Source: Mesorhizobium sp. 65-26
GTDB taxonomy: Bacteria; Pseudomonadota; Alphaproteobacteria; Rhizobiales; Rhizobiaceae
Assembly: GCA_001899205.1 (NCBI GenBank)
Contig: MKVL01000042.1
Location: 124,001-188,000, forward strand
Length of the DNA: 64,000 nucleotides
Reading direction: 5' to 3'
Of this stretch, positions 1-64,000 are shown piece by piece (the first letter of the stretch is position 1; every line of letters begins with the position of its first letter). Made by a program: the position numbers and the translations under genes. The notes below the pieces were generated by a model that saw only the letters and a program-made list of their open reading frames with translations, did no database searches and was not told the DNA's origin.

Positions 1-318
1 CTTATCGACCGGTTCGGTCCGTTGCCGGAGGAGGTCAAGCACCTGCTCAAGATCGTCTTCATCAAGGCGCTCTGCCGCAAGGCCAATGTCGAGAAGCTCG
101 ACGCCGGGCCGAAGGGTGTGGTCATCCACTTCCGCAAGAAGGAATTCCCGGAACCGGCGGGGCTGGTGAGATTCATCGGCGAACAGGGTTCGCTGGCCAA
201 GATCAGGCCCGACCACAGCATCGTCTTCATCCGTGAATGGCCAACACCCGAAAAGCGGCTGGCCGGCTCGGCGGTGGTGATGACGCAACTGGCCCGGCTG
301 GTGGAGAAAGCCGCCTAA
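1..318 (+). CDS. mfd: Transcription-repair coupling factor Mfd, C-terminal end (partial)
   Basis: The first 105 codons are open from base 1 and end at TAA, so this is the 3' end of a gene that starts outside the window. The residues match the C-terminal domain (D7, the UvrA-binding autoinhibitory region) of Mfd: an LIDRFGPLPEEV opening, then a basic strand-helix segment ending in a Leu/Ala-rich helix. Mfd removes RNA polymerase stalled at lesions and recruits UvrA. The helicase core is not visible, so the identity rests on this domain alone. Confidence 0.85.
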   Translation, partial: LIDRFGPLPEEVKHLLKIVFIKALCRKANVEKLDAGPKGVVIHFRKKEFPEPAGLVRFIGEQGSLAKIRPDHSIVFIREWPTPEKRLAGSAVVMTQLARLVEKAA

Positions 319-529
319 CGGCTTTGCCAGCCGCGCCAGGGCGGCACAAGCCGTTCGCCAGTGCTGAAATTCCCGGCTAGAATAGGAAATCGGCTTCGTG
401 TAAGGAGCCGCCACCTCCTGTTGGGGCGGAATGGCGGGCGAGGGCGCTCGACAGTTGTTTGAGGCAAGTCCGGATGGAGACCGTTGGGCGGTTTCCTGGA
501 CGTGCTCGGAAAGAGTTTTGGGTGCAACG

Positions 530-1903
530 ATGACGAAATGGTCGCCGAATTCGTGGAGAGCAAAGCCGATCAAGCAGGTTCCGGCCTATCCGGATGCCGC
601 CGCGCTCAAGAGCACCGAAGCCCAGCTCGCAACCTTTCCGCCCCTGGTTTTTGCCGGTGAGGCACGCAAGCTGAAGAAGCAGCTCGCGGCCGTTGCCGCC
701 GGCGAGGCGTTCCTGCTTCAGGGCGGCGATTGCGCCGAGAGCTTTGCCGAACACGGCGCCGACAACATCCGCGACTTCTTCCGCGTCTTCCTGCAGATGT
801 CCGTCGTGCTGACCTTCGCCGGCGCGCAGCCGGTGGTGAAGGTGGGCCGCGTCGCCGGCCAGTTCGCCAAGCCGCGTTCCTCCGATACGGAAACCAAGGG
901 CGGCGTCAGCCTGCCCAGCTATCGCGGCGACATCATCAACGGCATCGAATTCGATACCAAGTCGCGCGTGCCGGACCCGGCCCGGCAGGAGATGGCCTAT
1001 CGCCAGTCGGCGGCCACGCTCAACCTGCTGCGCGCCTTTGCCCAGGGCGGCTATGCCAGCCTTGAAAACGTGCACCGCTGGATGCTCGGCTTCGTGTCCG
1101 ACAGCCCGCAGGCGGAGAAGTACGAGTCGCTGGCCAAGCGCATCACCGAGACGATGGATTTCATGAAAGCCATCGGCATCACATCGGAGAGCAATTTCGC
1201 GCTGCGCGAGACCGATTTCTACACCAGCCACGAGGCGCTGCTGCTGGGCTACGAGGAAGCGCTGACGCGCGTCGACTCGACGTCCGGCGACTGGTACGCA
1301 ACCTCGGGCCACATGATCTGGATCGGCGATCGCACCCGCCAGCCCGACCATGCCCATGTCGAATACTGCCGCGGCATCAAGAACCCGCTCGGCCTGAAAT
1401 GCGGGCCGTCGCTGACGCCGGACGGTCTGCTTGAGCTGATCGACCTGCTGAACCCCGAGAACGAACCGGGCCGGCTGACACTGATCGCGCGCTTCGGTTC
1501 CGACAAGGTTGCGGAGCACCTGCCGAAGCTTGCGCGCGCCGTCCAGAAGGAAGGCCGCAGCGTGGTGTGGTCGTGCGATCCGATGCACGGCAATACCATC
1601 GAGGCCGCCGGCTACAAGACGCGGCCGTTCGACCGCATCCTCAAGGAGGTGCAGACCTTCTTCGAGGTGCACCGCGCCGAGGGCACGCATCCGGGCGGCA
1701 TCCATGTCGAGATGACGGGCAAGAACGTCACCGAATGCACCGGTGGCGCCCGCGCCATCACGGCCGAGGATCTGCAGGACCGCTACCACACCCATTGCGA
1801 TCCGCGTCTCAACGCCGACCAGGCGATCGAGCTCGCTTTCCTCGTTTCGGACCTGCTCAAGAAGAGCCATCCGGTGCAGCACAAGCAGGCTGTCAACGGC
1901 TGA
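530..1903 (+). CDS. aroG: Class II 3-deoxy-7-phosphoheptulonate (DAHP) synthase
   Basis: This 457-residue enzyme condenses phosphoenolpyruvate and erythrose 4-phosphate, the first step of the shikimate pathway. The plant-like class II type is shown by [40 protein letters not shown] and, near the end, [15 protein letters not shown]. The metal-binding Cys, His, Glu and Asp residues are present. The frame is open from base 431, but family proteins start near MTKWSP, so the ATG at 530 is chosen. It stands alone and is followed by a clear terminator. The symbol aroG is the usual one; some genomes use aroF or aroH. Confidence 0.93.
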
Positions 1904-1923
1904 TCCCAGCCCCGGCCGCAAGA

Positions 1924-1957
1924 AAAAGGAGCGCTGGAGAAATCCGGCGCTCCTTTT
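1924..1957 (+). terminator. Rho-independent terminator after the DAHP synthase gene
   Basis: An 11-bp perfect stem (AAAAGGAGCGC at 1924-1934 with GCGCTCCTTTT at 1947-1957) closes a 12-base loop and ends in TTTTCGTTT. It is 20 bases past the aroG stop. The A-run on its left means it could also terminate the convergent gene on the minus strand. Confidence 0.85.
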
Positions 1958-1989
1958 CGTTTGGGCGGGTATCGGCGGCGTCGAGCCGC

Positions 1990-3060
1990 TCAGTCCTTCT
2001 TGTAAAGCAGCCAGTTCTTGCCGGCGCGGCCGGCCATGGTCGAATGCCGCGTGACGCGGTTGCGGCCGCTCACCTTTGAGCGATAGAGCGCGCGGTCGGC
2101 CTTGGTGTAGAGATCTTCCGGGCCGTCAGCCTCGGAGGCCATGCAGATGCCCATGGAAACCGTCACCGTGCCGTAATTCGCGCCGGTCTGGCTGCTGCTG
2201 AACGGCGTCTGCTCGATCAGCATGCGGATGCGTTCGGCAATCTCGTAGGTCGCGTCCTCGCTGGCGCCTTCGACGATCAGCGCGAACTCCTCGCCGCCGG
2301 TGCGGGCGACGAACATGCCGCCGCGAACGCTGCTCTGGAAGATGTCGGCGATGATCTGGATGATCTTGTCGCCGACGGGGTGGCCATATCGATCGTTGAT
2401 GTCCTTGAAACGGTCGATGTCGGCCAGGATCAGGGCGTTGAACAGGATACCCTTGTTCGAATTGTAGATCCGGGTGATTTCCTTGTCGAAGGCGCGCCGG
2501 TTCCAGATATGCGTCAGCGGATCGGTGTCCGCGAGGCGCTTGTATTCCTCGAGCTTCGTCTTGACGCTCTCGAGTTCCGCCGTCTTGTCGCTGAGCGTCG
2601 AGGCAACCTGCCGGCCGTGATCGATCGTCGAATTGGTCGCGGCGGACATGGCGCCGGCGATCTTCTGCAACAATTCCTGCGACAGCAGGCTGCGGGTCGC
2701 AAGGCCGCTTGAGGTCTCGTCGAGAATTCTGCCGTATTTCTCGATGTGGGTGCGCTCGCTTCTCAGGAGCGTGGCGATGTCCTCGAGTTCGCGCGCGATG
2801 ACGTCGCGGGCATGTTCGACGATCCCCGGGCCATGGTTCTGGGCAAAGAAGCGACGGCCGATACGGTCGAGGTCGTCCTGGGTCGGCCGGTTGCTCAGCG
2901 AAACCACGGCAAGGCTGAGCTCTCGATTGGTGCCGCTCAAAGCCTCGTAGAAGATCTCATAGTTGCGCGGCAGGCCGAGCACGCCGAGCTGGCGCATGGT
3001 TGCCACCACCGTGGCCGCTATGTCGGCGTGTCGTTCGGTCTGCATGGCCGCCGGCTGCAT
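1990..3060 (-). CDS. Diguanylate cyclase (GGDEF domain protein)
   Basis: This 356-residue protein has an N-terminal helical region of about 190 residues, unrelated to any sensor I recognise, followed by a C-terminal GGDEF domain that makes cyclic di-GMP from two GTP. The active-site loop reads RTGGEEF, a functional variant of GGDEF. The RxxD inhibitory site expected just upstream is replaced by RGGM, so product inhibition at that site is probably lost. The frame is open to 3186, but the ATG at 3060 fits better because a GGGAGAG purine stretch lies upstream. No membrane segment is obvious, so it is probably cytoplasmic. Confidence 0.85.
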   Translation of the reverse strand: MQPAAMQTERHADIAATVVATMRQLGVLGLPRNYEIFYEALSGTNRELSLAVVSLSNRPTQDDLDRIGRRFFAQNHGPGIVEHARDVIARELEDIATLLRSERTHIEKYGRILDETSSGLATRSLLSQELLQKIAGAMSAATNSTIDHGRQVASTLSDKTAELESVKTKLEEYKRLADTDPLTHIWNRRAFDKEITRIYNSNKGILFNALILADIDRFKDINDRYGHPVGDKIIQIIADIFQSSVRGGMFVARTGGEEFALIVEGASEDATYEIAERIRMLIEQTPFSSSQTGANYGTVTVSMGICMASEADGPEDLYTKADRALYRSKVSGRNRVTRHSTMAGRAGKNWLLYKKD

Positions 3061-3402
3061 GTTCGATCCACTCTCTCCCAGGGAGCCGTCGCCGATTTGC
3101 GTGTGCCATTTTCGTTGTCGGAAAGCCGTGTCTCTGCTTGTCCGTAACAGCGCGTCAGGAGAACGCGTCCCCACCGCGTCCTTCATTGCGCAACCATAAA
3201 TGCGAGTGGGCTAAAGTTTAATTAATTTCGCCTGACCGCGCTGGTTTCTCTACCTCAGGGTGTGGCCGCGTTCAGCGTGCTGTTGTAAGCGTCGGAGCCT
3301 CGATCCAGGACAGAGCGTCCGGGCAAGTTCAGGCATGGCGCGTTATTCCATCCCGTCAGCCGATGCATTATCCCATGCGGGGATTTCGAAAGGGACGTTG
3401 GT

Positions 3403-3762
3403 ATGCAGCGGTTGATCGATGCTTTCTTCAATTCGGTGCGGGCGTTTCGCAAACTGGCCGCCAGCGAGAAGGCCTTTCAGCAGGAACTGATGCTGCTGGC
3501 GCTGGCGCTGCCGGCGGGCTGGTTCGTTTCGACTTCCTGGAGCGGCTATGCGCTGTTGATCGGGGCCGTCCTGCTGCTGATCATCGTCGAGGTCCTGAAT
3601 ACCGGCATCGAGGCCGCCTGCGATGCGTTCAGCCGCGAGTTCAACGTCGACATCCAGCTTGCCAAGGACTGCGGTTCGCTGGCCGTGCTGATCTCCGTGG
3701 TCATCGTTGCAGGTGTCTGGGTGATCGCACTCATCCAGCGCGTCACCGGGCTTTCGGTCTGA
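3403..3762 (+). CDS. dgkA: Diacylglycerol kinase
   Basis: This 119-residue integral membrane enzyme phosphorylates diacylglycerol to phosphatidic acid, recycling lipid released during envelope glucan and lipid modification. It has three hydrophobic helices and the DgkA signature EVLNTGIEAACD, which carries the catalytic and metal-binding acidic residues between helices 2 and 3. Length matches the family (about 120). The ATG at 3403 has an AAAGGGA Shine-Dalgarno sequence. It stands alone between the diguanylate cyclase and the ATP-grasp cluster. Confidence 0.93.
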   Translation: MQRLIDAFFNSVRAFRKLAASEKAFQQELMLLALALPAGWFVSTSWSGYALLIGAVLLLIIVEVLNTGIEAACDAFSREFNVDIQLAKDCGSLAVLISVVIVAGVWVIALIQRVTGLSV

Positions 3763-3952
3763 CCAGACGCTCTTGCGCGCCGGATTGGTGAGACTCACCC
3801 GGCTCTTGAACCGAGGCATGCCCGCAGGCGAGGCAAAGCCTGATCGCGATCCCGTCCATGCTGCCTCAAACTTGGGCAATCGCGCATCTCCAGCCGCCTA
3901 AGGCACCGCAAATCACCGATTGCGCTTGATTTTCTCCAGCGAGGCCAGTGAA

Positions 3953-5389
3953 ATGGTCTTGCAGGGGAGTATGCGATTGGCAGCGTTCGACGAAATGCTT
4001 CCGGAAACCTCCGGATTGAGAAAGCCGTATTCGGCCTATGAACGCTGGCTCAAGGAGCAGGATCCCGCCCGACTTACCGAAAAGATGCAGGACGCCGAAC
4101 GGGTCTTCCGCAAGACCGGCATCACCTTTGCCGTCTATGGCGAGCAGGAAGCCTCGGAACGTCTCATTCCCTTCGACATCGTCCCGCGCATCATCTCGGG
4201 CCAGGAGTGGCGGCGGCTGACACAGGGCATCGAGCAGCGCGTCCAGGCGCTGAATGCCTTCCTCGACGACATCTATCATCGCCAGGAGATCCTGCGCGCC
4301 GGCCGACTGCCCAGGGAGATCATCGCCGCGAACGAGGCCTTCCTGCCCGAGATGATCGGGATCCGGCCTCCAGCGGGCGTCTATACGCATATCATCGGCG
4401 TCGACATCGTGCGCATCAGCGAGAACGAATTCTACGTTCTCGAGGACAATGCGCGCACCCCTTCGGGCGTCTCCTACATGCTGGAGAACCGCGAGACGAT
4501 GATGCAGCTCTTCCCGGAGCTGTTCCAGCAGATCAAGGTGCGTCCGGTCGAGAATTATCCGCAGCTCCTGCGGCAGTCGCTGGCGGCCGTGCGGCCGCAG
4601 GGCGTCAAGGGCGCGCCGACGATCGCCGTGCTGACGCCCGGCAGCTTCAACTCCGCCTATTTCGAACATGCCTTCCTCGCCGACCAGATGGGCGTGCAAT
4701 TGGTCGAGGGGCAGGACCTTCGCGTCGTCGACGGCCACGTCGCCATGCGCACCACCGAGGGCTACAAGCAGATCGACGTGCTCTATCGGCGCGTCGACGA
4801 CGCGTTTCTCGATCCGCTCAGCTTCAGGCCTGACTCCGTCCTTGGGGTGCCGGGCATCATGGACGTCTACCGGGCCGGTAACATCACCATCGCCAACGCG
4901 CCCGGCACCGGTATCGCCGACGACAAGGCGATCTATTCCTACATGCCCGAGATCGTCGAGTTCTACACCGGCCGCAAGGCGATCCTCGGCAACATCCCGA
5001 CCTGGCGCTGCTCGGAGCCGGACAGTCTCAAATATGTGCTGGAGCACATTCATGAGCTGGTGGTGAAGGAAGTGCACGGTTCCGGTGGCTATGGCATGCT
5101 GGTCGGGCCGGCGGCGACCAAGAAGGAATGCCAGGACTTCGCCAAGAAACTGCAGGCCAAGCCTTCGAATTACATTGCTCAGCCGACCCTCGCGCTCTCG
5201 ACCTGCCCGATCCTGACCGAGAAGGGCCTGTCGCCACGCCATGTGGACCTCAGGCCCTACGTGCTGGTCTCCGACCGCATCCAGATCGTTCCTGGCGGCT
5301 TGACGCGAGTGGCGCTGAAGGAGGGGTCGCTGGTCGTCAATTCCTCACAGGGCGGCGGCACCAAGGATACCTGGGTGCTGGACGACTAG
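3953..5389 (+). CDS. Circularly permuted ATP-grasp protein (DUF404/DUF407 family)
   Basis: This protein of about 478 residues belongs to the circularly permuted ATP-grasp family, predicted to form amide or peptide bonds by carboxylate-amine ligation with ATP. Typical segments seen are the FDEML start, GVDIVRISENEFYVLEDN, a GTGIADDKAIY stretch and KEVHGSGGYGMLVGP for nucleotide binding. It opens a one-direction cluster with alpha-E, transglutaminase-like and Anbu genes, which is the known neighbourhood of this family. The substrate is unknown. The ATG at 3953 has GAGG eight bases upstream; 3971 is another possible start, and an in-frame TTG lies at 3920. Confidence 0.88.
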   Translation: MVLQGSMRLAAFDEMLPETSGLRKPYSAYERWLKEQDPARLTEKMQDAERVFRKTGITFAVYGEQEASERLIPFDIVPRIISGQEWRRLTQGIEQRVQALNAFLDDIYHRQEILRAGRLPREIIAANEAFLPEMIGIRPPAGVYTHIIGVDIVRISENEFYVLEDNARTPSGVSYMLENRETMMQLFPELFQQIKVRPVENYPQLLRQSLAAVRPQGVKGAPTIAVLTPGSFNSAYFEHAFLADQMGVQLVEGQDLRVVDGHVAMRTTEGYKQIDVLYRRVDDAFLDPLSFRPDSVLGVPGIMDVYRAGNITIANAPGTGIADDKAIYSYMPEIVEFYTGRKAILGNIPTWRCSEPDSLKYVLEHIHELVVKEVHGSGGYGMLVGPAATKKECQDFAKKLQAKPSNYIAQPTLALSTCPILTEKGLSPRHVDLRPYVLVSDRIQIVPGGLTRVALKEGSLVVNSSQGGGTKDTWVLDD

Positions 5390-5429
5390 CAGATACGAAT
5401 GATCGGCAGAGAACAGAGGGGACACAACC

Positions 5430-5492
5430 ATGCCGTATCCGATCGAAACTCAACGAACCGCCATATTCTGCGCGTTGCCCGAACTTCACTAG
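5430..5492 (+). CDS. Possible 20-residue peptide ORF between the ATP-grasp and alpha-E genes
   Basis: A 20-codon frame starts with ATG at 5430 and ends with TAG at 5490-5492. It is preceded by AGAGGGGA with a seven-base gap, a better ribosome site than that of the alpha-E gene behind it. The peptide begins MPYPIETQ, contains one Cys, and ends in PELH. It fills most of the 118-base gap between two genes of a predicted peptide-ligase cluster. It could be a leader, a substrate peptide, a translational coupler or chance; nothing in it is recognised as a known family. Confidence 0.25.
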   Translation: MPYPIETQRTAIFCALPELH

Positions 5493-5507
5493 CCCAAGGC
5501 CTTTGAC

Positions 5508-6449
5508 ATGCTTCTCGGCCGCACCGCCAACGGGCTCTACTGGATGAACCGCTATATCGAGCGGGCGGAGAATATGGCGCGGCTGGTCGATGCCGGCTTG
5601 CGCATGGCGCTGACGCGCACGCAAAGCGCCTCCGAGGAATGGAACTCGGTGCTGCTGAGTGCCGGCTCCGATGTCGCCTTCACCCAGAAATACCAGGACT
5701 ATACGGCCGCGAACGTCGCCGATTTCCTGTTGCGTGACGTCTCCAATCCGTCGAGCACGATGGCGTCGATCGAGACGGCCCGCAACAATGCCCGCATGGT
5801 GCGTACGGCGTTGACGCGCGAGACCTGGGAGAGCATCAACGAAGCCTGGATGTCGTTGAAGCGGATGCTGGCCAGGCCGATCGACGAGCGCGACCTGCCG
5901 AACGTGCTCGACGCCATCAAGCGCGAGACGGCACTGATCCGCGGTTCCTTCTACGGCACGATGCTGCGCAATGAGATCTTCGATTTTTCGCAGATAGGCA
6001 CCTATGTCGAGCGCGCCGACAACACGGCGCGCATCCTGGATGTGAAATATTACGTGCTTCTGCCATCGATCTCATGGGTCGGCTCGACGCTCGACAACTA
6101 TCAGTGGGAATCGATCCTGCGGTCGGTCTCGGCGCATCGCTCCTACCGGTGGGTCTATGACGCCGACTACAAGCCGACGAACATAGCCGACTATCTGATC
6201 CTCAACGTACGCATGCCGCGCTCGCTGACCTTCTGCTATCGCTTCCTGATGGAACACCTGAAATTCCTCGCAGACGATTATGGCGAGCGGCATGCCTGCC
6301 ACGCGACGGCGGAACGGACGCAGGCTATGCTCAGGGCAGGTTCGATCAAGGATATATTCGACGCCGGGCTGCATGAATTCCTGGCCAATTTCATCCAGGA
6401 CAACACCAGGCTCGGTGACGAGATCGCGCAGGACTATAAGTTCTATTGA
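5508..6449 (+). CDS. Alpha-E domain protein (DUF403)
   Basis: This 313-residue, almost wholly helical protein starts MLLGRTANGLYWMNRYIERAEN, the hallmark of the alpha-E family. Repeated Tyr-X-Glu-Arg-Ala motifs (YIERAEN near the start and YVERADN near residue 168) are the conserved core. The biochemical role is unproven; it nearly always travels with a circularly permuted ATP-grasp protein and is thought to act with it. The ATG at 5508 has an AAGG stretch upstream. The transglutaminase-like gene follows after 58 bases. Confidence 0.9.
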   Translation: MLLGRTANGLYWMNRYIERAENMARLVDAGLRMALTRTQSASEEWNSVLLSAGSDVAFTQKYQDYTAANVADFLLRDVSNPSSTMASIETARNNARMVRTALTRETWESINEAWMSLKRMLARPIDERDLPNVLDAIKRETALIRGSFYGTMLRNEIFDFSQIGTYVERADNTARILDVKYYVLLPSISWVGSTLDNYQWESILRSVSAHRSYRWVYDADYKPTNIADYLILNVRMPRSLTFCYRFLMEHLKFLADDYGERHACHATAERTQAMLRAGSIKDIFDAGLHEFLANFIQDNTRLGDEIAQDYKFY

Positions 6450-6507
6450 GGGCCGATATGATGGAAGCCGGCTTTCAGAGGGGATTGCGCTCAAGGCGGA
6501 ACGTGAC

Positions 6508-7302
6508 ATGCGACTGAAGATCGCCCACCGGACCGAATACCGCTACGACGCGCCGGTGCCGTATCTGCTGCAGCGGCTGCGGCTGTTTCCGGCGAGCGGA
6601 CGGACGCAGACGGTGATGTCCTGGACGCTCGATGTCGAGGGCGCCCGCGAGGAAGTCCGCTTCGTCGATCATTTCGGCAACGACACCCGGCTGCTGAGCG
6701 TCGAGGGCGGGCCGGATTTCATCGCCGTCGAGGCGGCCGGCGAGGTGGTGACGCGCGACAATTCCGGCGTCTTCGGTCCGCATCAGGGTTTTACGCCGCT
6801 CTGGCTTTTCAGCCGAGGAACGGCGCTGACCGAGATCGGCGACGGGATACGCGACCTAGCCGCCGCCGCTGCCGGCGGCAGCGAGATCGAGCGGTTGCAC
6901 AAGCTCATGGGCGCGATCGGCGAGCGGGTCGCCTACAAGCCCGGGGCCACCAGCACCGTGACGACCGCGGAGGAGGCGTTGGCCCTCAAGACCGGCGTCT
7001 GCCAGGATCACAGCCACATCTTCGTCGCGGCGGCGCGCGCCATGGGATTTCCAGCCCGTTATATAAGTGGCTACCTGATGATGGACGCGGCCGTCGAACA
7101 GGCCGCCAGCCACGCGTGGGCGGAAGCGCATGTTCCCGGCCTGGGTTGGGTCGCCTTCGATCCGGCCAACGGCATTTCGCCGGACGAGCGCTATGTGAGG
7201 GTGGCGGCCGGCCGCGACTATCGCGATGCCATGCCGGTGTCTGGCATCCGGCTGGGCCAGTCGCAGGAACAACTCGCGGTTACCGTGACGGTGGAGCAAT
7301 AA
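6508..7302 (+). CDS. Transglutaminase-like cysteine protease family protein
   Basis: This 264-residue protein has an N-terminal beta domain (Bact_transglu_N; starts MRLKIAHRTEYRYD) and a papain-like transglutaminase core. The catalytic triad is visible as Cys in KTGVCQDHSH, His in ASHAWAEAHVPG and Asp in WVAFDPANG. Such enzymes usually hydrolyse peptides or amides rather than cross-link proteins. The ATG at 6508 follows AAGGCGGA at good spacing, and the frame upstream overlaps the alpha-E gene, so the longer start is rejected. In this cluster it may cleave the product of the ATP-grasp ligase (inference). Confidence 0.9.
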   Translation: MRLKIAHRTEYRYDAPVPYLLQRLRLFPASGRTQTVMSWTLDVEGAREEVRFVDHFGNDTRLLSVEGGPDFIAVEAAGEVVTRDNSGVFGPHQGFTPLWLFSRGTALTEIGDGIRDLAAAAAGGSEIERLHKLMGAIGERVAYKPGATSTVTTAEEALALKTGVCQDHSHIFVAAARAMGFPARYISGYLMMDAAVEQAASHAWAEAHVPGLGWVAFDPANGISPDERYVRVAAGRDYRDAMPVSGIRLGQSQEQLAVTVTVEQ

Positions 7303-7392
7303 TTCCTCCTCACGGCCGGCGCGGCGCCTCGTCGAGGGATATTTCCCGGGAAAACATTCCGATTTTTGGAGCCATGCGCTAGAAGGGCAGCC

Positions 7393-8124
7393 ATGACTTA
7401 TTGCGTTGGGCTGAAGATCGATCGCGGACTGGTGTTCATGTCGGACACCCGAACCAATGCGGGCATGGATTCGATATCGACGTTCCGCAAGATGCATGTA
7501 TGGGAGCAGCCGGGCGAACGCGTCATCGTGCTGATGTCGGCGGGAAATCTGGCGACGACGCAGGCCGTGGTGAGCCTTCTCGACGAACGCACCAAGGCTG
7601 TCTCCGATCGTCACACGACGTTGCTCGAGACGCCTTCCATGTACCAGACGGCGCGCATGGTCGGCGACACCGTCAAGGAAGTCATCGCCAACTCCTCACC
7701 GGTAGGCGAGAAGGCGGATTCCTATTTCAACGCGTCTTTCATCCTGGGCGGCCAGATCAAGGGCAGCGAGCCCCGGCTTTTCATGATCTATCCCGAGGGC
7801 AATTTCATCGAATCGACCGACGACACGCCCTTCTTTCAGATCGGCGAGACGAAGTATGGCAAGCCGATCATCATCAGAGCCTACGACCGCGCGATGAGTT
7901 TTGCCGAAACGGTGAAACTGCTGATGGTGTCCTTCGATTCGACGCTGAAATCCAACCTCTCGGTCGGGTTGCCGCTCGATCTGCTCTTCTACCAAAAGGA
8001 CGCCTTCAAGGTCGAGCTGAAGAAGCGGATCGGCCAGGATGATCCCTATTACCGCAGGATTTCCGAGGGATGGTCGGATGCGCTCAAGGCCGCCTTTGCC
8101 AGCCTGCCGGATTTTCCGGAGTAG
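7393..8124 (+). CDS. Anbu, proteasome-type peptidase (HslV/20S beta-like NTN hydrolase)
   Basis: This 243-residue protein matches Anbu, a bacterial proteasome relative that assembles into open rings. It begins M-TYCVGLKIDRGLVFMSDTRTNAG: removal of Met exposes the catalytic Thr1, and the following Asp and Lys-like positions fit the NTN-hydrolase fold. The GNLATTQAVVS segment is also typical. The ATG at 7393 with AGAAGGG upstream is chosen over an earlier one at 7366. No unfoldase partner lies beside it. The ATP-grasp, alpha-E and transglutaminase genes upstream are its known genomic partners, so a shared pathway is inferred. Confidence 0.9.
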   Translation: MTYCVGLKIDRGLVFMSDTRTNAGMDSISTFRKMHVWEQPGERVIVLMSAGNLATTQAVVSLLDERTKAVSDRHTTLLETPSMYQTARMVGDTVKEVIANSSPVGEKADSYFNASFILGGQIKGSEPRLFMIYPEGNFIESTDDTPFFQIGETKYGKPIIIRAYDRAMSFAETVKLLMVSFDSTLKSNLSVGLPLDLLFYQKDAFKVELKKRIGQDDPYYRRISEGWSDALKAAFASLPDFPE

Positions 8125-8253
8125 CAGTTCGACAGGCGTGGTCGGCTGGCGCACTCTCGCGATACGCCAGTGTTGCCGAAATCTATTTCACATGTTAAAT
8201 AAAATCGCCTGGGATGCCGGATCCGGCAATGTCGGCGAAGCGGGAGGAACGCG

Positions 8254-9663
8254 ATGGACAATGACGAATTCCGGCACTGGTCGCGGCGCGCCGCCGACTG
8301 GGGGGTGGATTACCGTGCCAACCTGCGCGACCGGCCGGTTCGGCCGCAACTGAACCCGGGCGCGATATTCAGAAGTGTCGAGGAGGCTCCGCCTGAGACG
8401 GCGGAGCCGATGGAGCGGATCTTCGCCGATTTCGAAGCCAAGATCCTGCCCGGCATGACGCACTGGCAGCATCCGCGTTTCTTCGCCTATTTCCCCGCCA
8501 ACGCCGCGCCGGTTTCGGTGGTGGCCGAGTATCTGGTCTCGGCCATGGCCGCGCAATGCATGCTTTGGCAGACTTCGCCCGCCGCGACCGAGTTGGAGAC
8601 GCGGGTGGTCGACTGGATGCGGCAGGCGCTTGGCCTGCCCGAAGGCTTTTCCGGGGTTATCCAGGATTCGGCATCCTCCGCCACGCTGGCGGCCGTGCTG
8701 ACCATGCGCGAACGCGCGCTCGACTGGCAGGGCAACAAGAAGGGTTTGGCCGGGCAGGCGAAGCTGCGCGTCTATTCCTCCGATCAGGTCCATACCTCGA
8801 TCGACCGCGCCATCTGGGTCGCCGGCATCGGCGAGGAAAACCTCGTGCGCATTCCCGTTGCCGGCCGTTACCGCGCCATGGATACGGCTGCTCTGGAAGC
8901 TGCGATCGTGGCCGATCGCGAAGCGGGGCTGCTGCCAGCCGGCATCATCGCCTGTGTTGGTGGCACCAGCACCGGCGGCACGGACGACATCGCGGCAGTA
9001 GCGGCTGTCGCGAAGCGGCATGGGCTCTATCTGCACGTCGACGCGGCCTGGGCAGGGTCGGCGATGATCTGCCCGGAGTACCGGCATTTCTGGACCGGTA
9101 TCGAAGGCGCCGATTCCATCGTCTTCAATCCGCACAAATGGCTTGGCGCCCAGTTCGATTGCTCGATCCAGTTCATCCGCAGCCCGGACGATCTGGTGCG
9201 CACCTTGGCCATCAAGCCGGACTATCTGAAGACCCGCGGCCATGATGGAATCATCAACTATTCCGAATGGTCCGTACCGCTCGGCCGACGCTTCCGGGCG
9301 CTCAAGCTCTGGTTCCTGCTGCGCGCGCACGGGTTGGAGGGATTGCGCGCGATGATCCGCAACCACGTCACCTGGAGCGAGGGCCTTGCCGCTCGCCTCG
9401 GCCGGGAGGCGGACTTCGAGATCGTCACCACGCCGATGCTGTCACTGTTTTCGTTCCGGCATCGCGGCGCGGAAAACGCTGATCCGGATGAGCACAATCT
9501 GCGCCTGGTCGACGCCATCAATTCGGATGGCCGCATCTACCTGACCCAGACGCGCGTGGAGGGCAGGGTGGCCGTCCGTTTCCAGGCCGGTCAGTTCGAG
9601 GCGACGGCCGCCGACGTTGACGACGCCTTCGACGTGATCGTCGAGGTCGCGCGGAGCCTGTAG
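8254..9663 (+). CDS. Pyridoxal-phosphate-dependent decarboxylase (aromatic-L-amino-acid type, group II)
   Basis: This 469-residue enzyme has the fold type I group II decarboxylase pattern. The PLP Lys is K295 in the motif NPHKWLG. HVDAAWAGS supplies the Asp that pairs with the pyridine nitrogen, and the SASSAT and GGTSTGGTDD segments line the cofactor site. Length and motifs fit aromatic amino acid or tyrosine decarboxylases; the exact substrate cannot be read from sequence. The start is ATG after GGGAGGAACGCG. It stands alone, ahead of a strong terminator and glpR, with no transporter beside it. Confidence 0.88.
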   Translation: MDNDEFRHWSRRAADWGVDYRANLRDRPVRPQLNPGAIFRSVEEAPPETAEPMERIFADFEAKILPGMTHWQHPRFFAYFPANAAPVSVVAEYLVSAMAAQCMLWQTSPAATELETRVVDWMRQALGLPEGFSGVIQDSASSATLAAVLTMRERALDWQGNKKGLAGQAKLRVYSSDQVHTSIDRAIWVAGIGEENLVRIPVAGRYRAMDTAALEAAIVADREAGLLPAGIIACVGGTSTGGTDDIAAVAAVAKRHGLYLHVDAAWAGSAMICPEYRHFWTGIEGADSIVFNPHKWLGAQFDCSIQFIRSPDDLVRTLAIKPDYLKTRGHDGIINYSEWSVPLGRRFRALKLWFLLRAHGLEGLRAMIRNHVTWSEGLAARLGREADFEIVTTPMLSLFSFRHRGAENADPDEHNLRLVDAINSDGRIYLTQTRVEGRVAVRFQAGQFEATAADVDDAFDVIVEVARSL

Positions 9664-9673
9664 GCTGCCACGG

Positions 9674-9700
9674 GATTTCAGGTTCGGACGACCTGAAATC
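9674..9700. repeat. Perfect inverted repeat after the PLP decarboxylase gene
   Basis: GATTTCAGGT (9674-9683) and ACCTGAAATC (9691-9700) form a 10-bp stem with a seven-base loop, 11 bases past the decarboxylase stop. No T-run follows, so it is either an RNA 3'-end stabiliser or a regulator site rather than a classic terminator. Confidence 0.55.
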
Positions 9701-9730
9701 TGAAACGATCGTCTCAAACAGACAAAGAAC

Positions 9731-9772
9731 CGATGCCGAAAGCCGCGCTCCGGCTTTCGGCATCGTTCTTTT
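9731..9772 (+). terminator. Strong intrinsic terminator after the PLP decarboxylase gene
   Basis: A perfect 15-bp stem (9731-9745 with 9751-9765, core GATGCCGAAAGCCG) closes a five-base loop and is followed by TTCTTTT. Flanking AAGAA and TTCTT extend the pairing after one unpaired base, so it could act on both strands. Confidence 0.85.
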
Positions 9773-9789
9773 GAGCAGCCTTGAATTTC

Positions 9790-9816
9790 GACATCGCTTC
9801 GGCGTGAAGCGATGTC
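9790..9816. repeat. Intergenic palindrome upstream of glpR
   Basis: GACATCGCTTC (9790-9800) pairs perfectly with GAAGCGATGTC (9806-9816) around a GGCGT loop. Palindromes of this look are often repeated between genes in this group of bacteria; only this copy is seen here, so the family assignment is tentative. It is outside the likely glpR operator at 9830-9864. Confidence 0.5.
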
Positions 9817-9829
9817 CGACTGTTCTTCA

Positions 9830-9864
9830 TTTTCGTTTTCAGCTATAGACAGGAAAAACGAAAG
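9830..9864. promoter_or_regulatory. Possible GlpR operator upstream of glpR
   Basis: TTTTCGTTTTC (9830-9840) faces GAAAAACGAAAG (9853-9864), an imperfect inverted repeat built on TTTCG and CGAAA half-sites. DeoR-family regulators such as GlpR bind half-sites of this kind. It lies just 15 bases before the glpR ATG, which would suit autoregulation. Binding is inferred. Confidence 0.4.
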
Positions 9865-9878
9865 CAGGGACCCAGCAT

Positions 9879-10646
9879 ATGTATCTGTCGCCGCGCCACG
9901 CCGAAATCATCCAGATGGCCAAGGACAATGGCCGGGTGCTGGTCGATGACCTCGCGTCGCATTTCAATGTCACGCCACAGACCATCCGCAAGGACCTCAA
10001 CGACCTCTGCGAGCAGCGCCTGTTGTCTCGCATCCATGGCGGGGCGTTGTTTCCCTCCGGCATCGAGAACATGGAGTACGAGGCGAGACGCAAGATCGCC
10101 GCCGATGAAAAGGATGCGATCGGGCGCGCGGCCGCGAAGCTGATCCCCGACAACGCCTCGCTGTTCATCAACATCGGCACCACTACCGAGGCCGTGAGCA
10201 CGGCGCTGCTCGACCATGACGGCTTGATGGTCATCACCAATAACATAAATGTTGCCAATAGGATGCGCGTGTATCCTTCGATCGAGGTGGTGATCGCGGG
10301 CGGCGTCGTGCGCGGCTCCGACGGCGGCATCGTCGGAGAAGCCGCGGTCGATTTCATCCGGCAATTCAAGGTTGACTATGCCGTCATTGGCTCATCGGCG
10401 ATCGACCATGACGGGGCGCTGCTGGATTTCGATTTTCGCGAGGTCAAGGTCGCGCAGGCGATCATCGCCAATGCGCGGCATGTCATCCTGGTTGCCGACC
10501 GCACGAAGTTCGAACGCACGGCCCCGGTGCGCATCGGTCATCTTTCCCAGGTCGATACCTTCATCACCGATATCTGCGACATCCCGTCCATTCGGCGAAT
10601 TTGCCAGGAATCAGAGGTGCAGTTGATCGAAACGTCCCGCGACTAG
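9879..10646 (+). CDS. glpR: DeoR-family glycerol-3-phosphate regulon repressor
   Basis: This 255-residue repressor has an N-terminal winged helix (YLSPRHAEIIQMAKDNG, then VTPQTIRKDLNDLCEQRLLSRIHGGA, the DeoR signature) and a C-terminal phosphosugar-sensing domain with the NIGTTTEAV loop. It would bind glycerol 3-phosphate and release DNA. The genes glpD and glpK follow in the same direction, so the regulon is clear from context. Length matches GlpR (about 252). A TTTCG/CGAAA inverted repeat lies just upstream. Confidence 0.9.
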   Translation: MYLSPRHAEIIQMAKDNGRVLVDDLASHFNVTPQTIRKDLNDLCEQRLLSRIHGGALFPSGIENMEYEARRKIAADEKDAIGRAAAKLIPDNASLFINIGTTTEAVSTALLDHDGLMVITNNINVANRMRVYPSIEVVIAGGVVRGSDGGIVGEAAVDFIRQFKVDYAVIGSSAIDHDGALLDFDFREVKVAQAIIANARHVILVADRTKFERTAPVRIGHLSQVDTFITDICDIPSIRRICQESEVQLIETSRD

Positions 10647-10684
10647 CCATGCGTCCCGCGCATCACAGGCTTGTGATATTTCGT

Positions 10685-10713
10685 TTGACACGCGTTCTTA
10701 TTTCGAAATAATT
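10685..10713 (+). promoter_or_regulatory. glpD promoter with overlapping palindromic operator
   Basis: TTGACA (10685-10690), a 17-base spacer and ATAATT (10708-10713) form a near-consensus promoter 58 bases before the glpD start. A perfect 14-base palindrome, TTATTTCGAAATAA (10698-10711), covers the end of the spacer and most of the -10 box. A repressor bound there would block polymerase; GlpR encoded just upstream is the obvious candidate, because the core TTTCGAAA resembles DeoR-family half-sites. Confidence 0.65.
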
Positions 10714-10770
10714 CCGCCATGGTTTCGTAAATAACCGGAATGGTGCAATGCGAAATCATTGGAGGGCTTT

Positions 10771-12294
10771 GTGGGCGCATCCGATATCCATGACATCTTC
10801 GTCATAGGCGGCGGCATCAACGGATGCGGCATCGCCCGTGACGCCGTGGGGCGCGGCTATTCGGTCTTTCTCGCCGAAATGGACGATCTGGCGAGCGGCA
10901 CCTCGTCCGGCTCGACCAAGCTCATCCATGGCGGTCTTCGCTATCTCGAATACTACGAATTCCGCCTGGTGCGCGAAGCGCTGATGGAACGCGAGGTGCT
11001 GTGGCGCAACGCCCCGCACATCATCTGGCCGATGCGGTTCGTGCTGCCATACGCCAAGGGCCTGCGGCCGGCCTGGATGATCAGGCTTGGGCTGTTCCTT
11101 TATGACTACATCGGCGGTCGCAAGCTCTTGCCAGCGACGAAAACCCTCGACATGGCGAAAGATCCCGCCGGGAAGCCGCTGAAGCCGCTTTTCCGCAAGG
11201 CGTTCGAGTATTCCGACGGGTGGGTCAACGATGCCCGGCTGGTGGCGCTGAATGCGCGCGACGCCGCCGATCGGGGCGCGACGATCCGGACGCGCACCAA
11301 GGTGGTCGCGGCCCGCCGCGAGGAGGGGCTGTGGCGGGTCACGATCTCGGACCAGCGGACCGGCGCCAGCGAAGAGGTGAAGGCGCGCCTGCTGGTCAAT
11401 GCGGCCGGCCCATGGGTCGACCATGTCCTGTCGGAAGCGCTTGGCGACAAGGGCGCGCACAATGTGCGCCTGGTGCAGGGCAGCCATATCGTCATCAGGA
11501 AGAAGTTCGATGATCCGCGTGCCTATTTCTTCCAGAACCGCGACGGGCGCATCATCTTCGCCATTCCCTACGAGGAAGAGTTCACGCTGATCGGCACCAC
11601 GGATCGCGACTATCCCGGCGATCCGCACGACGTGAAGATCAGCGAGGTGGAGATCGACTATCTCTGCGCCGCGGCAAGCGAATATTTCGCGCAGCCGGTT
11701 CGCCGCGCCGACATCGTATGGACCTACTCCGCCGTGCGCCCGCTGTACGACGACGGTGCCTCCAAGGCGCAGGAAGCGACACGCGACTACGTCCTGAAGG
11801 CAGAGCGAGGGGAAGGCGCGCCCGCGCTCAACGCCTTTGGCGGCAAGATAACGACCTATCGGCGGCTGTCCGAATCCATGCTTGAAAAGATCGAGGGCTT
11901 CCTGGGCAAGCGTGGCAAGCCGTGGACAGCCAATGCGCCTTTGCCTGGCGGCGATTTCCCGGCAACGGGTTTCGATGCCCAGGTTGCCAAGCTCAAAAGC
12001 GCCTATCCCTTCCTGGAGCAGCGGCTGGCGCGCCGCCTGACCCGGCTTTACGGTACGCGTGCGCAAACGCTGCTGGGCAATGCGAAATCGATCGTTGATC
12101 TGGGCCGCAACTTCGGCGCCGACCTCTATGAAGCCGAGGTGCGCTATCTCGTTGCCAACGAGTGGGCGGTCACCGCTCAGGACGTGTTGTGGCGTCGGAC
12201 CAAGCGTGGCCTGCATTTCAACGGCGAGCAGACCGCGGCGCTGGACGATTTCCTGCGCGGCCTGGATCACCAGCATATCGCCGCGGCTGAATAA
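10771..12294 (+). CDS. glpD: Glycerol-3-phosphate dehydrogenase (FAD, aerobic)
   Basis: This 507-residue membrane-associated flavoenzyme oxidises glycerol 3-phosphate to dihydroxyacetone phosphate and passes electrons to quinone. The FAD-binding motif VIGGGINGCGIARDA is at the start, followed by GTSSGSTKLIHGGLRYLE, and later GGKITTYRRLSE. The C-terminal helical domain (TRLYGTRAQ onward) is complete. The GTG at 10771 is chosen because GGAGGG sits just before it; the upstream TTG at 10759 would overlap that site. It follows glpR and precedes glpK. Confidence 0.95.
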   Translation: MGASDIHDIFVIGGGINGCGIARDAVGRGYSVFLAEMDDLASGTSSGSTKLIHGGLRYLEYYEFRLVREALMEREVLWRNAPHIIWPMRFVLPYAKGLRPAWMIRLGLFLYDYIGGRKLLPATKTLDMAKDPAGKPLKPLFRKAFEYSDGWVNDARLVALNARDAADRGATIRTRTKVVAARREEGLWRVTISDQRTGASEEVKARLLVNAAGPWVDHVLSEALGDKGAHNVRLVQGSHIVIRKKFDDPRAYFFQNRDGRIIFAIPYEEEFTLIGTTDRDYPGDPHDVKISEVEIDYLCAAASEYFAQPVRRADIVWTYSAVRPLYDDGASKAQEATRDYVLKAERGEGAPALNAFGGKITTYRRLSESMLEKIEGFLGKRGKPWTANAPLPGGDFPATGFDAQVAKLKSAYPFLEQRLARRLTRLYGTRAQTLLGNAKSIVDLGRNFGADLYEAEVRYLVANEWAVTAQDVLWRRTKRGLHFNGEQTAALDDFLRGLDHQHIAAAE

Positions 12295-12335
12295 ATCTGC
12301 GTCCGTGGTATCGCGTGGGGAGCGCTGCCGTCTTG

Positions 12336-12383
12336 GAGCCGGATGATTTCACATCGCATCGACATCAAGTCCGAATCCGGCTC
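12336..12383. repeat. RIME-like intergenic inverted repeat between glpD and glpK
   Basis: GAGCCGGAT (12336-12344) and ATCCGGCTC (12375-12383) pair as a 9-bp stem around a 30-base middle that contains CATCGCATCGACATC, followed by TAAATCAAAGGGATAGA. Short elements with this GAGCCGGAT...ATCCGGCTC-TAAATCAAAG layout are familiar as repeated intergenic units in rhizobia. One copy is visible here. Its place inside the 182-base glpD-glpK gap may affect transcript stability. Confidence 0.5.
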
Positions 12384-12476
12384 TAAATCAAAGGGATAGA
12401 ACGTGCCGGCATTCGAAAGCCGCCACACGCCCTTGAGCGGGATCTTCCAGCGCGGCGCGGCACTGTGGGAGGAACA

Positions 12477-13970
12477 ATGAGCGGTTTCGTTCTGGCGATC
12501 GACCAGGGTACGACATCGTCGCGTGCCATCGTCTTCGACGGGGCCATGCGCGTCGCCGGCATCGGCCAGCAGGAATTTCCCCAATACTATCCGGCATCGG
12601 GCTGGGTCGAGCATGATCCCGAAGAGATCTGGTCAAGTGTGCTCGCGACGGTGAAGGCAGCCCTTGCCCGGGCCGGCAGGCGCGGCGCGGAGATCGCAGC
12701 CCTCGGCATCACCAACCAGCGCGAGACGATCGTGATCTGGGAAAAGGCCACCGGCAAGCCGATCCACAACGCGATCGTGTGGCAGGACAGGCGCACGGCG
12801 CCGTTGTGCCGCAAGCTGAAGAAACAGGGCCTCGAGAAGACGTTCACGCACAAGACCGGCCTGCTGCTCGATCCCTATTTTTCGGGCACCAAGATCGCCT
12901 GGATCCTGGACAAGGTGAAGGGCGCCAGGAAGCGGGCGGAAAAGGGCGAGCTGCTCGCCGGCACGATCGACAGTTTCCTGATCTGGCGGCTGACGGGCGG
13001 CAAGGTTCACGCCACCGACGCCACCAATGCCTCCCGCACGCTGGTCTATAACATCCGGAAAAATGCCTGGGACGAGCAGTTGCTGCGCATCCTGCGCATA
13101 CCGGCGCAGATGCTGCCTGTCGTGAAGAATTGCGCCGATGACTATGGAATCACGGATAAAAATCTGTTCGACGCGGAGATAAGGATCCTTGGCGTCGCCG
13201 GCGATCAGCATGCGGCCACCATCGGTCAGGCATGCTTCGAGCCTGGCATGATGAAGTCGACCTACGGCACCGGCTGCTTCGCGCTGCTCAATACGGGCGC
13301 GGAACCCGTCAACTCGAAGAGCCGGCTGCTGACGACCATCGCCTACCGGCTGAACGGCAAGACCACCTACGCGCTCGAAGGGTCGATCTTCGTTGCCGGC
13401 GCGGCGGTGCAATGGCTACGCGACGGGTTGGGCATCATCGGCAAGGCCGAGCATAGCGGCGCCCTGGCGGCCAAGGCCGATCCATCGCAGCACGTCTATC
13501 TCGTGCCGGCCTTCGTCGGGCTCGGCGCGCCGCACTGGGACGCCGACGCGCGCGGCGCGATGTTCGGGCTGACGCGCAATTCAGGGCCTGCCGAATTCGC
13601 CCGCGCCGCGCTTGAAACCGTCGCCTACCAGACCCGGGACCTGCTGGACGCCATGCGCCGGGACTGGAAGGGCGCCTCCGCGAAGACGGTACTCAGGGTC
13701 GACGGCGGCATGGTCGCCTCGGACTGGACGATGCAGCGGCTGGCCGACATTCTCGACGCTCCGGTCGACCGGCCGACCATTTTGGAGACCACGGCGCTCG
13801 GCGCGGCGTGGCTCGCCGGATCGCGAGCAGGGGTGTGGCCGAAATCCGCCGAATTTGCCAGAAGCTGGGCGCTTGAGCGTCGCTTCAAGCCGGAGATGGA
13901 CGCTTCCACGCGAAAGGCCAAGCTGGCAGGCTGGCGCGATGCCGTGCGGCGCACGCTGAGCCAGCAATAA
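12477..13970 (+). CDS. glpK: Glycerol kinase
   Basis: This 497-residue enzyme phosphorylates glycerol to glycerol 3-phosphate, supplying GlpD. The FGGY-family landmarks are present: [15 protein letters not shown] at the start, [18 protein letters not shown], the [13 protein letters not shown] phosphate loop, [12 protein letters not shown], and the C-terminal [19 protein letters not shown]. Length matches E. coli GlpK (502). The ATG at 12477 has GGGAGGAACA ahead of it. The gap to glpD holds a repeat but no promoter I could recognise, so co-transcription is likely. Confidence 0.95.
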
Positions 13971-13996
13971 GCCCGCACCGTTTCCGGCGCGGGCTT
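13971..13996 (+). terminator. Hairpin directly after glpK
   Basis: AGCCCGC (13971-13977) pairs with GCGGGCT (13990-13996) immediately after the stop codon. The T-run is weak (TTCAGG), so it is a hairpin of likely terminator or RNA-stabilising role. Confidence 0.5.
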
Positions 13997-14033
13997 CAGG
14001 TCGGGGCCGTGCGAGGCCCGCCGCTTCATGACA

Positions 14034-14513
14034 TCAATAGGGCGAGCGACACTGCTGGCGCGGGCCGTTGTAAGGCTGGAACGTGTTGTCCGACGCGCGG
14101 TAGGATTTGTAGCGGTTGTAGCACCACCGCACATGGGCGTTGCCACCCTCGTAACGGTTCTGCTCGCTGTTGACGATCGCGCCGGAGATCAGCGCACCGG
14201 CCGCGAAAGCGGCGAGCGGGAACCAGTAGTCGCCATTGCGACGGTAGCCGGGGTGATAGTCCCGGTAGCCGCGATGGCCGTTCCAGTAGACACCGCCGTT
14301 ACGACGGTCGAAATGCCGCCAGTCGCCACCCCTGCGCCAGTTGCCGCCACGGTTCTTCATCCACGGCTTGTAGTCAACGGTCTGAACGACCGGCCCGGGC
14401 GCCTGCGCCTGCGGGACATAGACGGTCGCGGCATCCGCCGGAACCGCCGCTGCGGCCGCGAACGACACCGATAAAACGGTGGCGAGCAAACCTGTTGCAA
14501 TCCTGTTCATCAT
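14034..14513 (-). CDS. BA14K family secreted protein
   Basis: This 159-residue protein has a signal peptide ([19 protein letters not shown], with Ala-rich cleavage region), a Gly/Arg/Tyr/Asn-rich middle with many WRRGG and [10 protein letters not shown]-like pieces, a hydrophobic stretch ([15 protein letters not shown]), and the C-terminal BA14K motif [16 protein letters not shown] ending in a Cys. BA14K is an immunoreactive protein of Brucella; its exact role is unclear. The start at 14513 follows AAGGAGAAC, while the longer open frame beyond it has no such site. Confidence 0.85.
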
Positions 14514-14735
14514 GTTCTCCTTGAGAGGGTGATTGACGTCCCTTGTCGGGCAACAACGGCCCGATCGTGCAAATAGTTCCGGCTGGGAATGCAACTTCTT
14601 GGTTTGCAACACTTCTTGGCGTTCCCGCCCAACTCCGGCCGATCGATGCCGTCGATTTATCTGGTCGGGCAGGAGGGCTTCGCGGCTATCCTGTCCCTTC
14701 GGCGCGGAAGGTTGTCCGTCGCCTGCTTTTTCCGG

Positions 14736-14764
14736 TTGACCGGCAAAGGCACTCTCCCTATGTT
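14736..14764 (+). promoter_or_regulatory. Promoter of the tRNA-Lys gene
   Basis: TTGACC (14736-14741), 17 bases, then TATGTT (14759-14764) lie 37 bases before the tRNA. Read one base earlier, the pair GTTGAC and CTATGT is close to the rhizobial CTTGAC-N17-CTATAT pattern. Confidence 0.6.
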
Positions 14765-14801
14765 CCGCGCAATTTCGGGGGCGGTCTTCGCGAGCCCGCG
14801 G

Positions 14802-14877
14802 GAGCGCGTAGCTCAGCCGGTAGAGCAACTGACTTTTAATCAGTAGGTCCTGGGTTCGAATCCCAGCGCGCTCACCA
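14802..14877 (+). tRNA. tRNA-Lys (anticodon TTT)
   Basis: The 76-base gene has a seven-pair acceptor stem (GAGCGCG with CGCGCTC), a D arm with GCTCAGCCGGTAGAGC, an anticodon arm ACTGA-CTTTTAA-TCAGT with anticodon TTT, a T arm with CTGGG-TTCGAAT-CCCAG, discriminator A and an encoded CCA end (14875-14877). Its 3' part is copied at 15786-15810, marking it as an integration target. Confidence 0.97.
14845..14869 (+). repeat. Left direct repeat (attL-like), 3' part of tRNA-Lys
   Basis: Twenty-five bases of the tRNA variable region and T arm, starting AGGTCCTGGG and ending CAGCGC, recur exactly at 15786-15810. Allowing a two-base gap the similarity runs on through TCAC. This is the classic footprint of site-specific integration into a tRNA gene. 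Confidence 0.75.
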
Positions 14878-15062
14878 ACAAATCAAGAGTTTCACGTGTG
14901 CGAGGTTCGTGCGAGGTTTTACCGCGCGCGGTGTTCCTGTTTAGGCCAGCCTGGCCGAGCTTGTCGCCGGCGATGCAGAGCAGACCGATCCGCGCGCCGC
15001 GCGCGGTCGACCCTCTCGCGTCAGCTTGACGGCTAGTCAGCATGTGGTCATTGTCCGCAGCT

Positions 15063-15776
15063 ATGCTGATTGAAAACCCTCAACCGAACCAACGCTTCTA
15101 TCACAGTTTCGACTTTCCGGACCGCACTGTTTCCGGCGATTGGGACCTGCGGGGACGGTTCGATGAATATATTGGCCAAGTGCAGGTTCGCGGCCGGACG
15201 TTGCTCGATGTTGGCGCGGCCAGCGGCTTTCTCTCATTCGAGGCTGAAAAGCGGGGAGCACACGTCACCAGTTTCGACGCGGACAGCGCCGACCGTTGGC
15301 AGCTCGGCCCCGGCGAATGCATCGACTACGCCTATTACGAGGCGATGCGGAACAGCTATTCCTATGCCCATGCCGCGCTTCGCTCGGGAGCCCGAGCCAT
15401 CTACGGGAATGTGTATTCAATGGCGGATGCTGTCGAGCCTCACGACATCGTCCTTATCGGCCAGATACTGGTTCATCTTCGCGATCCGATCGCCGCCATA
15501 GAGCAGTCGGCCAGATGCGCCAAGCAGACAATCATCATTGCCGAAGGCATGATGGATACCGAGGAGCCGACGGCAATCTTCACCGCGGGCCGCCCAGGTT
15601 ATTCGTGGTGGTATATGTCGCGCGGTATCTACCGGCAGTGGCTTGCACGGCTCGGCTTCGAGGTGAAGGCATTCTCCGAGGCCAAGTACCGCTGCGTGGT
15701 CCGGGACGAAGACATAGCGATTTGTAGCCTCGTTGCCGAGCGTGTCGCGCCGACACCCCAACGGCCGACTCCATAA
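15063..15776 (+). CDS. Class I SAM-dependent methyltransferase within a tRNA-Lys-bounded segment
   Basis: This protein of 237 residues (244 if it starts at the ATG at 15042) has a Rossmann-like methyltransferase fold. Motif I reads LLDVGAASGFLSFEAEKRGA, the acidic residue of motif II is in SFDAD, and motif IV is HDIVLIGQILVHLRDP. The layout recalls DUF1698/CmoB-like enzymes, but the substrate cannot be told. Neither start has a good ribosome site. It is the only gene between two copies of the tRNA-Lys 3' end, which suggests it was acquired. No integrase remains. Confidence 0.75.
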   Translation: MLIENPQPNQRFYHSFDFPDRTVSGDWDLRGRFDEYIGQVQVRGRTLLDVGAASGFLSFEAEKRGAHVTSFDADSADRWQLGPGECIDYAYYEAMRNSYSYAHAALRSGARAIYGNVYSMADAVEPHDIVLIGQILVHLRDPIAAIEQSARCAKQTIIIAEGMMDTEEPTAIFTAGRPGYSWWYMSRGIYRQWLARLGFEVKAFSEAKYRCVVRDEDIAICSLVAERVAPTPQRPTP

Positions 15777-15785
15777 CCACTCCGC

Positions 15786-15810
15786 AGGTCCTGGGTTCGA
15801 ATCCCAGCGC
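15786..15810 (+). repeat. Right direct repeat (attR-like), copy of the tRNA-Lys 3' part
   Basis: Exact 25-base copy of 14845-14869, followed by TCAC as in the tRNA after a two-base deletion. It ends only six bases before the dprA stop codon (complement of 15817-15819), so the segment between the two copies lies precisely between tRNA-Lys and the dprA 3' end. Confidence 0.75.
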
Positions 15811-15816
15811 TCACAT

Positions 15817-16953
15817 CTACGACTTGCCAAACACCAGCGAGACATTGCCGCCGGCGTGGCGTTCGATCCTGCCGGCGAGGTCGAGTTCGAGCAGGACCAT
15901 CGATATCTGAGCGGCGCCCAGGCCGGTGTGGCGGATGATCTCGTCGACGGCGATCGGCGTCGGGCCGAGTGTCTCCAGGACTTCGGCGCGTTCGTTTTCG
16001 TCGGGCGGAGGACTTGCGAACAGATCGGGCGGTTGCACCGGCGCGGCTGCTCTCGGCGCGCGTATCCCGGCGAGCGGCGCTAGCGCGGAGAATATGTCGG
16101 CTGCCTCGGTGACCAGCGTGGCGCCGTCCTTCAGCAGGCCGTTGCAGCCCGCCGCGCGCGGGTCGAGCGGCGAACCTGGCACCGCGAAAACCAGCCGGCC
16201 CATCTCGCCGGCAAGCCTGGCACTGATCAGCGAGCCCGAACGCAGCGCCGCCTCGACGACGACCAGTCCCAGCGCCATGCCGGCGACCAGACGGTTGCGG
16301 CGCGGAAAATCCTGCGCACGCGGCTGCCAGCCGAACGGCATTTCCGAGACGATGGCGCCGCCATGGTCGGCAATCTCATCGCAAAGGTCGGCGTTTTCGG
16401 GCGGGTAGGGCCGATCGAGGCCGCCGGCCAGCACCCCGATCGTGCCCGTCGCGAGGCTACCCTTGTGGGCCGACGTGTCGATGCCGCGCGCCAGGCCGGA
16501 GACGACGGCGTATCCGTCGCGACCGAGATCGGCGGCCAGCATGCGTGCCATCTTGATGCCGGCCAGCGAGGCGTTGCGGGCGCCGACAATGGCAACCGCG
16601 GGTAGCCGGAAGACGGCTCCTTCGCCCTTTATCGCCAGCAGAGGCGGCGGGTTGTCCATGCTCTTCAGCAGTGGGGGATAGTCGGCTTCGCCGATGCCGA
16701 CAAAACGGGCGCCGGCTCGTCGGGCGGCCTCCATCTCCGCTTCGGCTTCGGCCATTGCGGGAACGCGGACGATACGGTTCGCACCGCCCGAGATCATCAG
16801 TTCGGGCAGCATCTCGAGTGCCACTTCCGCTGAACCGAACCGATTGATCAGATCGCGAAAGGAGGCAGGTCCGACATTGGGCGTACGGAGCAGGCGAAGC
16901 CAGCTCAGCCGCTGCCGGTCGCTGAGGCGCGGCCCGGCCGGTGGGGCTGTCAC
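15817..16953 (-). CDS. dprA: DNA-processing protein DprA
   Basis: This 378-residue protein protects incoming single-stranded DNA and loads RecA. It has an N-terminal SAM-like helical region ([15 protein letters not shown]), the DprA Rossmann domain with [10 protein letters not shown] and [16 protein letters not shown] and [10 protein letters not shown], and a C-terminal winged helix ([10 protein letters not shown]-like segment). The GTG at 16953 overlaps the plsY stop (GTGA) and is chosen over a longer frame without support. It forms a minus-strand run with plsY and the pyrimidine genes. Natural competence is not established in this group. Confidence 0.92.
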
Positions 16954-17537
16954 CCCTTCGCTCCGATCTTCGTCTCGGTGCCGGCAAGCAGCCGGGAAAT
17001 GTTCGCCCGATGCTTGAAGAAGATCAGAATGCTCAGCACGACGAAGAGCAGCGCGGCCGCCGGCGTGCTCAGGAAATAGAGGGCGATCGGAATGATCACC
17101 GCTGCCGTCAGCGCGGCGAGCGACGAATAGCGGAACAGGAACGCCACGGCGAGCCAGACGATGGCGAAGACCACGGCAGCCTGCCAGGCGAGGCCGATGA
17201 GCACGCCGAGATAGGTGGCGACACCCTTGCCGCCCTTGAAGCCGAGCCAGACCGGAAAGAGATGGCCGAGAAAGGCGCCGAGGCCCGCCCACAACCCGAG
17301 ATCCGGGCCGAACCTGGCGGCGATCAGAACGGCTGCCGTTCCCTTGAGCGCATCCAGCAGCAGCGTGGCCGCGGCGAGGCCCTTGTTGCCGGTGCGGAGC
17401 ACATTGGTGGCGCCGATATTGCCGGAGCCGATCTTGCGAACGTCGCCGAGTCCTGCCGCGCGGGTGAGCAGGAGCCCAAACGGAATCGAGCCGAGCAGGT
17501 AGCCGAACACCAGCGCCAGGACGATGCCGTAGCTCAT
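16950..17537 (-). CDS. plsY: Acyl-phosphate:glycerol-3-phosphate acyltransferase PlsY
   Basis: This 195-residue, multi-spanning membrane enzyme uses acyl-phosphate to acylate glycerol 3-phosphate, the first step of phospholipid synthesis. Typical motifs are [29 protein letters not shown] (phosphate site), and [14 protein letters not shown], with about five helices. Length matches the family (about 200). It overlaps dprA by four bases and lies 40 bases after the dihydroorotase-like gene, so it is probably part of one transcript. Confidence 0.95.
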
Positions 17538-17577
17538 TGTTTTCCCCCTGTGATCGGCGCGAACCGCGCCGGCACGT

Positions 17578-18864
17578 TCAAGCCCGGAACACTGTGCGGC
17601 CCGCGACCATCGTTTGCAAGACCTTGCCCTGCAGCCGCGCGCCCTCGAAACAGGTGTTCTTGGAGCGGGACCGGATACCGGTCTCGCTGACGATCCAGGG
17701 TTCGTCTAGATCGACGAGGGCGAGGTCCGCGACGGCGCCAGGCTTCAGCGTGCCGCCCGGCAGGCCGAACAGCCTTGCCGGCGCGGTCGACACGGTTTCG
17801 ATCAGCCGGAGCAGGGGCACGTCGCCATTGTGATACAGCCTGAGCGCGGCACCCAGAAGCGTTTCCAGCCCGATCGCGCCGGCCGCGGCGTCTGCGAACG
17901 GCAGGCGCTTGGTGTCGACGTCCTGCGGATCGTGCGAGGACACGATGATGTCGATGGCGCCGTCGCGGATTGCCTCGATCATGGCCAGCCGGTCCTCCTC
18001 GGCGCGCAGCGGCGGCGTCAGCCGGAAGAAGGTGCGGTACTCGCCAACGTCCAGTTCGTTGAGCGACAGGTTATGGATGGCGACCCCTGCTGTGACATTC
18101 GCGCCGTCGGCCTTCGCGCGGCGCATGGCCTGCGCGGCCATGGCGGTCGAGATCTTGGCGGCGTGGTAGGTGCCACGGGTCAGCCTGGCGAGCGCCAGGT
18201 CGCGTTCGAGGGGGATCGCTTCGGCCTCGCGCGGAATGCCGGAAAGGCCGAGCCAGCTCGCATAAAGCCCTTCGTTCATGACACCGGAGGAGGCGAGGTC
18301 GGCATCCTGCGTCTCATGCGCGACGACGGCGCCAAAATCGCGCGCGTAGGTCAGCGCGCGGCGCATCACCAGGGCATTGGCGATGGTGTGCCGCCCATCG
18401 GTGAAGGCGACCGCGCCCGCCTCGCGCAGGAGGCCGAACTCGGTCATCTCCTGGCCATCGAGGCCCTTGGTGATGGCGGCAGCGGGGAAAATGTTGACGC
18501 TGGCCGTGTCGCGCGCGGTGCGCAGCACGAACTCGACGAGTGCGACATTGTCGATCACCGGATTGGTGTCGGGCATCATCACGATCGAGGTGACGCCACC
18601 GGCCGCCGCCGCAACGCTCGCCGAGGCGATCGTCTCGCGATGCTCGCCGCCGGGTTCGCCGATGAACACGCGGCCGTCGACCAGGCCAGGGATGATCGCC
18701 TTGCCCGAACAGTCGACGACATCGGCGCCTTGCGGCGTCCCCTGGTTCAGCGCGGCTTTGCCGGCGGCGGCGATCTTGCCGTCGGTGACGATGACGGTGC
18801 CGATCTCGTCGATGCCGCGCGCGGGGTCGATGACGCGGGCGCGCTCGAAAACCGTGGTGCTCAT
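17578..18864 (-). CDS. Dihydroorotase-like protein, probably non-catalytic (PyrC'/PyrX type)
   Basis: This 428-residue amidohydrolase-fold protein resembles dihydroorotase throughout, but the metal ligands are gone. The HxH expected after PGLVD is R65-V-F67, the TDHAP segment near residue 307 is SSHDPQ, and the second His of the HHL motif is Asn (AIHNLSL). Such proteins, encoded next to pyrB, are known in Pseudomonas and other bacteria as inactive subunits needed to build aspartate carbamoyltransferase. It overlaps pyrB by ATGA. A catalytic pyrC must lie elsewhere. Annotation as active dihydroorotase would be misleading. Confidence 0.88.
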
Positions 18865-19826
18865 GCGCCGCGACCCTCCTGGTTGCGGCGGGGGTCGAGC
18901 AGCGCCTCCATCACCGCCATGCGCACGGCGACGCCCATCTCGACCTGTTCCTGAATGACGCTTTGCGGCCCGTCGGCGATCGCCGAGGCGATCTCGACGC
19001 CGCGATTCATCGGGCCGGGGTGCATCACCAGCGCGTCGTCCTTGGCGGCCTTCAGCTTCTCGGCATCCAGGCCGTAGTAGCGGAAATACTCGCGCACCGA
19101 AGGCACGAAGGCGCCTTCCATGCGCTCGCGCTGCAGGCGCAGCATCATGACGACATCGGCGTCCTTCAACCCTTCCGCCATCGAGCGGGTGACGATGACG
19201 CCCATCGTCTCGATACCGGCGGGCAGGAGTGTCGAGGGCGCGACGACACGCACCTGCGCGCCCAGTGCGTTCAGCAACATGATGTTGGAGCGGGCGACTC
19301 GCGAGTGCAGGATGTCGCCGCAGATGGCGACGATCAGCTTCGACAGCGGCCCCTTGGCGCGTCGGATCGTTAGCGCGTCGAGCAAGGCCTGCGTCGGATG
19401 TTCATGCGCGCCGTCGCCGGCATTGACTACGGAGCAGCCGACCTTCTGCGCCAGAAGAGCCGCCGCGCCCGCCGACTGGTGTCGGATGATGAGGATATCC
19501 GGCCGCATGGCATTGAGCGTCATGGCGGTGTCGATGAGCGTCTCGCCCTTTTTCACCGAGGAGGACGCGACCGACATGTTCATGACGTCGGCGCCAAGCC
19601 GCTTGCCGGCCAGTTCGAAGGACGATTGGGTGCGCGTCGACGCCTCGTAGAACAGGTTGATCTGGGTGCGGCCCCGGAGCGTCGAGGTCTTTTTCTCCGG
19701 CTGCCGTGAAATCGCCACGGCCCGGTCAGCACGATCGAGCAAAAGCTCGATGTCGCCGGGGGAAAGATCGCGGATGCCCAGAAGATGGCGGTGAGGAAAG
19801 AGCGGCAGGGACGAAGCGTCGGTCAT
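18861..19826 (-). CDS. pyrB: Aspartate carbamoyltransferase catalytic subunit
   Basis: This 321-residue enzyme joins carbamoyl phosphate and aspartate in the first committed step of UMP synthesis. The carbamoyl-phosphate motif [11 protein letters not shown], the [10 protein letters not shown] segment and the aspartate-side [10 protein letters not shown] loop are all present. The next gene (overlap ATGA) is the dihydroorotase-like partner, and no pyrI regulatory subunit follows, consistent with the class A ATCase dodecamer of PyrB with an inactive PyrC' (inference). Confidence 0.95.
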
Positions 19827-20010
19827 CTCAAGGCGCTGCTATAGGGTGCGGTTTTTCCGGCCGCAAGCGTCAGCTTTGGATTGCGGCCGTTCTCCCCGGT
19901 ATTTTCGTCGCGCGCCTTGCTTGGCTTGGGCTATAAGGCCCAGATGGCCCGGATTCGAGACCGTGCCCCGCAAATGGTAAGGATCTTTCTTGCCAACAGA
20001 AGGATTGGGC

Positions 20011-21639
20011 GTGACCGACGACGTGATCAACCAGCCGCCGCCGCTGACGGGCGGCAACGCCTGGCGGGGCGATCCGTTGCTGATTCAGCTTGCCGAGCGC
20101 TTCTCCGATCCCGTCCGCAAGGATCTCGACGGCCTCGGCCGCTTCGTGATGACCCAGGAGGCGCAGGAACTGGCCCGCCTCGCCAACACTGAGACGCCGA
20201 AGCTCAAAACGCATGACCGGCAGGGCCGGCGCATCGACCTCGTGGAATTTCACCCCGCCTATCACGCGCTGATGCGCCGTTCCGTGGCGAGTGGCCTTCA
20301 TTCCTCGGTCTGGGAAAATGGCGAGGCGGAGATCGGCCGCCGCCATCAGGTCAGGGCCGCCCGCTTCTATCTAACAGCCGAGCTGGAGACCGGGCATCTG
20401 TGCCCGATCACCATGACCAGCGCATCGCTCGCCGCGCTGATGGCGAGCCCGAAGCTGTTCCGCGAATGGGCGCCCCGGGTGACCACCCGCAAATATGACC
20501 AGAGCCAGAAGCCGCCGGTGGAGAAGACCGGATTGACGCTCGGCATGGGCATGACGGAGAAGCAGGGGGGCACGGATGTTCGTGCCAACATCACCAAGGC
20601 CGAGCGTGTCGGCAGCGGGTTTCACCGGCTGACCGGCCACAAATGGTTCATGTCGGCGCCGATGTCGGATGCGTTCCTGGTGCTCGGCCAGGCGCCCGAA
20701 GGCCTCTCTTGCTTTCTTGTGCCGCGCCTGCTGGGCGACGGCTCTGGAAATGGCTTTCGCTTCCAGCGTCTCAAGGACAAGCTCGGCAACCGCTCCAACG
20801 CCTCGTCGGAGGTGGAATTCGTCAACGCCATCGGTGAGATGGTCGGGGAGCCTGGAGCAGGCGTCAAGACAATCATGGACATGGTAACGCTGACCCGGCT
20901 CGACTGCGCGGTCGCGTCCTCGGCGATCATGCGGGCCGGCCTCGCGGAGGCTGTCCATCACTGCCGCCATCGCCAGGTGTTCGGCTCCAATCTGGTTGAT
21001 CAGCCGCTGATGCAGCGCGTGCTCGCGGACATGGCGCTGGACGTTGCCGCGGCGACCGCCTTGTCCTTCCGCCTGGCACGCTCCTTCGACGAGGCGGCGA
21101 GCGATCGCGGAGAGGCCGCGTTTGCGCGGGCGATGACGCCGGTCGTGAAATACTGGGTCTGCAAGATCGCGCCGCCGCTGCTTTACGAGGCGATGGAGAG
21201 CCTGGGCGGCAATGGCTATGTCGAGGAGGCGCCGCTCGCCCGCTACTATCGCGAGGCACCGGTCAACGCCATCTGGGAAGGATCGGGCAATGTCATGGCG
21301 CTCGACGTGCTGCGTGTGCTCGGCCGCGCGCCGGGCCTGTTCGAGGAGGTCCTGGCCGGCATCGATCGCGACCTCGGCGCCGGCGGACGTGGCACGATAG
21401 GGGTGCTGAAGGCGGCGATGCAGGTCGCCGCCTCGGACGAAGGGTCGGCGCGGATCCTCACCGAACAACTGGCGCTGTCGGCGGCCGCCGCGGAGCTGCG
21501 GCGGCTCGGGGCAGGGCGCATCGCGGATGCCTTCGTCGAGACTAGGCTCGCCGGCCAGTGGCGCAATACCTATGGCATGCTCGATTCGCGGCACGACGCC
21601 CGCATGATCATCGACACGCTCTACCCGCCGACGACCTGA
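20011..21639 (+). CDS. Acyl-CoA dehydrogenase family protein, AidB-like
   Basis: This 542-residue flavoprotein is close in length and layout to E. coli AidB (541), an acyl-CoA dehydrogenase relative that binds DNA and is induced by alkylation. Seen are the FAD-contact segment CPITMTSAS, MGMTEKQGGTDV, LTGHKWFMSAPMSDAFLVL, and the C-terminal EALGGNGY-like ESLGGNGYVEE with YREAPVNAIWEGSGNVMALD. The GTG at 20011 follows AGAAGGA; the in-frame TTG at 19990 lacks a site. It may be an isovaleryl-type dehydrogenase or AidB proper; the physiological substrate is unknown. It diverges from pyrB. Confidence 0.85.
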   Translation: MTDDVINQPPPLTGGNAWRGDPLLIQLAERFSDPVRKDLDGLGRFVMTQEAQELARLANTETPKLKTHDRQGRRIDLVEFHPAYHALMRRSVASGLHSSVWENGEAEIGRRHQVRAARFYLTAELETGHLCPITMTSASLAALMASPKLFREWAPRVTTRKYDQSQKPPVEKTGLTLGMGMTEKQGGTDVRANITKAERVGSGFHRLTGHKWFMSAPMSDAFLVLGQAPEGLSCFLVPRLLGDGSGNGFRFQRLKDKLGNRSNASSEVEFVNAIGEMVGEPGAGVKTIMDMVTLTRLDCAVASSAIMRAGLAEAVHHCRHRQVFGSNLVDQPLMQRVLADMALDVAAATALSFRLARSFDEAASDRGEAAFARAMTPVVKYWVCKIAPPLLYEAMESLGGNGYVEEAPLARYYREAPVNAIWEGSGNVMALDVLRVLGRAPGLFEEVLAGIDRDLGAGGRGTIGVLKAAMQVAASDEGSARILTEQLALSAAAAELRRLGAGRIADAFVETRLAGQWRNTYGMLDSRHDARMIIDTLYPPTT

Positions 21640-21845
21640 TCCCTTCGCCAACCAATCCCGAACGCTCGCTGAGCCGGATTTTGAGGGCGCGGCCATCGCC
21701 ATGCCGCGCTGTCGGCTGCCTGTGGATTGTCGTTAACCTTAACAAATAGTTTCCATTGCGGCGGGCGCCCGTAAAGCCCACTGTCCTGGGCGGATTAAGG
21801 ATTGGTTAACCATGCCACTCCCTTGCCCCACGAAGCAGGAAAGCC

Positions 21846-22394
21846 ATGCGGCACCTCTTGAGCTCCTTTCTGGCCTTGCACTGGGCGATCGTATTCGCCC
21901 TGCTGGCCTTCGTCTGCATTGACCGCAGCCGGGGTGTCGCGGCGGCGTTGAGCGTGCTTGGCGGATCGCTTCATGGCCAAGCCGCCGATGTCGACAATGT
22001 GATGATCGTCGCGCCGTTGGCCACGGCGCTGCTCGTCGTTTCCATGTTGTTCTGCTGGACTTTGGTCGAGACCATCGCCAATGGCGCTGGGACGTCCGCA
22101 GGCGTGGCGCGCCTCGCCTTCATCGGCGCGTGCGGTGTGCTGTCGCTCATGCTCGTAGGCGGCACCGTGCAGGGCGTGAAGGACCTTTTCCTGATCGTAT
22201 CGGTGCAGTTGGCGGCGTTGCTGGCGTCCTACATGGCGATGCAGACCGAGCAACGCGCGGCTGAACCCGCCACGGTTGCCGCCAATCGAGATATCCGGAG
22301 CGTGGCGCGGGCGATGGCAAGAGGGGCGGCGCATACCTCCATGCTCTCGCGCATTTCCGGCCGCACCGACATGAACGGGAAGGATAGTCGCTGA
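21846..22394 (+). CDS. Hypothetical membrane protein, four predicted helices
   Basis: I do not recognise this 182-residue protein. It has four clear hydrophobic segments: about residues 5-22, 53-75, 88-107 and 114-130, followed by a soluble, Ala/Arg-rich tail of about 50 residues. The ATG at 21846 has AGGAAAGCC ahead of it. The last base of its stop is the first of the next ATG, so the two genes are translationally coupled and likely act together. Confidence 0.7.
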   Translation: MRHLLSSFLALHWAIVFALLAFVCIDRSRGVAAALSVLGGSLHGQAADVDNVMIVAPLATALLVVSMLFCWTLVETIANGAGTSAGVARLAFIGACGVLSLMLVGGTVQGVKDLFLIVSVQLAALLASYMAMQTEQRAAEPATVAANRDIRSVARAMARGAAHTSMLSRISGRTDMNGKDSR

Positions 22395-22705
22395 TGCGCT
22401 ACATCTTCGCGCTCTGGGCGGCACCGATGCTCTTGTTCTGGGGGTGGTTCTTCCTGTCGCTCAACGACATCAATTTCGGCTCGATCATGCTGAGCCGGCA
22501 ATTGCATGATCTCGTCTTCCAGCTTTACGGCCAGATGCTCGGTATCGACCCCGCGACGATCCCCGGTCTTGTGGCGAAGGCCTGCGTGTTCGACGGACTG
22601 CTGCTGATGGCGCTGTGGGCTTTCCGCCGACGCAAGGCAATCCTCGCATGGATCCGTGGCCTGCGCGGCGACGATTCCACTCAGGAACCGACGCCCAGCG
22701 CCTGA
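22394..22705 (+). CDS. Small membrane protein, DUF6105-like
   Basis: This 103-residue protein has an N-terminal hydrophobic helix followed by [14 protein letters not shown] and a second helix near residues 66-80, then a basic tail. The start [20 protein letters not shown] and the SLNDINFG motif recall the DUF6105 proteins of Hyphomicrobiales, though I cannot check this. It overlaps the upstream gene by one base (TGATG). Its 3' end runs 25 bases into the convergent ruvX. Confidence 0.65.
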
Positions 22706-23157
22706 AGCCTGTCGAGAGCACCCTGCAGGATGAAGGCGGCGGCCGCCGAATCGATTTTGGTCGCACGCTTGCCGCGCGAAAAATCCATTTCGATCAGGGT
22801 GCGCTCCGCCGCCACCGTCGACAGCCTCTCGTCCCAAAGAATGAAGGGCAGGGCGGTCATCGCCGCCATGTTGCGGGCGAAGGCGCGGGATTTCTGAGCG
22901 CGTGGGCCTTCCGTGCCATCCATGTTGATCGGCAGGCCAAGAACCACGGCGCCGACATTCTCCTTGTCGAGCAGGGCCAGCAGCGTCGTCGCGTCGAGCG
23001 TGAATTTGCGGCGGATGATGACGGGCCGGGGGTGAGCGAAGGAAAGGCCCCTGTCGGAAACCGCCACGCCGATCGTCTTGTCGCCGAGATCGAGGCCGGC
23101 CAAGGTCTTGCCCGCATCGAGCCTGGCCGGCAGTTCCTCTATCGCTATGATGTTCAA
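22681..23157 (-). CDS. ruvX: Putative pre-16S rRNA nuclease / Holliday junction resolvase YqgF
   Basis: This 158-residue RNase H-fold nuclease is the YqgF family, which trims 16S rRNA precursors and has been proposed to resolve Holliday junctions. The first catalytic Asp lies in [17 protein letters not shown], and later motifs [13 protein letters not shown] and [11 protein letters not shown] supply the remaining acidic residues. Its 3' end overlaps the convergent membrane protein gene by 25 bases. Confidence 0.9.
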
Positions 23158-23225
23158 TGGCTGTCCTTTGATTTGGAGCGCAGCCGTTCTATCTTCTGGC
23201 CGAGCAAAAATCGAGGAACCAATCC

Positions 23226-23933
23226 ATGAAGTTGACCTGGTACGGCCATTCCGCCTTTCGCATCGAAACGGCGGACGCGAAAATCCTCATCGATCCCTAT
23301 CTGATCGGCAATCCGTCATGGACGGGTGGGTGGGAAGGGCCGGCCGAGGGCGTCACCCACGTTCTCCTGACCCATGGCCACAACGACCACGTCAGCGGCG
23401 CCGTGGAGGTGCTGCAGAAGAGCGGCGCCCAACTGGTCGCCAATTTCGAGATCTGCATGTTTCTTGTCGGCAAGGGCGTCAGCGACAAGAAGATCAACCC
23501 CGGCAATATCGGCGGTACGGTGGATTGCGGCGGCTTCACGACCACCTTCGTGCAGGCGCTGCATTCGTCGTCCTTCGCCGGCGATGGCGGACTCAACACC
23601 TATCTCGGCAATCCGGGCGGGCTGGTCCTGCATTTCCCCGAGGACAAGACGCTCTACCATATGGGCGACACCGACATCTTCTCCGACATGGCGCTGATCA
23701 ACGAGCTGCACGAGCCCAGGATCGGCATCGTGCCGATCGGCGACCGCTTCACTATGGGCGGTGCGGTGGCGGCCCTCGCCTGCCGCCGCTTCTTCCAGTT
23801 CGAAACCGCGATCCCCTGCCATTTCGGCACGTTCCCGATGCTCGACGCGACCGCGGAGAAATTCGAGACTGGGATGGCCGGTTCGGGTGTGAAAGTGGCT
23901 CTGCCTCGCATCGGCGAAACGATCACCCTGTAA
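23226..23933 (+). CDS. Metal-dependent hydrolase, UPF0173 metallo-beta-lactamase fold
   Basis: This 235-residue protein is a compact MBL-fold hydrolase of the UlaG-like UPF0173 family. The metal-binding motif is [10 protein letters not shown] (HxHxDH), followed by a His in LHSSSF and [12 protein letters not shown] (the bridging Asp), and a final His in CHFGTF. The substrate is unknown. The start ATG follows a GAGGAACCA site. It diverges from ruvX across 68 bases. Confidence 0.88.
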
Positions 23934-23949
23934 AAAGCGGAATCAAATC

Positions 23950-24366
23950 ATGCATCTGGGGCGATCGCTTTGCATTTCAGTGCTGTTTGCCTCCTCGCCC
24001 GCGTTCGCGGGCGAGGATTTCATTGAAGGGGTCTATCTGCAGTCCGAGGACCTCTGCGCGCAGGCCAGGAAGGATTCGCTCCAGACGCTGATCGATGCCG
24101 GCAACATCATGCTGTCGTCGCGGGGGCTGCAGGGTGTCGAATACAATTGCGAGTTCGTCCAGGTGACGAAGGCCAAGACGGCGCCGAGCTGGGCGGTGAC
24201 CGCAATCTGCCAGGAGCCCGGTTATGTCTTCCCCGACGTGCTTTCGGTCACGCGGGTCAACCAGACCCAGGTCGACCTGGTTTCGGTGCGACCTGCCGAG
24301 GACGAGGGCGAGAGCGTCAGCAACAGCGGCAGCTACTATCTGTGCGACGGGGTTGCGTTGCCATAA
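23950..24366 (+). CDS. Hypothetical secreted protein
   Basis: I do not recognise this 138-residue protein. It begins with a short signal peptide ([20 protein letters not shown], cleavage probably after AFA), and the mature part has four Cys (EDLCAQ, YNCEF, AICQEP, YLCDG) well spaced for two disulphides. That suggests a small periplasmic domain. It is 16 bases after the MBL hydrolase gene in the same direction. Confidence 0.65.
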
Positions 24367-24413
24367 AGCACGACGGTCCCGGCATCATTCGTCGCTTCGC
24401 GGGCACGCGCATG

Positions 24414-24442
24414 TTGCACCGCGCGCCGGGCGCCGCTATAGC
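24414..24442 (+). promoter_or_regulatory. Candidate promoter for gatC-GNAT-gatA
   Basis: TTGCAC (24414-24419), 17 bases, TATAGC (24437-24442), 28 bases before the gatC ATG. The CTATAG core is common in promoters of this group. Confidence 0.5.
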
Positions 24443-24469
24443 CCGCACTGGTTTTCCCGAGGCACGAAC

Positions 24470-24757
24470 ATGTCCGTTGATGTCAAGACCGTGAAGCGCG
24501 TCGCCCATCTTGCCCGCATTGCTGTGAGCGAGGAGGACGCCCAGCGCATGACCGGCGAATTGAATGCCATCCTGGGCTTTGTCGAGCAGCTCAACGAGGT
24601 GGATGTCGCCGGTGTCGAGCCGATGACGTCGGTCACCCCGATGGAGATGAAGAAGCGCCAGGACGTCGTCACCGACGGCAGCAAGGCCGCCGACATCGTC
24701 GCCAACGCGCCGGCCACCGAAGAGAACTTCTTCCTCGTTCCGAAGGTGGTGGAGTAG
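24470..24757 (+). CDS. gatC: Aspartyl/glutamyl-tRNA amidotransferase subunit C
   Basis: This 95-residue subunit holds GatA and GatB together in the complex that amidates misacylated Glu-tRNA(Gln) and Asp-tRNA(Asn). It shows the GatC pattern [40 protein letters not shown] and a C-terminal FFLVPKVVE. The ATG at 24470 is chosen over a longer frame through the previous gene. A GNAT gene lies between it and gatA. Confidence 0.93.
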
Positions 24758-24763
24758 GGCGCG

Positions 24764-25222
24764 ATGGCCATTGAGATCGCCGTCGAGACGCCGCTGCAGG
24801 ACGACGTGCGCGCGCTGGTCGCCGAGCTCAACGCCACGCTGCTCGAACTGACGCCGCCCGAACATTGCTACCACCTGACGGTGGAGCAGATGGCTGGCGA
24901 CGATACGACCGTTTTCATCGCTCGCGACAGTGGCCTTGCCGTCGGCTGCGGTGCGCTCAAGCGCCACGAAGGCGCCGTCGGCGAGGTCAAGCGCATGTAT
25001 ACGCGGCCGTCGCATCGCGGCCGGAAGATCGGCGTACGGATCGTCGAGCGGGTCGAGGCGCTGGCGCGGCAGGAAGGCTACAGGCGCCTGGTTCTCGAAA
25101 CCGGTGATCGCCATCCCGCCGCATGGACCGTCTATGAACGCGCCGGATTCTCACGTTGCGGTCCGGTGCTGGATTATCCCGACTCCAAATGGTCGGTGTT
25201 TTACGAAAAGAGCCTTGCCTGA
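24764..25222 (+). CDS. GNAT family N-acetyltransferase
   Basis: This 152-residue protein is a single GNAT acyltransferase domain. The acetyl-CoA loop is [18 protein letters not shown] (R/Q-x-x-G-x-G/A), with the core strand [22 protein letters not shown] typical of the PhnO/YpeA-like subgroup. The substrate is unknown. It sits seven bases after gatC and its stop shares one base with the gatA start (TGATG), so it is embedded in the gat transcript. Confidence 0.85.
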
Positions 25223-26787
25223 TGAGCGACCTCACACACCTCACCATTTCGGCGGCGCGCGCCAAGCTGCGCGCCAAGGAAATCACCGCGACCGAGATCA
25301 CCGAGGCGTATCTCGGCGCCATCGAGCGCGCCAACCCGGCGCTCAACGCCTATATCGCCGTCACGGATGACAAGGCGCGCGCCATGGCCAAGGCTTCCGA
25401 CGCCAGGTTGGCGAAGGGCGAGGGCGGCTCCCTCGAGGGTATTCCGCTCGGCATCAAGGACCTGTTCGCGACTGAAGGCGTGCACACGCAGGCCTGCAGC
25501 CACGTGCTCGACGGCTTCAAGCCGCGCTACGAATCGACAGTCACAGCCAATCTCTGGGCCGATGGCGCGGTCATGCTGGGCAAGCTCAACATGGACGAGT
25601 TCGCCATGGGATCGTCCAACGAGACGTCCTATTACGGCCCCGTCATCAACCCATGGCGGCGTTCGAGTCTGCAGACGACCGTGAAGCCGACCATCCATGA
25701 TGGCGGCGGCGGGTTTGTTACGCCCGGCGGTGTCGAGCAGAGCCGCAGCTATGACAACATGCAGCTTGTGCCGGGCGGCTCCTCGGGTGGATCGGCTTCC
25801 GCCGTCTCGGCCTTCCTGTGCGCCGGCGCCACCGCGACCGACACGGGCGGCTCGATCCGCCAGCCGGCGGCCTTCACCGGCACGGTCGGAATCAAGCCTA
25901 CCTACGGACGCTGCTCTCGCTGGGGCATCGTTGCCTTCGCGTCCTCGCTCGACCAGGCCGGCCCGATCGCGCGCGACGTGCGCGACGCCGCGATCCTGCT
26001 GAAGTCGATGGCTTCGGTTGATCCGAAGGATACGACCTCGGTAGATCGCCCCGTGCCGGACTACGAAGCGGCGATCGGCAGATCCGTGAAGGGCATGAAG
26101 GTCGGCATTCCCCGGGAGTATCGCGTCGACGGCATGCCTGAGGACATCGAGGCGCTCTGGCAGCAGGGCATCGCCTGGCTGCGTGACGCCGGCGCCGAGA
26201 TCGTGGACATCTCGCTTCCGCATACCAAATACGCGCTGCCGGCCTACTACATCGTCGCCCCGGCCGAAGCCTCGTCCAACCTCGCACGCTATGATGGCGT
26301 CCGCTACGGCCTGCGCGTGCCGGGCAAGGACATCGTCGATATGTATGAGAATACGCGCGCTGCCGGCTTCGGTCGCGAAGTCAAGCGTCGCATCATGATC
26401 GGCACCTATGTGCTGTCCGCCGGCTACTATGACGCCTACTATCTGCAGGCCCAGAAGGTGCGTACCCTCATCAAGCGGGACTTCGAGAACGTCTTCGCCG
26501 CCGGCGTCGACGTCATCCTGACCCCGGCGACGCCGTCGGCTGCCTTCGGCGTGGCGGACGAGGACATGGCGGCCGATCCGGTCAAGATGTATCTCAACGA
26601 CATCTTCACCGTCACGGTGAACATGGCCGGCCTGCCCGGCATTTCGGTGCCGGCGGGGCTCGACGCCAAGGGGTTGCCGCTCGGGCTGCAGCTCATCGGC
26701 AGGCCGTTCGAGGAAGAAACGCTGTTCCAGACCGCAGAGGTCATCGAGCGCGCCGCTGGCACCTTCCAGCCGGAAAAGTGGTGGTAG
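25222..26787 (+). CDS. gatA: Aspartyl/glutamyl-tRNA amidotransferase subunit A
   Basis: This 521-residue amidase subunit releases ammonia from Gln or Asn for tRNA-dependent amidation. The Ser-cisSer-Lys triad is seen as [19 protein letters not shown] and [11 protein letters not shown]. Compared with the roughly 493 residues usual for rhizobial GatA, about 28 extra residues lie between NPWRR and LVPGG (bases 25660-25764). The ATG at 25222 is chosen because the GNAT stop overlaps it and the known N-terminus starts near here. gatB is not in the immediate neighbourhood. Confidence 0.92.
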
Positions 26788-26829
26788 GGGTATTCCCTAG
26801 CTGACAAGGATCTTGGACGGAGCTGAGGA

Positions 26830-27630
26830 GTGTTCTTCTATCTTTCCAAGATCTTCTGGCTTTTCATCCAGCCGCTCAACCTGACGATGATTCTGCTGCT
26901 GGCAGGCCTGCTGGCGGCGGCTTTCGGTCGTCGCCGGCTTGCTGCCGGCGGCTGCGGGCTGGGGCTGCTGGTCTTTGTGCTGTCTGCCTGGACCACGCTC
27001 GGCGCGGTCCTGCTCAATCCGCTCGAGGAGCGCTTTCCGCGGCCGCCATTGCCCGCGAAGGTTGACGGCATCCTTGTGCTGGGCGGCGGCCTCAACGGCG
27101 ATATCAACAAGGTACGGGGCGGCTATGAGATGAATGCCGCCGGCGGCCGTTTCGTCGAAGCAGTGATTCTGGCCCGCCGCTTTCCCGAGGCGAAGGTCGC
27201 CGTATCCGGCGGCAGCGCCAGCCTGTACGGCAGTGACGAGGGTGACGCGACCACGGCGCCTCGTCTGTTGACGGCGCTCGGCGTGAGCGCCGATCGTCTC
27301 ATTCTGGAGGACAGGTCGCGCAACACCTATGAGAATGCCGTCTTTAGCAAGCAGATCATCCAGCCAAAGCCGGGTGAGACGTGGCTGCTTGTGACCTCGG
27401 CCTTCCACATGCCGCGCGCCAAGGCGCTGTTCGACAAGGCAGGGTTCGAGACCATCCCCTGGCCGGTCGATTATCGCACCACCGGCAAGGAAGGTTTCGG
27501 TCTCGCCTACGACGACCAGCTCAACGCCCTATCGGTCACGAGCACGGCCGTACGCGAATGGATAGGGCTTCTTGCCTACTGGCTATCCGGTCGGATCGAT
27601 CAGCCGTTTCCGGGACCGGGCGGCGGTTGA
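26830..27630 (+). CDS. YdcF/ElyC family protein (DUF218)
   Basis: This 266-residue membrane protein has two N-terminal helices (FYLSKIFWLFIQPLNLTMI and a second near 37-55) and a C-terminal DUF218 domain: ILVLGGGLNGD, VSGGSASLYG, EDRSRNTYENAVFS and LLVTSAFHMPRA. In E. coli, ElyC of this family influences envelope polysaccharide assembly. The start is GTG at 26830. The last 31 bases overlap the convergent DUF599 gene. Confidence 0.85.
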   Translation: MFFYLSKIFWLFIQPLNLTMILLLAGLLAAAFGRRRLAAGGCGLGLLVFVLSAWTTLGAVLLNPLEERFPRPPLPAKVDGILVLGGGLNGDINKVRGGYEMNAAGGRFVEAVILARRFPEAKVAVSGGSASLYGSDEGDATTAPRLLTALGVSADRLILEDRSRNTYENAVFSKQIIQPKPGETWLLVTSAFHMPRAKALFDKAGFETIPWPVDYRTTGKEGFGLAYDDQLNALSVTSTAVREWIGLLAYWLSGRIDQPFPGPGGG

Positions 27631-28322
27631 CCGATCACCGCCTGGCGCGCGGCCGAAAAGAACTGGCGCCGCACGAGCACGGCCGTCAACACCAGCGTCG
27701 ACAGGACGAACACCAGCGGATCGACGAACCAGCCGAGATAGCCAATCGAGAAGAACACGCCGCGAAGGCCGGAGTTGAAGTGCTTGCCGGCGAGCATGTT
27801 CATGCGGGTGGCGCGCCATATGGCGATTTCGCTGTCAGGGTTGCACGCCGCTTCGCCATGCGCGAGCGGCACGGCTCCGATCAGGATCGAGCAGTAGTTG
27901 AACAGCCGGTACGCCCAACCGAACTTGAAGAAGGAATAGGCCAGGATCAGCACCAGGCCGAGCACCTTCACCTGGAAGGCGGCCTGCGAGGAGGGCGCGC
28001 CGAAGGGCAGGTCGGCAAGGACCGGGAGCACTTTCTCCGAGGCGCCGAGCAGCGCGAAGCAGCCGCCGAGCGCGATCAGGGAAGAGGAGGCGAAGAAGGC
28101 GGTGCCCTGCTGCAGCCCGTTCATGATGGCGGTGTCGACGATGCGGATCTCACGCTCGGCCATGGTGCGCATCCACACCTGGCGCTGCGCGTTCATGGCC
28201 GTGTTCAGCGATACGCGCCTGACCAGCTTGCCGTCGGAGGCGAGCGTGTGCAGCACCCAGACGAGGATGAAAAAGCCCAGTGCGGCGAAGTCTGCCGCCG
28301 ACAGGTGAAGGGAATCGCCCAT
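27600..28322 (-). CDS. DUF599 domain membrane protein
   Basis: This 240-residue protein has four hydrophobic segments (FAALGFFILVWVLH, FASSSLIALGGCFALLG, VLGLVLILAYSFFKFGWAYR, and a C-terminal helix) and the DUF599 core with RQVWMRTMAEREIRIVDTAIMNGLQQGTAFFASS and the ending GWFVDPLVFVLSTLVL. The function is unknown. Its 3' end overlaps the YdcF gene on the other strand by 31 bases. Confidence 0.85.
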   Translation of the reverse strand: MGDSLHLSAADFAALGFFILVWVLHTLASDGKLVRRVSLNTAMNAQRQVWMRTMAEREIRIVDTAIMNGLQQGTAFFASSSLIALGGCFALLGASEKVLPVLADLPFGAPSSQAAFQVKVLGLVLILAYSFFKFGWAYRLFNYCSILIGAVPLAHGEAACNPDSEIAIWRATRMNMLAGKHFNSGLRGVFFSIGYLGWFVDPLVFVLSTLVLTAVLVRRQFFSAARQAVIGQPPPGPGNG

Positions 28323-28495
28323 GCCATGGTTTTACCACAGGCAAGGGCCTTTCCATTTGTCGCCGAGCGCCTTGCAGGCGTCGATGTCGCTGCCGGAGCA
28401 GGCGAAGTCGGCAGATGCCGCGCCGCGATCCGCAAAACAGCGGAAACATCGTGGCGGTTTTCCTATATATGCATCGAGCCAGGAGACAGCGGCGC

Positions 28496-29899
<1,404 letters not shown>

Positions 29900-29977
29900 G
29901 CCCGCGTACCGGCTGGCACTGTGGAGAAGGTCGATCAGGCGATTGACGCCTCGTCCGGTCCGACTAATTCTTCGGCG

Positions 29978-30415
29978 ATGTCTCTCAATCTCCTAAAACT
30001 CTGCGTCGGCTGCGACAGTGTCGAGGACCTCGAGGAGTGGATAGCCTTCCGTCTCGACGAGCGGCGTCGCGCCGGGGAGCCCGCCGAACACTGGCACACC
30101 ACGCGCATGGTGCCGACGCGCGGCACCGAGATCACCGATGGCGGATCGCTGTACTGGGTGATCAAGGGCAACGTGCAGTGCCGCCAATTGATCACCGAGA
30201 TCCGTCCATTCGTCGATGGTGAAGGCATCGGCCGCTGCCACTTGGTCCTCGATCCGGTCGTGGTGCGAACGGACTGGCAGCCACGCCGCGCCTTTCAGGG
30301 CTGGCGATATCTCAAGCCGTCGGACGCTCCAGCCGATATCGGCAAGGGAAATTCCGCGCTGTTCGAAATGCCGCCGAAGCTGAGGCGAGAGCTGGCGGAC
30401 CTCGGTCTGCTTTAG
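29978..30415 (+). CDS. DUF1489 family protein
   Basis: This 145-residue protein belongs to DUF1489, a family largely confined to alphaproteobacteria. The start LNLLKLCVGCDSVEDLEEW and the motifs TRMVPTRGTE, GSLYWVIKG and RAFQGWRYL are its hallmarks. No function is known. Its stop lies just inside the end of a possible small convergent frame. Confidence 0.82.
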   Translation: MSLNLLKLCVGCDSVEDLEEWIAFRLDERRRAGEPAEHWHTTRMVPTRGTEITDGGSLYWVIKGNVQCRQLITEIRPFVDGEGIGRCHLVLDPVVVRTDWQPRRAFQGWRYLKPSDAPADIGKGNSALFEMPPKLRRELADLGLL

Positions 30416-30600
30416 AGCCCACGCGACAGGCTGTGCACGGCGCTGGTCCAAAGGCCGCCCGGCGGCCAGGACTTGCCAAGCTGGCCGTGACGCCACATCT
30501 TCAACCAACGGGCGGCAACGACGCCGCTCGCCAGGAGCCGGAGCTGAGACCGGCTGGCAGCCCTGCGGCCTGGGCTTCGCTGTGGCCATGATTCCGGCAC
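30412..30600 (-). CDS. Possible small protein convergent with DUF1489 (uncertain)
   Basis: A 62-residue frame starting with GTG at 30600 ends in a W-rich, basic tail (WLKMWRHGQLGKSW, then PPGGLWTSAVHSLSRGL). The tail looks more protein-like than chance, but there is no clear ribosome site and the other frames in this 231-base gap are also open over short stretches. It overlaps the DUF1489 stop by four bases. I list it only because no other feature fills the gap. Confidence 0.2.
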   Translation of the reverse strand: MPESWPQRSPGRRAASRSQLRLLASGVVAARWLKMWRHGQLGKSWPPGGLWTSAVHSLSRGL

Positions 30601-30646
30601 AGATGCGGAATTTCATAAGGCAGGGTTTTTTGCCGGGCGGCGGACC

Positions 30647-31348
30647 ATGATGGGCGTTCTGATCGTCGTCGCTTTTTTGCTGTTGGTGCTGCTTGGCGCG
30701 CTTGCGCTGTTCCTGCGCGCCGACCCGGCCGGGCTTGCCGACACGACAAGGTCGCTCGGCCCCGTGTTGCTGGGGCTTGCCGGTTTCAGTGTGCTTGCGG
30801 TGGGGCGTGTCGGGCTCGGCGGCGCCATGCTGGCCGGAGCGGCGGTCTGGTATGGCGTTTCACGCGCCGGGCGAAAGGCGACGGCCAGGCAACGCGGCAT
30901 GCGTTCGATGGTCAGGACCGCCGCGCTGGAAATGGAACTCGACCACGATACCGGCGCCCTCGAGGGGCTGGTGCTGGCCGGTCGGGATGACGGCAGGGCG
31001 CTTGGCGCCATGGGCCTTGTCGAACTGCGCCGGCTTTACAGCGAACTCTCCAGTGATCCGGAGAGCCGCCAACTGCTAGAGACGTATCTTGACGGCCGGT
31101 TTCCCGTCTGGCGCAAAGACGCTGAGGCGAATGGCGGCATAGGGCTGCGTGTTGCGCCAAGTCCTGGCGCCATGACTAAGGAGGAGGCCTACAAGGTCCT
31201 TGGTCTTGAAGCGGGGGCCGCCGCGGCGGATGTCCGCAAGGCGCACCGCCGCCTGATTCAGCGCCTGCACCCCGGCGTCGGCAGCTCGTCTTTCCTGGCG
31301 GCGCGCATCAACGAAGCCAAGGACGTCTTGCTCTCCAATCACAACTAG
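30647..31348 (+). CDS. Membrane-anchored J-domain protein with degenerate HPD motif
   Basis: This 233-residue protein has two N-terminal hydrophobic helices, a middle region, and a C-terminal J domain (MTKEEAYKVLGLEAGAA to INEAKDVLL). The layout recalls the TIM14/DnaJ-like membrane proteins of alphaproteobacteria. The HPD tripeptide needed to stimulate Hsp70 reads H208-P209-G210 (CAC CCC GGC, 31268-31276), a single GAC-to-GGC change. That would be expected to block DnaK activation. It lies alone between DUF1489 and the convergent carboxypeptidase gene. Confidence 0.82.
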   Translation: MMGVLIVVAFLLLVLLGALALFLRADPAGLADTTRSLGPVLLGLAGFSVLAVGRVGLGGAMLAGAAVWYGVSRAGRKATARQRGMRSMVRTAALEMELDHDTGALEGLVLAGRDDGRALGAMGLVELRRLYSELSSDPESRQLLETYLDGRFPVWRKDAEANGGIGLRVAPSPGAMTKEEAYKVLGLEAGAAAADVRKAHRRLIQRLHPGVGSSSFLAARINEAKDVLLSNHN

Positions 31349-31394
31349 TCTCCTTTGACGCAATATTTTTCCGGGAGATGAGGCTGCGCGCGTC

Positions 31395-32807
31395 CTATTG
31401 CTGGACGGCGTAACATTCGATCCGCTTCTTCTTCAAAGCCGTGCAGGCGCTCCAGGCGGCCGTCTTCGAGTCGAAGCCACCGAAGCGCGCGCGGTAGTAG
31501 GTGACGCCGCCCTTCTCGAAAGCGACGGTGAAGCCGGAGGCATCGGCCAGGGCGCCGGGCGCCTGCTTGCTCGTCTTGTCGAGGAAGGCCTGCGCCTCGG
31601 ACTTACTGGGCGACGAGGCGACCTGGATCGCCCAGCCGGACGGAAGCGACGCGGTCTTGACCGGGTCGACGGTCTGCGCCGGCTCGGCATAGGCGGCCAC
31701 CGCCTGGGTGCTGGCGGCCTGCGGCGCCGCGGCGACAGCAACGGTCTTCACCTTCTTGGTCTCGACGACGGGAGCGGTCTCCGCGACGACGGGCGACTGG
31801 TCGTCGGCAGCATCGGACTGATCGTCGTCCGCCGACGCGACCTGGGCCTCAGCCACAGGCTTTTCGTCAGGCGTTGGGGCGTCATGCTTGGGCAGGAGGA
31901 CCTTGGCCAGGGCCGAGATCGGGTTGCCGCCCGTCGCCTTGGCGATCAGCACGCCACCACCACGGGTCGAAGCCTTCGGCATGTAGGTGGTGATCAGATG
32001 CGCCATCTGGTTGTCGCGGCTGCCGCCCGACGTGCCGCCCATGACGACGGCGACGATGCGGCGGTCGCCATCGGCCACCGAGGAGACGAGGTTGAAGCCG
32101 GAGAGGCGCGTGTAGCCGGTCTTGATGCCGTCGACACCCTTGATGCGTCCCAGCAGGCGGTTATGGCCGTTGATGCGCTGGCGTCCGTACAAGAACGAGC
32201 GCTGCGAGAAATAACCGTAATACTGCGGGAAGTGCTCGCGCAGCGCGATGCCGAGGGTGGCCATGTCGCGCGCGGTCGTGAACTGGCCGGTGTCGGGCAG
32301 GCCGTTGGCATTGCGGAAGACCGTGCCGTTCATGCCGAGCTGACGCGCCTTGGCGGTCATCATGCGGGCGAAGTTGGTTTCGTTGCCGCCGATGAATTCA
32401 CCCAGCGCGGTAGCCGAGTCGTTCGCCGACTTGGTGACCATCGACAGGATGGCGGTCTCGACGGTGACCGAGCCACCCGGGCGGACACCGAGCTTCGTCG
32501 GCGGCTCGGCGGAGGCCTTGGCAGAGAACGGAACCTGGCTGTTCTTGCTGAACTTGCCTTTGGCGAGGGCTTCGAAGGTCAGGTAGAGCGTCATCATCTT
32601 GGTGAGGGACGCGGGATAACGGCGTCCGTCGGCTTCCGACGAATACAGAACCTTGCCGGTCTTAGCGTCGACGACGATGGCCGACTGCCGCGCCGCCCAG
32701 GAGGATGCGCCACCGGCGACGACAAACGTCATAGCCAGCGCAAGGATCATCATCTTTCTGAGAGGGGACACGGATCTGGAAATGATGCCCGACAACGCCT
32801 GACGCAC
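31395..32807 (-). CDS. D-alanyl-D-alanine carboxypeptidase with C-terminal SPOR domain
   Basis: This 470-residue penicillin-binding protein trims the terminal D-Ala of peptidoglycan stem peptides. After a signal peptide (cleavage near residue 38), the active-site motifs are S67-LTK70, S127-A-N129 and K229-T-G231. A linker of about 150 residues, rich in Ala, Pro and Glu, leads to a C-terminal SPOR domain (from about residue 395) that binds denuded glycan at division sites. The GTG at 32807 is preceded by AGGACATACCA; the longer frame has no site. Confidence 0.9.
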   Translation of the reverse strand: MRQALSGIISRSVSPLRKMMILALAMTFVVAGGASSWAARQSAIVVDAKTGKVLYSSEADGRRYPASLTKMMTLYLTFEALAKGKFSKNSQVPFSAKASAEPPTKLGVRPGGSVTVETAILSMVTKSANDSATALGEFIGGNETNFARMMTAKARQLGMNGTVFRNANGLPDTGQFTTARDMATLGIALREHFPQYYGYFSQRSFLYGRQRINGHNRLLGRIKGVDGIKTGYTRLSGFNLVSSVADGDRRIVAVVMGGTSGGSRDNQMAHLITTYMPKASTRGGGVLIAKATGGNPISALAKVLLPKHDAPTPDEKPVAEAQVASADDDQSDAADDQSPVVAETAPVVETKKVKTVAVAAAPQAASTQAVAAYAEPAQTVDPVKTASLPSGWAIQVASSPSKSEAQAFLDKTSKQAPGALADASGFTVAFEKGGVTYYRARFGGFDSKTAAWSACTALKKKRIECYAVQQ

Positions 32808-33004
32808 TGGTATGTCCTTTGAGTTTCTTGTTGCGAGGGGGCGGCAAAGGGAGCCCCTGACCTCGCTTTCGGACAAGCTATCGGCCCAGCGTTACCAATC
32901 CGTTTATGGTAACCGCCGCGTTCACCAATTTCGTCGAGCTTGAGCCTTGCTTTATTCGAATCTTAGCGATTGACCGCCAGCGAAGGCCCGGAAAGGGCTG
33001 AAGA

Positions 33005-33033
33005 TTGACTTTTGTGCATTGCACAATATATAA
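33005..33033 (+). promoter_or_regulatory. Phasin promoter
   Basis: TTGACT (33005-33010), a 17-base spacer and ATATAA (33028-33033) lie 64 bases before the phasin ATG. The spacer contains the first of two operator-like repeats. Confidence 0.6.
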
Positions 33034-33049
33034 AGAGTGCATTGCACAA
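33014..33049. promoter_or_regulatory. Two tandem GTGCATTGCACAA operator-like repeats in the phasin promoter
   Basis: The 13-base sequence GTGCATTGCACAA, whose first 11 bases have dyad symmetry around the central T, occurs at 33014-33026 and again at 33037-33049. Their starts are 23 bases apart, about two helical turns, so dimers would bind on one face. One copy lies between the -35 and -10 boxes and the other just past the -10. PhaR/AniA-type regulators of polyhydroxybutyrate granule genes recognise TGC-N-GCA half-sites, so PhaR is the likely ligand-sensing repressor (inference). Confidence 0.65.
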
Positions 33050-33096
33050 CGGCGCCTCGACGGGGCGCAAGGAACGTTCAAGGGAAGGCGCAGGAC

Positions 33097-33426
33097 ATGA
33101 CCCAGACCTATGAGGATTTCAGCAAGTACGGCAAGGAGTTCGCCGACACCGGCCTGAAGAGCTTCGCTTCGATCTCAAAAGGTGCGCAGGCGATCGCCAC
33201 CGAGGCCAGCGACTACACCAAGAAGAGCTTCGAAGCCGGCGCCGCCGCTTTCGAGAAGCTGTTCGCCGCCAAGTCCTTCGACAAGGCGGTCGAGATTCAG
33301 ACGGATTACGCCAAGCAGTCCTACGAGGCTTTCGTGGCCGAGGCGACCAAGATCGGTGACCTTTACGCCGAGCTCGCGAAGGAGGCCTACAAGCCGTTCG
33401 AATCGATCGTCGCCAAGGCGAAGTAA
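33097..33426 (+). CDS. Phasin family granule-associated protein
   Basis: This 109-residue amphipathic helical protein matches the phasin_2 family, which coats polyhydroxyalkanoate granules. Segments such as YTKKSFEAGAAAFEKL and AFVAEATKIGDLYAELAKEAYKP are typical. It is acidic and nearly free of Cys, Trp and Pro. The ATG at 33097 has GGGAAGG upstream; the longer frame would run into the operator repeats. Its promoter carries the tandem repeats described above, and a strong terminator follows. Confidence 0.88.
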   Translation: MTQTYEDFSKYGKEFADTGLKSFASISKGAQAIATEASDYTKKSFEAGAAAFEKLFAAKSFDKAVEIQTDYAKQSYEAFVAEATKIGDLYAELAKEAYKPFESIVAKAK

Positions 33427-33472
33427 TTTCGCCGGCATATTTCAGGATACGGCCAGTCGGTCGTCCTTCAGG

Positions 33473-33503
33473 ACCCGGTCGCGGATGCGCGGCCGGGTTT
33501 TTT
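33473..33503 (+). terminator. Intrinsic terminator after the phasin gene
   Basis: ACCCGGTCGCG (33473-33483) pairs with CGCGGCCGGGT (33488-33498; one G-T pair) around a four-base loop, followed by six T's. It ends the single-gene phasin transcript. Confidence 0.85.
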
Positions 33504-33664
33504 CATGTCCGCGCGACACCGGGCGCCTAAGCGCCTTCACGATTGCGAAAATCGGCAACCTTTGGCCACCTAGCCATATTGTCAGCTAAACAGAAGGGCT
33601 TAAAATCGTCCATCGAACACCTACATGTCGAGCTCGCATGGGGATTCGAAAGAGGCTGAAATAA

Positions 33665-34033
33665 GTGACGATCGGCTTGACTGCCACGAGGTCAGTGGCG
33701 CGGATGCAGAATGGCGGCGGTGACGGCAATGAGGCCGGCCGCGGGACAGCCGTCATCACGCGCACGAAAACCAAGACCAAGAAGCCCAGCCTCTACCGGG
33801 TTCTCATCCTCAACGACGACTACACGCCCATGGAATTCGTGGTCCATGTGCTGGAGCGTTTTTTCCAAAAAGACCGTGAAGCCGCCACACGCATAATGCT
33901 CCATGTCCACAATCATGGGGTAGGCGAGTGCGGGGTCTATACATTCGAGGTGGCCGAGACCAAAGTGTCCCAGGTCATGGATTTCGCCCGACAGAATCAG
34001 CATCCGCTGCAATGCGTGATGGAGAAGAAGTGA
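33665..34033 (+). CDS. clpS: ATP-dependent Clp protease adaptor ClpS
   Basis: This protein of 122 residues delivers N-degron substrates to ClpA. The conserved core starts near residue 43 with [24 protein letters not shown], followed by [21 protein letters not shown] and the C-terminal [10 protein letters not shown]. The N-terminal 40 residues are basic and variable, as usual. The GTG at 33665 (AGAGG upstream) is used; an ATG at 33704 is possible. clpA starts six bases later, so they are co-translated. Confidence 0.93.
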
Positions 34034-34039
34034 GGTAAC

Positions 34040-36505
34040 ATGCCGGCTTTCTCCCAAGGCCTGGAAAAGGCGCTTCATCAAGCGCTGACGTTCGCCAATG
34101 AGCGGCACCATGAATACGCAACCCTCGAGCACCTGCTGCTTGCGCTTATCGACGATACCGAGGCGGCCGCCGTCATGCGCGCCTGCAACGTCGATCTCGA
34201 CGAGCTGAAGCATACGGTCCTCACCTACATCGACACCGAGCTGGACAATCTCGTCACCGGTTATGACGAGGATTCCAAGCCGACCGCCGGCTTCCAGCGC
34301 GTCATCCAGCGCGCGGTCATCCATGTGCAGTCATCCGGCCGCGAGGAAGTGTCCGGCGCCAACGTGCTCGTCGCTATCTTCGCCGAGCGCGAGAGCCACG
34401 CCGCCTATTTCCTGCAGGAACAGCAGATGACCCGCTACGACGCGGTCAACTACATCTCGCACGGCATCGCCAAGCGGCCCGGCGCCTCGGAGAATCGCAC
34501 GCCGCGTGGCGCCGATGACGAGCAGAACGGCCAGGGCAGCGCCGAGCCGCAGGAAGACGGCGGCAAGAAGAAGCAGCAGGACGCGCTGACGGCCTATTGC
34601 GTCAACCTGAACAACAAGGCCCGGGCCGGCAAGATCGATCCGCTGATCGGCCGCGATTCCGAGATCAACCGCACCATCCAGGTGCTGTGCCGCCGTTCCA
34701 AGAACAACCCGCTCTATGTGGGTGATCCCGGCGTCGGCAAGACGGCGATTGCAGAAGGCCTGGCCAAGCGCATCGTCGAGGGCGACGTTCCCGAAGTGCT
34801 GCAGGATGCCACCATCTTCGCGCTCGACATGGGCACGCTGCTGGCCGGCACGCGTTATCGTGGCGACTTCGAGGAGCGGCTGAAGCAGGTCGTGAAGGAG
34901 CTCGAGGACTATCCGGGCGCGGTGTTGTTCATCGACGAGATCCACACCGTCATCGGAGCGGGCGCCACTTCGGGCGGCGCCATGGATGCGTCCAACCTGT
35001 TGAAGCCGGCGCTTTCGTCGGGTGCGATCCGCTGCATCGGCTCGACCACCTACAAGGAGTTCCGCCAGTTCTTCGAGAAGGACCGTGCCCTGGTGCGGCG
35101 CTTCCAGAAGATCGACGTCAACGAGCCGACCATCGAGGACGCCATCGAGATCATGAAGGGGTTGAAGCCCTATTTCGAGGAGTTCCACAAGGTCCGCTAC
35201 ACGACGGAGGCGATCAAGGCTTCGGTCGAGCTCTCGGCCCGCTACATCAACGACCGCAAGCTGCCCGACAAGGCGATCGACGTGATCGACGAGACCGGCG
35301 CCTCGCAGATGCTGGTGCCGGAGGCCAAGCGCAAGAAGACCATCGGCATCAAGGAGATCGAGGCGACGATCGCCACCATGGCGCGTATCCCGCCGAAGAC
35401 GGTTTCGGCCGACGACGAGAAGGTTCTGGCCGGCCTCGAGGTCGAGCTGAAGCGCGTCGTCTATGGCCAGGATACCGCGATCACCGCGCTGACCTCGGCC
35501 ATCAAGCTGGCGCGCGCCGGCCTGCGCGAACCGGAGAAGCCGATCGGCTCCTACCTGTTCTCGGGTCCGACCGGCGTCGGCAAGACGGAAGTGGCCAAGC
35601 AGCTCGCCGCCTCGCTCGGAGTGGAACTGATCCGCTTCGACATGTCGGAGTACATGGAACGTCACACCGTCTCGCGGCTGATCGGCGCGCCTCCCGGCTA
35701 TGTCGGCTTCGACCAGGGCGGTCTCCTGACCGACGGCGTCGACCAGCATCCGCATTGCGTGCTGCTGCTCGATGAAGTCGAGAAGGCGCATCCGGACCTG
35801 TTCAACATCCTGTTGCAGGTGATGGATCACGGCAAGTTGACCGATCACAACGGCAAGCAGATCGACTTCCGCAATGTCATCCTGATCATGACGACGAATG
35901 CGGGCGCCTCGGATGCGCAGCGCGCGGCGATCGGCTTCGGGTCGACCAAGCGCGAAGGCGACGATGTCGAGGCGATCAACCGGTTGTTCACGCCGGAATT
36001 CCGCAACCGCCTCGATGCCATCATCCCGTTCGGCTCGCTGCCGGTGCCGGTCATCCACCAGGTGGTGCAGAAGTTCGTCATGCAACTGGAAGCGCAGCTT
36101 TCCGAGCGTGGCGTCACCTTCGACCTGGCGCCCGAGGCGATCGCCTGGCTGGCCGACAAGGGTTATGACGAGCGCATGGGCGCGCGTCCGCTCGGTCGCG
36201 TCATCCAGGAGCACATCAAGAAGCCGCTGGCCGATGAGGTGCTGTTTGGCAAGCTGAAGAAGGGCGGCACGGTGCGCGTCACCGTCGAGAAGAAGGAGAC
36301 CGGCGAGACCGGCCTGAAGCTCGAGTCGCTCGCCGACGAAACGCCGGTGAAGCCCAAGAAGGAAGAGCCGGAAGACACGCCGAAGGCGCGCAAGGCGGCG
36401 GCCAAGAAGCCGGCGGCCAAGAAGGCAGTGGCGAAAAAGCCCGAGCCCAAGGGCAAGGATGGCGGCAAGCGCAGCCTGGTGCCGCAACTGCCTCGCAAGG
36501 GCTGA
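34040..36505 (+). CDS. clpA: ATP-dependent Clp protease ATPase subunit ClpA
   Basis: This 821-residue unfoldase feeds ClpP. It has the N-domain (residues 1-145, the ClpS-binding part), AAA+ D1 with Walker A at 228-236 (GDPGVGKTA), Walker B DEIHT, and D2 with Walker A at 509-517 (GPTGVGKTE) plus the ClpP-binding IGF-type loop. Beyond about residue 760, a Lys/Ala/Pro-rich tail of roughly 60 residues ([16 protein letters not shown]) follows; it is not part of the core fold. clpS precedes by six bases. Confidence 0.95.
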
Positions 36506-36522
36506 CGCCCATCCATCGATCG

Positions 36523-36546
36523 AGAAGCCCCGGAAACGGGGCTTTT
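36523..36546 (+). terminator. Intrinsic terminator after clpA
   Basis: AAGCCCCG (36525-36532) pairs with CGGGGCTT (36537-36544) around GAAA, followed by TTCTTTTT. It closes the clpS-clpA transcript 20 bases after the stop. Confidence 0.85.
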
Positions 36547-36676
36547 CTTTTTGGGGGCGGCTGAATTCGGTCGGACCGTCGAAGCCGTCCAACCTCCGTG
36601 GCCGGAACGCGAATTGTCCGGAGATGAACGCGGCCGGCCCAGGCCGGCGCCCCCTGAAGCGTGACTTTGTCCAGTA

Positions 36677-37102
36677 TCAGCCAGCCAGCGCAGCACGTAT
36701 CTTGCTGGCGTTTTCGGCCAGCACTTCGGGCTTTTCCATCTGCCCGGTGTGCGGCTTCAGCGGCACGCCCTCGAAGCGCGGGATGACGTGGACGTGGAGA
36801 TGGTAGACCGTCTGCCCGGAAGCCGGCTCGTTGAACTGCATGATGGTGACGCCGTCGGCGGCGAAGGCGCGCTTGACCGCGCGCGCGACTTTCTGGACGG
36901 TCTGGAAGAGCGGGCCGAGCGTTGCCGCATCGGCATCGAGAAGATTGCGCGACGGCGCTTTGGGCACCACCAGAGTGTGTCCTTGTCCCTGTGGCATCAC
37001 GTCCATGAAGACGACGACCGCGTCGTCCTCGTAGACGCGGTGCGAGGGGATCTCGTCGCGCAGGATTTTTGCGAAAATGTTGTTGGGGTCGTAGACGGTC
37101 AT
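36677..37102 (-). CDS. HIT family protein (histidine triad nucleotide-binding)
   Basis: This 141-residue protein has the HIT motif HLHVHVIPRF (HxHxHxx), with catalytic His that hydrolyses nucleoside phosphoramidates or related P-N and P-O linkages. It begins with the usual YDPNNIFAKILRDEIPSHRVYEDDAVVVFMDVMPQ-like strand order. The substrate in bacteria is uncertain. It stands alone, convergent with clpA. Confidence 0.9.
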   Translation of the reverse strand: MTVYDPNNIFAKILRDEIPSHRVYEDDAVVVFMDVMPQGQGHTLVVPKAPSRNLLDADAATLGPLFQTVQKVARAVKRAFAADGVTIMQFNEPASGQTVYHLHVHVIPRFEGVPLKPHTGQMEKPEVLAENASKIRAALAG

Positions 37103-37170
37103 GGTACCTCGCTGATTTGATGGTCGGCGATGTTTGTCGCCTGGGGGAGCAGCGTCAAGATGGAGCGGCC

Positions 37171-37335
37171 ATGAAGTGGGTTGTCGCTGGCTGGCTATTG
37201 TTCATAGTGTCGGCATTGTTCTTTATCGCTGCGGCGTGGCGCACCGGCGATCTGCTGGCGCTCGTCGGTGGGATATTCTTCCTTGTCGCCTGCTTCTCGT
37301 TCCTGGTGCCGATCGCGGCCCGAAAACCGCACTGA
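37171..37335 (+). CDS. Small two-helix membrane protein
   Basis: A 54-residue frame starts ATG at 37171 with an AGATGGAG-type site and encodes two hydrophobic helices (about 2-22 and 28-46) with the sequence VVAGWLLFIVSALFFIAAAW at the start. It ends in a short basic tail. I do not recognise the family. The composition is far from that of a shadow frame, so a real but uncharacterised membrane peptide is likely. Confidence 0.5.
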   Translation: MKWVVAGWLLFIVSALFFIAAAWRTGDLLALVGGIFFLVACFSFLVPIAARKPH

Positions 37336-37353
37336 ACAGGCGTAGGGCCCGGG

Positions 37354-38568
<1,215 letters not shown>

Positions 38569-38628
38569 GAGGCTTATTTAAGCTTCGGCAAAGCCGCTAC
38601 AAGTCACGTTTGTTTCAGTGATCCGTGG

Positions 38629-39375
38629 TCAGGCAACCCTGACGAGATCGGGCTCGAAGCCCTCGAAGGTCATCTGGTCCGCATATCGGAAGGTCAGGTC
38701 CACCGCGGGCTGGTCGTGCACCGTCCAGGTGATGACGGGCATGCCCAGCCTGTCGCGTACGAAGCTGACGAATGGATTGGGCAGGTCGCCGGCGGCGTAG
38801 GAGGTGAAGGCTATGTCATGCGCCAGCATGGCGAAATGCGCCTCGATCAGGCTGTTGTCGCGGCCATAGGCCGTCAGGCCGCCGGGAATGCCGGGCGCGT
38901 CCTTGGCGAAGTCGCGAACCAGCCAGTGGTCGAACGACATGATCGCCGCCTTGCCCTTGTAGCGCTTGAGCATGGCGCCTACCCGCGCCACCAGGCCCTG
39001 GTCGCGGCCCGGTATGCCCTTCAATTCCACCACCAGCGGCACACGGCCGTCGACGAGGTCCAGCATTTCGCGCAACGTCGGCACGTGATCCGATGTGCCG
39101 CCGACCTTGAGCGCGCCGAGTTCGGCGGCCGTTCTCTGCCAGACAAAACCGTCATGGCCGGTCAACCGCTTGAGGTCGTCGTCGTGGACGACAACGGGGA
39201 CGCCATCGGAGGACAGATGCACATCGCACTCGATGGCGTAGCCGCGCCTGGCGGCCGCTTCGAAGGCCGAGAGCGTGTTCTCCCAGCGCGTCTTGTTCAT
39301 GTCGTGGAGGCCGCGATGGGCTATCGGGCGGGCGGTCAGCCAGGACAGATCGGTCATGCTCGCGGTCCGGCTCAT
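38629..39375 (-). CDS. Glycerophosphodiester phosphodiesterase
   Basis: This 248-residue enzyme hydrolyses glycerophosphodiesters to glycerol 3-phosphate and an alcohol. The GDPD motif is clear: AHRGLHD with ENTLSAFEAAARRGYAIECDVHLSSDGVPVVVHDDDL (His, Glu, Asp and His metal and acid-base residues), and MSFDHWLVRDF later. There is no signal peptide, so it is cytoplasmic, UgpQ-like. It overlaps the RidA gene by four bases (ATGA). Confidence 0.92.
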   Translation of the reverse strand: MSRTASMTDLSWLTARPIAHRGLHDMNKTRWENTLSAFEAAARRGYAIECDVHLSSDGVPVVVHDDDLKRLTGHDGFVWQRTAAELGALKVGGTSDHVPTLREMLDLVDGRVPLVVELKGIPGRDQGLVARVGAMLKRYKGKAAIMSFDHWLVRDFAKDAPGIPGGLTAYGRDNSLIEAHFAMLAHDIAFTSYAAGDLPNPFVSFVRDRLGMPVITWTVHDQPAVDLTFRYADQMTFEGFEPDLVRVA

Positions 39376-39836
39376 GCGATTTCAAAGATCGCCTCGACCT
39401 CCACCGCCGCGTTGAGCGGCAGGGAAGCGGTTCCAACAGCGGAACGAGCGTGCTTGCCGCGTTCGCCGAGGGCCGCCACCAGGAAGTCGGAGGCGCCGTT
39501 GGCAACGAGGTGCTGTTCGACGAAATCGGGCGAGGAGGCGACGAAAACGGTGATCTTCACCAAGCGCCGAATCTTCTCGAGGTCGCCGAGCGCGGCCTTG
39601 GCCTGCGCCAGGATGTTGATCGCGCAGTACTTGGCGCCCTCCTTGCCGGTCGCCGTGTCGGCGTCGCGGCCGAGCAGTCCTGTCGCCTGCAGCTTGCCGT
39701 CCTTGAGCGGCAATTGCCCGGCGGTGAACAGCAGGTTGCCGCTGGTGCAGTACGGCACGTAGTTGGCGGCGGGCGCCGCCGCGACGGGGAGCACGACGCC
39801 CAAATCGCTTAGCCGCTTTTCGATTGTTTCGCTCAT
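39372..39836 (-). CDS. RidA family protein (YjgF/YER057c/UK114)
   Basis: This 154-residue protein has the RidA fold, whose members deaminate reactive enamine and imine intermediates such as 2-aminoacrylate. It shows YVPYCTSGNLLFTAGQLPL, an ILAQAKAALGDLEKIRRLVK helix and a VGTASLPLNAAVEVEAIFEIA ending. The Arg of RidA proper that binds the substrate carboxylate is not at the usual place, so it is one of the broader Rid subfamilies. It leads the two-gene unit with the GDPD gene. Confidence 0.85.
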   Translation of the reverse strand: MSETIEKRLSDLGVVLPVAAAPAANYVPYCTSGNLLFTAGQLPLKDGKLQATGLLGRDADTATGKEGAKYCAINILAQAKAALGDLEKIRRLVKITVFVASSPDFVEQHLVANGASDFLVAALGERGKHARSAVGTASLPLNAAVEVEAIFEIA

Positions 39837-39973
39837 CGTATTTCCCTATTGCTTGGAGGCGCCGCGAGGGCGGGTCGAAATTGCTATTTTTGCCTCGCTT
39901 CCGCCACGACTTTTTTTAAGCTGGACCATCTTTCCCCGCGGCCTGCCATCAGCCGCCATGACCGGAGCACCTC

Positions 39974-40801
39974 ATGCGCGCAACGCGCCTTGCACTTCAC
40001 GCCGTCCTGTTGTCGGCGGCACTTCCGATGGCTCCGGCTTTCGCCGCACCCGCACTGCAGGCCCATCGCGCCGTCTACGACCTGACGCTGAACAAGGCTT
40101 CCGATCAGTCCGGCATCACTGGCATTTCCGGTCGCATGGTCTACGAATTCAACGGCTCGGCCTGTGAGGGCTATACGGTCAAATTCCGTTTTGTCACCCA
40201 GATCGTCACCAACGAGAGCACCCGGCTGACCGATCAGCAGACGACGACGTTCGAGGATCCCGAGGGCAAGACGTTTTCGTTCGTCACCAAGTCGTTTGTC
40301 GACCAGAACCTCAGCAAGGAGGTCAAGGGCATCGCGACGAAGCAGAGCAACGGCCTGAAAGTCGACATCGACAAGCCCGAGAAGAACAGCCTGGAGCTTG
40401 CCGCCACCCAATTCCCCACCCAGCATCTCGTGGAGCTGATCGGCAAGGCCGAGAAGGGGGAGAAGTTCTACGAGACCAATCTGTTCGATGGTTCGGAAGA
40501 CGCCAACAAGGTGATGACGACCACGGTTATCGTCGGCAAGAAGACCGACGGGTCGTCGACCGATCCGGAGGCGCCGGCGCTGGCGAAGCTGGCGACCGAT
40601 CAGTACTGGCCGGTCGACATCGCCTATTTCGACGACACCGCCAAGGGTGGCGAAGAGGTGCCGGAGTACAGGATCAGCTTCAAGCTGCACGAGAACGGCA
40701 TCACGCGCGATCTGGTGATGGATTACGGCGACTTCTCGATGACCGGCAAGCTGGTCAACCTGTCGCTCTTCGATCAGACAAAGCCTTGCCCGGCGAAATA
40801 G
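39974..40801 (+). CDS. eipB: EipB family cell envelope integrity protein (DUF1849)
   Basis: This 275-residue periplasmic protein belongs to EipB, described in Brucella as a beta-spiral protein needed for envelope integrity. A signal peptide (MRATRLALHAVLLSAALPMAPAFA) precedes the mature HRAVYDLTLNKAS start; the two conserved Cys (SACEGY near the start and KPCPAK at the end) form the known disulphide. Length matches the family (about 280). It stands alone. Confidence 0.85.
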   Translation: MRATRLALHAVLLSAALPMAPAFAAPALQAHRAVYDLTLNKASDQSGITGISGRMVYEFNGSACEGYTVKFRFVTQIVTNESTRLTDQQTTTFEDPEGKTFSFVTKSFVDQNLSKEVKGIATKQSNGLKVDIDKPEKNSLELAATQFPTQHLVELIGKAEKGEKFYETNLFDGSEDANKVMTTTVIVGKKTDGSSTDPEAPALAKLATDQYWPVDIAYFDDTAKGGEEVPEYRISFKLHENGITRDLVMDYGDFSMTGKLVNLSLFDQTKPCPAK

Positions 40802-40929
40802 CTCTCCCGCGCGAGGAAGCTGGCGCGCGACTCGGCGGCCGGCGGAGCCCGGGGCTTCTTTTCGCGAACGGTTTCCATATCTGTTGACCTGTCGGGCGTT
40901 CGGCGGATCGGCGCCGAATGGAGGGAGCA

Positions 40930-41223
40930 ATGCACCCCATGGCAGTCTATGTGGATGCGGCGATATGGAAATGGGCCGGGCACCGCTGGTGCCACCTGAT
41001 GGCCGACGACACCGCCGAGCTGCATCGCTTCGCGGCCCAGCTCGGCGTCAAGCTGTCGTCCTACCAGGGCCCTCCGAAGACGTCGGCGCCGCACTATGAC
41101 ATTACCGGCCTCGAACGCGACCGGGCGGTGCGCCTTGGCGCCGTCGAGTGCAGCCGCGAGGAGATCGTCGCGATCTTTCGCCGGGTGAGGGTGCCCAACG
41201 GCAAGGTGCCGCGCTCGCGCTGA
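40930..41223 (+). CDS. DUF4031 domain protein
   Basis: This 97-residue protein matches DUF4031: a VYVDAAIWKWAGHRWCHLMADD opening, TAELHRFAAQLGVK, and HYDITGLERDRAVRLGAVECSREEIV. The function is unknown. The ATG at 40930 is preceded by GGAGGGAG at short distance; a second ATG lies nine bases on. It precedes the rpsB promoter in the same direction. Confidence 0.75.
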   Translation: MHPMAVYVDAAIWKWAGHRWCHLMADDTAELHRFAAQLGVKLSSYQGPPKTSAPHYDITGLERDRAVRLGAVECSREEIVAIFRRVRVPNGKVPRSR

Positions 41224-41253
41224 AGACCCTTGCGGGCGCGATTGGCCGAACCG

Positions 41254-41282
41254 CTTGCGTTTTCCTTTCATCCCCTCTATAT
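41254..41282 (+). promoter_or_regulatory. rpsB promoter
   Basis: CTTGCG (41254-41259), a 17-base spacer and CTATAT (41277-41282) match the rhizobial consensus CTTGAC-N17-CTATAT very closely. Transcription would start near 41290, giving a leader of about 120 bases before rpsB. Confidence 0.75.
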
Positions 41283-41298
41283 GGCCGCTCATTCCACA

Positions 41299-41385
41299 CA
41301 CGGACTTTGGTGTCTGCCCGGGAGAAATCCGGCTGGGACCTCCGGTGGCGTTCGAGGGCTTTGCCCGACGACGCCTGTGTCCGTG
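41299..41385 (+). promoter_or_regulatory. Structured 5' leader of rpsB (probable r-protein S2 regulatory RNA)
   Basis: CACGGAC (41299-41305) pairs with GTCCGTG (41379-41385) and GGTGTC (41309-41314) with GACGCC (41370-41375), separated by three-base internal loops, so the two stems stack into one long-range helix. Inside, GGGC/GCCC (41356-41359, 41363-41366) forms a small hairpin. The region just before is the promoter and just after is the rpsB Shine-Dalgarno. Autoregulation by S2 is inferred, as for other rpsB leaders. Confidence 0.6.
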
Positions 41386-41411
41386 GAGGCTAACCGGAAA
41401 GGAAAATGAGA

Positions 41412-42194
41412 ATGGCTCTGCCTGATTTCAGCATGCGCCAGCTTCTGGAAGCTGGTGTTCACTTCGGCCACCAGACCCACCGCTGGAACCCGAAGATGGC
41501 GCCCTACATCTATGGCGCCCGCAACAACATCCACATCATCGACCTCTCGCAGACGGTGCCGCTGCTGCACCAGGCGCTGAAGCAGGTTTCGGACACCGTT
41601 GCCCGTGGCGGCCGCGTGCTGTTCGTCGGCACGAAGCGCCAGGCTTCGGACATCGTCGCGGACGCTGCCCAGCGTTCGGCGCAGTACTATGTCAATTCGC
41701 GTTGGCTCGGCGGCATGCTGACCAACTGGAAGACGATCTCGAACTCGATCCAGCGTCTGCGCAAGCTCGATGAACTCCTGGCCGGCGAGGCCCAGGGTCT
41801 CACCAAGAAGGAGCGCCTCAACCTCGATCGCGAGCGCGAGAAGCTCGACAAGGCGCTGGGCGGCATCAAGGACATGGGCTCCACGCCCGACCTGATGTTC
41901 GTCATCGACACGAACAAGGAAGCGATCGCCATCCTGGAAGCCAAGCGTCTGGGCATCCCGGTCGTGGCCATCATCGATTCGAACTGCGATCCGGACAAGA
42001 TCGACTTCCCGATCCCCGGCAACGACGACGCGGCCCGCGCCATCCAGCTCTATTGCGATCTGATCGCAAAGGCCGCCATCGACGGCATCGCCCGTCAGCA
42101 GGGCGCGCTGGGCATGGACATCGGCGCTTCGGCCGAAGCTCCGGTCGAGCCGGCGCTCGACGCCGCGTCGACGGATGAGGCTCCCGAGGCCTGA
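41412..42194 (+). CDS. rpsB: 30S ribosomal protein S2
   Basis: This 260-residue ribosomal protein shows [26 protein letters not shown], the central [13 protein letters not shown], and [24 protein letters not shown] near the C-terminus. The C-terminal tail is acidic and Ala-rich, as in other rhizobia. The ATG at 41412 has AGGAAAATG ahead; the overlapping ATG at 41406 is less likely. It is followed by a terminator-like hairpin and tsf. Confidence 0.97.
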
Positions 42195-42198
42195 TCGC

Positions 42199-42218
42199 GA
42201 AGGCCGGTCCCGGCCTTC
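42199..42218 (+). terminator. Hairpin after rpsB (attenuator or partial terminator)
   Basis: GAAGGCCGG (42199-42207) pairs with CCGGCCTTC (42210-42218) around a two-base apex, so the top pairs probably open. ATCTTTCT follows, only a weak T-run, so read-through into tsf is expected; it may set the rpsB to tsf ratio. Confidence 0.55.
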
Positions 42219-42247
42219 ATCTTTCTAATATTCTGGCGCGTTAAACG

Positions 42248-42276
42248 GACGCACCGTCGAGATTCGATGGTGCGTC
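42248..42276 (+). promoter_or_regulatory. Second hairpin in the tsf leader
   Basis: GACGCACC (42248-42255) pairs with GGTGCGTC (42269-42276), with further pairing possible toward the loop. It lies 27 bases before the tsf ATG and is followed by an A-rich stretch containing the ribosome site. A translational role is possible; none is shown. Confidence 0.4.
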
Positions 42277-42303
42277 GGCGCATTTTAAAACAAAGAGGCG
42301 ACA

Positions 42304-43224
42304 ATGAGCATTTCGGCTGCACAGGTCAAAGAACTCCGCGACTTGACCGGCGCGGGCATGATGGATTGCAAGGCGGCACTGAACGAGACCAACGGCAACA
42401 TGGAAGAAGCCGTTGACTGGCTGCGCAAGAAGGGCATTTCGAAGGCCGACAAGAAGGCCGGCCGCACCGCGGCCGAAGGCCTGATCGGTATCGATGCCGG
42501 TCTTCGTGAAGCCGCCGTCGTCGAGGTGAATTCCGAGACCGACTTCGTTGCCCGCAATGCCGCCTTCCAGGAGATCGTCGCCAACGTCGCCAAGGTCGCG
42601 CTGGCCTATGGCACGACCGAGGCTGTGGCCGCCGCCAAGTATCCCGGGTCCGACAAGTCTGTCGCCGACACCATCAAGGACGCGGTCGGCACGATCGGCG
42701 AGAACATGGGCTTCCGTCGCTCGGCGAAGCTTGTCGTCCCGCACGGCGTCGTCGCCAACTACGTGCACAACAAGGTTACCGACGGTCTTGGCAAGCTCGG
42801 CGTGCTGGTGGCTATCGAGACCACGGGCAATGAGCACGCCGCCAATGCGTTCGGCCGCCAGGTTGCCATGCACGTCGCGAACTCCAATCCGGTCGCGCTG
42901 AATGCGAGTGAAGTCGATCCGGCGCTGGTCGAGCGCGAAAAGGCGATCTTCTCCGACCAGGCGCGGCAGTCCGGCAAGCCGGAAGCCATCATCGAGAAGA
43001 TGGTTGAAGGCCGCCTGCGCAAGTTCTACGAAGAGGTCGTCCTGCTGAAGCAGGCTTTTGTGCTCAACCCCGACATCACCGTCGAGCAGGCACTGAAGGA
43101 AGCCGAGAAGGAAATCGGCGCTCCGGCCAAAATCACCGGCTATGTGCGTTTCGCGCTTGGCGAGGGCATCGAGAAGGAAGAGAGCGATTTCGCCGCCGAG
43201 GTCGCCGCGGCGGTCAAGAAGTAG
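42304..43224 (+). CDS. tsf: Translation elongation factor Ts
   Basis: This 306-residue factor exchanges GDP for GTP on EF-Tu. The N-terminal motif [37 protein letters not shown] and the core [13 protein letters not shown] with the TDF contact to EF-Tu are intact. Length is normal. The ATG at 42304 follows GAGGCGACA. A strong terminator follows, and the usual next gene pyrH is displaced by two glycosyltransferase-like genes. Confidence 0.97.
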
Positions 43225-43260
43225 CAATCCGGGGGCAGCTGATCTGTCCCGAAACGATCG

Positions 43261-43302
43261 TCGGCCGGATGTCCCAAAGGACGTCCGGCCGATTTCTTTT
43301 TT
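43261..43302 (+). terminator. Strong terminator after tsf
   Basis: A 14-bp stem (43261-43274 with 43279-43292; one G-T pair) closes a four-base loop and is followed by TTTCTTTTTT. It ends the rpsB-tsf transcript. Confidence 0.9.
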
Positions 43303-43389
43303 GCGGCTGCTCTGGCGCGGGACTTTGGCGCGACCGGCGCGATGTTCATTGGCAAAAGAAGGCGTTGGGATGCGCGAGAGCCGCGCTGC

Positions 43390-43418
43390 GTGACATCACA
43401 GCCGCCTTCGTGTATCGA
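43390..43418 (+). promoter_or_regulatory. Promoter-like repeat copy 1 (upstream of the glycosyltransferase pair)
   Basis: GTGACA (43390-43395), a 17-base spacer and TATCGA (43413-43418) look like a weak sigma-70 promoter. The 31-base stretch 43388-43418 is 26/31 identical to 46193-46223 upstream of pyrH. The remaining 180 bases to the gene at 43602 hold no other gene; a small hairpin is at 43561. Confidence 0.5.
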
Positions 43419-43560
43419 ATCTGCAAAGCGCGGCGAACGAAGACGGGCGGACGTCGACGTTGCGGCCAGGATCCTGGCATCTACGCGCTTGGGCGAGGGC
43501 ATCGAGACGAGGCGACCGGGTTTGCCGCGCGGAGTGCGGCTGCGGTCTAATTCAACATCA

Positions 43561-43580
43561 CGGACGACTCGCGTCGTCCG
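43561..43580 (+). repeat. Hairpin before the first glycosyltransferase gene
   Basis: CGGACGAC (43561-43568) pairs with GTCGTCCG (43573-43580) around TCGC, 21 bases upstream of the start codon of the first glycosyltransferase-like gene. It could hinder or tune initiation there. Confidence 0.4.
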
Positions 43581-43601
43581 GAAATGCCCTGTGGCCGCTT
43601 A

Positions 43602-44840
43602 ATGTTTGATACTTTTCAGGTCGATGATGCCGAGGCTCGCAGGGCGGGCAGCGCGAAGGAACGGACTCCTCCGCTGAAAAAGGTGTTTCGCGAGATCCAG
43701 CGCTTCTCCCGGCGCATTCGCGCGATGAGGCATGTGCGTTCCGTCAGAAAGACAATCCGGTCCCAGCGGCGAAATGGTCCTTGGCCAGAGGTTCGCGTTG
43801 CGGTCCGAATCGACGGAGGAATAGGCGACCACGTGGTCGCCGCCAGGTTCCTGAGGGACCTCCTGGCCGAGGTAGGTCCTTTGGCGCTCGACATCTACTC
43901 CCCGAAGAAGAACGTCGCCGCATGGGTTCTCGGCTCGCTCGACGCCTCGACCAGGTGGTTCGACGACGCGATGCTGTGGGACCGTGCGCGCAAGGCCTAT
44001 CCATTATCCATTTACCTGACGCAGTTCGCCGACGTTTACGATGACACGGCCGACTGGCGGCTGCTCGCGGACAGGGCGCCACGGTTGCTTGAAATCTGCC
44101 AGAACATCCTGAAGTTTCGGCCTCGAATCGATGCGTGCATCACGCACCATCCCTATCTGGACGGGCACCTTGGCCGCATCGCCACGTTCATGGGGCTGGA
44201 CAGGCGCACCTTCCTGCACGGAATGGCCAAGATCCAGTATGGGGGCGATCGCCTCCCGATCGAGGTGGATGTCGGCGCGTTGCGGAAATTTGGCCTGCTG
44301 GACCGACCCTTTGTTACGATTCACAATGGGTTTGATGCCGAATTCGACAAGTATCTGACCCAATCGACAAAGGTCTATCCACGCTTCGATGAGGTGGTAA
44401 GGCGCATAAAGAGCGAGTTCCCGGAGCTTGTCGTCGTCCAGGTCGGCACCGTGACGAGCACGCGTATCGATGGCGTCGACATTGACCTGGTTGGAATAAC
44501 GGACCTGAGGGAGCTCGGCGCCATCGTTGGCCAGTCCGTTCTCAACATCGACAACGAGTCCGGTATCGTGCATCTCGCGCGGTGCTTCGATGTTCGTTCC
44601 TGCGTGGTCTTTGGGCCAACATCGATCGAGTACTATTCCTACCCCGGCAACATCAACGTTGCGCCGCCGGTTTGCGGCGGGTGCTGGTGGGTCAACGAGA
44701 GCTGGATGACGCAGTGCGCCAAGGGCCACGCGCAGGCGCCCTGCATGGCCCTCCAGCCGCCGGATGCCATCGTGGCCGCGCTCAGGAACTATCTGCGCTC
44801 CACGTCGCTGCGCCTTGTCGCCAGATCGAACCGGGCCTGA
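43602..44840 (+). CDS. Glycosyltransferase family 9-like protein, tandem copy 1
   Basis: This 412-residue protein resembles heptosyltransferases and other GT9 enzymes that build lipopolysaccharide or surface glycans. The N-terminal Rossmann start is VRVAVRIDGGIGDHVVAARFLRDLLAE; the donor-site region near the end is NIDNESGIVHLARCFDVRSCVVFGPTS. A C-terminal Cys-rich piece (CGGCWWVNESWMTQC) is unusual. The ATG at 43602 starts MFDTF, as does copy 2. It sits between tsf and pyrH. Confidence 0.75.
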   Translation: MFDTFQVDDAEARRAGSAKERTPPLKKVFREIQRFSRRIRAMRHVRSVRKTIRSQRRNGPWPEVRVAVRIDGGIGDHVVAARFLRDLLAEVGPLALDIYSPKKNVAAWVLGSLDASTRWFDDAMLWDRARKAYPLSIYLTQFADVYDDTADWRLLADRAPRLLEICQNILKFRPRIDACITHHPYLDGHLGRIATFMGLDRRTFLHGMAKIQYGGDRLPIEVDVGALRKFGLLDRPFVTIHNGFDAEFDKYLTQSTKVYPRFDEVVRRIKSEFPELVVVQVGTVTSTRIDGVDIDLVGITDLRELGAIVGQSVLNIDNESGIVHLARCFDVRSCVVFGPTSIEYYSYPGNINVAPPVCGGCWWVNESWMTQCAKGHAQAPCMALQPPDAIVAALRNYLRSTSLRLVARSNRA

Positions 44841-44866
44841 GCGGGCGCTCGGCGAGACATGACGGC

Positions 44867-46093
44867 ATGATGTTCGATACTTTCCCCGCCAGCACCGAGG
44901 TTCGCAAGGTCGGTCGCACCGACGACTGGACCCATGCCTTGAAAAAGGCCTTTCGGGAGGCCGAACGCTCCGTCCAGCGCCTTCGTGCCTCCAGACAAGC
45001 GCGTGTGATCAGCAAGGCGATCCGATCGCAGTCCCGGTCCGATCTGCGCGTCGCGATCCGAATCGACGGCGGGATCGGCGATCATGTCGTCGCCGTCAGG
45101 TTCCTGAGGGACCTTCTGGCCGAAATCGGCCCCCTGGCGCTTGACATCTACTCCACAAAGAAAGGCGCCGCCGCGTGGCTCTTCGGTTCCCTGGACGCTT
45201 CGGTCAGGTGGTTCGACGAATGGATGCTCTGGGACCGTGTGTACAAGGCGTATCCGTTGTCTCTCTATCTCACGCAGTTCGTGGAGGTTCCCGACGACAT
45301 CGCGGATTGGCGGCGTCTGGCGGATGCCTCGCCGAAGCTTTTTGAGATAAGCCAGAACATCGTGAAGTTCAGGCCACGGATCGATGCGTGCATTATCCAG
45401 CATCCGGACCTCGACGGGCAACTCGGTCGCATCGCGACATCCATGGGATTGGACCGACGGACCTTCCTGCAGGGGATGGCCAATATCCGCTATGGCGGCG
45501 ATAGCCTGCCGATCGAGGTGGATGGCGGCGCCTTGCGGAAATTCGGTTTGCTGGATCGCCCCTTCGTCACGATTCACAACGGGTTCGATCCCGAGTTCAA
45601 GAAGCACTCCCAGGAATCGACGAAGGTCTATCCGCGCTTCGACGAGGTCGTCAGGGCCATAAAGAACGAATTTCCGGAATTTCTGGTTGTTCAGATCGGA
45701 ACCGTGACCAGCAAGAGAATCGATGCCGCTGACATCGATCTGATCGGGGCGACGAACCTGAAGGAGCTCGCCGCCATCATCGCGAGATCGGTCCTCAACA
45801 TCGACAACGAATCCGGGATTGTTCACCTGGCGCGGTGCTTCGATGTGCCTTCCTGTGTGGTCTTCGGTCCGACCTCTCTCGAGTACTTCTCATACCCGGG
45901 GAACATCAACGTCGCTCCGCCTGTCTGCGGGGGATGCTGGTGGGTCAACAAGACCTGGATGACGCAATGCGCCAAGGGGTACGCGCAGCCACCCTGCATG
46001 GCACTCCAGCCACCAGAAGCCGTTGTCGAGGCGCTCCGGGGGCATTTGCGGTTGGCCTCGCAGCGCCTGGCGGCGGGATCGAACCACGGCTGA
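44867..46093 (+). CDS. Glycosyltransferase family 9-like protein, tandem copy 2
   Basis: This 408-residue protein starts MMFDTF and is about 80% identical by eye to the gene just upstream over the last 330 residues, so the two arose by tandem duplication. The GT9-like donor segment NIDNESGIVHLARCFDVPSCVVFGPTS and the Cys motif CGGCWWVNKTWMTQC are conserved. The most variable part is the first 50 residues. A longer in-frame extension into copy 1 is rejected because both copies share the MFDTF start. The sugar donor and acceptor are unknown. Confidence 0.75.
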   Translation: MMFDTFPASTEVRKVGRTDDWTHALKKAFREAERSVQRLRASRQARVISKAIRSQSRSDLRVAIRIDGGIGDHVVAVRFLRDLLAEIGPLALDIYSTKKGAAAWLFGSLDASVRWFDEWMLWDRVYKAYPLSLYLTQFVEVPDDIADWRRLADASPKLFEISQNIVKFRPRIDACIIQHPDLDGQLGRIATSMGLDRRTFLQGMANIRYGGDSLPIEVDGGALRKFGLLDRPFVTIHNGFDPEFKKHSQESTKVYPRFDEVVRAIKNEFPEFLVVQIGTVTSKRIDAADIDLIGATNLKELAAIIARSVLNIDNESGIVHLARCFDVPSCVVFGPTSLEYFSYPGNINVAPPVCGGCWWVNKTWMTQCAKGYAQPPCMALQPPEAVVEALRGHLRLASQRLAAGSNHG

Positions 46094-46194
46094 GCGCGTG
46101 GTCGACCCAGGGCCTGCACGCAAGGCATTGATTGCAAAAAAGTCTTTTTGGAGCCTGGCTCCAATGACAAGCGGAAAATGGCTTTGGGCGCGGC

Positions 46195-46223
46195 GTGACA
46201 TCGCCGCGCCCTTCGTGTATCGG
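46195..46223 (+). promoter_or_regulatory. Promoter-like repeat copy 2 (upstream of pyrH)
   Basis: GTGACA (46195-46200), 17 bases, TATCGG (46218-46223), 67 bases before pyrH. It matches the copy at 43390-43418. It probably drives pyrH and genes behind it. Confidence 0.5.
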
Positions 46224-46289
46224 AACCCTGAATTCCGGCCGCCGCGAGCTCATGGGCCGGGACACGCCATGCCAGTTGAAGAGGACCAG

Positions 46290-47012
46290 ATGACGGCCAA
46301 GCCCCTCTACAGACGTGTCCTGTTGAAAGCGTCGGGCGAAGCCCTGATGGGCGAGCAGCATTTCGGCATCGATGTGTCCGTGGTCGACCGCATCGCCGCC
46401 GACATCGCCGAGGCGCGGGACCTCGGCATCGAGGTGGGCGTGGTCATCGGCGGTGGCAACATCTTCCGCGGCGTGGCCGTGGCGTCGAAGGGCGGCGACC
46501 GCGTCACCGGCGACCACATGGGGATGCTTGCGACCGTGATCAATTCGCTGGCGCTTCGCACCTCGCTGAACAAGATCGGGGTCGATGCCGTGGTGCTGTC
46601 GGCGATCGCCATGCCGGAACTCTGCGAGAGCTTCTCGCAGCGGCAGGCGACCGCCTACATGAACCAGGGCAAGGTCGTCATTTTCGCCGGTGGCACGGGG
46701 AATCCCTTCTTCACGACTGATTCGGCGGCCGCCCTTCGCGCCGCCGAGATCGGCGCCGACGCCTTGTTCAAGGGCACGCAGGTCGACGGAGTCTATTCTG
46801 CCGACCCCAAAAAGGATCCGAACGCCACCCGCTTCGAGCGCATCAGTCATGATGAAGTCATAAAACGAGGGCTTTCCATCATGGATACCGCCGCGATAGC
46901 ACTTGCGCGCGAAAACAACATTCCGATAATCGTCTATTCAATCCACGAGAAAGGTGGATTTGGCGATATTCTGAGGGGCGGCGGCCACTGCACGGTGGTT
47001 GCGGACATCTGA
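46290..47012 (+). CDS. pyrH: UMP kinase
   Basis: This 240-residue hexameric kinase makes UDP from UMP. The amino acid kinase motifs are present: RRVLLKASGEAL, VVIGGGNIFRG, ALRTSLNKIGVDA, GGTGNPFFTTDSAAALRAAEIGAD, and DGVYSADPKKDPNA. The ATG at 46290 has GAGGA at good spacing; the longer frame covers the upstream repeat and is rejected. It restores the normal order pyrH-frr after the two glycosyltransferase genes. Confidence 0.96.
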   Translation: MTAKPLYRRVLLKASGEALMGEQHFGIDVSVVDRIAADIAEARDLGIEVGVVIGGGNIFRGVAVASKGGDRVTGDHMGMLATVINSLALRTSLNKIGVDAVVLSAIAMPELCESFSQRQATAYMNQGKVVIFAGGTGNPFFTTDSAAALRAAEIGADALFKGTQVDGVYSADPKKDPNATRFERISHDEVIKRGLSIMDTAAIALARENNIPIIVYSIHEKGGFGDILRGGGHCTVVADI

Positions 47013-47111
47013 TCCGGGGCATCGCGGAGTTGCCGGGCAGCTCATGTTCGGCGCGCAGGCGTGAGCCACGGTAAAGAAGCAGTGAACCCGGCCAGACGGG
47101 TCGAGGAGACG

Positions 47112-47669
47112 ATGATGAGTGGTGAGTACGAGGATCTCAAGCGGCGCATGGATGGTGCGATCGCATCGTTCAAGCATGATCTGGCCTCGCTTCGGACCGG
47201 CCGCGCCTCCAGCAACCTGCTCGACGCGGTCAATGTTCAGGCCTACGGCACGTCGATGCCGATCAACCAGGTGGCCAACATCACGGTGCCCGAGCCGCGC
47301 ATGATCTCGGTTTCGGTGTGGGACAAGGGAATGGTCAGCGCTGTCGACCGCGCCATTCGCGAATCCAATCTGGGCTTCAACCCCATCGTCGATGGAACCA
47401 CGCTCAGGATTCCATTGCCCGAGCTCAACGAGCAGCGCCGCAAGGAACTGGTCAAGATCTCGCATGGCTATGCCGAGAACGCCCGCGTGGCGATCCGGCA
47501 CGTCCGCCGCGATGGCATGGATTTTCTGAAGAAGGCCGAGAAGGACGGAAGCATCAGCGAGGACGATCAGCGCAAGCGCTCCGACCAGGTTCAGAAGCTG
47601 ACGGATGAGATGATCAGCACCATTGACCATCTGCTTTCCGACAAGGAAGCTGAAATCATGCAGGTCTAG
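47112..47669 (+). CDS. frr: Ribosome recycling factor
   Basis: This 185-residue factor splits post-termination ribosomes with EF-G. It shows [41 protein letters not shown] and the C-terminal [25 protein letters not shown]. The ATG at 47112 (MMSGEYED) has GAGGAG upstream. uppS follows by 28 bases. Confidence 0.96.
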
Positions 47670-47697
47670 GCTGCGAGCCTGGCCCGAAAGCAAGAAC

Positions 47698-48417
47698 ATG
47701 ACCACGCCCGCGCATGTCGCGATCATCATGGATGGAAATGGACGCTGGGCCAAGGCGCGAGGTCTGCCCCGGCTCGCCGGTCACCGCGCGGGTGTCGAGG
47801 CGCTCCGCAAGACCGTACGCGCGGCGCCCGGCCTCGGCATTTCCTACCTGACCGTCTACGCGTTTTCGTCCGAAAACTGGTCGCGGCCGAAATCCGAGGT
47901 CAGCGACCTCATGGGCCTACTGAAGCTCTTCATTCGCCGCGACCTCGCCGAACTGCACCAGAATGGCGTCCGGGTGCGAATTATCGGCGACAAGGCCGGG
48001 CTGCAGCCCGACATCAGGGATCTGCTCGATGAGGCTGAGCAGCTTACCCTTCACAATCGCTCGCTGACGCTGGTCATAGCCTTCAATTACGGTGGGCGCG
48101 ACGAGATCGTCCGCGCGGCACGCAAGCTCGCGGCCGCGGTCGCAAGCGGCGAGATCGATAGTGACGCCATCACCGCCGAACGATTTGCCGGCGCGCTCGA
48201 CACGGCTGATATTCCCGACCCGGAGCTGGTCATCCGCACCAGCGGTGAGTTGCGGCTGTCCAATTTCCTGCTGTGGCAGGCAGCCTATGCCGAACTGGTC
48301 TTCCTGCCATGCTATTGGCCCGATTTCAGCCGCGAGCACCTCGCCGACGCCTTGCGTGACTTTGCCGGCCGCGAGCGCCGCTTCGGCGGCCTGGCGCCGC
48401 AGAACGTCGCCCTGTGA
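47698..48417 (+). CDS. uppS: Undecaprenyl diphosphate synthase (isoprenyl transferase)
   Basis: This 239-residue cis-prenyltransferase makes the C55 carrier for peptidoglycan and O-antigen. Motifs are [27 protein letters not shown] (with the catalytic Asp), [27 protein letters not shown], and [27 protein letters not shown]. The ATG at 47698 is used; its ribosome site is weak, so coupling to frr is likely. Confidence 0.95.
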
Positions 48418-48430
48418 GCGACGGCGCGCG

Positions 48431-49234
48431 ATGAGCAATCTGCAGCTTCGGATTGTCTCAGCCGTCATCCTGGCCGCTGTTACGCTGGTTCTTACGTGGC
48501 TCGGAGGCCTGCCGTTCCGTCTGCTCTGCGCGCTGATCGCTGGCGCAATCTTCTACGAGTGGACGCGCATGTGCCGGCCGTCACCGGCCAAGGCCTTCGG
48601 TCTTCTGCCGGAGGTGCTGATCCTGGTCTTTATCGGCGCGTTGATCGCCGGGCTTCCGGCGGCCTATCTGTTGTCCCTCGTGGCCGTCATCGTCGTCGTG
48701 GCCCTGGTGGCCGGGGCAGGGCGCTGGGAGGCCGCCGGGCTTGCCTATGCCGCGATTTCGGGTCTGGCGCTGGCCCTGCTGCGCGACGGCGATCGATCCG
48801 GGCTGATAGCCGTCTTGTTCCTGTTCGCCGTTGTCTGGGCAACCGACATAGCTGCCTATTTCGTCGGCCGCGCCGTCGGCGGCCCGAAGCTCGCGCCGTC
48901 GATATCGCCGGGCAAGACGCAGAGCGGCGCGCTTGGCGGCGCCGTTGGCGGCGTCGTGGCGGGTGTGTTGCTGGCGGCGACCGCGGGCGTCGTCGGGCTG
49001 TGGACGCTCGGCCTCGTGGCGCTGGTGCTGTCCATCGTCTCCCAGGCTGGAGATCTCTTCGAATCATGGGTCAAGCGCCGTCATGGCCGCAAAGATTCCG
49101 GCGCGCTGATTCCCGGGCATGGCGGCGTCATGGACCGTGTCGACGGGCTTGTCGCCGCGGCGCTTGCCCTGTACGTCATTGGCTGTATTTCGGCGGGCGC
49201 CGATCATCCGGCGCAAGGGCTGTTTCCAGGCTGA
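48431..49234 (+). CDS. cdsA: Phosphatidate cytidylyltransferase
   Basis: This 267-residue membrane enzyme makes CDP-diacylglycerol. It has about eight helices and the C-terminal signature SQAGDLFESWVKRRHGRKDSGALIPGHGGVMDRVDG, with SPGKTQSGALGG before it. It starts 13 bases after uppS. In many bacteria dxr follows; here the next gene is rseP. Confidence 0.95.
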   Translation: MSNLQLRIVSAVILAAVTLVLTWLGGLPFRLLCALIAGAIFYEWTRMCRPSPAKAFGLLPEVLILVFIGALIAGLPAAYLLSLVAVIVVVALVAGAGRWEAAGLAYAAISGLALALLRDGDRSGLIAVLFLFAVVWATDIAAYFVGRAVGGPKLAPSISPGKTQSGALGGAVGGVVAGVLLAATAGVVGLWTLGLVALVLSIVSQAGDLFESWVKRRHGRKDSGALIPGHGGVMDRVDGLVAAALALYVIGCISAGADHPAQGLFPG

Positions 49235-49336
49235 GCCGCATTCTTGCCCGGCTTGGCGCCAATGCCTTGGATTTGCCAGGATTGATGTCACAGTCGCGAC
49301 GCGGCCTGCGCGCGGCGAGTATTTTGAGGGCGTGGT

Positions 49337-50479
49337 TTGAGCGAGATTATCCAGGCGACGTTCGGCGCTGAAGGCTTCATCCTTGGCACACTGGTGCCAT
49401 TCCTGTTCGTGCTGACCGTTGTCGTGTTCGTCCACGAGATGGGGCACTATCTCGTCGGTCGCTGGTGCGGCATTGGCGTGCGCGCCTTCTCGATCGGCTT
49501 CGGACCGGAGCTCCTCGGCTTCAACGACAAGCACGGTACGCGCTGGAAGCTCTGCGCCATCCCGCTGGGTGGTTACGTCAAGTTCGTTGGCGACATGAAC
49601 GCCACCTCGAGCCAGCCCACCGCGGACGAGATGGAAGAACTGACCGACGAAGAACGCAAGGTCGCCTTCCATACGCAACCGGTCTGGAAACGGGCGGCGA
49701 CGGTGGTCGCAGGGCCGTTGTTCAATTTCCTGCTGACGATCGTCGTCTTCGCCGTGCTGTTTTCGGCATACGGCCGCTATGTCTCGGAGCCGATGGTGGC
49801 CGAGGTGACGGCCGGCAGTCCCGCAGCTCAGGCTGGTATCCAGCCAGGAGACCGATTCGTCAGCGTGGACGGCAGCAAGGTCGAAACTTTCGCCGATGTG
49901 CAGCGCCTGGTCTCCGGTCGCGCCGGCGACGCCATCAGCTTCGTGATGCTACGCGACGGCAAGGAGGTCACCGTTACGGCCACGCCGCAGCTGATGGAGC
50001 AGGAGGACGCGCTGGGCAACAAGGTCAAGGTTGCCGTGATCGGCGTCGTCAACAATCGCGAACTCGGCCAGCCGCGCCTTGTCACCTACAGCCCTGCGGG
50101 CGCGCTGACGGCGGCGGTCGAGGAGACCGGCCATATCATCGAGCGCACCGGCCAGTTCCTGAAGCGCTTCGTGGTCGGCCGCGAGGACAAGTGCCAACTC
50201 GGAGGCCCGGTGAAGATTGCCGACATGGCTGGAAAGGCCGCCAAGCTGGGATTCGAATGGCTCGTTCAACTGGTCGCGCTGCTTTCCGTCGGAATAGGAA
50301 TCCTGAATCTTCTGCCGATTCCGCCTCTCGATGGCGGGCACCTCTTGTTCTACGGCGTGGAGGCGGTCATAAGGCGTCCGGTGTCGGAGCGGATGATGGA
50401 AATGGCCTATCGGGCTGGTCTGCTGCTGGTGCTCGGCTTCATGGGATTCGTTTTCTGGAACGACCTCTTTGGGTGCTGA
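49337..50479 (+). CDS. rseP: RIP metalloprotease RseP (site-2 protease)
   Basis: This 380-residue intramembrane zinc protease cleaves anti-sigma factors such as RseA-like proteins. The active site is H33-EMGH37 (HExxH) in the first helix and LDGGHLLFYGVEA near the C-terminus. One PDZ domain lies around residues 145-210 (AEVTAGSPAAQAGIQPGDRF). The start is TTG at 49337 with GAGGGC upstream. No downstream anti-sigma gene is nearby. Confidence 0.93.
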   Translation: MSEIIQATFGAEGFILGTLVPFLFVLTVVVFVHEMGHYLVGRWCGIGVRAFSIGFGPELLGFNDKHGTRWKLCAIPLGGYVKFVGDMNATSSQPTADEMEELTDEERKVAFHTQPVWKRAATVVAGPLFNFLLTIVVFAVLFSAYGRYVSEPMVAEVTAGSPAAQAGIQPGDRFVSVDGSKVETFADVQRLVSGRAGDAISFVMLRDGKEVTVTATPQLMEQEDALGNKVKVAVIGVVNNRELGQPRLVTYSPAGALTAAVEETGHIIERTGQFLKRFVVGREDKCQLGGPVKIADMAGKAAKLGFEWLVQLVALLSVGIGILNLLPIPPLDGGHLLFYGVEAVIRRPVSERMMEMAYRAGLLLVLGFMGFVFWNDLFGC

Positions 50480-50600
50480 AATCATGAAGGAATTTTACCT
50501 GGAGGCCGAGCGTGTTGAGACGTCGTTTACCATGCGTGGGGATATGCGTGACGCGAAAGCCACGCCAACAGGGTTAAGTAAATACAAATTAACCAGGAGC

Positions 50601-50629
50601 CTTGCGTGTAGGGAAAATCCGGTTAATAC
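50601..50629 (+). promoter_or_regulatory. Candidate bamA promoter
   Basis: CTTGCG (50601-50606), 17 bases, TAATAC (50624-50629) lie 70 bases before bamA in the 219-base rseP-bamA gap. No convincing gene is seen elsewhere in this gap. Confidence 0.55.
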
Positions 50630-50698
50630 GGTATGGGAAATTCACCGCACGTCCGGTTTTCTCGCCGTGGGGACTTCGAGAAAAGGTTTTAAAGCCCG

Positions 50699-53068
50699 AT
50701 GAAGGCAGCATCCAAGTTTATGAGCGCCGTTTCCGCGGCGGCCCTGTCCGCCGCTCTGGTCGTGCCGGGGGCGTTCGCAGTCCAGCTGGTCGCGATGTCT
50801 GCCGCCGAAGCGGCGGTCGTGAGCCGCGTCGAGGTCAGCGGTAACCAGCGTGTCGACGCCGACACCATCCGCAACTACATCTCGATCAAGCCGGGCAAGG
50901 CATTCTCCAGCTCCGATATCGACGCCGCGGTCAAGGCGCTGTTCGGCACGGGAATGTTCTCCGATGTGCAGATCAACCAGGTCGGCTCGACGCTGGTGGT
51001 CAAGGTTTCAGAGTACCAGGTGGTCAACCAGGTGCTGTTCCAGGGCAACAAGAAGCTGAAGGACAACGCGCTCTCTGCTGCGGTCCAGCTCAAGCCGCGC
51101 GGCACCTTCTCGCAGGCGACGCTCGATTCGGACGTCGAGGCGATCAAGGCTGCCTATCGCCGTATCGGTCGCGACGATGCGGCTGTCGCGACGCAGATCA
51201 TGCAGCTCGGCGACAACCGGGTGAATGTGGTCTTCAACATCACCGAGGGTGGTCGTACCCAGATCACCGCTGTCAATTTCGTCGGCAACAGCGCTTATTC
51301 CAGTCGCCGGCTCTCGGACGTGATCAACACCAAGCGTTCGTCCTGGCTTTCGTTCGTCCTGCGCGACGACGTCTATGACGAAGACAAGCTGCGAGCCGAC
51401 CAGGAATTGCTGCGGCGGTTCTACTACAATCACGGCTATGCCGACTTCCAGGTCGTGTCAGCGGTTGGTGAACTGGATAGCGCCACCAACAAGTACACCG
51501 TGACGATCACGGTGCAGGAAGGACCGCGCTACACGTTCGGCGACGTCAGCGTCGAAAGCACGATCCCCGAGGTCGATTCGAAGTCGCTGCAATCGGTCGT
51601 TCAGACCGACAAGGGTGATGTTTACAGCGCCAAGAAGGTTGAGGACTCGATTATCGCGCTCACCGAGAAGGTGGCGGGCTCCGGCTATGCCTTCGCGCAG
51701 GTGACGCCGCGCGGCGATCGTAATTTCGAGAATCACACCATTTCGGTGGTCTACACGATCGACCAAGGTGCCAAGGCCTATATCGAGCGCATCGAGATTC
51801 GCGGCAACGACCGCACGCGTGACTATGTCATCCGCCGCGAGTTCGATGTCAGTGAAGGTGACGCCTTCAATCAGGTTCTCATCCAGCGCGCCAAGAAGCG
51901 GCTGGAAGCTCTTGATTACTTCCAGAAGGTCGATATCTCGACCGTTCCTGGCTCGCAGCCTGATCAGGTCGTTCTGGTGGTCGACGTCGTCGAGAAGTCG
52001 ACCGGCGAATTCTCGATCGGCGCTGGTTACTCGACTGGTGGCGACACGCCCGGCCCGTCGGTCGAGGGCTCGATCACGGAGCGCAACTTCCTCGGCCGCG
52101 GCCAGTTCATCCGCCTGTCCGCGGGTGGCGGCAAGAACTCCCGTGACTATGGGCTGTCCTTCACCGAGCCATATTTCCTCGGGCGGCGCATATCGGCCGG
52201 TTTCGATATCTACAACCAGACCAGAAACTACACGAACTACAACACCGAGACGCTGGGTGCCACGGTTCGCTTCGGCCTGCCGATCACCAACAGCATCACC
52301 ACGCAGCTCGCCTACAACATCTCGCAGGAGAAGTACTCGTATCCGAGCAACTGCTTGGACAGCAACGGTAATCTTAATGGGACCTGCAATATTTCGCAGG
52401 CGATCCAGCAGGGTGTCGCGGAAAGCCCCTGGCTGAAGTCGTCGGTCAGCCTCGGTCTGGTCTACAACACCATCGACGACATGAAGAACCCGCACGAGGG
52501 CCTCTATGCCAACGTGTCCACGGAAGTCGCCGGCCTTGGCGGTGACGCCAAGTTCGTGAAGGTTACCGCTCGCGGCAGCGTCTACCAGACGATCTCCGAA
52601 CAGTGGGATCTCGTCGGGGTCCTTTCCGGTGGTGCCGGTTACGTCCGTGGCTATTCCAATGACGGGCTGCGTATCTTCGACCAGTTCCAGAGCAGCGACC
52701 GCATGATCCGCGGCTTTGCTTTCAACGGCATCGGTCCGGTCGCTACCGGCACGAGCGGTGACCATCTGGGCGGCACGACCTACTTCAACGCGTCGGCGGA
52801 AGCTCAGTTCCCGCTTCCGGTCGTTCCGGAGAGCTTTGGCCTGCGTGGCGCAGTGTTCGCCGATGCGGCGACGCTGTACGGCACCTCGCTCGACTCGCCG
52901 CTGGTCCAGGCCGGTTCGGCTGACATGAAGCTGCGTGCCTCCGTCGGTGTTGGTCTGATGTGGGCGTCTCCCTTCGGCCCGATCCGCATCGACTATGCGA
53001 TCCCGGTCAAGAAGGAAGCGACCGACGATGTGCAGCAGTTCAACTTCGGCATATCGACCCGCTTCTGA
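50699..53068 (+). CDS. bamA: Outer membrane protein assembly factor BamA
   Basis: This 789-residue Omp85 protein inserts beta-barrel proteins into the outer membrane. A signal peptide (ending near residue 40) is followed by five POTRA domains (roughly residues 41-440) and a 16-strand barrel with the conserved loop 6 VRGY/VRGF-type motif (GYVRGYSN and MIRGFAFNGIG) and a C-terminal PIRIDYAIPVKKE...QFNFGISTRF ending in Phe. lpxD follows. There is no skp gene between them, unlike in many gammaproteobacteria. Confidence 0.96.
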   Translation: MKAASKFMSAVSAAALSAALVVPGAFAVQLVAMSAAEAAVVSRVEVSGNQRVDADTIRNYISIKPGKAFSSSDIDAAVKALFGTGMFSDVQINQVGSTLVVKVSEYQVVNQVLFQGNKKLKDNALSAAVQLKPRGTFSQATLDSDVEAIKAAYRRIGRDDAAVATQIMQLGDNRVNVVFNITEGGRTQITAVNFVGNSAYSSRRLSDVINTKRSSWLSFVLRDDVYDEDKLRADQELLRRFYYNHGYADFQVVSAVGELDSATNKYTVTITVQEGPRYTFGDVSVESTIPEVDSKSLQSVVQTDKGDVYSAKKVEDSIIALTEKVAGSGYAFAQVTPRGDRNFENHTISVVYTIDQGAKAYIERIEIRGNDRTRDYVIRREFDVSEGDAFNQVLIQRAKKRLEALDYFQKVDISTVPGSQPDQVVLVVDVVEKSTGEFSIGAGYSTGGDTPGPSVEGSITERNFLGRGQFIRLSAGGGKNSRDYGLSFTEPYFLGRRISAGFDIYNQTRNYTNYNTETLGATVRFGLPITNSITTQLAYNISQEKYSYPSNCLDSNGNLNGTCNISQAIQQGVAESPWLKSSVSLGLVYNTIDDMKNPHEGLYANVSTEVAGLGGDAKFVKVTARGSVYQTISEQWDLVGVLSGGAGYVRGYSNDGLRIFDQFQSSDRMIRGFAFNGIGPVATGTSGDHLGGTTYFNASAEAQFPLPVVPESFGLRGAVFADAATLYGTSLDSPLVQAGSADMKLRASVGVGLMWASPFGPIRIDYAIPVKKEATDDVQQFNFGISTRF

Positions 53069-53144
53069 TCGACGGGTGACCGGGCTTCCGGACCATACGG
53101 GTCCGGAAGGAAATGTTGCGATATAAGTGGATATTGTTTCGAGA

Positions 53145-54200
53145 ATGACCGATCCGGTGTTCTTCGCGCCCTCACGCCGGTACACGGCGGGCGAAGTCGC
53201 GAATCTGACCGGTTCGACGCTCGTTGATTCCGCCCATTCGGATGTCTTGATCGACGCTCTCGCTCCCGCGAGCGAAGGGGGCGAGCGCGCGCTCGTCTTC
53301 GTCGACGGCAGCCGCAATGTTGCGCTGATGCCGTCGCTTCGCGCGGCTGCGGTGCTTTGCCCGGCCGACTTCGCCGCCAAGGCGCCGGCGGGCATAGCGG
53401 TGCTGACACACCCCAGGCCACAACAGGCCTTCGCCTATGTCGGCAGGCTGCTTTTCCCGACTGCGGCGATGCCGGGGCCAATGACCAGCGAGACCGGCGT
53501 GTCGGCGCGGGCCTATGTCGATCCCAGCGCACACGTCGAGGAGGGCGCCATCATCGAAGCTGGCGCCGTGATTGGTCCACGCGCCTCGATCGGCAGAGGA
53601 ACCGTCGTTGCGCCCAACGCCGTCATCGGCCAATCCTGTCAGATCGGCCGCGACGGCTATATCGGTCCGGGCACAAGCATCCAGTACGCACTGATTGGAA
53701 ATCGCGTCATCATCCATGGCGGTGCCAGGATCGGCCAGGACGGCTTCGGTTTCGTGGCCGGCGCAAAGGGCCCCGAGCGTGTTCCGCAGATCGGCCGCGT
53801 TATCATCCAGGACGACGTCGAGATCGGCTCGAACAGCACTGTCGACCGTGGCGCCATGTCCGACACGATCATCGGCCAGGGAACGAAGATCGACAACCTT
53901 GTGCAGATAGCCCACAACGTTCGCATCGGCCGCAATTGCATCGTGGCCGGCCTATCGGGTATCTCCGGCTCCGTGATCGTCGGCGACAATGTCACCATGG
54001 GTGGCGGTGTCGGCCTTGCCGATCATCTTACGATCGGTACGGGGGCCAAGCTTGCGGCGAGAAGTGGATTTATGAGCAACGTGCCGGCTGGTGAAATCTG
54101 GGGCGGCTATCCGGCGCAGCCGATGGCGGAAGCGATGCGCGAGATAGCGGCTTTGCGCAGGCTCGCCAGGACGCGAAAACAGGGCGATGGGAATGGCTGA
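53145..54200 (+). CDS. lpxD: UDP-3-O-(3-hydroxyacyl)glucosamine N-acyltransferase
   Basis: This 351-residue lipid A enzyme adds the second 3-hydroxyacyl chain. It has an N-terminal nucleotide-binding domain ([16 protein letters not shown]) and a long left-handed beta-helix of hexapeptide repeats with the catalytic His in [12 protein letters not shown] and the [13 protein letters not shown] segment. The ATG at 53145 ([13 protein letters not shown]) is preferred over the GTG at 53127. Its stop overlaps fabZ by eight bases. Confidence 0.94.
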
Positions 54201-54654
54201 CATGGCGACGACGCTCGAGGCGGTCGACATATTGGGGTTGATGAAGCTCCTGCCGCATCGCTATCCCTTTTTGATGATTGACCGAATCGTCGATATCGAT
54301 GGCGACGATTCGGCGGTCGGCATCAAGAATGTGACCATCAATGAACCGCATTTTCAGGGACATTTCCCGGACCAGCCGGTCATGCCCGGTGTGCTGATCG
54401 TGGAAGCGATGGCGCAGACTGCAGGCGCCATATGTATTCGCACGCTTAACGTAGACAAGCCGTCGCTTGTCTACTTCATGACCATCGACAATGCGAAGTT
54501 CCGCAGGCCGGTCGTTCCGGGCGACCAATTGAAGATCCACGTGAGGAAGATCAAGAAACGCGGCAACCTTCTTAAATTTGCCTGCGAGGCGATGGTGGAT
54601 GGCGCGAAGGCCGCCGAAGCCGATATTTCGGCGATGATGGTGACCGGCGACTGA
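54193..54654 (+). CDS. fabZ: 3-hydroxyacyl-ACP dehydratase FabZ
   Basis: This 153-residue hotdog enzyme dehydrates hydroxyacyl-ACP. The [12 protein letters not shown] opening and catalytic His-Glu in [25 protein letters not shown] are present. The ATG at 54193 has AGGG nine bases upstream, within the end of lpxD; an earlier ATG at 54187 is possible. It balances hydroxyacyl chains between lipid A and phospholipid synthesis. Confidence 0.94.
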
Positions 54655-54661
54655 CGATCGG

Positions 54662-55495
54662 ATGCTTATGAAAACCGAGACATTCATCCACCCGATGGCA
54701 GTGGTCGAGGCCGGTGCCCAGATCGGGCAGGGCGCTCGCATCGGACCATTCTGCCACGTCTCCGCGGAAGCGGTTATCGGCGACAGAGTCGAACTGTTCA
54801 GCCATGTTTCGGTCATGGGAGCAACCAGCATCGGTGCGTCGACCAAGGTCTATCCCATGGCCGTTCTCGGAGCACCGCCGCAGAACAACAAGCACAAGGG
54901 CGGCCGCACGACGCTGATCATCGGCCAGAACTGCACCATCCGCGAAAGCGTGACCATGCATCTCGGCACGGATACAAGCCGTGGCGAGACGACGATCGGC
55001 GACAATGGCAATTTCCTCGCCTATGTTCACATCGCCCATGACTGCGTGGTCGGCAAGAACGCCACTTTCGCCAACGGGGCGACGCTCGGCGGCCACTGCG
55101 AGGTCGGCGACAATGTCTATATCGGTGGGCTGACAGCCCTTCACCAATTCGTGCGCGCCGGCGACAATGCCTTCATCGGCGGCTGTTCGGCCGTTGTGGG
55201 CGACGTCATTCCATATGCCATCGTCTCGGGGAACCACGCCAAGCTTCGCGGCCTCAACATCGTCGGCCTGAAGCGCGCCGGATTGCCGCGCGCTGACATC
55301 TACCTGCTGCGCAGCGCCTACAGGAAGCTCTTCGACAGTTCGCATACGCTTGCGGAGAATATCGAACTGGCCAAGGCGGAGTTCTCCTCCTCGCCGATCG
55401 CCATGAAGATCATCGACTTCATCGCCAGCCGCGGCAAGCGGCAGTACACCGTTCCGCCGCTCAAAGGCAGTGGCGCTGCCGATGACGAAGACTGA
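54662..55495 (+). CDS. lpxA: UDP-N-acetylglucosamine acyltransferase
   Basis: This 277-residue trimeric acyltransferase starts lipid A synthesis. Hexapeptide repeats run from IHPMAVVEAGAQIGQGARIGP, with the catalytic His in AYVHIAHDCVVG and the RESVTMHLGTD and GGLTALHQFVRAGDNAFIGG segments. The C-terminal helical domain (AYRKLFDSSHTLAENI) is complete. It overlaps the next gene by 14 bases. Confidence 0.95.
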   Translation: MLMKTETFIHPMAVVEAGAQIGQGARIGPFCHVSAEAVIGDRVELFSHVSVMGATSIGASTKVYPMAVLGAPPQNNKHKGGRTTLIIGQNCTIRESVTMHLGTDTSRGETTIGDNGNFLAYVHIAHDCVVGKNATFANGATLGGHCEVGDNVYIGGLTALHQFVRAGDNAFIGGCSAVVGDVIPYAIVSGNHAKLRGLNIVGLKRAGLPRADIYLLRSAYRKLFDSSHTLAENIELAKAEFSSSPIAMKIIDFIASRGKRQYTVPPLKGSGAADDED

Positions 55496-56378
55496 GGCAG
55501 CGACAGCGCTCGACCTTGGGCCGAATGCCAAGGTTGGCATCATTGCTGGCGGTGGAGTTCTTCCCGTGGAGGTGGCGACAGGCCTGGCAGCCCAGGGGCA
55601 TCGGCCTTTTGTCGTGTTGGTGGAGGGAGAGGCCGATCGCTCCGCGGAACTCACGGCTTACGAGCATTGCCCCTTCAAGCTTGAGAACTTTGCATCGCTG
55701 ATCCCGCTGCTGAAGCGCAACCATGTCACGCATCTCGTGCTTGCCGGCGAGATAAGGCGCCGGCCCAAGCTGCGGAATATGCAGCTCACTCCCGATTTTC
55801 TCCTCATGATACCTCGGGCGGTGGTGGCGCTCGCGCGAGGCGATGACGGCTTGCTGCGGATGATGACACAGCTGTTCGAAGCCCGTGGCATCAAGGTCGT
55901 GGGGGCTCATGAGGTGGTGCCCGAACTCGCCGCCGCAGAAGGGGTCTTGACCCGAACTGGCCCCGAGAAACGGGACTGGCTTGATATCCATGCGGCGCAG
56001 AGGGCCGCCAAGGCCATCGGCGCGCTGGACATCGGTCAGGCGGCGATTGCTGTTGGCGGCAGGGTCATAGCGCTCGAAGGGATCGAGGGAACGGCTGGCT
56101 TGCTCGATCGCGGCAGGCTTCTGCGTGGCCATGGCCGCCTTGCCGGCAAGACCCGTGGCGTCCTGGTCAAATGCGCCAAGCCCGGTCAGGAGTTGCGGGC
56201 GGACCTGCCATCGATCGGGCCACAGACCGTCGAGGCGGCACACGCGGCAGGGCTCGCGGGTATCGCCGTCGAAGCCGGACGTTCGCTGGTTCTCGACGGT
56301 CCCGCCACCATCGGACGCGCCGACGCGCTCGGCTTGTTCATCGTCGGATTGCGCGCGGGGGAGCACGCCGATGGTTGA
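55482..56378 (+). CDS. lpxI: UDP-2,3-diacylglucosamine pyrophosphatase LpxI
   Basis: This 298-residue enzyme (DUF1009) cleaves UDP-2,3-diacylglucosamine to lipid X, replacing LpxH. It shows VGIIAGGGVLPVEVA, THLVLAGEIRRRPKL, and the C-terminal GVLVKCAKPGQELRADLPSIGPQTVEAAHAAGLAGIAVEAG with the catalytic Asp (RADLP). Alphaproteobacteria usually carry LpxI in this place. The ATG at 55482 lies in the lpxA end; GTG at 55470 is an alternative. Confidence 0.93.
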   Translation: MTKTEAATALDLGPNAKVGIIAGGGVLPVEVATGLAAQGHRPFVVLVEGEADRSAELTAYEHCPFKLENFASLIPLLKRNHVTHLVLAGEIRRRPKLRNMQLTPDFLLMIPRAVVALARGDDGLLRMMTQLFEARGIKVVGAHEVVPELAAAEGVLTRTGPEKRDWLDIHAAQRAAKAIGALDIGQAAIAVGGRVIALEGIEGTAGLLDRGRLLRGHGRLAGKTRGVLVKCAKPGQELRADLPSIGPQTVEAAHAAGLAGIAVEAGRSLVLDGPATIGRADALGLFIVGLRAGEHADG

Positions 56379-57540
56379 GAAGCCGCTGAAGATCGCGATC
56401 GTTGCCGGCGAGGAGTCGGGCGACATCCTTGGCGCCGACATCGTGCGGGCACTGCGCAAGACAACGGGGCGCGACGTCAGGCTCGTCGGCGTCGGCGGTC
56501 GCCATCTGCAGGCGCTCGGGTTGACGTCACTCTTCGACGGCGGCGAGATTGCCTTGATGGGCTTTAGCGCCGTCCTGCGAGATTTGCCGCGCCTGATACG
56601 CCGGATCAGCCAGACGGCTAAGACGATTGCCGATGAAAGACCGGATTGCCTCGTTACGATCGACAGCCCGGACTTTTCACTGCGCGTGGCCAGGAAGGTG
56701 CGCGCCGCCAACCCGTCGATTCCGATCGTCCACTATGTCTGCCCAAGCGTCTGGGCGTGGCGGCCGGGTAGGGCGGCGGCGATGAAGCCCTATGTCGATC
56801 ATATCCTTTGCATCCTGCCTTTCGAGGCCAAGGAACTGGCGCGCCTCGGTGGACCGCCCGGCACCTATGTCGGCCACCGCCTCGCGCATGACGCGGATGT
56901 GGCGGCCGCCGCGAGCGCGCAGGCCCAGCCGCGCGACCTGTCGCCGGACCGGGTCAAGACCTTGCTGGTGCTGCCCGGCTCCCGCCGTGGAGAGGTGCGC
57001 CGGCTTATCAATTCCTTTGCCAGGACGATTTCCGTCCTGCGTGCGCGCGGCAATCGCCTTCGGTTGCTTTTGCCGACTGTGCCGCATGTGGCCGACATGG
57101 TCAGGGCGTCGGTTGTCAGCTGGGACGAGAAACCCGAAATCATCGTCGATCCGGCGCGCAAATGGCAGGCCTTTGGCAAGGCGGATGCGGCGTTGATAGC
57201 ATCCGGCACCGTATCGCTGGAATTGGCCCTCGCGGGCGTGCCGATGGTATCCTGCTACCCGCTCGACCCGATTGCGCGTGTGGCGATGCCGCACCTCGTC
57301 AAGGTGTGGTCGGCCCTGCTGCCGAACCTGATTGCCGACAGGGCGCTGGTGCCGGAATTCTACACCCCTTACATCGTGTCGGAAAATCTGGCCCGGCAAT
57401 TGGAGGGATTGTGCGGCGACACGGGGCTAAGGGCCTGGCAGAAGGATGGTTTCGCCGAGATTGGCCGGCGCATGGCCACGGCGCGGCCTTCCGGCGAGAT
57501 TGCCGCCGAGGTGGTCCTACGGTTGATCAGGAAGGCGTGA
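56371..57540 (+). CDS. lpxB: Lipid A disaccharide synthase
   Basis: This 389-residue GT19 transferase condenses lipid X with UDP-2,3-diacylglucosamine. Motifs are IVAGEESGDILGADIVRAL, LVGVGGRHLQALG, YVCPSVWAWRPGRAAAM, and LLVLPGSRRGEVRRL with ASGTVSLELALAGVPMVSCY near the end. It overlaps lpxI by eight bases and ends the lipid A run. Confidence 0.95.
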   Translation: MVEKPLKIAIVAGEESGDILGADIVRALRKTTGRDVRLVGVGGRHLQALGLTSLFDGGEIALMGFSAVLRDLPRLIRRISQTAKTIADERPDCLVTIDSPDFSLRVARKVRAANPSIPIVHYVCPSVWAWRPGRAAAMKPYVDHILCILPFEAKELARLGGPPGTYVGHRLAHDADVAAAASAQAQPRDLSPDRVKTLLVLPGSRRGEVRRLINSFARTISVLRARGNRLRLLLPTVPHVADMVRASVVSWDEKPEIIVDPARKWQAFGKADAALIASGTVSLELALAGVPMVSCYPLDPIARVAMPHLVKVWSALLPNLIADRALVPEFYTPYIVSENLARQLEGLCGDTGLRAWQKDGFAEIGRRMATARPSGEIAAEVVLRLIRKA

Positions 57541-57591
57541 GCGAGTAGCGGCCGAAGCCGCTGTCCCGTCATGTCGATCGGCGGTCGCCAT

Positions 57592-57621
57592 GCGGCGCCA
57601 GGTGTCTTTACCTGACGCCGC
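57592..57621. terminator. Hairpin between lpxB and gltA
   Basis: GCGGCGCCAGGT (57592-57603) pairs with ACCTGACGCCGC (57610-57621) apart from one mismatch. It sits between two convergent genes and may act as a two-way terminator, although neither side has a strong T-run. Confidence 0.5.
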
Positions 57622-57639
57622 ATGGCCACAGCGACTATC

Positions 57640-58962
57640 TCAGCGCTTGGCGATCGGCACGTAGTCGCGCTCGGGGGCACCGATGTAGAGCTGGCGCGGG
57701 CGGCCGATCTTCTGGCGCGGATCCTCGATCATTTCCTTCCACTGTGCGATCCAGCCGACGGTGCGGGCGACCGCGAACAGCACGGTGAACATGGTGGTGG
57801 GGAAGCCCAGCGCCTTCAGCGTGATGCCGGAGTAGAAGTCGACGTTCGGGTAGAGCTTCTTCTCGATGAAGTACTCGTCGGTGAGCGCGATCTTTTCCAG
57901 CTCCATGGCGATGTCGAGCAGCGGATCGTCCTTGATGCCGAGCTCGCCCAGCACCTCATGCGCGGTCTTCTGCATGATCTTGGCGCGCGGATCGTAGTTC
58001 TTGTAGACGCGGTGGCCGAAGCCCATGAGCCGGAACGGATCGTTCTTGTCCTTGGCGCGGGCAATGAACTCCGGAATATGGTCGACATGGCCGATCTCGC
58101 CCAGCATGTTGAGCGCTGCTTCGTTGGCGCCGCCATGCGCCGGGCCCCACAGGCAGGCGATGCCGGCGGCGATGCAGGCGAACGGGTTGGCGCCGGAGGA
58201 ACCGGCAAGACGCACCGTCGAGGTCGAGGCATTCTGCTCGTGGTCGGCGTGCAGGATGAAGATGCGCTCCATGGCGCGCGCCAGCACCGGATTGATCTTG
58301 TATTCCTCGCACGGCACGGCGAAGCACATATGCAGGAAGTTGGCCGCGAAATTCAGCTCGTTCTTCGGATAAATGAAGGGCTGGCCGATGTGATACTTGT
58401 AGGCCATGGCCGCGATGGTTGGCATCTTGGCGATGAGGCGCATCGAGGCGACCATGCGCTGGTACGGATCCGAAATGTCGGTGGAGTCGTGGTAGAACGC
58501 CGACAGGGCGCCGACCACGCCGCACATGACCGCCATCGGATGGGCATCGCGACGGAAGCCGGTGAAGAAGCGCGACATCTGCTCATGCACCATGGTGTGG
58601 CGCGTCACGCGGTAATCGAAGTCGTCCTTCTGCGCCTTGGTCGGCAGTTCGCCGTAGAGCAGGAGGTAGCAAACCTCGAGAAAGTCGCCATGTTCGGCGA
58701 GCTGATCGATCGGGTAGCCGCGGTGCAGGAGGATGCCGGCATCGCCGTCGATGAAGGTGATTGCCGACTCGCAGCTCGCCGTCGAGGTGAAGCCCGGGTC
58801 GTAGGTGAAGGCGCCGGTCGTGCCGTAAAGCGTGGCAATGTCGATGACGTCAGGTCCGACCGTGCCACTTCGGATCTTGAACTCGTGAGCCTTGCCGCCG
58901 AACTCCAGCTTCGCCGTCTGGTTCTTGCCGCCCGACTCCAGTTTTGTCGCAGCTTCGGTCAT
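57640..58962 (-). CDS. gltA: Citrate synthase (type II)
   Basis: This 440-residue hexameric TCA-cycle enzyme joins oxaloacetate and acetyl-CoA. The catalytic residues lie in the usual places: [59 protein letters not shown], and [15 protein letters not shown], with the C-terminal [19 protein letters not shown]. The ATG at 58962 has AAAGGAG seven bases upstream and is chosen over a longer frame. It lies on the same strand after gltX. Confidence 0.96.
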
Positions 58963-59048
58963 AGCTAACTCCTTTTGTTTCCTCATGCCGGCAAGGCAAA
59001 AAAACGGCAACGCCTGATATCGGCGACAGCTGAATGGAAGCGTTGCGC

Positions 59049-59088
59049 CCGCAATGGGAATTGCGGCAAGATTGGGCCAAGACCCAAT
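59049..59088. repeat. Two hairpins in the 177-base gltX-gltA gap
   Basis: CCGCAAT/ATTGCGG (about 59049-59066) and ATTGGG/CCCAAT (59071-59088) form two adjacent small stems upstream of gltA on its strand. They could be an untranslated-leader structure or a weak terminator of gltX. No gene is seen in the gap. Confidence 0.4.
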
Positions 59089-59139
59089 GTTGCACTGCGA
59101 AACGCGCCTTTCAATGCCAATCTTCTTGGGCCAGTTCTC

Positions 59140-60564
59140 CTAATCGATTTGATCGCCGATGCGTGCCAGGCTTTCCTCCCGGCCGAGCACAGCAAGTACG
59201 TCAAAGACGCCCGGAGACGTGCTTCGTCCGGTCAACGCCGCGCGCAAGGGCTGAGCCACGGCGCCGAGCTTGTGACCACCGGCCGTGGCGAAGGCGCGCA
59301 CCGCCGCCTCCGCCGACTCAGCGGTCCAGTCGCCTGAGATTGTCAGCAGCGCCTCATGCGCGCCACGCAGGATCGAACGTGCTTCGCCACCAAGCAATCC
59401 GGCTGCCTTCTCGTCGAGCGCCAACGGTCGCTGCGCGAAGAGGAAGGATGCGCTGTCGACCAGCTCGACCAGGGTCTTGGCGCGCTCCTTGAGGCCGGGC
59501 ATGGCGGCGAGCAGCTTGGCCTTGCCCTTGTCATCGAGGTGGGCGGCCAGCGCCGGCCCGCCTTCGAGATGGGGCAGGGTGGCGACGAAGATGTCGAGCA
59601 GCGCCTTGTCGTCCATCTGGCGCATGTGCACACCGTTCAGCGCCTCGAGCTTGGCGAAGTCGAACCGGGCGGCGCCCTTGTTCACGTCGCCAATGTCGAA
59701 CCAGGAGATCATGTCCTTGATGGACATCACCTCGTCGTCGCCGTGGCTCCAGCCAAGCCGAGCCAGATAGTTGAGCAGGGCCTCGGGCAGGTAGCCCATG
59801 GCCCGGTAGGCCTCGACACCGAGCGCGCCATGGCGCTTCGACAACTTGGCGCCGTCGGCGCCATGGATCAGCGGGATGTGCGACATGGACGGCACCGCCC
59901 AGCCCATGGCGTTGTAGATGACGGTCTGGCGCGCCGCATTGGTCAGATGGTCGTCGCCACGGATGATGTGGGTAACGCCCATGTCGTGGTCGTCGACGAC
60001 GACGGCATGCATATAGGTCGGGTTGCCGTCCGAACGCAGGATGATGAAGTCGTCGAGATCCTTGTTGGGAAAGCGCACTTCTCCCTGCACGCGGTCGTGC
60101 ACGATCGTCTCGCCTTCGGTGGGCGCCTTGATGCGGATCGCGCCCTTGACGCCAGCGGGCGCTTCGGACGGATCGCGGTCGCGCCACTGGCCGTTGTAGC
60201 GCGGCGGCAGGCCCTTGGCGCGCGCCGCCTCGCGCATCGCCTCGAGCTCGGCCGGCGTCTCGTAGCTGTAGTAGGCCTTGCCCAGCAGAACGAGTTCCTC
60301 GGCGACCTCACGGTGGCGCGGCGCGCGCTCGAACTGCGAGACCGCATCGCCGTCCCATGACAGGCCGAGCCAGGTCAGCCCATCGAGGATCGCGGCCGTC
60401 GCCGCTTCGGTAGAGCGTTCGCGATCAGTGTCCTCGATGCGCAGCAGCATCGTGCCGGCGGTGTGCTTGGCATAGAGCCAGTTGAACAGCGCCGTGCGCG
60501 CGCCACCGATATGCAGGAAGCCGGTGGGCGATGGGGCGAAGCGGGTGACGACCTTGTCGGACAT
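59140..60564 (-). CDS. gltX: Glutamyl-tRNA synthetase
   Basis: This 474-residue class I synthetase charges tRNA-Glu (and probably tRNA-Gln, which GatCAB then corrects). The HIGH motif is [15 protein letters not shown], the KMSKS motif is [11 protein letters not shown], and [23 protein letters not shown] lies between. The ATG at 60564 is used; a longer frame covers unlike residues. Presence of gatC and gatA in this window fits a non-discriminating enzyme. Confidence 0.94.
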
Positions 60565-60667
60565 GGGACTCTCGGGAGGCGGAGAAAAAACGGCTGCGGC
60601 GACGCGGACTTTCGCGCGTCGCGCGTTCATGTAGCATAGGGGGTCAAGGGCGCAAGGGGCAGACCCA

Positions 60668-63166
60668 ATGGCTGGACGAGGCCGGGGCTCGGACGTGAGC
60701 GCTGACGTCGCGGCCGGCGTCAGCGAACGGGAGCTTTTTCTCGGCGTCAGCCATGCCGAACCGGTGCCGCTTGCGCCTCCGCTGCCACAATCCGCCCCAG
60801 GACATCGCCTGCCTGAACAAGCCCGGCGAGACGCGATCGCCGTGGCTCCGATCGCCGGCGGTCTCAACCGTCTACGCCGTCGGGTCTCGCTGCCTGCCAT
60901 CGGTCGGGAGATCGCGGCCACCGCGAGCCTGGAGCTCGACCGCGGCGTGGCGTTCCTGCTGGTGCCGGTGCTCCTGGCCACCGGCGCGATTGCCTATTTT
61001 TCCCTGACGACGGAGCCTGATTTCTACAGGCCCGCAGCCGTCGCGGCGCTGGCTGCCGTGTGCGCGGCCGCCACGCGGTCATGGCTGAAGACACATCTCG
61101 CCTGCATGGCACTGTTGTTCTGCGCGCTCGGCTTCCTCGCGGCCAAGGTGGAAACCTGGCGCGCCGGGACACAGATGCTCGGTTCGGAGATACAGACCCG
61201 GCTGACCGGCCGCGTCGTCACCGTCGAGGAGATGGCGAACGGCCGTGTCAGGCTGACGCTCGACGTGGTTTCAACCGCTTATCCCAAGTTGCGCTATGCG
61301 CCGGATCGGGTCAGGCTCTCGGCGCGCGCAATACCGGACGGCGTAACGGCCGGAACGCTGGTGACAGGCTACGCCCGGTTGCTGTCGCCGACAGGCCCCG
61401 TGCGGCCCGGCAGCTACGATTTTTCCTTCGACAGCTATTTTGCAGGCATTGGCGCCAGCGGCTTCTTCCTCGGCAATCCCAAGATCGCGGCGGATCAAGA
61501 AGGTGCGTCCCGGACAAGCCTTTCCGCCTGGATCGAAAACACGCGCGAGAGCATCGCCCGGCATATCCGCGACACGATCGGCGGACCCGAGGGGGCAATT
61601 GCCGCCGCCCTGATCGTCGGCGTGCGCGCCGGCATTCCCGACGAGATCAATGAGTCGATGCGGCGAACCGGCATCTATCACATCATCTCGATCTCCGGCC
61701 TGCACATGGCGCTTGTCGCCGGCACCATCATGCTCCTGATGCGCAGCGTCTTCGCCCTGTTCCCCGATTTTTCCTCGCGCCGTCCGGTGAAGAAATACAC
61801 CGCCGCCATCGCGCTGGTTTCGATTGCGGCCTATCTCATCATCTCCGGCCTTGTGGTCGCCGCCGAGCGCAGCTTCATCATGCTGGCGGTGATGCTGATC
61901 GCCGTTCTGTTCGACCGCGCCGCGCTCACCATGCGCAATCTCGCCATATCCGCCATCGCGGTCATACTGGTGTCGCCGCATGAGGTGGTCGGGCCGAGTT
62001 TCCAGATGTCTTTCGCGGCAACCGCTGCCCTGGTCGGGGCCTATGCGGCGTGGACCGACCATCGTGCCCGCAAGATCCGCGCGCCACCGCCGCGCCGATC
62101 GCCGGTCGGCGTTGTGCTGCACACGATGTTGGGCACGACCGCCGGCGCGGCGATGACCTCGATCGTCGCCGGCAGCGCCACGACGCTGTTCGCGGTATGG
62201 CATTTCCAGCGTGTCGCGCCGCTCAGCCTGTTCGCCAATCTCGCGGTCATGCCGATCGTCTCGGCCGTCATGTTCCTGGCCGTCGCCAGCGCGCTGACGA
62301 TGCCTTTCGGCGCCGACGCGCCTTTCCTCTACCTCATGGGCAAGGGGCTGACGGCGATGATCGAGATATCGCAATGGATTTCCGAGCGATCGCCGGTCGA
62401 CGGGGTCGGACTGATCTCGCAGCATTCGGTGCTATTGGGCACCATCGCGCTCATCATTGCGACCATGGCGACCACCTGGTTCCGGCTGGCGGCGCTGCCT
62501 TTCGCGCTGGCCGGCCTCGTGGCGCTGCCGCAGGTGCGAACGCCCGACGTCCTGATTTCGGAAGACGCCCATCTGATCGTGATGCCGATCGGCGCCGGAG
62601 AACTCGCCATCAATCGTCCGCGCTGGAACGAATTCACCACAGACAACTGGAAGCGGGCACTGAAGGCCGAAACCATCGTCCCGCCGGAAATGTTCGACAG
62701 GGCCGACCAGGCTTTCGACATGTCGGACCCGGCCGCGGATCTGCCCGCGGGCGCGCCATTCTATTGCAAGGACGGACTTTGCCTTGCCAGGCATCCCGGC
62801 GGGGCGATCGTCGCACTGGCGCAGGACTGGAAAACCGCCCGCACGGCCTGTGCCTTCGCCGATCTGATCGTCATCGATGACGCCACCGCCCGCAATCCCT
62901 GCCGGGATCCGCTGGCGCTCGTCATCACGAAACGGCAATTGGCACGGCAAGGCAGTGCCGCCATTTTCTTCGATCCCGAAGCGGCAAGCAGCCAACCATC
63001 GGTAGCCTTCAGCGTCAGCCAACCCTACCGGCCCTGGCATGAGCAAAGGCAATTCTCACGGGAGGCGAGGGGGCTTCCGCCGGCGAGCAAGCCAGAACGC
63101 CCGCGCACCGCCAAGCCTGCGATCAGTAACGGCGAATCAGCCCAACAAGCCGACCCTGCACCTTGA
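60668..63166 (+). CDS. comEC: ComEC/Rec2 family competence-like membrane protein
   Basis: This 832-residue membrane protein has a DUF4131-type N-terminal region and a central competence domain (about residues 300-600) with [13 protein letters not shown], the helices FVLFD-like [30 protein letters not shown], and [23 protein letters not shown]. The C-terminal region is present but I see no HxHxDH metallo-beta-lactamase motif; the zinc-nuclease part is therefore degenerate or absent, as in other rhizobia. The last 44 bases overlap the convergent lexA. Confidence 0.85.
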
Positions 63167-63863
63167 CCCGGTCCGGCCCGAAGATGCGGGTCTCATAGGC
63201 GGGGTTGGCAGCCTCGAGGGCGATCGACGCGCCCTTACGGCGGAAGCGCTTGAGGGTGGCTTCTTCCTCGTCGACGAGCGCGACAACGATCTCGCCGGGG
63301 CTCGCAGTGTTGGCGTTGCGGATGATCACGGTATCGCCGTCGAATATGCCGGCCTCGATCATCGAGTCGCCCTTGACCTCGAGCGCATAGTGTTCGCCAC
63401 CCGCGATCATGTCCGGCGGCACCGAGATCGAGTGCGTCTGATGCTGGATCGCGTCGATCGGCACACCGGCAGCGATCCGCCCCATGACCGGTATCGACAC
63501 GGCCGCCGCGACATCATCGTCATTGCCAGCCGTCATCGGGCGCGAGGGAGCAGCCGGCTTGGCCTGTCGGCCGAGATTGCCCTGACCAAGGCTCCCCTGA
63601 ATGACGCTCGGGGAGAATTTCTTTGCCGCGTTGAGGCCTGGCGCGATCGAATCCGGCAGCCGCAGAACCTCGAGCGCGCGCGCCCGGTTCGGCAGTCGGC
63701 GAATGAAGCCGCGTTCCTCCAGCGCCGTGATCAGGCGATGGATACCGGACTTGGAGGCGAGATCGAGCGCCTCCTTCATTTCGTCGAATGACGGCGGGAT
63801 GCCGCTTTCCTTCAGCCGTTCATGGATGAACATCAAAAGTTCATGTTGCTTACGCGTCAGCAT
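63123..63863 (-). CDS. lexA: LexA repressor
   Basis: This 246-residue SOS repressor has an N-terminal winged helix ([36 protein letters not shown]), a linker, and an S24 autocleavage domain. The cleavage site is A132-G133 in RIAAGVPI, and the catalytic Ser-Lys pair is S167 (GDSMIEAG) and K205 (ATLKRF). The ATG at 63863 has GGGGG upstream. It would repress itself through the box at 63938. Confidence 0.95.
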
Positions 63864-63937
63864 GGCGGCCCCCAAAGGCTTCTGGACATGGGATTCGAAC
63901 CAGAATCATAAAAACAAACCCAGAACAAACCCTATCT

Positions 63938-63952
63938 GTTCCAGTTGTGTTC
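63938..63952 (-). promoter_or_regulatory. LexA (SOS) box in the lexA promoter
   Basis: GTTC-CAGTTGT-GTTC on the plus strand, or GAAC-N7-GAAC on the gene strand, is an exact match to the alphaproteobacterial LexA site. Read on the gene strand it lies inside TTGCGG-N17-TAGGGT (63933-63961), between the two promoter boxes, so bound LexA would block polymerase. Confidence 0.85.
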
Positions 63953-64000
63953 CGCAACCGTTTAAAGTTTAGTGAAGACGTTAACGGGCCGGACACAAAT

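Follow-up and report, generated by a model that had tools for sequence, protein, structure and literature searches.

The ATP-grasp ligase and the Alpha-E protein seem to be the inseparable part of the gene set known as the Anbu operon, and the transglutaminase-like hydrolase and the proteasome-like protein Anbu look like optional add-ons to this core. The set analyzed here lies in a 64,000-nucleotide stretch of the Mesorhizobium sp. 65-26 genome (the window), where the ORFs for ATP-grasp, Alpha-E, transglutaminase and Anbu, all open and on the + strand, span positions 3977 to 8124 with gaps of 118, 58 and 90 bases and form a co-directional predicted operon. Across Mesorhizobium-type loci, no internal stop codon was found in 77, 79, 79 and 80 sequences of the four genes, respectively, and the median dN/dS against the window was 0.045 for ATP-grasp, 0.054 for Alpha-E, 0.131 for the transglutaminase and 0.074 for Anbu. 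The four ORFs are therefore genes under purifying selection rather than chance frames. Of 80 Mesorhizobium-type loci, 77 keep this gene order; the remaining three are short records or have less than ~2 kb of sequence ahead of Anbu.

The ORF map and the Pfam matches agree with the original prediction that four co-directional genes of four known families lie here, and its statement that their association was already established is correct, since this type of cluster has been in print since 2008-2009. An Anbu operon of the same four families is described in PMC5666114 and PMC6376114, both of which refer back to Valas and Bourne 2008 and to Iyer et al. 2009. The window cluster is a member of this operon type: it shares the four families, the conserved order and the intact catalytic residues with the published operon, judged from the parts of those papers that describe it, and nothing essential differs, although the window has a dedicated upstream inverted repeat and lacks a sigma-54 site. 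What we add is the modularity of the operon, the Alpha-E duplication, the model of a fused paralog and the sigma-54 promoters; the duplication or the degenerate fusion may already be noted in Iyer 2009 or Valas 2008. When ORFs of 60 loci, mostly within ~8 kb of the genes of interest, were clustered, no fifth conserved gene appeared besides the known families; a crude script based on GC position called the genes for this clustering, and some were missed. The other families present in more than 7 of the 60 loci were a putative ABC-type ATPase (13) and a putative response-regulator-like protein (8), both named by eye and taken as background.

The ligase and its helical partner had been predicted to act as a unit, and the genome comparison supports this. 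Of 115 alphaproteobacterial genomes, 40 contain ATP-grasp and the same 40 contain Alpha-E, and ATP-grasp was followed directly by Alpha-E at all 58 Alpha-E loci of alphaproteobacterial genomes, in each case among the matches listed. The two were scored as fused into one frame at 18 of these 58 loci, and the pair of genome G069 is also in one frame. In a sample of 190 genomes of the phylum, which overlaps the class set, a strong ATP-grasp match accompanies Alpha-E in every one of the 106 genomes that carry it, and Alpha-E is present in 148 of 385 alphaproteobacterial genomes; these class and phylum counts likewise hold among the matches listed.

In contrast to this pair, the four genes do not behave as one indivisible set. 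The full order occurs in 13 of the 40 alphaproteobacterial genomes with the pair; Anbu lies directly behind Alpha-E with no transglutaminase detected in four, and no Anbu was detected in ten. Thus, when the shared pathway was examined by gene separation among genomes of the class, the transglutaminase and Anbu were often separate, and the original prediction held for the ligase/helical-partner unit and for two intact hydrolases but not for the indivisibility of the four genes. The operon is modular also with respect to the type of Anbu. Anbu-1 usually follows the ATP-grasp/Alpha-E pair (67 of 86 scorable genes, among the matches listed), with no listed Alpha-E within 6 kb for the other 19, some of which may be explained by contig ends, whereas Anbu-2 stood beside the pair in none of 21 scorable genomes. 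At the level of whole genomes, Alpha-E accompanies Anbu in 106 of 110 cases (Fisher p 4e-54, in a test that ignores shared ancestry and genome size), and no Alpha-E was detected in the other four. Adjacency was scored with Alpha-E matches down to E 1.5e-73; adding 18 more altered a single case, G279, which had been unscored and turned out not to be adjacent. No score could be given to nine Anbu-1 genes and one Anbu-2 gene, four of them in genomes without detected Alpha-E and the others having an Alpha-E that is not among the matches listed; the weak matches in G130 and G131 and the second piece of the G335 match were excluded. A comparison with ClpS covered 56 of 95 Anbu-1 genes, chosen by eye for a listed ClpS match with some possibly missed, and of the 22 Anbu-2 genomes the script left five unscored, one of which (G015) was settled from its locus L233.

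The ATP-grasp gene (3977 to 5389, + strand; PF14403/PF04174, CP_ATPgrasp_2 at 556 bits) probably starts at TTG 3977 rather than at ATG 3953 or ATG 3971, judging from start-codon conservation: TTG stands at 3977 in 76 of 78 sequences and GTG in the other two, ATG occurs at 3971 in 48 of 78, and TTG 3977 sits 7 bases behind a GGGGAG box. Counting residues from ATG 3953, the window protein has E164, N166, D323, K325, K372 and the GSGGYG loop intact, and the five single residues are kept in all 77 Mesorhizobium-type loci and in all 16 stand-alone sequences of our alignment (window included) and are invariant in a further set of 20 sequences. We assign the roles of these residues from glutathione synthetase and by analogy to the fungal ligase Cp1B. 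Cp1B forms amides, and its activity is abolished or weakened by alanine at R139, D141, E163 and N165 (PMC12568646); by this analogy, the window E164/N166 would be the equivalent E-x-N pair to Cp1B E163/N165. The closest structure, PDB 3n6x, matches the window protein over nearly its full length (E 1.9e-199) and carries the title of a putative glutathionylspermidine synthase of Methylobacillus flagellatus. A glutathionylspermidine synthetase/amidase identity was set aside, with no CHAP domain among the four proteins in Pfam at E 0.001. The family match and the intact Mg/ATP residues place the window protein among the circularly permuted ATP-grasp ligases, with a predicted amide-forming activity. 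For the ATP-grasp of a Yersinia Anbu operon, the one activity that we found published is the release of phosphate from ATP, and in the part of PMC6376114 that reports this, Glu, Gln and Anbu gave no stimulation.

Alpha-E (5508 to 6449, + strand; PF04168 at 309 bits) is a protein of 313 amino acids whose AlphaFold2 model is all-helical (pLDDT 95.1, pTM 0.93). Judging from a comparison of its halves, it is an internal tandem duplication: the N half matches the C half with an hhalign probability of 99.3, and the predicted repeats cover residues 7-139 (5526 to 5924) and 157-297 (5976 to 6398), with an ER motif at 18-19 and at 168-169 that is invariant in 35 sequences. No fold relative of the model was found in the PDB at E 0.001 (best Foldseek hit E 0.21, TM ~0.2), and none at E 1 when the Alpha-E profile was searched against PDB sequences; UHRF1 chains that appeared in a single-sequence search (E 0.15-1) were set aside as chance matches. 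A literature search, which did not reach Iyer 2009 and Valas 2008, found no functional study of Alpha-E.

The structural modelling of ATP-grasp with Alpha-E that had been suggested was done on a natural ATP-grasp::Alpha-E fusion encoded in the genome of the window, and its outcome points to one complex. The model of its 802 residues has a pLDDT of 92.9 and a pTM of 0.91, compared with ~0.64 expected, by our own estimate, for freely floating domains; firm packing of the two domains is therefore predicted, and ATP-grasp and Alpha-E are strongly expected on this model to form one complex. The best Foldseek matches of the fused model were 3n6x, followed by (homo)glutathione synthetases, Cp1B, YgiC/YjfC, and glutathionylspermidine and trypanothione synthetases. 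The cluster thus shares with glutathione synthetase, glutathionylspermidine synthetase and Cp1B the fold of the fused paralog, the E-x-N motif and, by homology, the presumptive acyl-phosphate chemistry, but these enzymes are 10-14% identical to the fused-paralog model and the window system has the extra Alpha-E partner. Our alignment comprised a selection of 16 stand-alone ATP-grasp and 22 stand-alone Alpha-E sequences, those of the window included, and 19 fused-type sequences, among them the short and divergent L191. In the fused paralogs E164 and N166 are kept in none of 19, K325 in one and K372 in three, and the glycine loop is mostly lost, with G379 and G381 in four each, whereas the Alpha-E residues R15, E18, R19, E168 and R169 are retained in 17-18 of 19. 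Since these proteins keep the Alpha-E core without the ATP/Mg residues, Alpha-E need not serve ligation.

Both hydrolase-like genes of the original prediction have intact catalytic residues. The transglutaminase-like cysteine hydrolase (6508 to 7302, + strand; Transglut_core 83 bits, Bact_transglu_N 68 bits) contains Cys165, His202 and Asp218, presumably its catalytic triad as assigned from family motifs, in all 79 Mesorhizobium-type loci; its nearest solved relative by sequence is 3isr, and it is the least constrained of the four genes. Anbu (7393 to 8124, + strand; Proteasome 32 bits) starts at ATG 7393, where removal of Met leaves Thr1, and Thr1, Asp17 and Lys32 are kept in all 80 Mesorhizobium-type loci. 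It matches five distinct solved Anbu sequences with E values from 4e-65 to 7e-95, and its pocket T20-F30-S48-L52-T55 has two conservative changes from the Anbu-1 pocket T20-F30-T48-L52-S55 as given in PMC5666114, so that its residues identify it as an Anbu-1. The low-identity Anbu genes have I20, A29 and R50, in agreement with the published Anbu-2 pocket at three of its five positions, and were treated as Anbu-2 for this reason. In the sections of PMC6376114 on Yersinia Anbu, no peptidase or amidase activity was seen, and Anbu used as bait pulled down no specific partner. Fuchs et al. 2017 consider it less likely that Anbu has a role in peptide synthesis.

Our preferred reading, held tentatively and at a little less than an even chance, is that the operon encodes an amide-forming system for a small molecule or short peptide, with a two-subunit ligase core and hydrolase add-ons, that serves nitrogen storage and release. 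The ATP-grasp subunit would activate a carboxylate as an acyl phosphate, like glutathione synthetase and glutathionylspermidine synthetase, and Alpha-E, duplicated, helical and with a conserved Glu/Arg/Trp core, would pack on it and most likely hold or present the second substrate. Cutting or transfer of the product might then fall to the add-ons, a transglutaminase-like thiol hydrolase and the threonine hydrolase Anbu-1, so that the cell could store amide nitrogen and release it when nitrogen is scarce. The nature of the product, the action of both hydrolases on it and nitrogen control in Mesorhizobium are suggested here with particular caution.

Protein tagging, in which the ATP-grasp/Alpha-E pair and the transglutaminase would attach a small amide tag and Anbu would either degrade the tagged proteins or remove the tag, has been proposed in print in both versions (per PMC6376114). 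It would suit the Thr1/Asp17/Lys32 and near-identical pocket of the window Anbu, and also a Pseudomonas Anbu-1, an open, many-sited ring in which Thr1 binds proteasome inhibitors (PMC5666114). However, no unfoldase or tag protein was seen beside the operon, and the putative ABC-type ATPase and response-regulator-like protein are the only other families in more than 7 of the 60 clustered loci; a quarter of the pair genomes (10/40) have no detected Anbu, and in the experiments excerpted from PMC5666114 Anbu acted on neither casein nor peptide substrates, and we regard tagging as unlikely. It is similarly doubtful that the ATP-grasp/Alpha-E pair is the pathway and the two hydrolases are general nitrogen-scavenging enzymes that simply share its regulation: the full order in 13 of 40 genomes, the four genomes with Anbu behind Alpha-E and no detected transglutaminase, and the weak constraint on the transglutaminase (0.131 vs 0.045-0.074) would fit, but Anbu is nearly confined to Alpha-E genomes, and Anbu-1 lies mostly right behind the pair, beyond what shared regulation requires. 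That Alpha-E is the main actor, with ATP-grasp mainly a scaffold or sensor whose ligase activity would be a side function or would have disappeared from some lineages, agrees with the 19 fused paralogs; all 16 stand-alone ATP-grasp sequences keep every ATP/Mg and glycine-loop residue lost there, however, and the Yersinia enzyme turns over ATP (PMC6376114), which makes this reading very improbable. We also offer as a long shot that Alpha-E, as a duplicated helical protein of new fold, gives the acceptor site of a two-subunit ATP-grasp ligase, and that the assembly, once its genes had been duplicated and fused, persisted next to a second amidoligase (DUF2126) as a module for binding or transfer that needs no ATP. 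If so, one cell would hold the same scaffold as an active and a chemically disarmed copy, both for nitrogen storage and recall. The gene set is widespread and strongly conserved, and the experimental literature that we found centres on Anbu; ATP-grasp and Alpha-E deserve study first, and jointly, as the predicted complex, the natural disarmed control and the nitrogen link offer a direct route to the product.

The nitrogen link comes from relatives of the window operon. An inverted repeat, TGCC-N9-GGCA (3862 to 3878), found in upstream alignments, is a candidate regulator-binding site; of the 78 upstream regions compared (the window and 77 Mesorhizobium-type loci), 73 contain it, and 67 have a stricter form. 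The 6.84 Mb genome holds a single copy of the strict form and two of a control pattern read backwards, and with a single site a regulon defined by this pattern is ruled out. No sigma-54 -24/-12 promoter was found upstream of the window operon (best score 8/12), and none of the 78 regions scored at least 10/12; sigma-54 control of the window operon was therefore discarded, the conserved upstream element being a different one. Among 33 other alphaproteobacterial loci, a perfect 12/12 site lies ahead of ATP-grasp in four, compared with none ahead of 539 other ORFs (p 9e-6), and a site of at least 11 is absent in 28; our own pattern found no NtrC-like site upstream of the five sigma-54-positive loci. 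The four perfect promoters fit the published control of such operons by nitrogen limitation in Pseudomonas and Burkholderia. In B. cenocepacia, I35_5080-83 share DUF404/407 (ATP-grasp), DUF403 (Alpha-E) and transglutaminase genes with the window, and all four are strongly NtrC-dependent (log2 -6.0 to -9.4; PMC5491218). This locus differs in a large transglutaminase-containing protein and, in the relevant portion of that paper, in having no Anbu named among the four genes; the second locus of the window genome (G000:C35) is nearer to this type. In P. putida, nitrogen limitation induces the operon PP_2685-2688, which like the window set contains proteasome-like, transglutaminase and ATP-grasp genes; excerpts of PMC7801951 and PMC8050072 propose NtrB/NtrC control for it, which is not visible in the window. 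In one P. putida data set the Anbu gene PP_2685 changed 1.1-, 4.8- and 1.5-fold in three strains, compared with 11- to 37-fold for its three operon partners; each of the strains showed induction, and one of them seems to be an rpoN mutant if the column order is as we read it; in the other study PP_2685 was up by log2 4.4. PMC10274813 (Caulobacter NtrC) and PMC5748707 contained nothing on the ATP-grasp/Alpha-E/Anbu operon. In Sinorhizobium, COG2308, the ATP-grasp family, is among the regulatory regions tied to nodule competitiveness in the part of PMC8407117 that treats them.

The original prediction of an intact four-gene cluster is real, and the operon is of an already known kind. The window spans C42:124001–188000 of a 6.84-Mb genome, and in it four intact co-directional genes encode a circularly permuted ATP-grasp (3977–5389, + strand), an Alpha-E protein (5508–6449, +), a transglutaminase-like hydrolase (6508–7302, +) and the proteasome-like Anbu (7393–8124, +), flanked upstream by a prokaryotic diacylglycerol kinase gene (3403–3762) and downstream by a PLP-dependent decarboxylase gene (8254–9663). 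By Anbu, the closest relatives among the 80 top-ranking loci retained almost all carry Mesorhizobium titles and share 86–92% identity; the gene order is conserved at 77 of these 80 Mesorhizobium-type loci, and the remaining three are short records or start near Anbu. Since dN/dS is low and stops are absent in all four genes, each of them is under purifying selection, strongest and roughly equal on ATP-grasp and Alpha-E. The PLP-dependent decarboxylase gene lies downstream of Anbu at 74 of the 80 loci. Of 78 aligned upstream sequences, only 48 have ATG at 3971, but all 78 have TTG or GTG at 3977, preceded by a GGGGAG box, so translation of the ATP-grasp probably starts at 3977. Before the operon, an inverted repeat, TGCC-N9-GGCA (3862–3878), is kept in 73 of 78 sequences (67 of 78 in a stricter form, which occurs as a single copy in the entire genome), and we read it as a candidate site for a dedicated regulator.

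To place the operon more broadly, we used three overlapping samples. Among 115 alphaproteobacterial genomes, each listed one representing a separate family, Alpha-E was detected in 40 and CP_ATPgrasp_2 in exactly the same 40, and an ATP-grasp gene lay immediately 5' of Alpha-E on the same strand at 58 of 58 Alpha-E loci. A one-frame ATP-grasp::Alpha-E fusion was scored at 18 of the 58, and genome G069 likewise shares one frame. The transglutaminase N-terminal domain was detected in 41 genomes and Anbu in 30, every one of the latter within the 40 with Alpha-E. Thirteen genomes had the complete order. Four (G057, G082, G091 and G095) had Anbu right after Alpha-E with no transglutaminase detected between, and in one (G041) Anbu was reversed. 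In the 385-genome sample, Alpha-E was found in 148 genomes and Anbu in 110, two weak matches having been dropped; 106 of the 110 also had Alpha-E (Fisher p 4e-54, relatedness ignored), which was not detected in G147, G255, G259 and G337. The Anbu-like matches in G259 and G337 come from one genus with ~1.4-Mb genomes. In the phylum sample of 190 genomes, Alpha-E was present in 106 and CP_ATPgrasp_2 in 110, namely the same 106 plus G400, G487, G514 and G540, whose matches have E-values of 2e-4 to 1e-7 and of which at most one is above the family cut-off (tally 107). Judged by co-occurrence and adjacency, ATP-grasp and Alpha-E are an inseparable core, and the two hydrolases are modules.

The Alpha-E model, built with 35 diverse sequences, is all helical (mean pLDDT 95.1, pTM 0.93). 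Foldseek against the PDB returned nothing at E 0.001 or better (top E 0.21, TM ~0.2), and the Alpha-E profile had no match among PDB sequences; it is possible that these searches overlooked a relative of the fold. Profile comparison of residues 1–140 with 141–313 gave a probability of 99.3 and a score of 122.8 over 133 columns, exceeding the reversed half (9.5), the highest of 20 column shuffles (13.3) and all five block shuffles (47 to 78), which preserve local helices; by this comparison, Alpha-E is an internal duplication. Each half carries an ER motif (E18-R19 and E168-R169), and Arg 25/175, Trp 45/200 and Ser 83/239 are matched between the halves. As the charged residues are invariant or nearly so, we infer that Alpha-E may bind a charged substrate rather than serve as a scaffold alone.

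The window ATP-grasp matched 3n6x across nearly its full length. Its E164 and N166 (numbered from the ATG at 3953) are by motif the counterparts of E163 and N165 in Cp1B, which requires R139, D141, E163 and N165 (PMC12568646 section 8), and both occur in every one of 77 close relatives, 16 of 16 stand-alone rows of the alignment and 20 of 20 of a further set. The window's genome has another Alpha-E locus (G000:C35:194461–199910, or L184:6462–11911), which encodes DUF2126, labelled a putative amidoligase, a fused ATP-grasp::Alpha-E and then a transglutaminase. The DUF2126 frame there matches profile positions 130–826 and starts ~180 bases from the contig end; at locus L172, DUF2126 is joined to a second transglutaminase domain. 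The natural fusion protein, modelled with 57 aligned sequences (pLDDT 92.9, pTM 0.91), matches 3n6x, glutathione synthetases, Cp1B, YgiC/YjfC and glutathionylspermidine synthetase. Because free motion of its ~510- and 292-residue domains would limit pTM to ~0.64 by our estimate, firm packing of the ATP-grasp domain against the Alpha-E domain is predicted.

The reading that fits best is an amide-forming system linked to nitrogen, in which ATP-grasp and Alpha-E form the obligate core and the hydrolases are optional; protein tagging is a competing reading. The fused paralogs count against a simple story: among 19, this genome's included, E164 and N166 are kept in none, K325 in one and K372 in three, and the glycine loop is mostly gone. 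With these residues largely missing, the fused copies should be incapable of ordinary ATP-grasp chemistry. Alpha-E residues R15, E18, R19, E168 and R169 are retained in 17–18 of the 19, and in another competing reading Alpha-E is the main actor.

The nitrogen link of the amide-forming reading draws on published work: an ATP-grasp/Alpha-E/transglutaminase cluster of B. cenocepacia shows NtrC-dependent expression (PMC5491218), P. putida PP_2685-2688 is induced under nitrogen limitation (PMC7801951, PMC8050072), and a metagenome correlation study tied these domains to urea metabolism (PMC3597751). Against this link, Anbu was hardly induced in two of three P. putida strains, and induction of the other operon genes persisted in all three, one apparently an rpoN mutant (PMC7801951). 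A further competing reading holds that the hydrolases are co-regulated with ATP-grasp/Alpha-E yet unrelated to it. Of 33 stand-alone ATP-grasp genes, four (G033, G043, G039 and G037) have a perfect sigma-54 site that begins ~36–107 bases 5' of the aligned start, and a fifth locus (G070) scored 11 of 12; control ORFs of the same loci scored 12 in 0 of 539 cases and 11 in two. No site scoring at least 10 was found upstream in the window and its 77 Mesorhizobium-type relatives. Taken together with the published transcriptomes, this distribution makes it likely that control by nitrogen is either ancestral or has arisen repeatedly; for the window operon such control is putative.

The two kinds of Anbu differ in their proximity to Alpha-E. 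For Anbu-1, the window type, 86 cases could be scored: in 67 a listed Alpha-E gene was no more than 6 kb away, and in 66 of these Anbu-1 lay downstream of it on its strand. The divergent Anbu-2 was beside one in 0 of 21. The 22 divergent genes share 53–64% identity with the query gene and, where measured, 31–36% with the window Anbu; their I20, A29 and R50, numbered by hand, correspond to three of the five pocket residues reported for Anbu-2 (PMC5666114 section 13). According to a published description, Anbu has no genomic AAA+ link (PMC5666114). clpS was found near Anbu-1 in 0 of 56 examined cases; of 17 alphaproteobacterial genomes with Anbu-2 that were scored, 10 have clpS at 0.3–1.8 kb from Anbu-2 and transcribed divergently from it, and an eleventh case is locus L233. 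Six Anbu-2 loci (L228–L233; families Pfam-assigned for L229 only) contain a D-Ala-D-Ala carboxypeptidase in five, a phasin family member in five, clpS in three and clpA in three.
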